Shown here: positions 1 to 48,837 of the stretch, piece by piece
Position numbering within the stretch: the stretch's first letter is position 1
Layout of the letters: each line of letters begins with the position of its first letter
Assembly (NCBI GenBank): GCA_016932935.1
Contig: JAFGBX010000057.1
Location: 1-48,837, forward strand
Direction of reading: 5' to 3'
Origin: Promethearchaeota archaeon
GTDB taxonomy: Archaea > Asgardarchaeota > Lokiarchaeia > Sigyniarchaeales > Sigyniarchaeaceae
Length of the DNA stretch: 48,837 nt
Notes under the pieces: model-generated
Told to the model about the DNA's origin: nothing
The model's input: only the letters and a program-made list of their open reading frames with translations
Databases searched by the model: none
Program-made: the position numbers and the translations under genes

Positions 1-336
1 CACCTTGCCCGCGTTGGACTCGAGCTCCTCGACCCAGTTCGCCAGGTGGTCGAAGGACTCGCGGTTCGTGACGTCGAAGACGAGGAGGGCGCCCATCGCG
101 CCGCGGTAATACAACGGGCGCACAAAGGAAAACCTCTCTTGACCCCCCGTGTCCCAGATTTGGAGCTTGGCACGCTTCCCGGCGACTTCGAGCAGCTTGA
201 CGGAGAAGTCCACGCCGACGGTCATCTTGTAGGATTCCTGGAAGTATCCTTGCGAGAACCGGACGGTCAACGCGGTCTTTCCCGCCCCACCATCACCTAA
301 CACGATGCACTTGAAGAGAAAATCGTATTCCTCCAT
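1..336 (-). CDS. Ras/Rab-like small GTPase (C-terminus cut by left window edge)
   Basis: Reverse complement from ATG at 336 reads MEEYDFLFKCIVLGDGGAGKTALTVRFSQGYFQESYKMTVGVDFSVKLLEVAGKRAKLQIWDTGGQERFSFVRPLYYRGAMGALLVFDVTNRESFDHLANWVEELESNAGKV: P-loop GDGGAGKT, DTGGQE G3 motif. Open to position 1; absent from the ORF track because it is partial. Confidence 0.95.
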   Translation of the reverse strand, partial: MEEYDFLFKCIVLGDGGAGKTALTVRFSQGYFQESYKMTVGVDFSVKLLEVAGKRAKLQIWDTGGQERFSFVRPLYYRGAMGALLVFDVTNRESFDHLANWVEELESNAGKV

Positions 337-808
337 TGTCTTGCGCCGATCTCGTTCTTGTTGGATGGCCCTTGGTGGCATCGATGCGGCCACCGCGCCA
401 CGCGCCCGGCCTCGGCCCTGGATGGCGAGCACCCCGGCGATCCCAGCGGCGATCGGGAACCCACGGCTACAGACGATGTCCCAAGAACACCCGTTCTTGG
501 GTCTAGACTTGCACGTTATACATATTAATATTAATTATACGGCTCGATAGCGGCGTTTAGGCGAGGGAACCTTTCTTGCCGGGGCCGGCGGCCCCGCGAA
601 CCCCGGCACGGGGGCCGGGGGGCAACGAAACCGATGGAGAAGGGGAGACATGACGACCCCGGGGGTCTGTTCGTCACCACGCCCGAGATCGCGCGGCCAA
701 CGGGCGCCGCCCGCTCCGGCTCGCGCCCGCCCTGGAGGACGGGCGTTCGGCCTGGGCGCCGCCGGCGGGCGACGCATGGATTTAACCTCCGGAGGCGAAC
801 GCGGATCC

Positions 809-1600
809 ATGGACGGATCCACCATGCCCGTGCTGCGCCGCGCGCTCAGGGGGGACTTCACCGAACGCACCCTGCGCGCCTTCCTCGCGGCCGTCCTGGT
901 CGCCATCGCCGCGCTGCTCACCATTTCCTGGATGCTCTACGAGGCACACAACCCCGGCGACCCGTACAACATCCTCGCACACCAGATCTCGCACCTCGGC
1001 AACCCGAAGCGGAACCCGCACGGCTTCATCCTGTTCTCGGCCGCGCTCTGGGTGCTGGCTATCGCCGCCGTCCCGCTGCTGCGGTTCTACCGCCGCGCGC
1101 TCCCGCTGCTCCGCGCGCGGGTCACGGGGGTCTTCACCGCCTTCTTCGCCCTGGGCATCCCCGGCACGGCGCTGGTCGGCTTCTTGCCGTCGTCGCTCGA
1201 CTCGAAGGCGCACCTCGTCGCCGCGGCCCTCGCGTTCGGCGGCATCGGCCTCGCGTTCTTCCTCTCCGGGTTCGGCATCCTCACGAGCAAGCTCCGGAAC
1301 CGGAACGGGGCGATATCCCCCGCCCTCGCCATCCCCTTCGCCGCGTTCATCGGCTTCGTCGCCTTCGGCTTCGCGGTGGTGGGATACACGGCCGCGGCGG
1401 GCATCTTCGACGACGTCGAGGGCACGTGGCTCTCGTTCTCGCTGTGGGAATGGCTGCTGCTCGGCGCGGTGTGCGCCATGTGCGCCGCGACGGGACTCCC
1501 GCTCGTTCGGGTCGCGGCCGCTGCGCCCGGGCAATCTAGTGGAAAGGAAACGGGCACGCCCCCCGCGCCACCGGCCGGCCCCGCCCGGCCCAATTCCTGA
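809..1600 (+). CDS. Multi-pass membrane protein, DUF998-like
   Basis: ORF 650..1600; likely start MDGSTMPVLRR at 809 preceded by ggagg. Several hydrophobic helices and a HQISHLGNP motif typical of DUF998-type proteins (from memory). Confidence 0.6.
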   Translation: MDGSTMPVLRRALRGDFTERTLRAFLAAVLVAIAALLTISWMLYEAHNPGDPYNILAHQISHLGNPKRNPHGFILFSAALWVLAIAAVPLLRFYRRALPLLRARVTGVFTAFFALGIPGTALVGFLPSSLDSKAHLVAAALAFGGIGLAFFLSGFGILTSKLRNRNGAISPALAIPFAAFIGFVAFGFAVVGYTAAAGIFDDVEGTWLSFSLWEWLLLGAVCAMCAATGLPLVRVAAAAPGQSSGKETGTPPAPPAGPARPNS

Positions 1601-1774
1601 CCCGCCACGCGACGCGGAGACCGTCGTCGGCAGGGTCAAGGGCGCGCCCGTCCCCGACCTGCTGTGCGAGGCGTGCGCGGCCAAGTACGGCGTCGAGGTC
1701 GTCGGGTACAAACGGATCTTGTCCGATTAGCGAGAACGAGCCGGGCGCGGGCACGCCCGGGCACGCCCGGGCGG

Positions 1775-3565
1775 TCATGGCTCCCCGGGGGCCGGCTTGC
1801 TGGCGATGGCGAGGTGGAGGCGGAGGCGCCTGGCGACGAGGGGCGCGTCCAGGTCGTCGTCGATCACGCGGACGTGCAGGACGCGGGGGGCGCCCTTGCC
1901 GCCACTCGTCGGCCTCCCCGTCACGACGAACCCGCCAGGCTTGTCGTCGATCGCGGCGACCCGGCCGAACGGGATGACCGTGCGCCGCTCGCCGTCGTGG
2001 ACGACCATCGAATCCCGGGAGACTAGGACCATGGCGGGGCGCCAGCCGTCGCCCGCGCCCGCACGGGTCTCCGCGTCGAACGCGAAGTTCACGGGGCCCG
2101 GCGCCCCCCCCGCTTCCCTGGCGGCCGCCGATGCCGCGAGCTGGGACGGCACCGGGGCGAGCAGCGCCCGCAGCGGCGCGGGCCGGGCGGCGCGCGGGAC
2201 GCGGCGGGAGGCCCCGAGGAGGCGGCGCTCGTCGTCGTCGAGCCGGGCCTCGCACTTCTCGCACAGCCGGCCCGCCGGCACGGCATCGGGCGCGCCGCGA
2301 GGCGGGACGGTGCAGCCAGGGCAGCCGGCCCGCGCCCGCCTGGCCGCCGCCGCGGCCGCCCACCTCTTCCTGGCCGCGGGCAGTCGCCGCCGTGCCACGG
2401 CGATGGCCAGCACCCCGGCCGCGACGGCGGCGGGGATGCCCACGGCGAGGGCGATGGTGTTCGCCATGCGGCTGGCCGGGTTGTCGCCCGGGTCGAGCGG
2501 GTCGGTGCCGCCGTGCACCTCCTCCAGGTCGCTCGCCCCGTCGCCGTCCGTGTCGGCGCTGGTCGGGTCGGTGCCGTGGAGGAAGACCTCGTGGTAGTCG
2601 CCGAGGCCGTCGCCGTCCGTGTCGGCGCTGTGCGGGCTCGTGCCGTGCACGTGCGCCTCGTCGTAGTCGCTGAGCGTGTCGTTGTCCGAGTCCAGCCACT
2701 GCGCCTCGATGGCCGTTACGTTGATCTGAGCCACGTGCCACCCATCAATATTGGAATAATAAGTGGCGAGGACACAATCTCGATCGAATTCTTGAAGGCC
2801 AGCTATACTCCGAATCTGAGATTCTGCCCAGGTCACGTTCCATAGGATCTGCCCCTCGCCATCCATCTTGATCAAGAATGCACGATAATCGATGGGCGGG
2901 GGCTGAGCATTGACCCCCGAGAGTAGGATAGTTTCCATAGTAGTGACGATGATACTTCGCTGTGTATCTTCATCGGGGAACGGTATGGTCTCGTGCCATT
3001 GCCTGGTGCCGTTGGCGTACCAGCGGGAAACCAGCACATCCTGCCACGTGCTGGAATGGGCGAGGGAATATAAGCACGACGCGCTCGCGGTGGCCGGAGC
3101 GTTTTCGACGTATTCCTGGACGTCCCAGTTGTACGTGTCGGCGACCCGCGCGGACAGGAGGTCACCGCCCGGCCCCCACCGCGTGATGGCAGTGTAGGGC
3201 AACGAGCCGTGGAAATGGCAGCCGTAGAAGTAGACGTCGCCGCCGGGGGTGAGCGTCATGGCCTTGCCGTATTCGGCATAGCTGATCGGATTGGTGACGC
3301 CCCACGTGCGGTTCCAGAGCTGCGTGCCGTCGGGCGCCCACTTGACGAGGAGCATATCGCTCATGGCGCCCATGGCGGGCACCGTGCTGCCGCACGTGTA
3401 GACGTTGCCCGCCGGGTCGCACACGACGCCGGTGCCCTCGTCGTCCCTCGATGCGTGGTCGTGGGGGCCCCACGTGCGGCTCCACAGCAGCGTGCCGTTG
3501 GCCGCGTACTTGAGCAGGAACAGGTCGTCGTCGCCGGCGCCGAAGCTGTCGGTCTTGCCGCACAC
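1775..3565 (-). CDS. SBBP-type beta-propeller / thrombospondin type-3 (DxDxDG) repeat protein with one TM helix and a cytosolic zinc-ribbon + PH/GRAM-like tail; N-terminus apparently truncated
   Basis: Repeats 'GNxYxCGxT...LLxKWAxDGTxLWxRTWG'; DSDNDTLSDYDE, DTDGDGLGDYHE, DTDGDGASDLEE; TM NTIALAVGIPAAVAAGVLAIAVARRR; CPGC...CEKC; C-terminal beta-rich MVLVSRDSMVVHDGERRTVIPFGRVAAID. GTG start; no signal peptide. Confidence 0.75.
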   Translation of the reverse strand: MCGKTDSFGAGDDDLFLLKYAANGTLLWSRTWGPHDHASRDDEGTGVVCDPAGNVYTCGSTVPAMGAMSDMLLVKWAPDGTQLWNRTWGVTNPISYAEYGKAMTLTPGGDVYFYGCHFHGSLPYTAITRWGPGGDLLSARVADTYNWDVQEYVENAPATASASCLYSLAHSSTWQDVLVSRWYANGTRQWHETIPFPDEDTQRSIIVTTMETILLSGVNAQPPPIDYRAFLIKMDGEGQILWNVTWAESQIRSIAGLQEFDRDCVLATYYSNIDGWHVAQINVTAIEAQWLDSDNDTLSDYDEAHVHGTSPHSADTDGDGLGDYHEVFLHGTDPTSADTDGDGASDLEEVHGGTDPLDPGDNPASRMANTIALAVGIPAAVAAGVLAIAVARRRLPAARKRWAAAAAARRARAGCPGCTVPPRGAPDAVPAGRLCEKCEARLDDDERRLLGASRRVPRAARPAPLRALLAPVPSQLAASAAAREAGGAPGPVNFAFDAETRAGAGDGWRPAMVLVSRDSMVVHDGERRTVIPFGRVAAIDDKPGGFVVTGRPTSGGKGAPRVLHVRVIDDDLDAPLVARRLRLHLAIASKPAPGEP

Positions 3566-3673
3566 GTACGCGTTCCCGCTGGGAACGTTCCCGCTGGGAA
3601 CGCGCTATCATAGCCGTGCCGTTCTTGCCCGGCGCAAAAAGCCGCTCTTGCCCCGTTCGCGTGCTAGGCACTG

Positions 3674-4066
3674 TCAGTCCCGGCCCGTGCCCCCGCCGTC
3701 CTCGTCGTCCTCGTCGCCGGCGGGCTTGAACTTCTTCAAGATGTCCGCGGTGAGGGGGAAGTCCTTGTCCTCGACGACCTCCCACGTCCCGGCCTTCCCG
3801 AGCGAGAGCTGGAGCTTGCCGTTCCATTCCTTGACCCAGCCGTCCTTGATCTCGATGACCCGGTAGACGTTCTTCCCCATGGTCATGACGTCCTTGCCGA
3901 AGGCGGAGTACTCGACGGCACCGGTCTCGTCGCCGACGACGAAGGTGCAGACCGACAGCTGGTATCCCTTCTTCGACTGGACCTTCCGAGACTGCCCCTG
4001 GGCGCACACGCGCACGCGCAGGCTCGCGTTCGCGTTGGGGGCGAGATCCTTGACTTTCATCGACAT
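3674..4066 (-). CDS. OB-fold single-stranded DNA-binding protein, SOSS-B/hSSB1-like
   Basis: 130 aa: KVKDLAPNANASLRVRVCAQGQSRKVQSKKGYQLSVCTFVVGDETGAVEYSAFGKDV...GKLQLSLGKAGTWEVV; short OB-fold followed by an acidic tail. Confidence 0.75.
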   Translation of the reverse strand: MSMKVKDLAPNANASLRVRVCAQGQSRKVQSKKGYQLSVCTFVVGDETGAVEYSAFGKDVMTMGKNVYRVIEIKDGWVKEWNGKLQLSLGKAGTWEVVEDKDFPLTADILKKFKPAGDEDDEDGGGTGRD

Positions 4067-4144
4067 GGTGTGTAGCCTCCGTGGACGGGCGATGGTGGGA
4101 CTGCGAGAGCGCGGCCGGGCAAGGTCGCGGGCGGACTAGGCCGC

Positions 4145-4693
4145 TCACGTGCTGGCCGAGAGCATCCGCGAGACGAGGTCGGCGAAGACCGTCTCCACGT
4201 TCTCCCCGGTCTTCGACGATATCTCGTGGTAGGAGGTGATGCCGTGCTTGTTCATGAACGCGTCGATCGTCCCTTTCTCGACCGGGCGCGCGTCGCCCTT
4301 GCAAAGGTCTTTCTTGGTACCGGCGAGCACGACGGGGATCGGCTGCTTCCTCCCGAGCCGGTCGCCCTCGCCCGTGTTGGCTCGGACGATCTCCATCCAA
4401 GCATCGAGGTCCTTGAAGCTCTCGGGCGAGCTGAGGTCGTAGAGGAGGATCGCGCCCGACGAGCCGATGCAGAACGGGCCGAGCAGCGTCCGGAAGCGCT
4501 CCTCGCCGGCGAAGTCCCAGAGCTGGAGCCGGATCGCGCCTTGCTCCTTCGTCTGGACGTCCTTGATCGCGAACGCGACGCCGATGGTGCTCTTCGTCTC
4601 CATGAACCGGTTCTCGGTGAACCGCAAGACGAGGCAGGTCTTGCCGACGCCGCCCTCACCGCAGATCACGACCTTGAATTTGACTTGCAGCAT
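4145..4693 (-). CDS. Ras/Rab/Rho-like small GTPase
   Basis: P-loop GEGGVGKTCLVLRF, G3 WDFAGEERF, G4 AGTKKDL, G5 SSKTG. Confidence 0.95.
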   Translation of the reverse strand: MLQVKFKVVICGEGGVGKTCLVLRFTENRFMETKSTIGVAFAIKDVQTKEQGAIRLQLWDFAGEERFRTLLGPFCIGSSGAILLYDLSSPESFKDLDAWMEIVRANTGEGDRLGRKQPIPVVLAGTKKDLCKGDARPVEKGTIDAFMNKHGITSYHEISSKTGENVETVFADLVSRMLSAST

Positions 4694-4761
4694 TATTCTC
4701 GGCTTATTCTATGGTATGTTCTATATATATCGATTTTTATTCTTGGTTAATTCGAATAGTA

Positions 4762-5052
4762 TCAATGTGATATGAGTAATGCTACAATCGAGGTATAAAT
4801 ATCAATGCGATGCGTTGGTAGCATGTATTGATCAGATAGATCACAATATACAGTCAAAGTGTCTCTTAGAGCACCTCCTTGGTAATCGATCGTGATGGGT
4901 AAGAGATCGTTTACGACGTCCCCGAACTTGACTTTCGTGAACACGGGTAATTGTGGTTTATGGGTAATGGGCTCGACAACTCGCGCCGTGGATGCTAGGA
5001 CAATGCCACGGATGCCTAATAAAGTAAGCCGCGAGAACCTTATTAAATTCAT
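4762..5052 (-). CDS. Possible small orphan protein
   Basis: C-terminal end of long antisense ORF 4762..7140; from ATG at 5052 reads MNLIRFSRLTLLGIRGIVLASTARVVEPITHKPQLPVFTKVKFGDVVNDLLPITIDYQGGALRDTLTVYCDLSDQYMLPTHRIDIYTSIVALLISH; balanced composition, lies in the gap between two genes. Confidence 0.3.
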   Translation of the reverse strand: MNLIRFSRLTLLGIRGIVLASTARVVEPITHKPQLPVFTKVKFGDVVNDLLPITIDYQGGALRDTLTVYCDLSDQYMLPTHRIDIYTSIVALLISH

Positions 5053-5097
5053 ACGCAATCGTAACAGATAACGACAACGAGTGGCGAAAAGAGAACC

Positions 5098-6648
5098 ATG
5101 CAATTTCACATCGGCTTTGACGAGTCGCACAAGGAGCGCGGGAAGCTCGGCAGCAACTACCGCACGCTCCGCCAGATCCTCGAGGGCGAGGGCTTCGGCT
5201 GCTGGGAGTACTCGTCGTTTCCCATCACGCGACAGTCCCTCCAGAACTACGACATCCTGGTCTTCGCGTGCACGGACTCCAGCAAGTATTCCGCCGAGGA
5301 GATCGAGGCGGTAGCCACATGGGTCAAGGAGGACGGGGGCGGGCTGCTCCTGCTCTCCCACGCGGGCGGCGACCGGGGGCGGCGCACGAACATGACCGAG
5401 CTGGCCACCCAGTTCGGCATGATCTTCGAGAACGACCAGGTCCTGGACGACATGAACAACTACGGCATCGACAACATGCCGAACATCAGGGCCTTCCCGA
5501 CCCCCCACCCCATCGTCGAGGGGCTCACGTCGATCTGCTACCGCGCCGGCTGCAGCGTGTCGATCGTGGGCATGTCGCAGTCGATCGCGCTCACCAACCC
5601 GAGCTCGAACCCCGGCAACGTCACGATCATCGCCGCGGCGGAACCAGGCGAGGGCAAGGCCGTCTGCATCGGATCGTACGAGATCTTCCGCGACGAGATC
5701 AACGGCGGGATCTCCAACCCCGCGTCGCATGCCCAACTGGCCAAGAACATCTTCGCGTGGCTCGTGACCCCCCGGCGGGTTATGCTGCGCGAGGGCGGGG
5801 CGGTACCGGCCTCTAACCCTGGCGGTGGCACGCCGCCCGCCAGCTCGGGGTCGTTCGACCCCTACGGGGTGATGAAACCGCAATCTGGTGGTCCAGCAGC
5901 GGATCACGGCGGGAAACTCGTCCAGATCACGTCGATCCACGATCTCTTCACCGAGATGCAGAACATCGTCAAGGACATCGACGTGATCCGGGCCCGGGTC
6001 ATGAACGTCTTCGGCGTCGTCTCTGCCCTCGACAGCGGGGAGGGTGGCGGGGCCGCGGCGCCACCGGCGGCCGCCCCCGCCCCGGCGCCCGCGAAGAAGG
6101 GGGCGGGAGCGGCAGGCAAGAAGGGCGAGGACGTCGCCGCGGGGCCGCCCCCGAGCAAGGACGACCTGCTGGCCATGATCGCGGGCATGAAGGGGAAGAA
6201 GAAGGAGCCGGAAGCCGGCCAGCGCCCCGAGGGCGCCCCGGCGGCGCCGGGCGGGGCCTCGATGTCCAACCTGCTCTCCGAGCTCAAGAGCGAGGCTAAG
6301 AAGAGGGACGTCAACCCCGACGACCTGAAGGCCCTGGAAGTCTCGCAGCCCGGCCTCGGGAAGGTCGCCGACGACAAGGAAGCCGCAGTGATCGCGCCCG
6401 CGCCAAAGGAGTACGAGATCACCTCCACCGACAAGCGCAAGAGCAAGGCAGACCTCGAGGACGAGATCGACAAGCTCGAGGCCAAGATCAAGTCGTCGGA
6501 GAACCTCAAGGCGTTCGTCGACAAGCAGTTCAAGGACGGCAAGAAGAGCGAGGAGGACCACCAGAAGGAGGCCGGCCGCTTGCTGTCGGACATCGAGCTG
6601 GCGAAGTCCAAGGTCGAGGCCTACAAGCGGCTCGCCGCCTCGAAGTAG
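5098..6648 (+). CDS. GIFT-domain (IFT52 N-terminal-like / type 1 GATase-like) protein with long linker and C-terminal coiled coil
   Basis: MQFHIGFDESHKERGKL...YRTLRQILEGEGF...ILVFACTDSSKYSAEEIEAVATWVKEDGGGLLLLSHAGGDRGRRTNMTELATQFGMIFENDQVLD...GKAVCIGSYEIFRDE...LAKNIFAWL; C-term ADLEDEIDKLEAKIKSSENLKAFVDKQFKDGKK. Confidence 0.75.
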   Translation: MQFHIGFDESHKERGKLGSNYRTLRQILEGEGFGCWEYSSFPITRQSLQNYDILVFACTDSSKYSAEEIEAVATWVKEDGGGLLLLSHAGGDRGRRTNMTELATQFGMIFENDQVLDDMNNYGIDNMPNIRAFPTPHPIVEGLTSICYRAGCSVSIVGMSQSIALTNPSSNPGNVTIIAAAEPGEGKAVCIGSYEIFRDEINGGISNPASHAQLAKNIFAWLVTPRRVMLREGGAVPASNPGGGTPPASSGSFDPYGVMKPQSGGPAADHGGKLVQITSIHDLFTEMQNIVKDIDVIRARVMNVFGVVSALDSGEGGGAAAPPAAAPAPAPAKKGAGAAGKKGEDVAAGPPPSKDDLLAMIAGMKGKKKEPEAGQRPEGAPAAPGGASMSNLLSELKSEAKKRDVNPDDLKALEVSQPGLGKVADDKEAAVIAPAPKEYEITSTDKRKSKADLEDEIDKLEAKIKSSENLKAFVDKQFKDGKKSEEDHQKEAGRLLSDIELAKSKVEAYKRLAASK

Positions 6649-6703
6649 TCGCGCCCCATCCCCAGGATTTTTGTACCACCTACCTTTTCTCTCCTCGATT
6701 CCC

Positions 6704-7792
6704 ATGGCAGGCAAGGGCGGTAGGATAGCGAGGGTCGCGGTTGTCGAGGGTGACGGGATCGGGCCCGAGGTCGTCCGGGAGGGCAAGAAGGTCCTCACGA
6801 CGATCGCGGCTTGCACGCCGTTCCAGGTGGAGTTCCACGACGCACCCGCTGGCGGGGGGGTGTACAAGCGGACGGGCTCGTCCTTGCCCGAGAGCTCGTT
6901 GAAAACCATGGAAGCATCGGACGCCATCCTGTTCGGCGCGATCGGGCTGCCCGACCTCCCCCAGGGCACCGCCGAGATCGCCATCCTCAAGATGCGGCAA
7001 CACTTCGACCAGTACGTCAACTTGCGCCCCGTGAAGCTGTTCGACTCGCTCCGGGACGTGTGCCCGTTGAAGGACAGGTTCATCGGGCCTGGCATCGACA
7101 TGATCATCGTCCGGGAGAACACGGAGGGCTTGTATGCCAAGATCGGCGGCCAGATCCATGGCGACGCCGCCGCGAACCTGATGCTCTACACGAAGGTAGG
7201 CGTGGACCGGATCCTCGAGTACGCGTTCGAGCTCGCCAAGGCCGATCCCGCCCATGCCAAGGTCACGTCCGTCGACAAAGCCAACATCCTCGCGTGCTCG
7301 CAGATGTGGCGCCAGCGCTTCCACGAGATCGCGAAGCATTACCCTGACATCGAGACGGAGGATTTCTACGTCGACGCGTTCTGCCAGTGGCTCATCAGGA
7401 AGCCGTACGAGTGCAAGGTGGTCGTGACGGAGAACATGTTCGGCGACATCGTGTCCGACGAGGCGGCCTACCTGCTTGGCTCGCTGGGCATGGCCCCGAG
7501 CGGGAACATCAACCCGAAGGGCATCTCGATGTACGAGCCGATCCACGGCAGCGCACCGGACATCGCCGGCAAGGGCATCGCCAACCCGATCGGCGCGATC
7601 CTCGCGGTGAAGATAATGCTATCCGAGTCCTTCAAGGAAAACGCCATTGCCAAGGCTGTCGGGGATGCGGTCGAGGCCGCCCTGCTCAAGGGGCGGACGC
7701 AAGACATCGCCAAGGATGGCATGCCCACGCTCAGCACGTCGGAGATGGGGGACCTGGTCGCCGGCGAGCTGAGGGCGGCCTTGAAGAAATAG
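6704..7792 (+). CDS. leuB: 3-isopropylmalate dehydrogenase
   Basis: Isocitrate/isopropylmalate dehydrogenase family: VVEGDGIGPEVV, IIVRENTEGLYAKIGG, VTENMFGDIVSDEAAYLLGSLGMAPSGNI, YEPIHGSAPDIAGKGIANP. leuC/leuD also occur in this window. Confidence 0.85.
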   Translation: MAGKGGRIARVAVVEGDGIGPEVVREGKKVLTTIAACTPFQVEFHDAPAGGGVYKRTGSSLPESSLKTMEASDAILFGAIGLPDLPQGTAEIAILKMRQHFDQYVNLRPVKLFDSLRDVCPLKDRFIGPGIDMIIVRENTEGLYAKIGGQIHGDAAANLMLYTKVGVDRILEYAFELAKADPAHAKVTSVDKANILACSQMWRQRFHEIAKHYPDIETEDFYVDAFCQWLIRKPYECKVVVTENMFGDIVSDEAAYLLGSLGMAPSGNINPKGISMYEPIHGSAPDIAGKGIANPIGAILAVKIMLSESFKENAIAKAVGDAVEAALLKGRTQDIAKDGMPTLSTSEMGDLVAGELRAALKK

Positions 7793-7815
7793 GGATCCAG
7801 GCGCGTTTCCCTTTC

Positions 7816-9060
<1,245 letters not shown>

Positions 9061-9159
9061 GTCGCTTCACGGCTCTCGTGATCGGTGCTGCGAGCGACGG
9101 AATGAATCCACGTTAAAAAGGAGCGGGTATAGCGTGGAGCGAGGGCCGGACGGGCGCGC

Positions 9160-9537
9160 TCACTCCTTGACGAGGACGCCGTTGATCACGCCGACCTGGC
9201 CGGGGCGGCTCGTGACCCGCACCTTGCCGAGCTCTGTCTTGAGGAGGGCGTTCCGGGTGATGACCTTCCGCCGGTTCAGATCCTTGTTCGAGGGGTTCTC
9301 GAGCACGTCCTGGATCTTCACGTACTTGGTCGTGGCACCGTCGGTCACGTTGACCATCTGCTCGTGGTAGAGCTTGTTCTTGATGTTGCCCCCGCGGACT
9401 CGCTGGCGCTTGACCGAGCGCTCGCCCATCGTGGTCTCGATCGGGTAGCGCCCCATCTCCCGCTTGTGTTTCTTCTGGTTCCGGTGCCTCCGGCCCCCGG
9501 AAGGCTTCAGCTTCGAATTTTTCTGCCATTGTGGCAC
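9160..9537 (-). CDS. rps8e: 30S ribosomal protein S8e
   Basis: MPQWQKNSKLKPSGGRRHRNQKKHKREMGRYPIETTMGERSVKRQRVRGGNIKNKL...TSRPGQVGVINGVLVKE. Confidence 0.95.
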   Translation of the reverse strand: MPQWQKNSKLKPSGGRRHRNQKKHKREMGRYPIETTMGERSVKRQRVRGGNIKNKLYHEQMVNVTDGATTKYVKIQDVLENPSNKDLNRRKVITRNALLKTELGKVRVTSRPGQVGVINGVLVKE

Positions 9538-9619
9538 GGTTCATCACGTGAAGGATAGGACATGCTCTCTAATGCGTCGACTAATAAAATGCTCTTTGGT
9601 CGTCCCGCGAAGGTTTTGG

Positions 9620-10240
9620 CTACTTCTTCGGCCGCGCGGGGGCGCCCGGCTTGCGCGCGAGCATCGCGCCCACGAGGCGCGCGGGCTTGAAGGCCTCAGG
9701 ATCGCCTTCCGGTTGGCCGTTCCACGACCGCGCGAAGGCACGCGCCTCGCCGATCTCGGCGAGGGCCAGCCGCCCGGTCTCCTTGACCTTGGCCGGGTTC
9801 ACGAACCCGCCTTGGCCGATTCCAGGGCAGGAGGTCGCCGCGAACCGCGCCACCGAGATTTCGGGGCCTTCCCCCGCGGGCTTGAACGAGAATGGGAAGG
9901 TCTGGCAGATGCGGGGGCGGGCCGGGTACGCCGAACACGTGTCGCCCGCGAGGAACGTGCACTCGCCCGTGGAGCGCTTGAGCAGCCCCAGGTACGCCGG
10001 GCCCCTGTGCGTCTTGAGCGCCGGGAACACCATGCGCTCCTGGACGTCTTCCTGGCTCTGGCCCTCCCCTGGCTCGACCTGGTAGAAGCCCAGCACCTTG
10101 AGCATCCCCGCCACGTCGGCCTTCAAGTGCCTGGCGAGCACCCGCACGTCCCTCGGCGTGACGTTCACGATGAGGCCTGGGTACTTGCAGCAAGCCCCAC
10201 ATTTCGTGCAATGGAAGCGGAAATTTGCCAAGGACGACAT
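9620..10240 (-). CDS. YkgJ-like cysteine-cluster protein (UPF0153-type)
   Basis: FHCTKCGACCKYPGLIVNVTPRDVRVLARHL; FLAGDTCSAYPARPRICQTFPFSF. Confidence 0.85.
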   Translation of the reverse strand: MSSLANFRFHCTKCGACCKYPGLIVNVTPRDVRVLARHLKADVAGMLKVLGFYQVEPGEGQSQEDVQERMVFPALKTHRGPAYLGLLKRSTGECTFLAGDTCSAYPARPRICQTFPFSFKPAGEGPEISVARFAATSCPGIGQGGFVNPAKVKETGRLALAEIGEARAFARSWNGQPEGDPEAFKPARLVGAMLARKPGAPARPKK

Positions 10241-10241
10241 T

Positions 10242-10282
10242 GGATGATCATCTATTGAGAGGACGCCACGAGATGATCATCC
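10242..10282. promoter_or_regulatory. Candidate operator: perfect 12-bp inverted repeat, each arm containing the palindrome GATGATCATC
   Basis: ggatgatcatct (10242-10253) and agatgatcatcc (10271-10282) immediately upstream of the YkgJ-like start codon (10240) in the divergent region facing the tRNA. Confidence 0.45.
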
Positions 10283-10346
10283 TTCGAGATTCAATAAAGT
10301 TTTTTGAAGGCGCGCCGATCTATAGGTACAGAAGCACTCTACTCGT

Positions 10347-10454
10347 AGCGGGGTAGGGTAGCCTGGACACCGAATCCTCCGAGGATCTCTGGCCACAAAT
10401 CCCGCAGGGCTCATAACCCTGAGATCAGTTGTTCAAATCAACTCCCCGCTACCA
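10347..10454 (+). tRNA. Initiator tRNA-Met (CAT) with ~30-nt insertion (candidate intron 10369..10398) in the D-loop; CCA encoded
   Basis: Acceptor AGCGGGG/CCCCGCT with A1:U72, anticodon arm CAGGG-CTCATAA-CCCTG (three G:C pairs as in initiators), T arm AGTTG-TTCAAAT-CAACT, ACCA end. D-arm GGGT AGCCTGG ... TCCC interrupted by an insert containing hairpin ATCCTCCGAGGAT. Confidence 0.9.
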
Positions 10455-10707
10455 TTTCCTTTTTCGCACCTTTTTCCTGCCTCTTCAGCGGGTTGGAGTA
10501 CTTTTCGCTCTAGCAGAAACAACATATTGCGCTCACATTCGACAATTTACGAATCACTCCAAGTGTGGGGAAATAAAGGTGGAAAGCAAATCAACAAGGT
10601 GTTATTCGATGGTGGTGCATCCCACTCGGTCATCCGCGAGGACGTGGGCAAAGATATCTGCGACATCGTGCCGTTTAAGGATAAGGATGGAGAAAAGGCG
10701 CGGAACA

Positions 10708-11130
10708 TCAGCCGAACTGCATGGCCTTCCCGCACTCGGAGCACGACTCACCGCGCTCGGACTTCGTGATGGCGCACCGGATGCAGTAGAACGTGGCGCA
10801 GCCTGGGCAGACGTAGGTGGTCGCCTTGACGGGCTCCTTGCACGAGGCGCACGGCAGCTCCCACGTTCGCTCGCAGCCCGGGCACTCGAAGCGGGGCGGT
10901 TTCGCCCCCGCGATGCGGGCCTCGCTTCCTTCGGGCCAGATGGGTTCGCCGCACTTGTAGCACGGCTCCTTGCGCTCGGACTTCATGATGGCGCACCGGA
11001 TGCAGTAGATCGCAGCGCATTCCGGGCAAACGAACGCGGCCGCCTTGATCGCCCCCTTGCAGTGGGCGCACGACAGCTGCCACTTGGCCTTGCAGCTGGG
11101 GCACCCGACGACGAGCGGTTCCTGTTCCAT
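10708..11130 (-). CDS. Cysteine-rich protein made of two tandem copies of a multi-zinc module
   Basis: Copy 1 CPSCKAKWQLSCAHCKGAIKAAAFVCPECAAIYCIRCAIMKSERKEPCYKCG; copy 2 CPGCERTWELPCASCKEPVKATTYVCPGCATFYCIRCAITKSERGESCSECG. Confidence 0.7.
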   Translation of the reverse strand: MEQEPLVVGCPSCKAKWQLSCAHCKGAIKAAAFVCPECAAIYCIRCAIMKSERKEPCYKCGEPIWPEGSEARIAGAKPPRFECPGCERTWELPCASCKEPVKATTYVCPGCATFYCIRCAITKSERGESCSECGKAMQFG

Positions 11131-11265
11131 GATCCAACCATGGTGGCCATCATCTATGAACGGATCTACACCGAACGCGGTCATCGAGTGGCGGTTCCAC
11201 CTGGTATTTATGCGCGTCCTTCGTTCCTATCGATGTGGATCCATCGGTGCGTGGTGCATGCTGAT

Positions 11266-12042
11266 ATGGGCACGAAGGACGACGACGCGTTCCGCGCGCT
11301 CTGCGACGAGGCCGAACGGAACCCGTCGATCATCGGGATGTTCCTCGGTGGCTCGCGCGGGAAGGGCCGGCCCACCCCGCATTCCGACTACGATGTGTAC
11401 GTCGTCGTGAAGGACGGGCTGGCAGCGGAGGTAGAGGCATCCTTGAGGGGCGAGTCGTCGCCCTTCCACGAGTTCAGCAAGGGGAACGACGTCATCGTGC
11501 TGGACGCCGCCGGCTTGAAGATTTACCCGCCGTGGGGCCACGGGGATGACATGGCGTACGATTACTTGCGGCTGAAGGCTTTAATCGACAAGTCGGGTAT
11601 TGTTCAAGGAATCCTCGATGAGAAGGCGAAAATGCACTTGAACGCCGATATTTTAAACGCGAAGATCGACGCGTACGTCAACTTCTTCTACAGGTCGCTG
11701 AAATGCGTCCGTGACGGCTACCTGCTCGGGGCGAGGCTCGAGGCGAACATCTCGATGGGCATCCTCATCGACCTGCTCTTCGCGTTCCACGACAGACCTT
11801 CTCCCTATGGCAAATACCTGGAATGGGAACTCGAAGCCTTCCCGCTGGAGAAGCTCCCCATCCAGATCAGCGACCTGTTGATCAACGTGAAGAAAGTCTG
11901 GGACAGCGCGGACGTCGATGCCCAGCGGTACTTGTTCGGCGTCGTGGAGCGGATGTCCCGCGACGCGGGCCTCCACGCCCAGATCGATAGCTGGGGCGAG
12001 GAGCCGCTGCGGTTCATGCGTGACTTCGAGTTCGGCTTATAG
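11266..12042 (+). CDS. Nucleotidyltransferase-fold protein
   Basis: IIGMFLGGSRGKGRPTPHSDYDVYVVV matches GG[ST]x(n)DxD nucleotidyltransferase signature. Start MGTKDDDAF at 11266 preferred over the track's 10429, which overlaps the tRNA. Confidence 0.75.
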   Translation: MGTKDDDAFRALCDEAERNPSIIGMFLGGSRGKGRPTPHSDYDVYVVVKDGLAAEVEASLRGESSPFHEFSKGNDVIVLDAAGLKIYPPWGHGDDMAYDYLRLKALIDKSGIVQGILDEKAKMHLNADILNAKIDAYVNFFYRSLKCVRDGYLLGARLEANISMGILIDLLFAFHDRPSPYGKYLEWELEAFPLEKLPIQISDLLINVKKVWDSADVDAQRYLFGVVERMSRDAGLHAQIDSWGEEPLRFMRDFEFGL

Positions 12043-12086
12043 CTGCCAGCTGCCTTTTTTAGGGCACGCGCCCCTGGTTGTCCCAT

Positions 12087-12635
12087 ATGCCCGTGCTGCG
12101 TGATGGAACGCCCTACGAGATTCGCCAGGTGCAGGTCTCGGACTACGAGGGCGGCCGATACGAGCGCATCCACGAATGGCTCGGCGAGGTGGACGAGTTC
12201 CTCTTCATCGAGTTCGACCCGGGCGATCTCGAGAGGAACCGCAAGTCCTGGATCGAACAGGTGAGGGACCAGGGAGACACGAGCCACATCATCATCGCGG
12301 CGTTCTTGAACGGGGAGATCATCGGCCAGGCAAACTTGGGACTCAGCAGGGAGGGCCATCACAGGGCCAGGAACACGGGGGGATGGGGAGTGAGCGTCAA
12401 GAAGGCCTACCACAACCAGGGCGTCGGCTACCAGTTGCTGCTCGAGATCGAGCGCGTCGCGAGGCGCCTTGGCCTGCACAAGCTCGAGGCGAGCGTGGTG
12501 GAACGCAACGAGCCGGCAAAGGCGCTCTACTTGCGAAAGCTGGGGTACCAGGTCGAAGGCCGGCTCCGGGAACACTTCATCCTCGACGGCGGCGAGTATG
12601 CCGACGAGCTCAACATCGGGAAGATCCTCGACTAG
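12087..12635 (+). CDS. GNAT-family N-acetyltransferase
   Basis: GWGVSVKKAYHNQGVGYQLLLEIERVARRLGLHKLEASVVERNEPAKALYLRKLGYQVEGRLREHFILDG. Confidence 0.9.
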   Translation: MPVLRDGTPYEIRQVQVSDYEGGRYERIHEWLGEVDEFLFIEFDPGDLERNRKSWIEQVRDQGDTSHIIIAAFLNGEIIGQANLGLSREGHHRARNTGGWGVSVKKAYHNQGVGYQLLLEIERVARRLGLHKLEASVVERNEPAKALYLRKLGYQVEGRLREHFILDGGEYADELNIGKILD

Positions 12636-12653
12636 CGACCTACTTGATCGACC

Positions 12654-13997
12654 ATGGAACGGCGCTTGAACGTCATCATCCTCCACGCGGACCAGCTCCG
12701 GGCGCAAGCACTCGGCTATGCCGGCGACCCGAACGCGAGGACGCCGCGCCTGGACGCACTCGCCCGCGAGAGCGCGAATCTCTCGAACGCCGTCTCTTGC
12801 TGCCCGCTCTGCAGCCCGGCGCGGGCGAGCTTGCTCACGGGGCAGTACCCGCTCTCCCACCGCGTGATCGTCAACGACGTCCACCTCGGCACCGGCGCCC
12901 CGTCGATCGCCCGCGCCTTCAAGGACGCGGGATACGACACGGGATACATCGGCAAGTGGCACCTCGACGGGACCGGGGGCCGTTCCGCCTTCATCCCGAG
13001 GGAGCGGCGGCAAGACTTCGATTATTGGTCGGTTCTGGAATGCACCCATGATTATTTTAAGTCCAAGTACTGGGGCAACGATGACGAGCTGCACGAGTGG
13101 AAGGGATACGACGCGATCGCGCAGTCGAGGGCCGCGCAAGGATACATCAAGGCGAGGACGAGCGATCCGAACCCGTTTTTCCTCGTCGTGTCGTGGGGCC
13201 CCCCGCACGATCCTTACAAGGCGGTTCCCTGGCGCTACAAGCGGGGGTTCCCGCCCCGCCGCATCGAGCTCAGGCCCAACGTGCCGGCTGACGCCCGGAG
13301 CCGGGCCCGCAACGACTCGTCGGGATATTATGCACACGTCTCGGCGCTGGACGACTGCTGTGGCATGGTCCTCGACGCGGTCAAGGTTGCTGGCATCGAG
13401 GACCGCACCATCGTCGTGTTCACGGCGGATCACGGCGACATGCTCGGTTCCCACGGGTTCCGCGGGAAGCAGGCCCCCTGGGACGAGTCGATCCGGATCC
13501 CGCTCCTGGTCAAGGACCCACGGATTCCGGGCTGTAAGGGAAGGACGATCGAGCAGCCGGTTAACGTCCCGGACATCATGCCCACGCTGCTTTCTATGTG
13601 CGGTGTTGCCATCCCGGGCTCGGTCGAGGGCCGCGACTTCTCGGGAGTGGTACGGGGAGACGACGATGCTCAAGATGAGGCGGCGCTATTCGCTTCCTAC
13701 AGCCCGATATGCAACTGGCACGAGACCGGGAGGGAATACCGGGGCATCCGCACCATGCGATACACCTACGTCCGTTCCCTCCAGGGACCATGGCTCCTCT
13801 ACGATAACAGCACCGACCCGTTCCAACTGGACAACCTGATCGGGAGGACTCGGTTCGTGGACGTCCAGGTCGAGCTGGATGCGCGCCTCGACGCCGCGTT
13901 GAGGAGGACGGGGGACGACTTCCGCCCTCGAACCGAGTACCTGGAACGATTCGGGTATCGCGTGGGGCCGGACGGGGCCGTGCCCTACAAGAATTGA
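12654..13997 (+). CDS. Sulfatase (alkaline phosphatase superfamily, Cys-type)
   Basis: NVIILHADQLRAQALGYAGDPNARTPRLDALARES; CPLCSPARASLLTGQYP (CxPxR formylglycine motif); GYIGKWHLDG; VVFTADHGDMLGSHGFRGKQAPWDESIRIPLLVK. Confidence 0.92.
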   Translation: MERRLNVIILHADQLRAQALGYAGDPNARTPRLDALARESANLSNAVSCCPLCSPARASLLTGQYPLSHRVIVNDVHLGTGAPSIARAFKDAGYDTGYIGKWHLDGTGGRSAFIPRERRQDFDYWSVLECTHDYFKSKYWGNDDELHEWKGYDAIAQSRAAQGYIKARTSDPNPFFLVVSWGPPHDPYKAVPWRYKRGFPPRRIELRPNVPADARSRARNDSSGYYAHVSALDDCCGMVLDAVKVAGIEDRTIVVFTADHGDMLGSHGFRGKQAPWDESIRIPLLVKDPRIPGCKGRTIEQPVNVPDIMPTLLSMCGVAIPGSVEGRDFSGVVRGDDDAQDEAALFASYSPICNWHETGREYRGIRTMRYTYVRSLQGPWLLYDNSTDPFQLDNLIGRTRFVDVQVELDARLDAALRRTGDDFRPRTEYLERFGYRVGPDGAVPYKN

Positions 13998-14046
13998 TCG
14001 CCAGGGTGGCGGCCCGTCCCATCTGGCTGATGAGGAAGAGTAACGC

Positions 14047-14874
14047 CTACTTGAAGATGCGCTCGTACAGCGCCTCGACGACGCCGTCCCTTTGCTTCAA
14101 CACGAGCTCTGGATCCTCGGACACGAGTATCACGCTCACGATGACCTTGTGGAGGTAGGCCGTGGTCACGAACCGGATCGGCTGGCTGAAGACACCCTTG
14201 AACTGCTCCTCCACGTCGGAGAAGGCTTTCTTCGTGCGTTCCGGGTCGGCCTTGGGCAACTCGATGCTGAACGCGTACCGCGTGATCTCCCGCTGGACGA
14301 GCTCGTCCTTGAAGTTTCGCGGCCCCCTCATGATCCCCTCGTGCTCGTGGACGGGCAAGGAGAAGTTCGCGATCTTGGAATTGATGATGGCCTGGTTGGA
14401 GATGAAATAGTGGCCGCCGGATCGGAGCCTCAGTTTCGTGTGGTTGAGGCTTATCTCGTCGACGATGCCCTCATATTCGTTGATCCGAACGAGGTCTCCG
14501 ACGTTGAACGGGCGCGTGAGGATGATGTAAATGCCAGCGACGAAGTTCTGGACGACCGTGGTGGCGGAGAGCGCGAACACGGTTCCGATCGCCGTGCTGA
14601 TGATGAGGGCGACCTCGACCGGGATGCCACCGGGGATCAAGTTCCAAGACATGGAGATGAAGGTGCTGAACACCACCAGCACGACGATCAACCGCACGAC
14701 AAACCGGACGCCGTTGACGACGTTGGGGGACAGCTTGAACCGGCTGACGAACCGCTTGAGGAAGAACACGACGACCTTGTAGGCGACGAACACGACGAGC
14801 AAAACTCCTACGAAGACCGACCACCACAAGAGGTACGAGAAGAACGCCTCGGGGCCCGCTTGGTTCACCGCCAT
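14047..14874 (-). CDS. MscS-family mechanosensitive channel (downstream copy)
   Basis: TVFALSATTVVQNFVAGIYIILTRPFNVGDLVRINEYEGIVDEISLNHTKLRLRSGGHYFISNQAIINSKIANFS; start MAVNQAG at 14874. Confidence 0.85.
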   Translation of the reverse strand: MAVNQAGPEAFFSYLLWWSVFVGVLLVVFVAYKVVVFFLKRFVSRFKLSPNVVNGVRFVVRLIVVLVVFSTFISMSWNLIPGGIPVEVALIISTAIGTVFALSATTVVQNFVAGIYIILTRPFNVGDLVRINEYEGIVDEISLNHTKLRLRSGGHYFISNQAIINSKIANFSLPVHEHEGIMRGPRNFKDELVQREITRYAFSIELPKADPERTKKAFSDVEEQFKGVFSQPIRFVTTAYLHKVIVSVILVSEDPELVLKQRDGVVEALYERIFK

Positions 14875-15767
14875 CACGCCGACCCGCCTCCTGGCTTGTT
14901 GATCGCGAGCCAGATGTCGTCCAGGAACTTGTCCATGTTCTCTTGGATTGCCTTCATGGTGTCCGCCGTGACGATCACTCGTACTCGCACCCGCCACCCG
15001 ATCGCCGCGACGAAAAACCGCGGGACGTAGCCGAAGATTGCCGTCCACTTCTTCCCCACCGACTCGAGTAGCCCTTCCATCTTCGCCGCGGGGATCGACA
15101 GCTCCTCCTCGATGAAGAACCGGTAGCGGACGACGTTGTCCTCTTGGAGGATGTTCATGTTGCGGGGCTTGCCCCCCGCCTTGTATTCCCTGGGAACCTT
15201 GTACACCTGCATGTTCTCGTTCATGGCCACCTTGTTGGGGATCATGGTCGTGACGCCGGTCGTCGCGTCGCGTATCTTTGAGTAGTTCAGCCCGATCTCG
15301 ATCACGAACCCTTCCAACGAGCCCATCTGGATGTAGTCGCCGACCTGGTACGGGCGCGAGGCGATGAGGTACATGCCAGCAACGAAGTTGCCGATGGCGA
15401 TTGCGCTGGAAAAACCGATGGTCGTGGAGAAGATGGTGATGAAGTTCAGCGACGTGCTGGGGTTGATGAGGCCGAAGTAGTTAAGGAACACGAACAAGAT
15501 GATGAACGCCGAGATGATGCGGATCGTGTACATGATCCCGTTGATCGCGTCCTTCGGCGCGTTCTTCCTCTTGCCCAGCTTTCGTTTCACGATGCGCCCG
15601 AGTATGGATTGAACCAGCCAGATGATCAGGATGATCCCGACGCCAATAACCGCGTTTATGAGGAACGCGACGATCTCGAATTGAAAAAGCACGATCCATC
15701 GACCTTGAAAACGGGAACCACCCATCCAAATGGAAGCGGAACCCAGAATATCTTCTCGGCCAATCAA
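14874..15767 (-). CDS. MscS-family mechanosensitive channel (upstream copy)
   Basis: TTIGFSSAIAIGNFVAGMYLIASRPYQVGDYIQMGSLEGFVIEIGLNYSKIRDATTGVTTMIPNKVAMNENM; stop overlaps the next start (TGATG). Confidence 0.85.
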   Translation of the reverse strand: MIGREDILGSASIWMGGSRFQGRWIVLFQFEIVAFLINAVIGVGIILIIWLVQSILGRIVKRKLGKRKNAPKDAINGIMYTIRIISAFIILFVFLNYFGLINPSTSLNFITIFSTTIGFSSAIAIGNFVAGMYLIASRPYQVGDYIQMGSLEGFVIEIGLNYSKIRDATTGVTTMIPNKVAMNENMQVYKVPREYKAGGKPRNMNILQEDNVVRYRFFIEEELSIPAAKMEGLLESVGKKWTAIFGYVPRFFVAAIGWRVRVRVIVTADTMKAIQENMDKFLDDIWLAINKPGGGSA

Positions 15768-15951
15768 TAATAAACCTTTCCCTTGTAGGCCAGCGATGGT
15801 TTGCAGTGGAACGCGCCGTGGGAGAGGATGAGGTCGGATGGGGATGGAGGCGCCTCATAAAGGGGAGGGGATGGATGACTCGCCCTGGATCATCGCATCC
15901 GGTTCCGGATATCTCACCGGGGCTTAAGGCTCCATCCCCGTTGGTGGGTTA

Positions 15952-16836
15952 TCACTTCTTGATGTTGCAGGCCCAGCAAGAGGGGTTCTTGGTCTTCTCG
16001 ATGAACGTGAACGCGTTTTTCGTCCCGTCGTACCGGAGCTCCTTGCCGTAGACGGGGGGCCCGACGTTCTCGTTCCACGTGCCGTCCTTCTTGTACTGGT
16101 CGAGGCCCAGCAGGATCTTCACGATCTGCTGGGCTTGCAGCGCCCCGATGATCGAGGTCGTCGTGATGATGTTGGCCATCTTCATCTCCGTGAAGCCGTC
16201 CTCCTTGGCGATCTCCTGCCCCGTGCACGAGAACTTCTTGAACATGTTATCGAGATCCTGCGAGGACATGCTGCACTGGATGCACGGGCAGTCCTTCACT
16301 TGCGGAACCACGCAGAAGATGCTGCCGAACCACCCGTCGATGCCCGAGTCGACGAACGGGATGTCGTAGTAGTACGAGAACGAGTTGAGCTGGAGGCGGG
16401 CCTCCATGTTGTCGAGGCAAGACGCGGTCGCGTCGCACTCCTTGTAGACGTCCTCCTTCACGTCCTCGATCTTGCCGACGATGGGCACGATCTGCGTGCG
16501 TCCGAACTCCATAGCGTTCCTCGCGACGATCTCCGCCTTCAGCCGCTTCTGCTCGACGTCTGCCTCCTTGAAGAAGACGCACCGGTTCAAGTTGGACCGG
16601 TCGACCGTGTCATAGTCGACGAGGTAGATCTTTCCGAGGCCCATCAGCACTAGGTTCTTCACGAGCTCGTTGCCGGTCGCGCCGGCGCCCACGATGAGCA
16701 CCGTGCTGGCCCGAATCTTCTCCTGGTCCCACCCCTTGAGGCGCTTCTGGCGGTCGAACAGATCCTGGTTGATGCTCTCGACCCCGAGGATCCCGATGTC
16801 GTCCACGGCATCCCCGTTTTGCTTGGTTTCGCCCAT
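15952..16836 (-). CDS. E1-like / ThiF-MoeB-UBA family adenylating enzyme
   Basis: VLIVGAGATGNELVKNLVLMGLGKIYLVDYDTVDRSNLNRCVFFKEADVEQKRLKAEIVA; CDATASCLDNMEARLQLNSF; CPCIQC ... CWAC zinc cysteines; NIITTTSIIGALQAQQIVKILLG. Confidence 0.93.
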   Translation of the reverse strand: MGETKQNGDAVDDIGILGVESINQDLFDRQKRLKGWDQEKIRASTVLIVGAGATGNELVKNLVLMGLGKIYLVDYDTVDRSNLNRCVFFKEADVEQKRLKAEIVARNAMEFGRTQIVPIVGKIEDVKEDVYKECDATASCLDNMEARLQLNSFSYYYDIPFVDSGIDGWFGSIFCVVPQVKDCPCIQCSMSSQDLDNMFKKFSCTGQEIAKEDGFTEMKMANIITTTSIIGALQAQQIVKILLGLDQYKKDGTWNENVGPPVYGKELRYDGTKNAFTFIEKTKNPSCWACNIKK

Positions 16837-16870
16837 GGCACCGCCCCGCGCGGCTCGTGATGCTACCGGT

Positions 16871-17350
16871 TCATTTCTTCTCCCGCAAGACCGCGTAGCT
16901 CACGTAGTGGTAGTGCTTCTCGTCGTCAATCTTGAAGAAAGCCCTCTCGTTCCGGATGGGATCGACCACCAGGGCCACGTGGAACCCCTTGTTGAACATC
17001 TCCATAGTCTTGATGTCGACCGAGCTCAGGAACACGCCGAGGTTCGGGTGGCTGTGCCACCAGCCGACGATGATGGAACCCGGGTGTTCCTTTTCCTTCA
17101 TGACCGACATCTCGCCGACGGCGCCGTCGATCACCTGGGTGAAGATGGCGGATCCCTCTATCAGCGCGGAGAACAAGAAGCCGTTGATCAGGACGTACTC
17201 CTTCCCCTTGTGCTTGTAGGCGTTGCCGACGAGCATTCCGATGATCTCGTACTTGTTGTTCTTGCACCGCTGCTCGATCTCGTCGAGGATGCGTTTCTGG
17301 ATGTAGACGTCGTGCACGTAATCGTTTTTATCCTTGTCTTCATCTGCCAT
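16871..17350 (-). CDS. JAMM/MPN+ metalloprotease (candidate deubiquitinase-like isopeptidase)
   Basis: EIIGMLVGN ... IIVGWWHSHPNLGVFLSSVDIKTM: E...HxHPx7SxxD JAMM signature. Confidence 0.93.
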   Translation of the reverse strand: MADEDKDKNDYVHDVYIQKRILDEIEQRCKNNKYEIIGMLVGNAYKHKGKEYVLINGFLFSALIEGSAIFTQVIDGAVGEMSVMKEKEHPGSIIVGWWHSHPNLGVFLSSVDIKTMEMFNKGFHVALVVDPIRNERAFFKIDDEKHYHYVSYAVLREKK

Positions 17351-17361
17351 CCGGGATCACT

Positions 17362-18273
17362 TCACTGGGGCGGCTCTGCTGCTGGTGTCTCGGTTTCGGA
17401 CACCTGGGATGAGAAGATGTTCGACAGCATCTGGCCGATCAGCGCGAAGAACTTGCCCTTGGCCTCGGAGTCGATGGACGAGAACCCGTATGTCTTCAAT
17501 ACCAAGTTCTTCTCGATCATCTCAGGTTCGAGCGCAACGTCTTTCATGTCTTGCATGTTCGCCAGCACGACCAACCGCCCTTTGCGGACGTTCGCCTTGA
17601 GCTTGTCGACGAACTTCCTCGTGCGGCTCACGTTGGACACCCCCGAGCTCACGACGAGGATGACGATGTCCGCAGACTTGAGCAGGTCGACATGAAGCCG
17701 GATCTCGTTGACCAGCGGCTCCAGCGTGAACTTGAAGAGGTCCATCTGCTTCACGTTCTGGATGCCCTCGACCGAGACCGACTTCTTGAAGATCTCGTTG
17801 TCGTTCTCGTCCAGGGAGAGGATGCCCTCGCCGGGGAAGAAGTCGAACAGGGTGGACTTGCCGACGCCTGGCTCGCCAACGATGACGATCTTGAGCGGCA
17901 AGGCGATCATCTCGTCGATGATCTCGTCGAACGGGCGGAAGATGGTGACGTTCCCGTTCCAGTTCTTGATCTGGTCCGCGAACATGCGGTGGAACTCGTT
18001 CTTGACCTTCTCGATGCGGCCCTGCACCTCCTCCTCCAGGTCGTCCTTGTCACAGCAGAAGACGAAGAGCATGTCACCCTCGCCGACTGAATATATGAAG
18101 CGGATGTCTTGCATGACGAGGCTCTCGATCTTACCACCCTTCACCTCGGAGCTGAAGGACGCCAGTGCGGTGAGGAAGCCGGAGATCAGGTCCTGGTCGA
18201 CTTTCTTGTCACCGTACTGCCTGGAGTACATCAAAAGGCCGCCCGTGCCTATGACCATAAAATTGCGTATCAT
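17362..18273 (-). CDS. Longin-like domain fused to a divergent P-loop small GTPase
   Basis: N-term MIRNFMVIGTGGLLMYSRQYGDKKVDQDLISGFLTALASFSSEVKGGKIESLVMQDIRFIYSVGEGDMLFVFCCDKDDLEEEVQGRIEKVKNEFHRMF (longin-like); then LKIVIVGEPGVGKSTLFDFF and ILVVSSGVSNVSRTRKFVDKL...VLANMQD. Confidence 0.8.
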   Translation of the reverse strand: MIRNFMVIGTGGLLMYSRQYGDKKVDQDLISGFLTALASFSSEVKGGKIESLVMQDIRFIYSVGEGDMLFVFCCDKDDLEEEVQGRIEKVKNEFHRMFADQIKNWNGNVTIFRPFDEIIDEMIALPLKIVIVGEPGVGKSTLFDFFPGEGILSLDENDNEIFKKSVSVEGIQNVKQMDLFKFTLEPLVNEIRLHVDLLKSADIVILVVSSGVSNVSRTRKFVDKLKANVRKGRLVVLANMQDMKDVALEPEMIEKNLVLKTYGFSSIDSEAKGKFFALIGQMLSNIFSSQVSETETPAAEPPQ

Positions 18274-18432
18274 GGAGCATCAGTTGGATTCGATCATCGA
18301 AATCTTCGTCGATCAATTGCCACGCATCAGCGCTCGCAAACTATTTCTCACATACATCCTAACACATGTCTGAGGCAATAACTTTCTTGGTTTGCCAAGA
18401 TATAAGATCACCCCGCGCAGCACGTGATCCCC

Positions 18433-19071
18433 ATGAAGACCCAGAGGGTGCAGAGCGAGCTGTCGAGCATCATCGACGGCCTGGTGGATGCGAAAGGATG
18501 GCTCCGAGCCGGGATACCCACGGCGGAAGCACAGTTGACTGAACGCGATCCCGTTTCGAAGGACTTACTCAAAGCACACGAGAGGTTCAAGAAACTGCTC
18601 GTCGAGCTGGACCTGATCGTCCCGGACACCCAGCCGACGGGCACGATCGGGGAGGCCATTGACGTGAAGGTCGACCCCGGGCAGTTCCTCGTGGTCACGT
18701 GCCGGAACGCGTTGAAGGAGAGGGTCGACGAGTTCCCGAACCTCGTCCTCGATCAGGTCACCACCGGGGGCCCGTTGGAGGCCCGGTATTTCAAGGACAT
18801 CAACCCGAGCATTCCAGACGCGGCCCTGGCGAACATCGAAAGGAAGGTAGAGAAGGCCTTCAGCCAACTGCTGAAGAAAGCGCAAGACAAGGACGTGATC
18901 GTCTTGCTGGGGATCGCCGGCGACAAGACGGACGCGCTACTCTTCAAGTCGGAGCAGCTCGTCGCTGCGAGGTCGGGCAAGCCCGTGCTCGCTGTGGAGG
19001 TGGACTCCATGCAAGGGCTGTCGGAAAGCGAGTTGATAGCGCGTCTCTCGGGGGCGAAACCGCCGCGTTGA
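18433..19071 (+). CDS. Conserved archaeal hypothetical, DUF2100-like (tentative)
   Basis: FLVVTCRNALKERVDEFPNLVLDQVTTGGPLEARYFKDINPSIPDAALANIERKVEKAF resembles remembered DUF2100 pattern; start MKTQRVQ at 18433. Confidence 0.45.
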   Translation: MKTQRVQSELSSIIDGLVDAKGWLRAGIPTAEAQLTERDPVSKDLLKAHERFKKLLVELDLIVPDTQPTGTIGEAIDVKVDPGQFLVVTCRNALKERVDEFPNLVLDQVTTGGPLEARYFKDINPSIPDAALANIERKVEKAFSQLLKKAQDKDVIVLLGIAGDKTDALLFKSEQLVAARSGKPVLAVEVDSMQGLSESELIARLSGAKPPR

Positions 19072-19460
19072 ACGTCGCCGACCTCAAGGTGCTGCTCACC
19101 CAGAACGTCGGCCTCCAGGTCGACGACCACGGCACCTTCATCACGAGCGTGTGGAAGATCAGCGACAAGGTGCAGAAGCAGATCGTCTTCTTCCCAGACG
19201 ACGAGACCAAGCTGGTCTATGTCTCGATCCGGTTCGAGGAGCGCTGCGACGACCCGGGGTTCCTGGCCGCGCTGCTGCGGGAGAACCTCAAGCTCTCGGT
19301 CGTGAAGTTCTGCATGGACAAGGACGGGCGCTTCATGGCACTCGCCGAGCTGCCGGACGACTTCGTGAGCGACGACCTGATCCGGAGGGCGCTCTATGGC
19401 CTCTACACGGCGGCCGGGCGCTTCCAAGAGCTGCTTGCCGCCGCGACCGGGGCGCGGTGA
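19068..19460 (+). CDS. YbjN-like (type III secretion chaperone-like fold) protein, probable TTG start overlapping previous stop
   Basis: LNVADLKVLLTQNVGLQVDDHGTFITSVWKISDKVQKQIVFFPDDETKLVYVSIRFEERCDDPGFLAALLRENLKLSVVKFCMDKDGRFMALAELPDDFVSDDLIRRAL. Frame of ORF 18699..19460; overlap with 18433..19071 implies start at TTG 19068. Confidence 0.6.
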   Translation: MNVADLKVLLTQNVGLQVDDHGTFITSVWKISDKVQKQIVFFPDDETKLVYVSIRFEERCDDPGFLAALLRENLKLSVVKFCMDKDGRFMALAELPDDFVSDDLIRRALYGLYTAAGRFQELLAAATGAR

Positions 19461-19497
19461 CCGCCCCGAAGCGACCCGACATGCCGAGGCGCCGGCC

Positions 19498-20805
19498 ATG
19501 CTGCGAGCCACGTATTACCTGGAGACCCACGGGTGCACGCTCAACTCGAGCGACTCGGAGCTGATCGCGGGGATCCTGCACGGCGCGGGGATCGACGAGG
19601 TCGGATCCCCTGGCGATGCGGACTTCATCATCCTCAACACGTGTGGCGTGAAGACGGCCACGGAGCAGAAGATCCTCCACCGGATCCGCCAGTACGCCCG
19701 GCTCGATGGGAGGATCCTGGTGATCGCGGGTTGCTTGCCGCTCATCCTCAAGGATGACCTCGGGGCGCTCATGCGGCTCGCGCCCGGCTTCGGCGCGATG
19801 GTCGGCCCGAGGAACTACCACGAGCTCTCGGGCGTCATCGATGCCCTCCGGGGGGGGACCCGCAACATCGTCAGGATCGACGGGGCATCGCTCGGTGCCA
19901 AGGAGCGCCTCGAACCGCGCCGCCCGCATGGCCACGTGGCGATACTACCTATCGCCGAGGGGTGTACGGGGGCGTGCACGTACTGCTGCACCAGGTTCGC
20001 CCGCGGTTCCCTCGACTGCTACAACGCATCGCACCTCGTCGACAAGTTCTCCAGGTACGTCGTCGCGGGGGCGAGGGAGGTGTTCCTCACGGCCGAGGAC
20101 TGCTCCGCGTACCTGGACCCGGCCGAGGGCGTGACCTTGCCCGGCCTGGTTGACCGGCTCCTCGAGAAACCCGGCGGGTACCACTTGCGCATCGGCATGA
20201 TGAACCCGGGGACGCTCCTTCGCGTGCACGAGCACCTCGTCCGGGCGATGCGGGATCCACGCGTGTTCGCGTTCGCCCACGTGCCCGTGCAGTCTGGCTC
20301 GGACCGCGTCTTGAGGGCAATGAACCGGACGTACTCGGTCGCCGACTTCACGGGGATGATCGACGCGTTCAAGGCGGCCATCCCCGGCATCACGATCGCC
20401 ACGGACGTCATCTGTGGCTTCCCGGGGGAGACGGACGGGGACTTCCAGCAGACCGTCGACCTCTTGCTCCGCATCCGCCCCGACGTCGTCAACATATCCA
20501 AGTACGGCCACAGGCCCGGCACGGCCGCGTCCAAGCTCAAGCAAATCGACTCGGGCACGGTCAAGGCGCGCACGCGCGAGCTCACGGCCGCCCACGAGCG
20601 GGTCACGATGCGCAACAACGAGGAATGGGTGGGCTGGGAGGGGGAAGCGATCATCGAGGAATACAACGAGAAGAACGGGAACTGGCTCGCCAGGAACCGG
20701 TTCTACAAGCCCATCATCGTGGGGAGGGGGATCCTCGGCGGAACCGTGCGGGTCGAGATAACGGGCGCCGCCCCGCATCACCTCATCGGGAAGGTCACGT
20801 GCTAG
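19498..20805 (+). CDS. tRNA (N6-threonylcarbamoyladenosine) methylthiotransferase, e-MtaB/MiaB-like radical SAM enzyme
   Basis: YYLETHGCTLNSSDSELI; IAEGCTGACTYCCTRFARG (CxxxCxxC); VPVQSGSDRVLRAMNRTYS; DVICGFPGETDGDFQQT; C-terminal TRAM-like region. Confidence 0.92.
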   Translation: MLRATYYLETHGCTLNSSDSELIAGILHGAGIDEVGSPGDADFIILNTCGVKTATEQKILHRIRQYARLDGRILVIAGCLPLILKDDLGALMRLAPGFGAMVGPRNYHELSGVIDALRGGTRNIVRIDGASLGAKERLEPRRPHGHVAILPIAEGCTGACTYCCTRFARGSLDCYNASHLVDKFSRYVVAGAREVFLTAEDCSAYLDPAEGVTLPGLVDRLLEKPGGYHLRIGMMNPGTLLRVHEHLVRAMRDPRVFAFAHVPVQSGSDRVLRAMNRTYSVADFTGMIDAFKAAIPGITIATDVICGFPGETDGDFQQTVDLLLRIRPDVVNISKYGHRPGTAASKLKQIDSGTVKARTRELTAAHERVTMRNNEEWVGWEGEAIIEEYNEKNGNWLARNRFYKPIIVGRGILGGTVRVEITGAAPHHLIGKVTC

Positions 20806-21889
20806 TTCCTCGGTGCCGATCGAGGAAGCCATCCATGGCGCGGCGATAATCCTTCCCACATAGCTCGTCCAGGTAGAAACACGCCATGCACCGCTCGAGC
20901 GCCTTGCTCTTCGGGGCGCCGCAGCGGGGGCACGCCGAGATCGTCCCGGGCACGACGGGTCTCGACAGCAGCGGGAAGACCTCGTCGAGGAACTTCTTGA
21001 TGTTGAAGAGGGTGCCCGGGTGGCCTGCCTCGAGGCCGTTTAAGATGCCCTGGGCCTCGGCGCGGAAGACGTTCTCCCGTGCGTGGGGGCACGCGTTCTC
21101 CTGGAACTCCCCGCCGACGTAATACAGGTACAAGACGACGTCATGTTGGGGCAGGTCTTGCAGGGGCTTGATCTTCTTCACGAACGGCGAGGCGTCGTCC
21201 TCCATGGCGGCGGATGCCGCGTGTCCCATGCGGTTCACGTCGCCCTTGAACAGGTTGATCAGGAACGTCTCGGCCTCGTCGTTCAAGTTGTGGCCCATGG
21301 CGAGCTTCGTGGCTTGCAGGCCGGCAGCGAGGTCGTTGAGCACCCGGCGGCGCAACACGCCGCATATCGAACACGGCTTGCCAACGACCTTCATGGCGTT
21401 CTTGAGCTGGCCGCCTCGGCGGCCGTCGCCCTCGCACATGGATCGCAAGGTCGCCGGGTCGGCGGCGGCCGAGACCATCTCGTCGAGCGAAAGCCCGAAC
21501 TCCTTCTTGAAGGAGAACACGACTTGCTCGATGCCCAGCTCCTTGCAAACCTCCGACGCGATGCGGAGGCTCTCGTCCCGATAGCCCGCGATGCCCTCGT
21601 CGACCGTGATCGCGACGGGCGCACGCCCGCGCTTCGCTTGCTGGGCGAGCAGCTGCCCGTGCACCGACGTCACGGCGCGGAGCATGACCGTGCTGTCCTT
21701 CCCGCCCGACACGGCGAACGCGACCTTGTCGTCCGGCCCCGCCATCTTGCACCGGGACATGGCCCGCCGCACCCTGTCCTCGATCTCCTTCAAGAAGCAC
21801 GCCTTGCACACCTTCTCGCCGGAATGGATCCGCTCCATGACGGGGCGGTTTTTCTTGCACCGGACGCATACCGGCGATTCGTGTGTCAT
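20795..21889 (-). CDS. tRNA 2-thiolation ATP-pyrophosphatase, TtuA/Ncs6 family
   Basis: CVRCKKNRPVMERIHSGEKVCKACFLKEIEDRVRRA zinc module; FAVSGGKDSTVML PP-loop; KPCSICGVLRRRVLNDLA; MGHNLNDEAETFLINLFKGD; C-terminal CPRCG...CMAC. Confidence 0.92.
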   Translation of the reverse strand: MTHESPVCVRCKKNRPVMERIHSGEKVCKACFLKEIEDRVRRAMSRCKMAGPDDKVAFAVSGGKDSTVMLRAVTSVHGQLLAQQAKRGRAPVAITVDEGIAGYRDESLRIASEVCKELGIEQVVFSFKKEFGLSLDEMVSAAADPATLRSMCEGDGRRGGQLKNAMKVVGKPCSICGVLRRRVLNDLAAGLQATKLAMGHNLNDEAETFLINLFKGDVNRMGHAASAAMEDDASPFVKKIKPLQDLPQHDVVLYLYYVGGEFQENACPHARENVFRAEAQGILNGLEAGHPGTLFNIKKFLDEVFPLLSRPVVPGTISACPRCGAPKSKALERCMACFYLDELCGKDYRRAMDGFLDRHRGTST

Positions 21890-21937
21890 TGCGCGGGCAC
21901 CAAGCAAGGGGAGGTGGTACCGGGGTGCTCCCGACGG

Positions 21938-23509
21938 TCACCCGAAGGGCATCGTGAAGCCCAACGTGATGCCCGACACGATGAAGTTCAAGAGGATGAC
22001 CACGAGCGAAACCACGCGTATCACGTTCATGATCACCCGCTTCTTGCCCTCCGTCGCGTCGACCTCGGCCGTGTACTCGACCTCGACCTCCCTGCCGGCG
22101 AGGTCACGTTCGCAGAGCTCGAAGGTCACGTGGTCTATCTTGCCATCGCCGTCCGAGTCCGCGACCTGGTAGTCGTGGTGTTCCGCGAGCTCCTCGACGG
22201 CCCCGTCCGGGTCTTCACGCCCGGGGAGTAACACGACGCTTAGCACGCCCTCGATGTTGACCGGGCGCAGCTCGCACGTCTTTTCGCCCTTCGAGAGCAA
22301 GAACCGCTCCTTGATGTCCTTTTTCTCCTTCCGGGGCTTGATGAAGTGGTTGATGACCTCGTAGACGCACTTGTCCCCGTCGAAGATCGGGAGGGGCATC
22401 ATGTTGAATATCGTCACGCTGAGTGCTATCTGGAAGAGCCAGAAGAGTTCCGCGTACAAGGTGTTCGGGGCGTTGGGGCCGAGCCAGCTGCCAAGCCAGT
22501 CCCGTGGCGGCCACCACCAACCCCCGGAACGGATGCCCATGTAGGCGATGGACTGGTTGTACCCCGGCGGGGGCGGGCCGGTGTTTGCGAGGACGTGGAT
22601 GTACTCGTTGTTTCGTAGAATGAGTAGGTCTAGCGTATCGTTTTGTGTCGCGATCTCGGTCAAGTAATACGTGAGGTCCAAGTCTATGTCCGCCATGCGC
22701 GTCCCGTTGATCTCGAACACCACGTCACCGGCAAACAGGACGCCTTCGTTGTGTCCACCCTCGCTCGCTGTGAGAACGCTGTGGATCGTCAACCCCGGTG
22801 CACTCCAGGATAACGAAACCACGCTCGTGAAGTTCACCAGGAGCACGAGCGCGATGCCCGCGAGGATGGCGTTGGAAAAGGAACCGGCTGCGGCTAGCCG
22901 GGTCTTTTGCCAGCCCGTGAACTTGCCGCGCTTGTATGCCTTCTCGTCGACCTCGACGAACGCGCCGAACCCGATGATGAAGAACATGCCCATCCCGAGC
23001 ACTCCAGTCGACTTGACGGGGATGCCGTCCGCGTTGGCTGAGATGGCGTGGGCGAACTCGTGAACCGTGAGTACGAAAAGGATCGGGATGATGAGGTATA
23101 GGAAGGTGTTGAAGTCGATCGTGAGCCCCGGCACGATCGGCGTGACCTGGGACGATGGGTCGGGGTTCTCGATGTGCGTCAGCAGGGTCACCAGGTTCGA
23201 GATGAACCACCAGAAGCCGTACACGGTGAACGCGAACGACACGAAGATGCCGGCGGTGAAGATGAGCTTCCACGTGCGGGGCGACTTCCTGGCGATCTTG
23301 CCCAGCAGCCGGTTGAGCCGCGTCGTCTTCAGCATCGCGAGGAAGGGGAAGAAGACAGAGAGTGCCTTCGACTTCTTGAGGCGACCGAGGATGACGACGA
23401 GGGCGGCAATGGCCGCCCAGAAAACGACCGCGATGATGAAGAACGGGTTCGTCACGAGGTTGAAGAGAAAAGCGGCGATGTCGTTCTCTGTCTGGAAAAT
23501 GGCGGCCAC
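21938..23509 (-). CDS. Site-2 protease-like intramembrane metalloprotease (M50) with PDZ and a C-terminal insert containing a DxDxDG loop
   Basis: ILFVLTVHEFAHAISANADGIPVKSTG; MPLPIFDGDKCVYEVINHF; PDZ-like GVLFAGDVVFEINGTRMADIDLDL; VADSDGDGKIDHVTFELCERDL; several TM segments. Confidence 0.88.
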   Translation of the reverse strand: MAAIFQTENDIAAFLFNLVTNPFFIIAVVFWAAIAALVVILGRLKKSKALSVFFPFLAMLKTTRLNRLLGKIARKSPRTWKLIFTAGIFVSFAFTVYGFWWFISNLVTLLTHIENPDPSSQVTPIVPGLTIDFNTFLYLIIPILFVLTVHEFAHAISANADGIPVKSTGVLGMGMFFIIGFGAFVEVDEKAYKRGKFTGWQKTRLAAAGSFSNAILAGIALVLLVNFTSVVSLSWSAPGLTIHSVLTASEGGHNEGVLFAGDVVFEINGTRMADIDLDLTYYLTEIATQNDTLDLLILRNNEYIHVLANTGPPPPGYNQSIAYMGIRSGGWWWPPRDWLGSWLGPNAPNTLYAELFWLFQIALSVTIFNMMPLPIFDGDKCVYEVINHFIKPRKEKKDIKERFLLSKGEKTCELRPVNIEGVLSVVLLPGREDPDGAVEELAEHHDYQVADSDGDGKIDHVTFELCERDLAGREVEVEYTAEVDATEGKKRVIMNVIRVVSLVVILLNFIVSGITLGFTMPFG

Positions 23510-23642
23510 CTCTATCGGTTCGATCCTACCGGATGTGAAGGTCTCGCAAAAAATAAAGGTGCAAACTCTCGACCATATGTGTTATATGGATAAGATACCA
23601 GGATTTAAACCAGGTCATCGCATTGTTAGCGAGGAAGCACGC

Positions 23643-23978
23643 ATGCTCGACGAAACGGAACTCTACGAGATGGCAGTCCCAGGGAAGTTCATCGGCAAGG
23701 AGATCATAGACGCGGAAGCCAGGCGCATCGGCCTCTGCCACTCGATCAAGCTCAAGGCCGGGCTGGACAAGAAGGGGGTCTTGCACTCGGAGCTGTTCGT
23801 CGTCATCAAGGGCCTGGACATCGAGTTCGACGTCCGGTTCGACGACGTCGAGAAGATCGGGAACGTGATCAAGCTGAAGATACCCACCCGGCAAGCGGAC
23901 GAGCTGCAAGTGAAGGACGCGATCCGCATCCAAGAGGATATCGCAGCAGAGATCAGGGCACGTGCTTCGAAAATATAG
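23643..23978 (+). CDS. Small PRC-barrel-like protein
   Basis: MLDETELYEMAVPGKFIGKEIIDAEARRIGLCHSIKLKAGLDKKGVLHSELFVVIKGLDIEFDVRFDDVEKIGNVIKLKI; 3' part of ORF 23067..23978. Confidence 0.5.
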   Translation: MLDETELYEMAVPGKFIGKEIIDAEARRIGLCHSIKLKAGLDKKGVLHSELFVVIKGLDIEFDVRFDDVEKIGNVIKLKIPTRQADELQVKDAIRIQEDIAAEIRARASKI

Positions 23979-23999
23979 GTAGGAAAGGAGATCACTCGT

Positions 24000-25103
24000 T
24001 TATGAAGCGTTTTGCCTGACCACGTCGACCACGCGCTTCAATAGCAGCTGCGCGAGTTCGGGTGGTGCCCACGAGCTCAGCCCGCAGTCGGGGCCGACGT
24101 AAGGGAGGTTATCCACTCCGTAGTGCCCGATCGCCTTCTCGAGCGCCGCCCGGATCTTCTCCTCGCTGTCGACCAGGAGGAGCTGATCCTCGTAGCCCGT
24201 GCCGACGGCGCGTCCCTCCTCGATCATCTTGCCGATGATGGCGTTATAGTTCGTCCGGCAGATCCCCACCCGCATCTTCTTGCGGTGCTGCTCGATGAGC
24301 TTCCGGTCGATCGTGTTCGTCGGATCCGAGGCGAACTCGCACGTGAGCACGTCGATGTTCTTGGCCTGTAGCGGTAGGTGCGCGTCCGCGAGAGAATGCA
24401 GGTGGATCTGCGTGTCCACGTCGTCGGGGAGGCCAGCGAGGGCGATGTCGAGGCTCGAGACGAGGTCGGCCTCGTCGACGTTGAAAAGGTCGATGAAACC
24501 AAGGGATGGCTCGTCGATGGCAACGATCTTGGTCTTGATGCGCGGGCTGTTGAGGATCGAATTCCTCGCGAACGCGTTGACCGTCCTCGCGAAGTTGTCG
24601 AGGATCTCCTTGTAGACCGTGAACCCCATCTCGCTGTGCACGTACAGCTCGATCGGCCCCGTGATGCAGATCTTGAGCTGGATCTGGTTCCTGGACGCGG
24701 AGAACTCCGGGATGGCTAATTTTTCCACGGGCGTGCTCTCGACGAAGTGCTGCAGGATCGGCACCTCGGGAACGATGGCCTTTCCCTCGTCGATCAAGTA
24801 AGGGGCCACGTCGCTCGTCGGGGAAGGGTAGGCCGCCAGTGGCCTGAAGAACTGCCCGTACATGCTGAAGTGCTGGGGGTAGTTGACGATATCGAGCCCC
24901 GTCTGCAGCTTCTTCTGGAAGCTGTACACGATCGGGTCGTAGACCGCGTTCTTCAGGCCCCGATGCTCTAGCAGGACGGAAGCATCCCCGCCGCTTTCGA
25001 CCAGACTATCGTATGCCTTGAGGTAGTACTGGTCGAACGCGTCCCGCTTGCCTTCGACCAGCGGGAAGCTGCCCACGTCGTCCACGAGGATTTTCCGTGC
25101 CAT
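24000..25103 (-). CDS. Cobalamin-independent methionine synthase (MetE C-terminal-type, archaeal short form)
   Basis: VDDVGSFPL; ICITGPIELYVHSEMGFTVY; IVAIDEPSLGFID; DTQIHLHSLADAH; VGICRTNYNAI; YVGPDCGLSSW. Confidence 0.85.
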   Translation of the reverse strand: MARKILVDDVGSFPLVEGKRDAFDQYYLKAYDSLVESGGDASVLLEHRGLKNAVYDPIVYSFQKKLQTGLDIVNYPQHFSMYGQFFRPLAAYPSPTSDVAPYLIDEGKAIVPEVPILQHFVESTPVEKLAIPEFSASRNQIQLKICITGPIELYVHSEMGFTVYKEILDNFARTVNAFARNSILNSPRIKTKIVAIDEPSLGFIDLFNVDEADLVSSLDIALAGLPDDVDTQIHLHSLADAHLPLQAKNIDVLTCEFASDPTNTIDRKLIEQHRKKMRVGICRTNYNAIIGKMIEEGRAVGTGYEDQLLLVDSEEKIRAALEKAIGHYGVDNLPYVGPDCGLSSWAPPELAQLLLKRVVDVVRQNAS

Positions 25104-25239
25104 GAATTATAAACCGCGCGCTGGCATTTCAACCTTGTGCATCGGGGAGAAGAGATAAAAACTGCCCGCAAGGTATAAGTCCTCGTTCCGCCACCTCGAC
25201 CAATAGAAACGAGATGAAACGGTTAAGGAGGGGATCTTG

Positions 25240-26934
25240 ATGGTCGAACTCACCGCCATCGCGCGTATGGTGCTCGAAGACCGGTACTTGCTGAAGAACG
25301 AGAGAGGAGAGGTCATGGAAACGTTCGAGGACATGACCGAACGCGTTTCGACGAGCGTGTGCGAGGCGGAGATGAAGCGCATGTCGCCGGGGGAGTTTGC
25401 ATCGTGCAAGGGAGAAGTAAGCGACATAATGGCGAACCTGGATTTCCTTCCCAACTCGCCGACCTTGATGAACGCGGGCACCACCATGGGCCAGCTCTCG
25501 GCTTGCTTCGTGCTCCCGGTCCACGACTCGATAGAGGGCATCTTCGACGCCGTCAAGAACATGGCCCAGATCCACAAGAGCGGTGGCGGGACGGGCTTCT
25601 CGTTCTCCGAGCTGCGGCCGAAGGGCGACCTCATCCACTCGACCATGGGCTCCTCCTCTGGGCCGCTGTCGTTTATGAACGTGTTCGACGCCACCACGAA
25701 TGCCATCACCCAGGGCGGGCGGCGTCGCGGGGCGAACATGGGGATCCTCGACGTGAACCACCCGGACGTGGAGGAGTTCATCGAGGCAAAGGCCAAGGGC
25801 GACATCCTCAAGAACTTCAACCTGTCCGTCGCGGTCACCGACGAGTTCATGGGGGCAGTGAGTGACAACCTGGACTTCCCGCTGCTCAACCCGCGCACGC
25901 TCAAGGTCGTCCGCAAGGTCCCGGCGGCCGCATTGTTCGACAAGATCGCCCGGTCAGCATGGCGAACGGGCGACCCGGGGCTGGTCTTCATCGACGAGGT
26001 CAACCGGAAGAACCCTACCCCGCAGCTCGGCTTGATACGCAGCACCAATCCATGCGGCGAGGTACCGCTCTACTCGTTCGAGTCGTGCAACCTGGGCTCG
26101 ATCAACCTCGCGAATGTCGCCGACGGGGCCGAGTTAAACTGGGAAAAGCTGCGGACGCTCGTGCGCGCGGGAGTCCGGTTCCTGGACAACGTGATCGACG
26201 CGAACAAGTACCCCCTGGCCGACATCGACATGGCGACGAAGGCGAACCGGAAGATCGGACTCGGTATTATGGGGTTCGCCGACGCGCTCATCCTATTGGG
26301 GATCAAGTACAACGACAAAAAGGCCCTCGACGTGGCGGGTAAGGTTATGAAATTCATCCAGGACGAGGCGGACGCCACCTCTTCCCAGCTCGGCATCGAG
26401 CGCGGCTCGTTCCCCAACTTTGTCCATTCCATCTTTAACGGACTGGTCCCGGCAATGAGGAACGCGACCCGCACCGCCATCGCGCCCACCGGCACGATCA
26501 GCCTCATCGCGGGCACCTCGAGCGGCATCGAGCCCATCTTCTCGGTGTACCACAAGCGCGACATCGCCGGGCGGGGACTGGTGGATTACTTCCATCCCTT
26601 GTTCCTGCGTCAAATTGCAGATCGCGGTCTCGACGTGGAAAAGATAAAGCAATCGGTCGTCAAGAAAGGCAGCATCGACGTGCCAGGGGTTCCTGACGAT
26701 TTAAAGCAGCGCTACATCACGGCCTTCGACATTGACCCGGACTGGCACATCACCATCCAGGCGACGTTCCAGCAGCACGTCGACAACTCGGTCAGCAAGA
26801 CCATCAACCTGCCGGAGTCCGCAACCGTCGAGGACGTGAAGCGCTGTTTCGTGCGGGCGCACGAGCTGCGGACGAAGGGCATCACGGTGTACCGCTACAA
26901 CTCGGCCGCGAGCCAGGTCTTGAACCTCGAGTGA
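25240..26934 (+). CDS. nrdJ: Ribonucleoside-diphosphate reductase, adenosylcobalamin-dependent (class II)
   Basis: FLPNSPTLMNAGTTMGQLSACFVLPV; IHKSGGGTGFSFSELRPKGD; STNPCGEVPLYSFESCNLGSINLAN; AIAPTGTISLIAGTSSGIEP; DNSVSKTINLP; KGITVYRYNS. GGAGG-like SD upstream. Confidence 0.95.
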   Translation: MVELTAIARMVLEDRYLLKNERGEVMETFEDMTERVSTSVCEAEMKRMSPGEFASCKGEVSDIMANLDFLPNSPTLMNAGTTMGQLSACFVLPVHDSIEGIFDAVKNMAQIHKSGGGTGFSFSELRPKGDLIHSTMGSSSGPLSFMNVFDATTNAITQGGRRRGANMGILDVNHPDVEEFIEAKAKGDILKNFNLSVAVTDEFMGAVSDNLDFPLLNPRTLKVVRKVPAAALFDKIARSAWRTGDPGLVFIDEVNRKNPTPQLGLIRSTNPCGEVPLYSFESCNLGSINLANVADGAELNWEKLRTLVRAGVRFLDNVIDANKYPLADIDMATKANRKIGLGIMGFADALILLGIKYNDKKALDVAGKVMKFIQDEADATSSQLGIERGSFPNFVHSIFNGLVPAMRNATRTAIAPTGTISLIAGTSSGIEPIFSVYHKRDIAGRGLVDYFHPLFLRQIADRGLDVEKIKQSVVKKGSIDVPGVPDDLKQRYITAFDIDPDWHITIQATFQQHVDNSVSKTINLPESATVEDVKRCFVRAHELRTKGITVYRYNSAASQVLNLE

Positions 26935-26937
26935 TGG

Positions 26938-26946
26938 TCTTTTTTT
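26938..26946 (+). terminator. Possible poly-T transcription terminator after nrdJ
   Basis: Run of seven T (26940-26946) a few nt after the nrdJ stop codon. Confidence 0.35.
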
Positions 26947-26994
26947 ATCCCGGAGGCTAGGAAAACAAGTGTGACATGATCGGGTCGAGACCAC

Positions 26995-27819
26995 ATGCTG
27001 TCCCAGTTCACCCCGGAAGAGGCCATCTGGTTCGCGCTCCTTGCAACCCTCTTCACCTACGGCGTTACTGCACTCGGCGCCGGCCTCGTCGTCTTTTTCA
27101 AGGCCATCAACAAGCGGGCGCTCGCGCTCATGCTCGGGTTCGCGGCTGGCGTCATGATCGCGGCGAGCTTCTGGTCGCTGCTGGCGCCGTCCATCTCGCT
27201 CGCCGAGGCGGCAGCCGCGACGACCGGCGTGCCGTGTTGGCTCCCGGCACTGGCTGGTTTCCTCGGCGGGGTGGCGTTCTTGTGGCTGCTCGACAAAATC
27301 ATCCCGCACTTGCACCGTGACATGCCCATAGAGAGGGCGGAAGGCATTAAAACCTCGAAGGATCGCAGCACGCTGCTCGTCCTCGCGATCACGATACACA
27401 ACATCCCGGAGGGGCTTGCCGTCGGCGTCGCGTTCGGGGCGATCGCCGCGGGGGTGCCGGAAGCCACGCTCGGCGGCGCCGTCGCCGTCGCGATCGGCAT
27501 CGGGATCCAGAACTTCCCCGAGGGCACGGCGGTGTCGGTTCCACTCCGTCAGCAGGGGATGTCGCTGGGTAAGAGCTTCCTCTACGGCCAGCTCTCGGGC
27601 ATCGTCGAGCCGATCGCCGGCGTCGTGGGCGCGCTCGCGGTGATCGCCATGCAGCACATACTCCCCTACGCACTCGCCTTCGCGGCGGGTGCGATGATCT
27701 TCGTGGTCGCAGAGGAGCTGATCCCCGAGCCCGTCCTGGAAGGGAACACGCACCTGGCGACGCTCGGCCTGGTGGCCGGCTTCGCGGTCATGATGGTGCT
27801 CGACGTGGCGCTTTCGTAG
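26995..27819 (+). CDS. ZIP family divalent metal transporter
   Basis: [18 protein letters not shown] ... [18 protein letters not shown] ... [19 protein letters not shown]/ZupT signatures. Confidence 0.92.
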
Positions 27820-28016
27820 CATCGTGCGATGCGACCGATGGCTGAAGAGTATAAGATCGGGCTAGGCGAAAAACCACGTAACCGCGTCGGAAAAGAAGAG
27901 TAAAGCTTAAAATTACCATTCCTCATTGGGGTGATGGGTAGTTTTTTTATACGGAACGCGTAAAACACCGATCAAGTAGTACTCTTCTATCCTATGCATT
28001 CTTCAGGGACGATCCT

Positions 28017-29306
28017 ATGACGGCGGGCATTTGCGTCGGCACCTGGGACGACGCGATCGGATTGAAAGTTCACGCCGAATACCCCAATGCATTCAGGAAA
28101 GAAAATAGGATCCAGGATTCCCAACTCTTGAACATCTTCAACGAGCGGATCGTTCACGACGTCTCCGGATTCGCCGTTTATGAAGACGCATCCTTCCAAA
28201 TCGCCACGTATTACACCCCCCTCTCCACCGGCGAGGAATATGAAGACGAGGGGGAGGAGAAAGCGGCCGGGCATGGCATCGTCTTCCTGTTCCTGGACAA
28301 GGAGAAAAAGGTCGAGTCGATAAAGGAGCAGTTCATAGAGTTCTCCATCTTCATACTCAAGCTCATTAACAACAACGACTTCCCGGAACTGTTTTTCAAC
28401 ATCATCGACAACTTCTCGTTCCTGGAACCGCTCACGGACGAGCAGCGGGTCGCGGCCCTCTACAACAGCGACGCGCGCGGCTTCATCCTGCAGAAACTCG
28501 CCGAGCGGCCGTGCTCCCGCAACGAGCTGGAGGTCTGGCTCAGGCAAGAGTACGACATCGCGGCCATTGACCTCCAGGGCCTGCTCGTGCCGTTCTTCAA
28601 GATGGGGATCGTCAAGCAGTCCTACGAGGCCTCCAAAGGGAGGAAGCGAAAGGAGCTGTTCTACTTCCTCGTCAAGGACGTCTACTTGTTCCGCATCCCG
28701 CCGAAGCGGATCATCGACGCCGTGAAGAGGGGAAAGATCGATCTCCTGGACGGCGGCTATTACGACGAGGTGAAGGATTTCTTCGAGGAATACGAGCTCA
28801 CGCCCGGCGAGATCAACAAGCTCGGCATCCTCCTCGCCATTCCCAACCTCTACAAGATCGTGACCATGCTCCGCGAGGATGCGTTCGAGTTGGACGAGCT
28901 GCGCATCGACTTCCTCGACCAGTTCAACTACATGCCGTCGAACTTCGCCTACCTGCTGAAGCTGCTCGAGAAGAGCGACATCGTCAAGATCTACAAGAGG
29001 GGGGCCGGGAACAAGAAGGTCATCGTGCTCAAGTCGGACATCCAGTTCCAGTTCTTCTTCCCCGAGTACCTCGTCGACAACATCCGCAAGGCGTGGCGCG
29101 AGGGGGTGATCGACAAGGGCATCGCGCTGAAGCACCTCACGCTGCTGCGGGACGAGTACCTCGAGAACTTCATGAAGCTCAACGGTAACGGCAAGCATAA
29201 GCCCCGGCTGTCCCTTGAAGCTGCCCTCGGTGAGAGCGACGAGGGGATGGTGGGGAGGATCAACATATTGAGGAAGATGGAGCTGCTCCTAAGACTACCT
29301 TTATGA
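28017..29306 (+). CDS. Uncharacterised protein: longin/roadblock-like N-terminus plus winged-helix-like segments (tentative)
   Basis: N-term MTAGICVGTWDDAIGLKVHAEYP...GIVFLFLDKEKKVESIKEQFIEFSIFILKLI; then helix-rich segments RGFILQKLAERPCSRNELEVWLRQEYDIAAIDLQGLLVPFFKMGIVKQSYEASKGRKRKELFYFLVKDVY resembling winged helices. Confidence 0.45.
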   Translation: MTAGICVGTWDDAIGLKVHAEYPNAFRKENRIQDSQLLNIFNERIVHDVSGFAVYEDASFQIATYYTPLSTGEEYEDEGEEKAAGHGIVFLFLDKEKKVESIKEQFIEFSIFILKLINNNDFPELFFNIIDNFSFLEPLTDEQRVAALYNSDARGFILQKLAERPCSRNELEVWLRQEYDIAAIDLQGLLVPFFKMGIVKQSYEASKGRKRKELFYFLVKDVYLFRIPPKRIIDAVKRGKIDLLDGGYYDEVKDFFEEYELTPGEINKLGILLAIPNLYKIVTMLREDAFELDELRIDFLDQFNYMPSNFAYLLKLLEKSDIVKIYKRGAGNKKVIVLKSDIQFQFFFPEYLVDNIRKAWREGVIDKGIALKHLTLLRDEYLENFMKLNGNGKHKPRLSLEAALGESDEGMVGRINILRKMELLLRLPL

Positions 29307-29315
29307 GGCTGGCCA

Positions 29316-29831
29316 TTACTCCCCTCGCTTCGATAGCGCCCTTGCGAAGGGCACCAGACCGCCGATCCCGATGATCTCTTGCAGGAACGGTGGCATCTTC
29401 TGGATTTCAAACCGCCTCCCAGCGGACGCGTCCTCTATGAACCCGCCGTCCGCGTCCAACCTCAGTGCGTGGCCGTTTTTCACGCACTCGAAGAACCCCG
29501 GATCCTTGCACTCGAAGATCGCGAGGCCCGTGTTGATGGCGTTCCTGAAGAATATGCGGGCATAGCTCGGCGCGACGACGGCCTTGATGCCCGCATGCTT
29601 GATGGCGATGGGAGCGTGCTCGCGACTCGACCCGCAGCCCATGTTCGAGCCAGTGACCAGGATGTCGGCGGCGAGCGCTTTCTTGTTCTCCAGGAAGTCC
29701 TTGTCCAGATCCTCCATGCAATGGATCGCGAGCTGGTCGGGGTCGCTCGTGCTCAAGTAACGCGCCGGGATGATCTCGTCCGTGTTGATGTTGTCCCGGT
29801 CGTAGACGATGGCCTTTCCCTCGATGATCAT
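29316..29831 (-). CDS. leuD: 3-isopropylmalate dehydratase small subunit
   Basis: MIIEGKAIVYDRDNINTDEIIPARYLSTSDPDQL...GSNMGCGSSREHAPIAIKHAGIKAVVAPSYARIFFRNAINTGL; ATGA overlap with leuC stop. Confidence 0.92.
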   Translation of the reverse strand: MIIEGKAIVYDRDNINTDEIIPARYLSTSDPDQLAIHCMEDLDKDFLENKKALAADILVTGSNMGCGSSREHAPIAIKHAGIKAVVAPSYARIFFRNAINTGLAIFECKDPGFFECVKNGHALRLDADGGFIEDASAGRRFEIQKMPPFLQEIIGIGGLVPFARALSKRGE

Positions 29832-31123
29832 TGCTTTCTCGCCACCTTGGTCGTTGTTTCGAGGTCGTCCGGGGAGCAGATGTATCCTTTCACGGCTGTT
29901 GCCGCTGCGATCGCCGGGCTCGCAAGATAGATTTCGGACGACGTGTCGCCCATCCTCCCGATGAAATTCCTGTTGGTCGTGGACACGGCCCGCTCGCCCT
30001 TGGCCAGGATCCCGCTGTGGCCGCCGAGGCATGGCCCGCAAGTTGGCGTCGTCACGGCACAATTCGCGCCGACGAGCGTCTCGAACAGCCCTTCCTTGAT
30101 GGCTTCGAGAGAGACTCGCTGCGTGCCGGGCAGCACGACACAACGAACGCCTTCGTGCACCTTCCGACCCTTCATGATCCCCGCCGCGACGCGGAGATCC
30201 TCGATCCTGCCGTTCGTGCAGCTGCCGATCACGACCTGGTCGACCGGGATCCTCATGGCGGAGACCTCGCTGATGGGCTTGGCGTTCGACGGGAGGTGCG
30301 GGAACGAGACTTGCGGCTCCAGGTGGCTGCAGTCGACCTCGATCGTGTCCGAGTACACGGCGTCGGGGTCGCTCTTGTACACCTTGTATTCTCGGGAGAC
30401 GCGCCCCTTGATGTATTCCTCGGTCTTCTTGTCCGGATTCATTATTCCAGCTTTTCCCCCGGCCTCGATCGCCATGTTGCACATGGTGAACCGGCCGGCC
30501 ATGTCGAGCGCGTCGATGGTTGGCCCCGTGAACTCCATCGCCTTGTAGTTGGCACCTTCGACCCCGATCTCGCCTATCGTGTGCAAGATCAGGTCCTTGC
30601 CCGAGACCCACGGGCGCAGCTCGCCCGAGTAAACGAACTTGATCGTCTCCGGAACCTTGAGCCACGCCTTGCCGAGCGCGAAGGCGACCCCGAGATCCGT
30701 GCTGCCCATCCCGGTGGCAAACGCGCCGAGCGCGCCGTAGGTGCACGTGTGCGAGTCAGCGCCGACGACCAGGTCGCCGGGTGCCACGATGCCCTGTTCC
30801 GGGAGCAGGCAGTGCTCGATGCCGACCGTGCCCGTGTCCCAGAAATGGACGATCTTGTGCTTCCTCGCGAACTCGCGGACGAACTTGCTCTGGTTCGCGC
30901 TGGCGATGTCCTTGTTCGGCGTGAAATGGTCGAGCACGAGCGCGATCTTGTTCTCGTCGAAGACCTTGCCCGTGCCGACCTGTTCGAACGTCTTGATGGC
31001 CAGGGGAGCCGTGATGTCGTTCGCCAGCGCGACGTCCACGCTGGCGAGCACGAACTCGCCCGGGCCGATCGACGTCCTACCGCACTTGGCAGCAAGGATC
31101 TGTTCGGCGATCGTCATTCCCAT
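29828..31123 (-). CDS. leuC: 3-isopropylmalate dehydratase large subunit
   Basis: TIAEQILAAKCGRTSIGPGEFVLASVDVALANDITAPLAIKTFEQVG; GADSHTCTYGALGAFATGMGSTDLG; VIGSCTNGRIEDLRVAAGIMKG; PTCGPCLGGHSGILA. Confidence 0.93.
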   Translation of the reverse strand: MGMTIAEQILAAKCGRTSIGPGEFVLASVDVALANDITAPLAIKTFEQVGTGKVFDENKIALVLDHFTPNKDIASANQSKFVREFARKHKIVHFWDTGTVGIEHCLLPEQGIVAPGDLVVGADSHTCTYGALGAFATGMGSTDLGVAFALGKAWLKVPETIKFVYSGELRPWVSGKDLILHTIGEIGVEGANYKAMEFTGPTIDALDMAGRFTMCNMAIEAGGKAGIMNPDKKTEEYIKGRVSREYKVYKSDPDAVYSDTIEVDCSHLEPQVSFPHLPSNAKPISEVSAMRIPVDQVVIGSCTNGRIEDLRVAAGIMKGRKVHEGVRCVVLPGTQRVSLEAIKEGLFETLVGANCAVTTPTCGPCLGGHSGILAKGERAVSTTNRNFIGRMGDTSSEIYLASPAIAAATAVKGYICSPDDLETTTKVARKQ

Positions 31124-31336
31124 CTAATCATCACCAGCAGAAAGGATTGTATGATGGCTGATAGTATTCAATATATCCAAACTAATCAACATTAAACATA
31201 TCAGATTAGCGCCGGTCATGGCCGGCCCGCCTCCTCGTTGTATGGGTCGTCTTCACGAGCCAGCAATGCAAGTTGAAGGACGGGCAAGTAGGTTTTCCGA
31301 AAACGAGTTTATACTTGAAATCGAGATTAACCGCGG

Positions 31337-32133
31337 CTAGTCATCCGTCTCGTAATCCTCGCCGCCAGCGAAGGTGCGCTGCAGCTCCGCGTAGAGGGTG
31401 TCGAGCCCGTTGAGCGACTTGGACGAGACGGGCAGGAGCGACGAGATGCTTCCCAGCTCGTTGAACATTTGTGCCATCTGGGCCGCCTTCTCGCGTTCCA
31501 ACCCCTCGGTGCGAGCCTCGATGGCATCCGTGAGCCGGAAGAAGTCCTCCGACCACTCGACGATCTCGTCGACCCTCGCCTCGCCGATGCTGTCGGCCTT
31601 TGCGAGGAGGTTGAGGTGCGGGAGGAAGAACCGGTATTCCACGGCGCTCGACAGCAGCAGCGTGCTGATGAAGCCGGAGGGCTCGCCGCAGAGGCCGGGC
31701 TCGAAGAGGAAGCAGATGGCGCTCTTGCTCTTGCCGCCCGCGAGTCCCTTGCAGATGCGCGGCCCCGCCACCCGGAAGGAGAAGAGCTCGATCTGGCCAG
31801 GGGTGTCGACGAGCACGTAGTCCGCCCGCGTTTGACTTACTTCATCCTTGATCGCGTTCAAGTGCGTGACGATCAGGTCGGTCGCCGCGACCAGGGCACC
31901 GTTCGGGCCGAGATTGTAGTCCTCCATTATCTTGTCGTAGTTAACGTAGTCCCTGACGTCGACGTCTGGCGCGTAGGGGAGCCAACGGGCTCCTGGGTCG
32001 AGGTTCACGCATGCGACGCTCAACTCGCTGCTCGCGTTCTTGATCCAGTCCGCGAGGGCGTGCGTGAGCGTGGTCTTGCCACTACCAGCTGGGCCGATGA
32101 AGTAGATGAAGTAGATGGGATCCGTCCCCCCAT
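31337..32133 (-). CDS. GPN-loop GTPase (5' end apparently frameshifted at a G6 tract)
   Basis: ORF track 31337..32023 (MSVACVNLDPGARWLPYAPDVDVRDYV...GPNGALVAATDLI...VLVDTPGQIELFSFR). Reading upstream in frame gives PIYFIYFIGPAGSGKTTLTHALADWIKNASSELSVACVNLDP, containing the P-loop; ATG at 32133 is out of frame by one nt. Confidence 0.85.
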
Positions 32134-32288
32134 TCGATTGGATGGTGATCGATTATGAGCCCTCTTAGAAATAGGTTTTACGTGGCCGTGCGACCTTGTA
32201 GAAGCTCGACCGGGGGATTTCGGGCGGAATACTTCGTCCAAAACGCGGAACGGATGGTGATGGATGGCGGGAGAGTGGGTAAAATGAG

Positions 32289-32363
32289 CGGGCGTGGCAG
32301 GACTTGAACCTGCGGAGGCCGCGTCCGCAACGCGGTGCCCTATCCATGCTAGACGACACGCCC
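32289..32363 (-). tRNA. tRNA-Arg (GCG)
   Basis: GGGCGTG TC GTCTAGCATGGATAGGGC A CCGCG TTGCGGA CGCGG CCTCC GCAGG TTCAAGT CCTGC CACGCCC G; full cloverleaf, no encoded CCA. Confidence 0.93.
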
Positions 32364-32540
32364 AGTGGTTTCGCATCTTCGTTTTATGAAATCTCTCGAT
32401 GATCTCGCTGCGATCTACCCATTCAGCCCGAGATCGACGCGTTTTCGAGCCGCAATTGCCAATGGGTGACCATTCATACAAGTGCAACCCCGTTTAAAAC
32501 GGTTTTTCTTATGCTCCGAGAACAATACAACTTGCGACCG

Positions 32541-33389
32541 ATGGCAAGCCTCGACTGGATCGATGCGGCGGCGATCTGGCTGCCGGCACACAAGTATCGA
32601 CTCGACCACCTGCTCCGCGACCCGATCGAGAGCTGTCCGGCGTTCACGCTCGCGTTACTCGGTCTTCCACTGGACCAGTTCGTGTTCTGGGAGCGGCCTG
32701 GGCCGGCGCGCATCCGCGGGTGGGCCATCACCCACGGCACGCTGGACGCGCGCTCGTGGAACATCCTCCGGGGCGACGAGGTCTGCTTCGAGGCATACTT
32801 GCGGAATCTGAGTCCAACGGAGAGCCAGGCATTCGAGTACGTCCGGGAGGAGGAGCGCTCCCACTATGCAAGGTACCTCGACGTGGAGCCCGTGCCATTT
32901 GCCTACCGATACGAGATCACGCGTGGCGCGTTCGTTGCCCGATCGATGGATCCGACCTGGCTCAAGGCTCAGGAGACTTGCAAGGTGCAAGCCTTCGAAC
33001 CGGGACGCGCGCACGATTGGTTCGAGTTCCAGGGATACCCCGCGCAAGAACGCGCGTTCTCGGTCTACCCGAGGTTGGACGGCTCGTGGCTTACAGTCGA
33101 TGGCAAGATCGTCGCGTCCGTGCACGACGGGCTCTCGATGCTGCCATTCAAAGTCCCGGAGGCGTTCATCAGCGGCATCAAGGTGGCGGAGAGCGCCCGG
33201 GGAAAGGGGGCCTGCAAGGCGCTGCTCAACGCGTTCCTCGACCGGCTGTTCCACTCGGGCAAGCTGCGAGCAGGCCTGTTCGTCGACGTTCACAACGAGC
33301 CGGCAAAGCGCTGCTATGAGCGCGTGGGCTTCATAAAGAAACAGTTGTATTACAAGGTAGAACTCGAACCGGTGAAATCTTCGAGTTGA
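32541..33389 (+). CDS. GNAT-family N-acetyltransferase (FR47-like C-terminus)
   Basis: FISGIKVAESARGKGACKALLNAFLDRLFHSGKLRAGLFVDVHNEPAKRCYERVGFIKKQLYYKVEL; start MASLDWIDA. Confidence 0.8.
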   Translation: MASLDWIDAAAIWLPAHKYRLDHLLRDPIESCPAFTLALLGLPLDQFVFWERPGPARIRGWAITHGTLDARSWNILRGDEVCFEAYLRNLSPTESQAFEYVREEERSHYARYLDVEPVPFAYRYEITRGAFVARSMDPTWLKAQETCKVQAFEPGRAHDWFEFQGYPAQERAFSVYPRLDGSWLTVDGKIVASVHDGLSMLPFKVPEAFISGIKVAESARGKGACKALLNAFLDRLFHSGKLRAGLFVDVHNEPAKRCYERVGFIKKQLYYKVELEPVKSSS

Positions 33390-33871
33390 GTGACCACCCG
33401 CGACCGCAGGTACTTCTCGTGAAGCGCTAGCCAGTCTTCGGGCTGCCGGACGACGACGGCATCGAAGCCGGCCTTCCCGGCCCTTGCCACCACGTCCGCG
33501 TTGTCGTCGATCACGATGGTCTGGTGGCCGGGATGCTGCCTCGAAAGCGCCCGGGCCTCGTCGACCTTAAACCGCAGGTAGTTCTCCCATGTCCAACGCC
33601 CGTGGCGGGATTGGAAATAGACGACGGAGCTTGCATCGACGAAGTCGTGTTCGCGAAGCCACTTGTCGGTCACTGCCTTGAGCTGTTCGTCCATCCGCCC
33701 CGTGACGTAGAAAATCGTGGATCCGGACTGCTTGAACGCCTCCAACGTCTCCCGCGCGTTCCCCATGGGGAGAACTGTCGGCACCCGGGCGATGTCGAAC
33801 CTTTGCCCCATCGTGTTGATAGTCCCGTCCATGTCCACGAGCAAGAGGTACTTCATTTTCACGCTATTCAT
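33350..33871 (-). CDS. HAD-superfamily phosphatase
   Basis: KYLLLVDMDGTINTMG (DxDGT), TIFYVTGRMDEQL, HQTIVIDDNADVVARAGKAGFDAVVV. Confidence 0.85.
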   Translation of the reverse strand: MNSVKMKYLLLVDMDGTINTMGQRFDIARVPTVLPMGNARETLEAFKQSGSTIFYVTGRMDEQLKAVTDKWLREHDFVDASSVVYFQSRHGRWTWENYLRFKVDEARALSRQHPGHQTIVIDDNADVVARAGKAGFDAVVVRQPEDWLALHEKYLRSRVVTQLEDFTGSSSTL

Positions 33872-33956
33872 GAAACCGGCCCTTAAAAGAATCGAGGTTT
33901 TAGCAGCAAAGCGAGCACGGGCGATCACGCGCGGGGGAATGCGCGGTCGGGGCACC

Positions 33957-36086
33957 TCACGACGCGTTTCTATCGAGCCTGTTGAGAAGATCCTCGATCT
34001 CAGCAACTTGCTTCGCGTTCTTCCCAGCATTCGCTGCCTGCAACGCCCGTTTTAAATATGTAACGGCCACATCGTGGTCACCCATGTTCACGTGCAAGAC
34101 GCCGAGCTGCTTCAAGTCGAAGGCGATGCTCTCCGGAAATCCGAGCTCCTGGTCGATGCTCAGCGCCCGATCATAGCACCCGAATGCCGCCTTCCACAGC
34201 CCCAACTTCGAGTAGCAGTTCCCGAGGTAGTCGAGGACGTGGGTTATGCCTTGCTCGTACTGCGTGAAGGCCTCGTCCCTCGGCCCGAGCTTATCCCCCG
34301 TTTCGATGGTTTTCTTCAGGAACGGGACGGCCTTTTCGAAGTCTCCTCGCTCGTAATGCACCATCGCTATGTTGTCCGCCTCCTGGTAGACGGCGGACAG
34401 ATCCCCGAGCAGCTCGCTAACCTTGAGGGCTTCCGTGAACGCTTCGAGGGCCTCCGGAGTACGATCTTGCCCCTCGAGCAGTCTCCCCTTGTTGTGGAGG
34501 AGGGCCGCCCTCGCGGACATGTTGCCGAGCTGTGCCTCTAGGCGCAACGCCTTCTCATAGGCGTCGAGCGCCTTGTCTGGTGCCTTGGTCTCCTGGAACA
34601 CGATGCCAAGCCGGTTCAAGCACGATGCCTGGCCGGCAAGGTTGTTTCGCTTCACGTTCAAGCGATAGGCACGCTCGTAACACTGCATCGCGTCTTCCAG
34701 TTGGAAGTTCGCGCGGTACCAGTCGCCGATCAATGCATGGACGTGGCTGGCCTCGTCGACGAGACCGTTTCCTTCCGCGACCGCGAGCGCCTCGTCGAGG
34801 TACCGCCTCGCCTCGGTATATTCCTCGCGCGCGAGGCCTATCTCCCCCAGCGACCAGGAAAAGAAACTGGTGAACCGGGGACTCTTGTTTTTCCTTGCAA
34901 GTACGAGGCCATTCGTAGCACACCGCTCGGCCGACTTGACGTCGCCCATTGCGTTGTAGCAGTCCCACGCGAGCGTCCATTTCTGCAGGTCGTCGACCGA
35001 ACTATACATGTCCCGCACCAACCGCATAGATTCAACGGATCGCTCGTCTGTCGACACCACCTGGGGTTGCTCCCCCTTGCCGGGCACGGCTGGAATTGGG
35101 ACGTCGGGAAACCATTCTTCCCACAAGGACGATATGAACTCCCCGGAGTCCACGTCGATGCGAGCCACGTCAACGTCCTTCGAGCCGAGTTCGAGGAGGA
35201 GCTCGTCCGCGGGTATCCGTTCGGGTTGCACCCGCGCCACACCAGTTCCAGCGCCATCATCACCGGCCCGGGCGGTCTTGAAGACACGAGGCGCGAGCCC
35301 GCCGATGTGGTTGATCCAGGTGATTTTGCCGATGTTCCCTATCTCACGCAACGTGGGTATGATGTCGAACGCATCGGCGCCTGAATATCCAAGAACCACG
35401 ATGTGCCGGCCACGGGTGAGGTGAACCATCGCGGGCCGCTTGTACGGTTCGATGGCGAAAAGCTTCCCGTCGGCCCTATCCTTCGCGAGGGCGGTGAGGG
35501 TGGTCACGATCGACGACCCCGTGTCCTTGCCCGTGATGACGTTCCGCTTGGATCCGTGCAACTTGTAGACGGGTATGCGCCCGGCTTCGAGCAAGCGCGC
35601 GGGATCTGCCCAGCGCTCGAAGTCCTGCCGCGTGATGACGGGCACCACCTGTTGCCTCTGGGAGGCCACCTTCCCCATCGCGATCTCGAGCAAGTAGTCG
35701 AAATTGGTGGTCATGACGAGGTGTGGCTTGGTTCCCGTGACCGCTCGAGCGATGAAAAAGTGCAACGCGTTCGGCTCGATAGCGGAGTCGAAGAGGGAGA
35801 AAAAAGCGAGCTGGGGGTCGATGTCCGCTTGAAAGAACTCTACCAGCATCTCGTAGTGGAGGTCTTGCAGGTCCATGACGCCTTGCCTCTCTGCTTGAGG
35901 GACGCAAGCATCGATCAAGACGTTCATCAGCGCCCTTGCCGATGGGATGCAGGACGGAGGGTTCATGGAAACCCCCGCTCCAATTAAAAACGTGGTTGGA
36001 TCCCCAACGTCGACGCGTTCGTGGATGGAATCGGCGACGCCCACCCAGGTGGTTGGATTTGCTTCTCCCTCTACACCAGCATTCAT
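33957..36086 (-). CDS. SIR2-like (SIR2_2-type) N-terminal domain fused to TPR array
   Basis: TTFLIGAGVSMNPPSCIPSARALM; LVMTTNFDYLLE; IPVYKLHGSKRN; IVVLGYSGADAFDI; C-terminal repeats AMQCYERAYRLNVKRNNLAGQASCLNRLGIVFQETKAPDKALDAYEKALRLEAQLGN etc. Confidence 0.88.
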   Translation of the reverse strand: MNAGVEGEANPTTWVGVADSIHERVDVGDPTTFLIGAGVSMNPPSCIPSARALMNVLIDACVPQAERQGVMDLQDLHYEMLVEFFQADIDPQLAFFSLFDSAIEPNALHFFIARAVTGTKPHLVMTTNFDYLLEIAMGKVASQRQQVVPVITRQDFERWADPARLLEAGRIPVYKLHGSKRNVITGKDTGSSIVTTLTALAKDRADGKLFAIEPYKRPAMVHLTRGRHIVVLGYSGADAFDIIPTLREIGNIGKITWINHIGGLAPRVFKTARAGDDGAGTGVARVQPERIPADELLLELGSKDVDVARIDVDSGEFISSLWEEWFPDVPIPAVPGKGEQPQVVSTDERSVESMRLVRDMYSSVDDLQKWTLAWDCYNAMGDVKSAERCATNGLVLARKNKSPRFTSFFSWSLGEIGLAREEYTEARRYLDEALAVAEGNGLVDEASHVHALIGDWYRANFQLEDAMQCYERAYRLNVKRNNLAGQASCLNRLGIVFQETKAPDKALDAYEKALRLEAQLGNMSARAALLHNKGRLLEGQDRTPEALEAFTEALKVSELLGDLSAVYQEADNIAMVHYERGDFEKAVPFLKKTIETGDKLGPRDEAFTQYEQGITHVLDYLGNCYSKLGLWKAAFGCYDRALSIDQELGFPESIAFDLKQLGVLHVNMGDHDVAVTYLKRALQAANAGKNAKQVAEIEDLLNRLDRNAS

Positions 36087-36190
36087 AGGAGGATCTGGGC
36101 CGGCCGACTATTAATAAGAATCTAGCCGTTGTCCCCCTCCCTACCTTCGAAGGCACCCCGCTCGGTGCCGAGGCGGGCGAATTCGGTTCG

Positions 36191-37402
36191 CTATTCCGAA
36201 CGGTACTTGAACACCCGGCCGCGGCTCCTCACGATCACGGCATTCCCGGCGCCTGGCGCTGCCTTTTCGACGCGGCCGATCACCTTGGCCGAGATGCCGA
36301 GCCGCCGTGCGGCCGAGATGACCTCCTCCGCGAAGGACGGGACGCACATGACCTCCAGGCGGTGGCCCATGTTGAAGACCTTGTACATCTCGTCCCATGC
36401 CACCTTCCCCGCGCTCTGGATCATCGCGAACACGGGCGGCACCTCGAACAAGTCATCCTTCACGTAAGAAACGCCCGATCCGAACCTCCCGCATTTCGTC
36501 ATGCCGCCGCCGGTCGCGTGGACGAGGCCGTGGATCGACGACTTCAACTCCTTCGCCGTCGCGAACTTGGACAGCAAGTCCTTGACCACGGGGAGGTAGG
36601 TGCGCGTCGGCGACAGCAACGCCTTCCCGACGGCAACCGAGGTGCCGGGCACGGCGTCGTCGACGTGGTACGGGCCGGCGTAGGCCAGATCCTTGTCCAC
36701 GGCGGGATCGACGATCTCGGGGTACTTGGCCACATAGTCGCGGTGCAGCACGGCGTGGCGGGCCATGGTGATGCCGTTCGAAGAGATGCCGCTGTTCTCC
36801 TCTCGCTCGTAGGAAGCCTTGCCCGTGCTGGCGATGCCGACGATCGCGTCGCCCGGCACGACGCTCGACGTCTCGATGATCGCGTCCCGGGGGCCGCGCG
36901 CCATCACGGTCGAGTCGACCACGACCGTCCGCACGAGGTCGCCGACGTCGGCGGTCTCGCCACCGCAGAGGTACATGGCGATGCCGAGCTTCCCCATGGC
37001 GTCGACGAATTCCTGGTACCCGTCGATGACCGCGGCGATGACCTCGCCGGGGACGAGCAACTTGTTCCGGCCGATCGTGTTCGAGATAGTAAAATTAGAT
37101 ACCAGGCCCGTGCAAGCGATGTCGTCCACGTTCATGACCAGCGCGTCCTGGGCGATGCCCTTGAACGCGTTTACGTCTCCACGTTCCTTCCACCACAAGT
37201 ACGCGAGGATGCTTTTCGTGCCCGCGCCGTCCGCGTGGAAGATGAGGCATTTCGAGTCGTCACCGGTCATAATGTCGGGGATGACCTTGCAGAACGCGGA
37301 GGGAAACAGCCCCTTGTCGACCGCCTTGATGGCCGCGTGCACGTCCTCCTTCTGCGAGGAAACGCCGAGGTTCGCATAGGTCATCGCTTTCTTTTTCCCC
37401 AT
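36191..37402 (-). CDS. purM: Phosphoribosylformylglycinamidine cyclo-ligase (AIR synthase) family
   Basis: DSKCLIFHADGAGTKSILAYLWW; QDALVMNVDDIACTG; MYLCGGETADVGDLVRT; VVPGDAIVGIASTGKASYEREENSGISSNGIT; GLVHATGGGMTKCGRFG. Confidence 0.85.
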   Translation of the reverse strand: MGKKKAMTYANLGVSSQKEDVHAAIKAVDKGLFPSAFCKVIPDIMTGDDSKCLIFHADGAGTKSILAYLWWKERGDVNAFKGIAQDALVMNVDDIACTGLVSNFTISNTIGRNKLLVPGEVIAAVIDGYQEFVDAMGKLGIAMYLCGGETADVGDLVRTVVVDSTVMARGPRDAIIETSSVVPGDAIVGIASTGKASYEREENSGISSNGITMARHAVLHRDYVAKYPEIVDPAVDKDLAYAGPYHVDDAVPGTSVAVGKALLSPTRTYLPVVKDLLSKFATAKELKSSIHGLVHATGGGMTKCGRFGSGVSYVKDDLFEVPPVFAMIQSAGKVAWDEMYKVFNMGHRLEVMCVPSFAEEVISAARRLGISAKVIGRVEKAAPGAGNAVIVRSRGRVFKYRSE

Positions 37403-37421
37403 GTTCCCATCCCTGAAAGTC

Positions 37422-38777
37422 TCATTTCAGCCATCTTTTTTTAACGACGTCGATGACGCCTTGCACGAGCTCGGGGGCCAGGCCGATATAATTGCCGGGA
37501 TCGAGGATGCGTTCGAGTTCCTTGGCTGGGATCTTCCCCTTAATGCGAACGTCGTCCTCGACTCCCTCGCGGTACGTGATGCCCTCGTCGCGGCACCGGA
37601 TCGCCACCTGTCGCAGCACCTCGTGGGCGTCCTGCCGGCCCATCCCGAGCTTGACGAGCTCGACCATGACCCCCTCGGACATGATGGCGCCCCTCGTGAG
37701 GTCGAGGTTGCGCTTGACGTTGGCCTCGTTCACTTCGAGCCCCTTCATGATGGACGTGAATTGCGCGAGCATGTAGTCGAGGAGGATGAAGTTCTCGGGC
37801 AGCAGGATGCGCTCGACCGACGAGTTCGTGAGGTCGCGCTCGTGCTCGATAAGGGCGTTGTCCTCCAGCATGGGCATGACGTGCGACGCGATGACGCGGT
37901 ACACGCCGCAGAGCCGCTCGCTCTTGTGCGGGTTGCGCTTGGACGCCATGGTGGAGGAGCCGACTTGTTCCTTCTCGAAGGGCTCGAACAGCTCGGCGAT
38001 CTCGCTCCGCTGGAGGTCGCGTATCTCCTTGGCAACCTTGGCGATCGTGCTCCCGACGAGCGCTGTCCAGTATATCACCTCCGCGTACCGGTCGCGGTGT
38101 ACGACCTGGGTAGAGATCGCGTTTGGCCGGATGCCCAGCGATTCCATGACGAGGGCCTGGACCTTCAGGCCGTTCTTGCCGTGGCTCGCGAAGGTACCGA
38201 CGGCGCCGCCGAACTTGCCGACCGCGTCCCGGACCTTGATGTCCTGCAACCGGTCGAGGTGGCGGGAGAACTCGTCAGCCCAGTTCGCGAATTTCATTCC
38301 AAAGGTCGTCGGGATCGCGTGCTGCCCGTGCGTGCGACCGACGCAGACGAGGTTCTTGTACTTCGCCGCGTGACCGACGAGAATCTTCAATAAGTCGATG
38401 ATGTGCTTCTCCAGGAGAGTGAACGCGTCTTTCAAGATGATAGCCCACGCCGTGTCGACGATATCGTAACTTGTGGCCCCCAGGTGGATATATTTCGCCG
38501 CTTCTGGGGCACATTGCTCCGAGAAGCCCCGAACCATGGCCATGACATCGTGGTGTATTTCTGCCTCGATGGCCTGGACGCGTTCCAGCTTCACGGTCTT
38601 GGTGTTCCCCTTTTTTTCCACGTCGGCCACGATCTCGGCAGGCACGGTTCCGAGCTTTGCATGGGCCTTGACGAGCGCGACTTCCACGTCGAGCCATTTT
38701 TGCAGCTTGTATTCCTCGGTAAACAAGGCGTACATTTCCTTGGTGCGGTACCTCCCTTCGATGGCGGACACGTGCAT
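37422..38777 (-). CDS. purB: Adenylosuccinate lyase
   Basis: AIEGRYRTKEMYALFTEEYKLQKWLDVEVALVKAHAKLGTVP; IHLGATSYDIVDTAWAI; VGRTHGQHAIPTTFGMKFANW; EKEQVGSSTMASKRNPHKSERLCG. Confidence 0.93.
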   Translation of the reverse strand: MHVSAIEGRYRTKEMYALFTEEYKLQKWLDVEVALVKAHAKLGTVPAEIVADVEKKGNTKTVKLERVQAIEAEIHHDVMAMVRGFSEQCAPEAAKYIHLGATSYDIVDTAWAIILKDAFTLLEKHIIDLLKILVGHAAKYKNLVCVGRTHGQHAIPTTFGMKFANWADEFSRHLDRLQDIKVRDAVGKFGGAVGTFASHGKNGLKVQALVMESLGIRPNAISTQVVHRDRYAEVIYWTALVGSTIAKVAKEIRDLQRSEIAELFEPFEKEQVGSSTMASKRNPHKSERLCGVYRVIASHVMPMLEDNALIEHERDLTNSSVERILLPENFILLDYMLAQFTSIMKGLEVNEANVKRNLDLTRGAIMSEGVMVELVKLGMGRQDAHEVLRQVAIRCRDEGITYREGVEDDVRIKGKIPAKELERILDPGNYIGLAPELVQGVIDVVKKRWLK

Positions 38778-38847
38778 GATCCCAGTACCTCGTTCGCGTG
38801 AAGAGTTCAAGCGAAAAGAATTAAAGCGTTGCTATTAAGCACGCTGC

Positions 38848-39849
38848 CTAGAACTCGAGCTCCTTCAAGATGAGGTTCAGCTCGCCCTTCTCGGCGTCTT
38901 GAGCCTTGAGCATCTCGTCCTGGTCGATCTCTTGCAGGAACGACTCGAACCCCTCGTAGGTACCGCCACTGACCTCTTGCACGAGGAACTCGGGCAGCGT
39001 TATCAAGTAGAAGCAGATCGGGCACCGGAACACGTGGTCGATGCCGATGTTCGACTGGTCGGCCCAGCTCACGAGGCACGTGTCGTGGAACGCCGTCTTG
39101 CAAGCCGGGCAGCGCACGAGCGCGTCCGTCCCGCCGATCGGCGAGGTCGGCTTGAAGCACACGGTGCACTTCATGTCGGGCGTGATCACGTCGACGGGCT
39201 CGAGCGGCGCGGCGAGTTGCTCGAAGAACGCCTTGTGCTCGGGATCCATCTTGTAGTCCGGTTTCTTGTCCCACGTCCCCACCTTTATCTCGAGCTTGGT
39301 CTCCGCCGCCTCGCGCAGCATGGTCTGGAACTCCTCGAACGTCGTGGCAGAGAGTAGTTTCCCGCCTTGCGAGATGTTGATCATGTTCTGGATCAGGACA
39401 TTGTCAGGGTCGTCGTAATAACCCAGCACGATCACGTCGAGGAACACGGGCATGGGCCGAACCTTGTCGATAAGGTCGTTCACGAGGAAGTCCTTCGTGA
39501 TCTCGGGGACGGAGCCGTCCTTGATGACGAGGATCCGGAAGTACTTGCCAGACACGAGCTTGTATATGTCGAGGATGAAGGTCAGGGCAAGGAAAAGGCC
39601 GCTCTCGAAGCTCGGGTTCACGATCTGTTCCTTTTCCCGCTTCAAGAGCGCGAGGAGCTGTTCCCACTTGAACGTGAAGTCCTCCACGTACATGGGGCCC
39701 TTGTCGGTGAAGAACACGAGGTTGAACCGGTCGCTGGGATCCAGCGACGACTTGAGCTTGAAGAAGTCCTCCATGGCCTTGACGATTGCATCCATCGACG
39801 TGAAGTTCGAGTCGACCGCCAGAAATACGAGCGTGTCTTCGCTAGGCAT
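38848..39849 (-). CDS. VWA-like domain + C4HC3 (RING-CH/PHD-like) zinc finger protein
   Basis: N-term DTLVFLAVDSNFTSMDAIVKAMEDFFKLKSSLDPSDRFNLVFFTDKGP; zinc region CTVCFKPTSPIGGTDALVRCPACKTAFHDTCLVSWADQSNIGIDHVFRCPICFYLI. Confidence 0.8.
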   Translation of the reverse strand: MPSEDTLVFLAVDSNFTSMDAIVKAMEDFFKLKSSLDPSDRFNLVFFTDKGPMYVEDFTFKWEQLLALLKREKEQIVNPSFESGLFLALTFILDIYKLVSGKYFRILVIKDGSVPEITKDFLVNDLIDKVRPMPVFLDVIVLGYYDDPDNVLIQNMINISQGGKLLSATTFEEFQTMLREAAETKLEIKVGTWDKKPDYKMDPEHKAFFEQLAAPLEPVDVITPDMKCTVCFKPTSPIGGTDALVRCPACKTAFHDTCLVSWADQSNIGIDHVFRCPICFYLITLPEFLVQEVSGGTYEGFESFLQEIDQDEMLKAQDAEKGELNLILKELEF

Positions 39850-39970
39850 AGATTCACCGATCCGGGTCGAGTATTCTACTCTCGCACTCGATCAAACGGG
39901 AACTCGGGTGGAAAAATCTTCCGCTTATCCGACTCGATCGATTATATCTCACGGCGACAATGATCTGACC

Positions 39971-41461
39971 ATGGCGACCGTAGAGGCCGAGAAGGAACTC
40001 CAGTCGTTCCTGGCCGTTTTGCAGAAGAAGACGAGGGGTGTCGCGATATTCGGAGAAAGCGAGAAGAGGGGCTTCTATTGGGTGAAGAGTCTCGTCGGGA
40101 TCGGTTACAGCGGCGCGATTATCCCGATCAACCCGAACCTCGTCTCCGCCGCTGGCATCCCTTGCTATCCCACCCTCGATGCTGTTCCGGGGAGCTTCCC
40201 CGTGGACTACGCGATCATCGCAGTGTCGAAAAAATACGTGATCGATTGCTTGAAGCAATGCATCAAGCACAAGGTGAAGGTCGCCACGATCTTCACTTCG
40301 GGATACTCTGAAGATGATCCCGTCAGGGGCAGGAAGGACGAGCAGGAGATCCTCGACCTCCTTCAGGAGGGATACAAACAGACCGGCCACCGGCTACGGG
40401 TACTCGGGCCGAATTGCATGGGGGTCTACTTCCCCCGCAACCAGCTCGCCTTTCGTTCGGACATGGAGATCGAGTCGGGCAACGTGGGGATCATCTCGCA
40501 GTCGGGCGGCCTCGCCATCAACATCGTCCTCAAGGGGAAGCTGACCGGCATCAAGTTCTCGAAGGTCGTGTCGATCGGCAACTCCATCGATTTGAAGCCC
40601 GACGAGATCGTCCGCCTCATGGCCATGGACGATGAAACCCGGATCATCGGTGCCTACTTCGAGTCGTTCGGGAGGACGATGGAGGAGAGCCGCCGCCTGT
40701 TCGACGCCGTCAAGGAAACGGCCAAGAAGAAGCCGGTCATCATCTGGCGCGGCGGCCGGAGCGAGCGGGGTTCAATCGCCGCGTCGAGCCACACGGGCGC
40801 CCTGAAGACCAGCAGCCAGATGTGGGAAGCTTTCATCAAGCAATCGGGTGTGATCGCGGTCACGTGCTTCGAAGAATTTATGGACACGCTGGAAGCCTTC
40901 CAGTTCTTGAACAACAAGTATCCTGGGAAACGCATTGGCCTCATCTCGATCTCTGGCGGCTCAGCGGTCACCGCGACAGACGAGATCATCGACGCGGGCC
41001 TCGAGATACCCCCGCTCGAGAAGGAGAGCCAGAAGGCGATCCTGAACCTCGCCGTCGCCGACGTCGGCGTGAGCACCAAGAACCCCGTGGACCTCGGGAA
41101 CTCGTACTTCGGGTTCTCGATCATCGAGAAAACGGTCGAGATAATGCTCGGCGACCCGAACGTCGACATCCTCTTGTTCGAGATATCCACGCACTACATC
41201 TACAACGCGACGGTCATGTCCATGAAGGAATTCCCCGAGATATACTTCGAGAACGCCATCAAGACGGTCAAGCACGCCCGGCGCAGCACCAAGAAGCCCG
41301 TGTTCATTATCATGCCCGAGGTGGCCTACGAGGCGGAGACGATAAACAACCGCCAGGTGTTCTTGAAGAACAACACGCCGGTCTTCCCGAACGTGCGAAG
41401 GGCAGTAACGGCCTTGAGGAACGTGGGACGGTTCGCGGAGTGGGGCGGGAAGCGGCCGTGA
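39971..41461 (+). CDS. ADP-forming acyl/acetyl-CoA synthetase, alpha-subunit-type
   Basis: VAIFGESEKRGFYWVKSLVGIGYSGAIIPINPN; HRLRVLGPNCMGVYFPR; GNVGIISQSGGLAINIV; KVVSIGNSIDLKPDEIV; AASSHTGALKTSSQMWEAFIKQSGVI. Confidence 0.88.
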   Translation: MATVEAEKELQSFLAVLQKKTRGVAIFGESEKRGFYWVKSLVGIGYSGAIIPINPNLVSAAGIPCYPTLDAVPGSFPVDYAIIAVSKKYVIDCLKQCIKHKVKVATIFTSGYSEDDPVRGRKDEQEILDLLQEGYKQTGHRLRVLGPNCMGVYFPRNQLAFRSDMEIESGNVGIISQSGGLAINIVLKGKLTGIKFSKVVSIGNSIDLKPDEIVRLMAMDDETRIIGAYFESFGRTMEESRRLFDAVKETAKKKPVIIWRGGRSERGSIAASSHTGALKTSSQMWEAFIKQSGVIAVTCFEEFMDTLEAFQFLNNKYPGKRIGLISISGGSAVTATDEIIDAGLEIPPLEKESQKAILNLAVADVGVSTKNPVDLGNSYFGFSIIEKTVEIMLGDPNVDILLFEISTHYIYNATVMSMKEFPEIYFENAIKTVKHARRSTKKPVFIIMPEVAYEAETINNRQVFLKNNTPVFPNVRRAVTALRNVGRFAEWGGKRP

Positions 41462-41527
41462 CGCATCGAACCGACCCGGAAAAGGGAGAGAGCGCGTGGG
41501 CGATGAGGGCCCTGCCAGATGTTCACT

Positions 41528-43241
41528 TCAACGCTTCTTCTTGAACAGCACGATGCCGAGCACGCCGATTATCCCGAAGACGACGACCCACGAGACGAGG
41601 ATCCAGGGCTGGTACGGGACGTCCGTGACGACCTCGATCGACACCGACGTGGCGGCGCCGTAAAGGGAGAATGCTTGCGCCTTGAAGAGGCCGTGGGAGC
41701 GCACCTCTACGGTGAAGTTCCCCTCGGGAAGGTTATTGAAGGTAACGGTGCCGGAAGAGTCGGTGATTTTTACCGGTTGAAGGCTGGTCTCGTTCAAGGA
41801 CATCAGCGGGCCGAACCGGATGCCGTGGAAGAACAAGGTCACTTCTGCGCCCTTTAATTTGTTACGTACCGCGTCCCGAATTGACAATTCGGCGCGGTAA
41901 GGTGCGTTGTAGTCGAACGACGCCTCGACGGGCGTGCTCGCCTTCTGGATGCGCCCGATGACGACCTTGGTGCCGTTGCCCTTCGTCACCTCCCTTTCCA
42001 AGATTGGGTCGTAGTACTTGTAGGTGTTGTTGGAAATCGATATCGAGCTCGTGGGCGCGACCGCCCCCGTCGCCTGGGACTTGGTTGAAAAGGAGATGTC
42101 CCTCGCGACGTACTCGACCCTCTGGAACAAGAGGGTGCTGGGCCCGGAGATGACGCTTAGCCTGTACTTCCTCGTGCGCGTGTCCAGGCGGGATGCGACC
42201 CCGTCGCTGTGCCAGTTGCCGGCGGTCTGCTCGACGAAGCCGATGGTCGCGCTGCAGTTGAACTCCACCTTGAACTCCGTGCCGTTGGCGTTCAGGTCCA
42301 CTGTGCCGGTCTTCGGTATCCTCCATCCGAGGCCGGCCGTGAAGTCGGGGGTCGCCATCTGCGTGGTCTTGTTGTAGAAACGGAAGTTGCCCGTATACTC
42401 GCTGTCGGCGGGCAGGTAGTGGAAGGTGATGTTGACGCCAGCCGGCCCGGTGACCTTGAACGTTAGCGTCAGGTTGGCACTGCGGGTGGACGCGCTCCCA
42501 TCGACCCGGAAGTTCTCCCCGGCCTTCGTCTCCATCGCCGTCGGCGAGAAGGTGAAGGAAACCGGGATCGTGTAGTTCACCTCGAACAAGAAGGAGGCAC
42601 CCACATAGATGTTGGTGGACTCGAACACCTCCACGGCATGGCTGATGTTGAACTCGAAGAAATGCTTTTTATATTGGAACCGGGTCACGTTGGGGTAGAC
42701 CGTTCCATAGAACGGGGCGTTGAAGATGCTGTAATCATATGCAAACGTCGTTTCATTCGTGGCGCATTTGATCTTAATGGACTTTACATTCGTTTCAATG
42801 GTTTGGTTCACTAACGATGCGTTTATCGACGGGGTGTTCAACCGGACGGTGTAATTAGACCCACCCACGACTTGAGTGCAGTTTATCGAGAACCGGTCTG
42901 TATATTTCAAGACCATATTCGGCCGAAGGTTGGTGGCGTTGACGGACGACACCTTGTCGAACGTCGTGTTCTTCCACGCCGCCGCGACGCCGGCAACGCC
43001 CACGAGGTCGACCGATGCTCTGGGTGCCTCCGACGTGTCGATGAAGAGCCTCGTGTGGTTGACCTCGTTCCAGTCGGGCACGGAGGCGGCCTCGCTCGTC
43101 ACCGGCATCGTGCCTCGTTCATACCCCGTGGATGGCTTCCCCCCCGTCCCCTCCTGCGACAATCCTGCAATGCCCGCGATGACGCTCGTGGTGACGAGGA
43201 CCGCCAAGAGAACCCCGGAGAGCGCTCGTTGCATCTTCATA
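41528..43241 (-). CDS. Secreted, C-terminally anchored surface protein rich in N-glycosylation sequons
   Basis: Signal peptide MKMQRALSGVLLAVLVTTSVIAGIAG; many N-x-S/T sites; C-terminal TM PWILVSWVVVFGIIGVLGIVLFKKKR; carboxypeptidase-regulatory-like ITDSSGTVTFNNLPEGNFTVEV. Confidence 0.75.
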
Positions 43242-43364
43242 GCGATGAACCTAGATTGCCCCGTTGGATAGGCATTATGGTACAATGATTGCACGGGTCA
43301 AAAAAGAACCCTCCAAAAAAAAGGATGGGGGGCGGTTCGCTGGGCAACCGGCCGCGCGGCGAGT

Positions 43365-45251
43365 TCAGCGTATCTGGTTGCCGGGCTTGACGTCCTTGTC
43401 TGGCTGCAAGAGGATGGGCTCGTCGTCGACGTCTACCGCCAGGAGCATACCTTGCGACACGACGCCGTGTAGCTTCTTCGGCGCCAGGTTGGCGACGACG
43501 ATGATGTTGCGCCCCTCGAGGTCTTTAGGCTTGTATTGCTTGCCGATGCCCGCGACGATGGTGCGCTTCTCGACGCCGAGGTCCACTTCGAGCTGCACGA
43601 GCTTCTTGGAGTCTGCGAACGGGATCGCCGAGACGATCTTAGCGGAACGCAGGTCGACCTTCATGAAGTCGTCGAAGGTGACCTCCGGCTTGACGGGTTG
43701 TAGCTTTTCATCCGACATTGTCATCATCTCCTTCTTCGTGAAGAGGATTAAACTTTTCGCTGCGAGGCTGCCCCCCCTCGCCATCCCGTTCTCGTTCCGC
43801 CAGGTGGCCTGGGCGACCGTGCGGTGCGCGGCGAGCACGCCGAACGCGTCGAGCACTTGCGCGCACGTGCCGGGCATGACGGGCTGCAACCAGATCATGA
43901 CGATGCGGAGGCCCTCCAGCAGCGCGAACAGGACGCCCGCGAGGGCCTCCATCTGCTTCGCCTTGAACAGCTCCCACGGCTTCGCCTCCGTAATGCACTT
44001 GTTCATGTACCGCAGCAGCTCCCACAGCGTCTTCAAGGCCCTCGAGAAGTCGAAGTCCGCATAGGCCCGGCGGACCTGGTCGAGCGCCTTGAATCGCGGC
44101 TCGAATTCCCCCTCGTCTTTCGATGGCTTCTCAGGCACGGGAACCCGCCCGTCGAAGTACTTCTGCACGAGCACGATGACGCGATTGACCAGGTTCCCGA
44201 GGTCGTCCGCGAGCTCCGTGTTGAGCACGTTGACGAGTTCCCTTTCGGAGAAGTCGTTGTCCTGCCCGAACTGTGCCTTGCTGAACAGGTAGTACCGGAA
44301 CGCGTCGAGACCGTACTTCGCCTTCATCTCCAGCGGACGCACGACGTTCCCGAGCGCCTTCCCCATCTTCTGGCCGTCGACCGTCCAGAACCCGTGGGCG
44401 AACACCTTCCGGGGCAGCGGGAGCCCGGCCGACATAAGCATGGCGGGCCAGTACACCATGTGGAATTTAGTGATGTCCTTGCCGATCAAGTGCACGTCCG
44501 CGGGCCAAAATTTCTTGTACTTCTCCCCCGGGTAGCCGAGCGCAGAGATGTAGTTGGAGAGCGCGTCGATCCACACGTACATCACCTGTCCGGGATCCCC
44601 AGGGATGGGGATGCCCCACTTCAGGTTCGCCCTGGACACGCTCAGATCCTCCAGGTCCTGGAGGACGTTGAGGATCTCCTGCTTCCTAAAGGCTGGTGAG
44701 ATGAAATCGGGATTGTTTTCGTAGAAATCGAGCAGCTGTTGCTTGTACTTCGTGAGCTTGAAGAAATAATTTTCCTCTCGCTGGTGTTCTGGCTTTTTCT
44801 TGTGAAACGGGCACATGCCGTCGACGAGCTCTGATTCCTTGAGGGCCTTCTCGCATTCAACGCAATACAAGCTGTCATACGAGCCCAGGTAGATGTCGCC
44901 GGCCTCCTTCATCTTCTCGAAGATGGCCTTGCAGAACTCCACGTGGGACTCGTCGGTCGTCCGGACGAAGTGGTCGTTGGTGATGCCGAGCTCCGCCCAC
45001 GCGTGCTTGTACGTCTCGACCACCTTGTCCACGAACGCCTTCGGATCCATACCCGCCTCCTTCGCCGCATTCTCGAGCTTCTGGCCGTGCTCGTCCGTCC
45101 CTGTCAGGAAAAAGACGTCATGGCCGAGCAGCCGGTAGAACCGGGCGACGATGTCCGCTGCGGTCGTGGTGTAGGCGGAGCCGACATGGGGCGAGTCGTT
45201 TACGTAGTAGATCGGCGTCGTGACGTAGAACTTGGGCTTGGCTTTTGCCAT
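43365..45251 (-). CDS. metG: Methionyl-tRNA synthetase with C-terminal tRNA-binding (EMAPII/Arc1p-type) OB domain
   Basis: YVTTPIYYVNDSPHVGSAYTTTAADIVARFYRLLGHDVFFLTGTDEHGQKLENAA; WTVDGQKMGKALGNVV; C-term FDDFMKVDLRSAKIVSAIPFADSKKLVQLEVDLGVEKRTIVAGI. Confidence 0.95.
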   Translation of the reverse strand: MAKAKPKFYVTTPIYYVNDSPHVGSAYTTTAADIVARFYRLLGHDVFFLTGTDEHGQKLENAAKEAGMDPKAFVDKVVETYKHAWAELGITNDHFVRTTDESHVEFCKAIFEKMKEAGDIYLGSYDSLYCVECEKALKESELVDGMCPFHKKKPEHQREENYFFKLTKYKQQLLDFYENNPDFISPAFRKQEILNVLQDLEDLSVSRANLKWGIPIPGDPGQVMYVWIDALSNYISALGYPGEKYKKFWPADVHLIGKDITKFHMVYWPAMLMSAGLPLPRKVFAHGFWTVDGQKMGKALGNVVRPLEMKAKYGLDAFRYYLFSKAQFGQDNDFSERELVNVLNTELADDLGNLVNRVIVLVQKYFDGRVPVPEKPSKDEGEFEPRFKALDQVRRAYADFDFSRALKTLWELLRYMNKCITEAKPWELFKAKQMEALAGVLFALLEGLRIVMIWLQPVMPGTCAQVLDAFGVLAAHRTVAQATWRNENGMARGGSLAAKSLILFTKKEMMTMSDEKLQPVKPEVTFDDFMKVDLRSAKIVSAIPFADSKKLVQLEVDLGVEKRTIVAGIGKQYKPKDLEGRNIIVVANLAPKKLHGVVSQGMLLAVDVDDEPILLQPDKDVKPGNQIR

Positions 45252-45441
45252 GTTGCTTTCCCGGGCGGTTTGTCGGTGGTCCTTCTACGAGGCGGATAGG
45301 GAGCCGGTTCAACAAGAAGCTTTCGATGCCGGCCCCTACACCTTCAAGGTCGGCACGGCCGACTGGGAATCCCGCACGGTGTACTCGGAGGTCGGTACCG
45401 ACTACGTGGACGCGACGGGCACGTACACGAGGAACCTGGTC

Positions 45442-45852
45442 CTAACCTTTCCTCCACCGGTCCAATTCGGTCTGCTTTGCTTTCTCGGCATGCTCGAGAA
45501 GAACCTTGTACTGCGGAAAGCTCTCTGTGAACTCGATGGTCTTGATCTCGGCGCCCGCCTTCACCTTCACGAAACAGACGGGGAATATCGACTTTCGCTT
45601 CGTGAAGACGCCGAAAACGGCTAGGCTCTTCCCTTTCTGAAGGAGGTCTTCAAGTTGGTACGTGTCGATCTCCGTCCGCTTGAAGATGGCCTCGCGCTTG
45701 ATCTCCTCGTCCGCCTCCGACTTGTTTCGCGCCAGCACCACGATCAGGTTCCCGGAAGCTTGTTTCTTGATGCTCCCTACCGTGCCTAGAAAGCTCGTCA
45801 AGAATGGCTTCCTATCCGCCCCTGTGAAATATTTTTCCTCGTAGAGCATCAA
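45442..45852 (-). CDS. Hypothetical protein
   Basis: 136 aa with balanced composition (MMLYEEKYFTGADRKPFLTSFLGTVGSIKKQASGNLIVVLARNKSEADEEIKREAIFKRTEIDTYQLEDLLQKGKSLAVFGVFTKRKSIFPV...); no family recognised. Confidence 0.55.
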   Translation of the reverse strand: MMLYEEKYFTGADRKPFLTSFLGTVGSIKKQASGNLIVVLARNKSEADEEIKREAIFKRTEIDTYQLEDLLQKGKSLAVFGVFTKRKSIFPVCFVKVKAGAEIKTIEFTESFPQYKVLLEHAEKAKQTELDRWRKG

Positions 45853-45947
45853 GAATGCATTACCCCTTGGCCCTAAAAAACATAGCGGGGTTAATAAGCA
45901 CGAGCGCCGCGCTTCCGACGAAAACCGCCCGGGCTATAGCCCGTTCA

Positions 45948-47150
45948 CTAGCCAGTGACCTCCCGGACGTTGCTGACCTTCTTCCCGCAAATCCGGCAGC
46001 CCCCGTATTTCTGGTCGATCTCCTTCACGCAAGGCTTGTGGTAATACGTGCCGCAACTCTCGCACTGGTAGACGTCGTATTCGCCCAAGAATATGTTCCG
46101 GCAGTTCCCACAGCTGCCATCAATGTCCGGGATGTCTTCCCTGGGGATCGGGTTGAAGCGGGTAACGCCAGCGGCACCTTGTCCCTTCTTCACCGCGCCA
46201 ACAGTGGATCCCTTCAACAGCGCCGCGCCCGAGTTCTTGATGAGGAAGTAGCAGAACGGGCAGCGGAACACGTCCTCCCGGGCGTCGGGGGAGTTCCGCG
46301 CCCACTGGATCGTGCAGCCGATGTGCATCGGGCGCCCGCATGACGGGCAATAGCGCATGGTGGCATAGGCGGGCCGCCCCTGTGCCTCCGACTTGTAGCA
46401 GATGTTGCACTTTGTCTTTTGCGGGTTGGCGATCATCTCTTGTATCTCGTTCAAGTTGGGGCGACGCAGCTCGACCGCGATCTCCGCGAGCAGCGGCGCC
46501 GTCCGGGCCTTTTCCTGGGCTTCCGTGTACCCAGCAGCGTCGTTCAAGTCCTTCTTCGACGAGAGACCGACGATCGCCTTGTAGTACGCGTTCTCGTTGC
46601 TGAAATAGGCGAAGTCGCCGCCCGTGATCGAGGCGATGTTCTTCATGACCGAGAAGGTCACTCCCCGGTTCGGGCCCCCCGCGACGAGGCAGTCGATGAA
46701 GATGCCGAGGCCCTTGGCAGCGTTCGCGAGCTTGATTATCTGGTTGGTCATGGGCCCCAAGCGGTCGTCCGAGAACAGGAGGATGCGCACGACCTTCCCG
46801 CCGATCTTCCGCATCTCGCCAGCTATGAGTTGGATCGCCAGCGCCATGCCCTCGGCGATGTCTGAACCCCCACCTGCCTCGACGGCCTTCAGCGCCAGGG
46901 TGATCTGGCTCGCACTCGAGGAGAACTCGCTCAGCTTCCTGGTCTTGGAACCGAAGGTGACGAGGCAGATCCGGTCGTTCGCGTCGATCTCGAACTTCTT
47001 CTTGATCATCTCTGCCGTCGCCCGAACCGTCACGGCGAACCGGGACGGCGGGAAGTCGGCGCGGAGCATCGACCGCGACGAGTCGATGAGGACGATGACG
47101 TCCTCTATGAGAAGGCCGGGCATCGTGGTCTCTTGTACGGAAGTCATCAA
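45948..47150 (-). CDS. VWA domain + two tandem C4HC3-type zinc modules
   Basis: VIVLIDSSRSMLRADFPPSRF (MIDAS DxSxS); zinc module 1 CNICYKSEAQGRPAYATMRYCPSCGRPMHIGCTIQWARNSPDAREDVFRCPFCYFLI; zinc module 2 CGNCRNIFLGEYDVYQCESCGTYYHKPCVKEIDQKYGGCRICG. Confidence 0.87.
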   Translation of the reverse strand: MMTSVQETTMPGLLIEDVIVLIDSSRSMLRADFPPSRFAVTVRATAEMIKKKFEIDANDRICLVTFGSKTRKLSEFSSSASQITLALKAVEAGGGSDIAEGMALAIQLIAGEMRKIGGKVVRILLFSDDRLGPMTNQIIKLANAAKGLGIFIDCLVAGGPNRGVTFSVMKNIASITGGDFAYFSNENAYYKAIVGLSSKKDLNDAAGYTEAQEKARTAPLLAEIAVELRRPNLNEIQEMIANPQKTKCNICYKSEAQGRPAYATMRYCPSCGRPMHIGCTIQWARNSPDAREDVFRCPFCYFLIKNSGAALLKGSTVGAVKKGQGAAGVTRFNPIPREDIPDIDGSCGNCRNIFLGEYDVYQCESCGTYYHKPCVKEIDQKYGGCRICGKKVSNVREVTG

Positions 47151-47196
47151 AGCCTTAAAAAAACATGGTGCCGGGGAAAAGAAGGGGGAGGCGCAT

Positions 47197-48357
47197 TCAG
47201 ATGCTGACCCACGTTCCCCTCTCGGCGCTTTCGAGTACCGCGTCCAGCACCTTGTTGTTGTAGACGCCGTCCTCGAAGCTCGGGGAGACGGGCCCGTCCT
47301 CCTCGATCGCCTTGAAGAACTCGAAGACCTCGTGGGTGAAGGTGTGCTCGTAGCCGATGATGTGCCCCGACGGCCACCAGATCCCGCCGTACGGGTGGGC
47401 GTTCTCCGTCACGTTGATCGTCTTGAAGCCTTGCGCGAACTTGGGATCCTCCTCCGAGAAGAACTCCAGCTCGTTCATGCGCTCGAGGTTGAACACGACA
47501 GAGCCCTTGCTACCGTTGATCTCTATGCGGTTGAAGTTCCTGCGACCCTTGGCAAACCGGGTGGCCTCGAACGTGCCGAGAGCGCCGTTCTCGAACCGTG
47601 CCATGAAGATGGCCGCGTCCTCCACTGTCACCTTTCCGAGCTTGGAGGCATCTCCCTTCGCCGCGCCGAGGTCGCCCGCGGCGCCCTGGATGGGCCGCTC
47701 CTTGATGAAGGTCTCGACCATCCCGCAAACCGAGCCCACCTTCCCGACCAGGAAGGCGCTGAGGTCGAGGATGTGGGCGTTCAGGTCGCCGTGGGGGCCG
47801 GAACCGGCGACGTCCTTCTGCAATCGCCACACGAGCGGGAACTTGGGATCCATGATCCAGTCCTGCAGGTAGGTGGCCCGGTAATGGTAGATCTTGCCGA
47901 TGAGGCCGTCGTCGATCATTTTCTTCGCGAGCCGGATGGCGGGCACGCGTCGATAATTGAACGCGACCATCGCCTTCACGCCAGCCTTCTTGACTGCCAG
48001 GGCCATCTCTTCTGCATCGTGTGCATTCATAGCAAGCGGTTTCTCGCAGATGATGTGCTTCCCCGCCTCGGCAGCCTTGATGCAAGGCTCCTTGTGGACG
48101 TTGTTCGGGCCACAGTTCACGAACACGTCGATGTCCTTCCGCTTTATCATCTCCTCCCAGCTGGTCATAGTTTCCTCCCAGCCGAGCTGGGCCTTTGCTT
48201 TCTTCAAGTCAGCCTCGTGGCGGCCACAGATGACCTTCAATACGGGAACCGCGGGTGGCGGGAAGAAGAAATGGGGCATCTGACGAAGGGCGTTCGAATG
48301 TGCCTTTCCCATAAACGCGTATCCCAGCATGCCGACGTTCAGTTTTCTCGCTTCCAT
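47197..48357 (-). CDS. Gfo/Idh/MocA-family oxidoreductase
   Basis: KLNVGMLGYAFMGKAHSNALRQ; DVFVNCGPNNVHKEPCIKAAEAGKHIICEKPLAMNAHDAEEM; FNYRRVPAIRLAKKMIDDGLIGKIYHYRATYLQDW; GDLNAHILDLSAFLVG. Confidence 0.93.
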   Translation of the reverse strand: MEARKLNVGMLGYAFMGKAHSNALRQMPHFFFPPPAVPVLKVICGRHEADLKKAKAQLGWEETMTSWEEMIKRKDIDVFVNCGPNNVHKEPCIKAAEAGKHIICEKPLAMNAHDAEEMALAVKKAGVKAMVAFNYRRVPAIRLAKKMIDDGLIGKIYHYRATYLQDWIMDPKFPLVWRLQKDVAGSGPHGDLNAHILDLSAFLVGKVGSVCGMVETFIKERPIQGAAGDLGAAKGDASKLGKVTVEDAAIFMARFENGALGTFEATRFAKGRRNFNRIEINGSKGSVVFNLERMNELEFFSEEDPKFAQGFKTINVTENAHPYGGIWWPSGHIIGYEHTFTHEVFEFFKAIEEDGPVSPSFEDGVYNNKVLDAVLESAERGTWVSI

Positions 48358-48467
48358 CAATACATTCCTCGTCCAAGCTGTTGATAGCAACTGTACCCGA
48401 CTATGTTTATTACTTTATACTTCTATTCCCTAAGTGATACAACGTGAAGATGGATCGGTGAACCCGG

Positions 48468-48837
48468 ATGTCGAGCACGCAATCCCCCTTGAAGATGTTC
48501 AACGAGTTGCTCGCAAAGGAGATAGAGCGGGCCAACGCATACGAGAAATCCGGCCAAATGGAGCAAGCCAAGAAGCAATGGCTCGACATCATCGAGTATT
48601 GCCGCCTGTTCGCCAAGAAAACGGCGGAATTAAAGCCCGCGGTGGTGCAGATGATACTCCAGAAGGCGGACAAGCTGCTCGACCGCGTCCGCGCCATCGA
48701 ATCGAAGTTAGGCGGTTCAGTCTCGTACCACGTGGAGCCGAGCGGCAACAAGCTGCTCCCCGCCGACGATACCCCGGCGATCGTCGATGAAGAGGCCGCG
48801 GGGGGATCCCGGCAGGCCAGCTCGGGTGCTTCGGGGC
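48468..48837 (+). CDS. MIT-domain-like N-terminus, probable Vps4/katanin-type AAA ATPase (partial at right edge)
   Basis: ATG at 48468 reads MSSTQSPLKMFNELLAKEIERANAYEKSGQMEQAKKQWLDIIEYCRLFAKKTAELKPAVVQMILQKADKLLDRVRAIESKLGGSVSYHVEPSGNKLLPADDTPAIVDEEAAGGSRQASSGASG..., a three-helix MIT-like pattern followed by a low-complexity linker. Not in the ORF track because it runs off the window. Confidence 0.65.
   Translation, partial: MSSTQSPLKMFNELLAKEIERANAYEKSGQMEQAKKQWLDIIEYCRLFAKKTAELKPAVVQMILQKADKLLDRVRAIESKLGGSVSYHVEPSGNKLLPADDTPAIVDEEAAGGSRQASSGASG

Follow-up and report, generated by a model that had tools for sequence, protein, structure and literature searches.

The stretch of DNA analysed here (the window) spans 48,837 nucleotides and belongs to an Asgard archaeal genome assembly of 5.1 Mb in 476 contigs, which is 82% complete. 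An open reading frame of 303 aa with an ATG start (P0001, 17362..18273(-)) encodes a protein that we refer to as the longin-pseudoGTPase, and stands at the head of a gene cluster with a JAMM isopeptidase and an E1. The gene of the JAMM/MPN+ isopeptidase, which is Rpn11-like (16871..17350(-)), starts 11 bases past the stop codon of the longin-pseudoGTPase, and that of an E1-like activating enzyme of the ThiF fold (15952..16836(-)) follows 34 bases past the JAMM gene. The catalytic residues of both enzymes are kept across 17 loci: E35, H99, H101, S109 and D112 are invariant in the JAMM protein, as are the adenylation motif, the zinc-binding Cys pairs and the candidate catalytic Cys204 in the E1. 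Full-length orthologues of the longin-pseudoGTPase are 91, 83 and 72% identical in the nearest three genomes and ~40% identical in a second family, and the conservation of the reading frame, as judged from sequence, is far beyond chance. Within its own family the dN/dS ratio is ~0.05-0.06 where dS is measurable and not saturated. Elsewhere in the window, two adjacent genes for MscS-type mechanosensitive channels lie downstream of the E1 (14047-15767(-)) and are conserved in the sister genome G001. Two small-GTPase-like genes (1-432(-) and 4145-4693(-)) are kin to a Rab-like family that occurs close to the cluster at 11 loci, a link that may be due to chance, since this family is abundant.

The longin domain comprises residues 1-124 (17902..18273(-)). 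Pfam gives no longin match above cut-off for the protein and, as G domains dominated the fold search with the full-length model, the longin part was modelled separately. The AlphaFold model of residues 1-125, built from 23 homologues, reaches a pLDDT of 83 and a pTM of 0.78, and displays the longin topology beta-beta-alpha-beta-beta-beta-alpha-alpha. When compared with the PDB by Foldseek, it retrieves almost exclusively longin-fold chains, namely the sigma and mu chains of AP-1/2/3, Sec22b, TRAPP Bet5/Trs23, SRX, Vamp7 and COPI zeta/delta. The original prediction of a longin-like N-terminal region of ~120 aa, with a P-loop G domain attached in cis, is thus borne out by the predicted folds and the motif table, the fold prediction proposed as its test having turned out in its favour.

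Residues 125-291 (17401..17901(-)) form a complete Ras/Arf-like G domain in the predicted structure, with fold matches to MglA, Arf, Rab and FeoB, and its sequence profile retrieves Arf-like proteins. The resemblance to SRP-receptor-alpha, which had also been put forward, is unsupported, because the G domain is of the Arf/Rab/MglA type and no match to the SRP54 family was found, so that no SRP54-type NG domain follows the longin. The Pfam Ras, Arf and Roc models place canonical longin-GTPases well above cut-off, whereas the present subfamily falls below every cut-off. The canonical class used for comparison consists of longin-GTPases of the same order, which carry WDFAGQ, NKQD and PTITADI motifs, and the motif table opposes nine of them to 19 members of the subfamily. 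The G1 motif or P-loop, GEPGVGKST (residues 133-141, 17851..17877(-)), is intact. The switch I region (17776..17826(-)) exceeds that of the canonical class by five residues and lacks the G2 Thr. At the G3 position, TLEPL replaces DFAGQ (17713..17727(-)), the Asp, Gly and Gln columns of WDFAGQ being occupied by T183, P186 and L187, and G4 reads NMQD instead of NKQD (residues 239-242, 17548..17559(-)). No DxxG motif that could serve as G3 exists in the 303 aa of the protein. A G3 hidden by misalignment was considered and rejected, for the model places residues 176-183 on strand beta-3 and there is no DxxG there. The intact P-loop, the missing G3 and the atypical G4, all noted in the original prediction, therefore stand after homologue alignment and structural modelling.

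These losses are a property of the whole subfamily. The switch-I Thr, the G3 Gly and the G3 Gln are missing from every member in which these regions are sequenced (19-20 homologues), and G4 conforms to N[MFCYK]QD, with invariant Asn and Asp and with Lys replaced by Met, Phe, Cys or Tyr in all but one member. In addition, members share a novel motif within the extended switch I, [LIF]D[ED]..NE...K, whose D155 and K164 never vary and whose N159 and E160 are almost invariant. Given that WDFAGQ and NKQD are retained in a paralogous family, that the new motif is conserved and that dN/dS, at ~0.05, indicates purifying selection, we regard the protein as a maintained pseudoGTPase, the last two observations excluding genuine gene decay. 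On its sequence, the longin-pseudoGTPase does not qualify as a canonical Ras-superfamily GTPase, the switch-I Thr and the G3 DxxG both being absent, and the earlier suggestion of a possibly non-hydrolysing G domain gains support, as a probable one, from the loss of the G2 and G3 residues. It is unlikely that the protein is still a switch, with displaced catalytic residues or residues of a partner performing hydrolysis, and that it cycles and times the ubiquitin-like (Ubl) pathway described below. The retention of the P-loop, of the G4 Asn and Asp and of an SA-like G5, as well as the Asp that many low-GC members have at the otherwise variable G3 Asp column, speak for such a switch, but the G3 Gly and Gln and the switch-I Thr are gone in every member covering these regions.

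The main clue to function is the gene cluster, which the original prediction missed. The trio of pseudoGTPase, JAMM and E1 is found in 17 loci ranging from ~60% down to ~27% GC, and six held-out genomes, unused in alignment building, repeat the cluster order, the pseudoGTPase being seen in five of them while the sixth contig ends within the JAMM gene. Genomes of the low-GC family f4 have a longer cluster, which also comprises a UBC-type E2 and a convergently oriented ubiquitin-like protein. This E2 shows the HPN...CLN pattern, retrieves E2 structures in a profile search at 1.5e-8 and, according to its sequence motif, provides these relatives with a UBC-fold E2 bearing the active Cys. The Ubl of 84-91 aa ends in Gly-Gly plus 0-5 residues, a tail which the JAMM protein would be expected to trim, as CsRpn11 has been shown to do with a Ubl tail of this kind (PMC6043591). 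In the window, genes for the E2 and the Ubl are absent from the cluster. The Ubl of the same genome lies on contig 399, with the C-terminus VVGGAC and a Rad60-SLD match above cut-off; the module E2 was not found in this 82%-complete genome and is present in three sister genomes.

In several low-GC genomes the pseudoGTPase is part of a larger fusion that also contains an alpha-helical, TPR-like segment and a nitrilase domain (PF00795). These fused longin-pseudoGTPases, of ~870-890 aa, occur in Loki-type genomes (L048:7831-10434(+), L044:8151-10766(-), L045, L046 and L056), and at some loci their gene immediately precedes that of JAMM. A conserved gene of ~54 aa with a KPPNDKI-like motif and no family match is divergent from the pseudoGTPase gene at L048:7530-7700(-), L056:7367-7537(-) and seven other loci. 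Pseudo-GTPase paralogues without a longin adjoin Ubl paralogues and 7TM genes, and secondary cassettes (L074:3465-6052, L076:6534-9108 and L076:12296-14997) contain a 7TM-zinc protein, a two-helix protein of ~65-70 aa, a longin-less pseudoGTPase with a TPR-like tail and a convergent Ubl paralogue. The adjacency of several pseudoGTPase paralogues per genome to Ubl copies, and the tandem pseudoGTPase copies in L047 and L049, could indicate that the module mainly uses the longin-pseudoGTPase, together with the forms that are fused to a nitrilase or lack the longin, as Ubl substrate or carrier, and is not organised by it. We deem this improbable, since co-evolution with the E1 (see below) and the highly conserved switch-region motif fit a working partner at least equally well.

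The 7TM proteins, whose C-terminal part is a C8 zinc domain of the pattern CxxC-x11-CxxC-x4-CxxC-x10-CWxC, adjoin the cluster at many loci, and lie beside the Ubl gene at L053:11019-14403(-), L044:634-2980(+) and L048:12877-13905(-). The zinc domain matches RING and C1, both below cut-off, and the protein is a candidate membrane E3 ligase. The 7TM family is broad, and full-length matches including the zinc domain at <1e-90 are found only in genomes that also carry the module E1. In the window, a double C8 zinc-finger protein resembling the zinc domain near the clusters of relatives (10708..11184(-)) has its gene in the same orientation as that of the E1, ~4.8 kb further downstream, and is conserved in the sister genome; it is a possible accessory of the module, its membership being unproven.

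The genes also co-occur among 61 related genomes. The pseudoGTPase subfamily is present in 21 (in one case as a fragment) and all five module genes occur together in ~20. The E1 is found in 19 of the 21 pseudoGTPase-bearing genomes against 1 of the other 40, the E2 in 18 against none, and the Ubl in 19 against none, with Fisher values near 1e-12 that ignore kinship and thus, the genomes being related, overstate independence. As an exception, genome G015 has a 7TM-zinc gene followed by those of JAMM and E1 and lacks the pseudoGTPase there, though the locus is at a contig edge. The evolutionary distances of the pseudoGTPase and the E1 correlate within one family (r 0.82). Of 231 genomes in the phylum, only those of families f1 and f4 have the module E1, and within genera g5 and g9 the presence of the module is patchy. 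A canonical E2 exists at other loci in 59 of the 61 genomes and canonical ubiquitin, also at other loci, in 18 of the 19 examined; these separate genes rule out that the module is the canonical ubiquitin set and indicate a second, patchily distributed Ubl pathway, in which membership of the longin-pseudoGTPase is strongly supported. Ubiquitin and E2 genes are absent from 14 control genomes; actin-family matches occur in the genome of the window, and this family is also present in control bacteria. Taken with the many longins and the low-GC relatives, these genes suggest a Lokiarchaeia-like Asgard archaeon. As to a mobile origin, the E1 and the longin-pseudoGTPase have no relatives in viral contigs, which discards a virus-borne cluster, and no nucleotide match to plasmids was obtained.

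Bacterial Bil systems possess a Ubl-E1-E2-JAMM set, and this likeness, the patchy presence within genera and weak PADLOC matches to JAB and E1-E2 models would be in line with an anti-virus defence operon of the Bil/Bub kind, in which the longin-pseudoGTPase would serve for sensing or targeting. This is very unlikely: the PADLOC matches are at the level of the general fold (JAB, E1), with none for the Ubl or E2 proteins, and no defence genes recur near the cluster. That the protein is an ordinary longin trafficking protein, with neighbours placed by chance or shared ancestry, has slightly less in its favour still, for although longins are common (25 longin-like matches in the genome of the window, most of them to residues 1-125 and more than 20 of them other proteins), the cluster is kept across two families of ~28% and ~60% GC, its genes share a patchy presence inside genera and the hold-out check repeats it.

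We propose, with a probability of roughly 0.55, that the longin-pseudoGTPase is a non-cycling, nucleotide-binding platform in a module made of Ubl, E1, E2 and JAMM, positioning these enzymes, probably at membranes. The protein may be a descendant or a sister of the widespread Asgard longin-GTPases with intact switches. With its phosphate-binding loop preserved, along with most residues for base recognition, it probably binds guanine nucleotide; turnover would not be expected, because the residues needed for gamma-phosphate sensing and hydrolysis are missing. The longin would dock a partner, either a small GTPase bound to a membrane or another longin-pseudoGTPase molecule, while the G domain, by means of its new switch surface, may hold the E1/E2, the JAMM protein or the Ubl; tagging and untagging would thereby be placed at a chosen membrane or substrate. 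In relatives, the module would further include the 7TM protein with its RING-like zinc domain. Linkage proves neither binding nor mechanism. A more specific role, in which the protein would be an integral subunit that serves for targeting or as an E3-like component in a second Asgard Ubl pathway with membrane-embedded RING-like partners, is possible and is advanced only tentatively; if true, it would represent a membrane-addressed tagging system in which machinery of the trafficking and the ubiquitin type is combined outside eukaryotes.

A longin and a small G domain are also brought together in the SRP receptor (SRX-SR-beta) and in TRAPP/Rab, and both SRX and TRAPP are among the fold matches; in those systems, the longin and the GTPase pair in trans and the GTPase cycles. 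The Asgard longin-GTPase fusions of Tran et al. 2024 (PMC10933270) likewise have the longin in cis with an Arf/Rag-like G domain, but the present subfamily lacks G2 and G3 and is located in a Ubl cluster. The same work notes that Asgard genes for small GTPases do not as a rule share operons with those for longins, and nowhere in the text are ubiquitin or pseudoGTPases mentioned (PMC10933270). Like the archaeal ubiquitin operon described from Caldiarchaeum and Asgards (PMC5654768, PMC6043591, PMC9192718), the module has a tailed Gly-Gly Ubl precursor, E1, UBC E2 and Rpn11-like JAMM; it differs in being a second, divergent set, confined to two families, that includes the longin-pseudoGTPase, and in that its RING E3 is uncertain. 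A pseudoGTPase together with a longin-fold chain is also seen in AAGAB-AP sigma (PDB 9ddt; PMC12429027), whose sigma chain was matched by Foldseek, although AAGAB is a eukaryotic assembly chaperone acting in trans and without Ubl genes (PMC12429027). The pseudoGTPases of p190RhoGAP and septins are Ras-like folds without catalytic motifs as well, but they are eukaryotic, have no longin and serve other pathways (PMC5593906, PMC10731463). Asgard longin-GTPase fusions and Asgard ubiquitin operons have both been published (PMC10933270, PMC9192718, PMC6043591, PMC10936438). No paper linking a longin-GTPase to an E1/JAMM/Ubl cluster was found in a search that left out most subscription papers and all bioRxiv preprints, and the coupling of a Ubl pathway through a pseudoGTPase appears to be new relative to the literature searched.

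All together, we propose that the protein would function most nearly as a longin-GTPase platform that forms part of an archaeal operon of the ubiquitin type. Asgard archaea possess dozens of longins and small GTPases without assigned roles; here, linkage and co-occurrence connect a protein composed of a longin and a G domain with a defined biochemical pathway, which provides a testable function. Two eukaryote-like systems, longin/GTPase and Ubl tagging, between which no connection was known in archaea, are linked at this locus, which may reflect an early tie of membrane identity to tagging of the ubiquitin kind.
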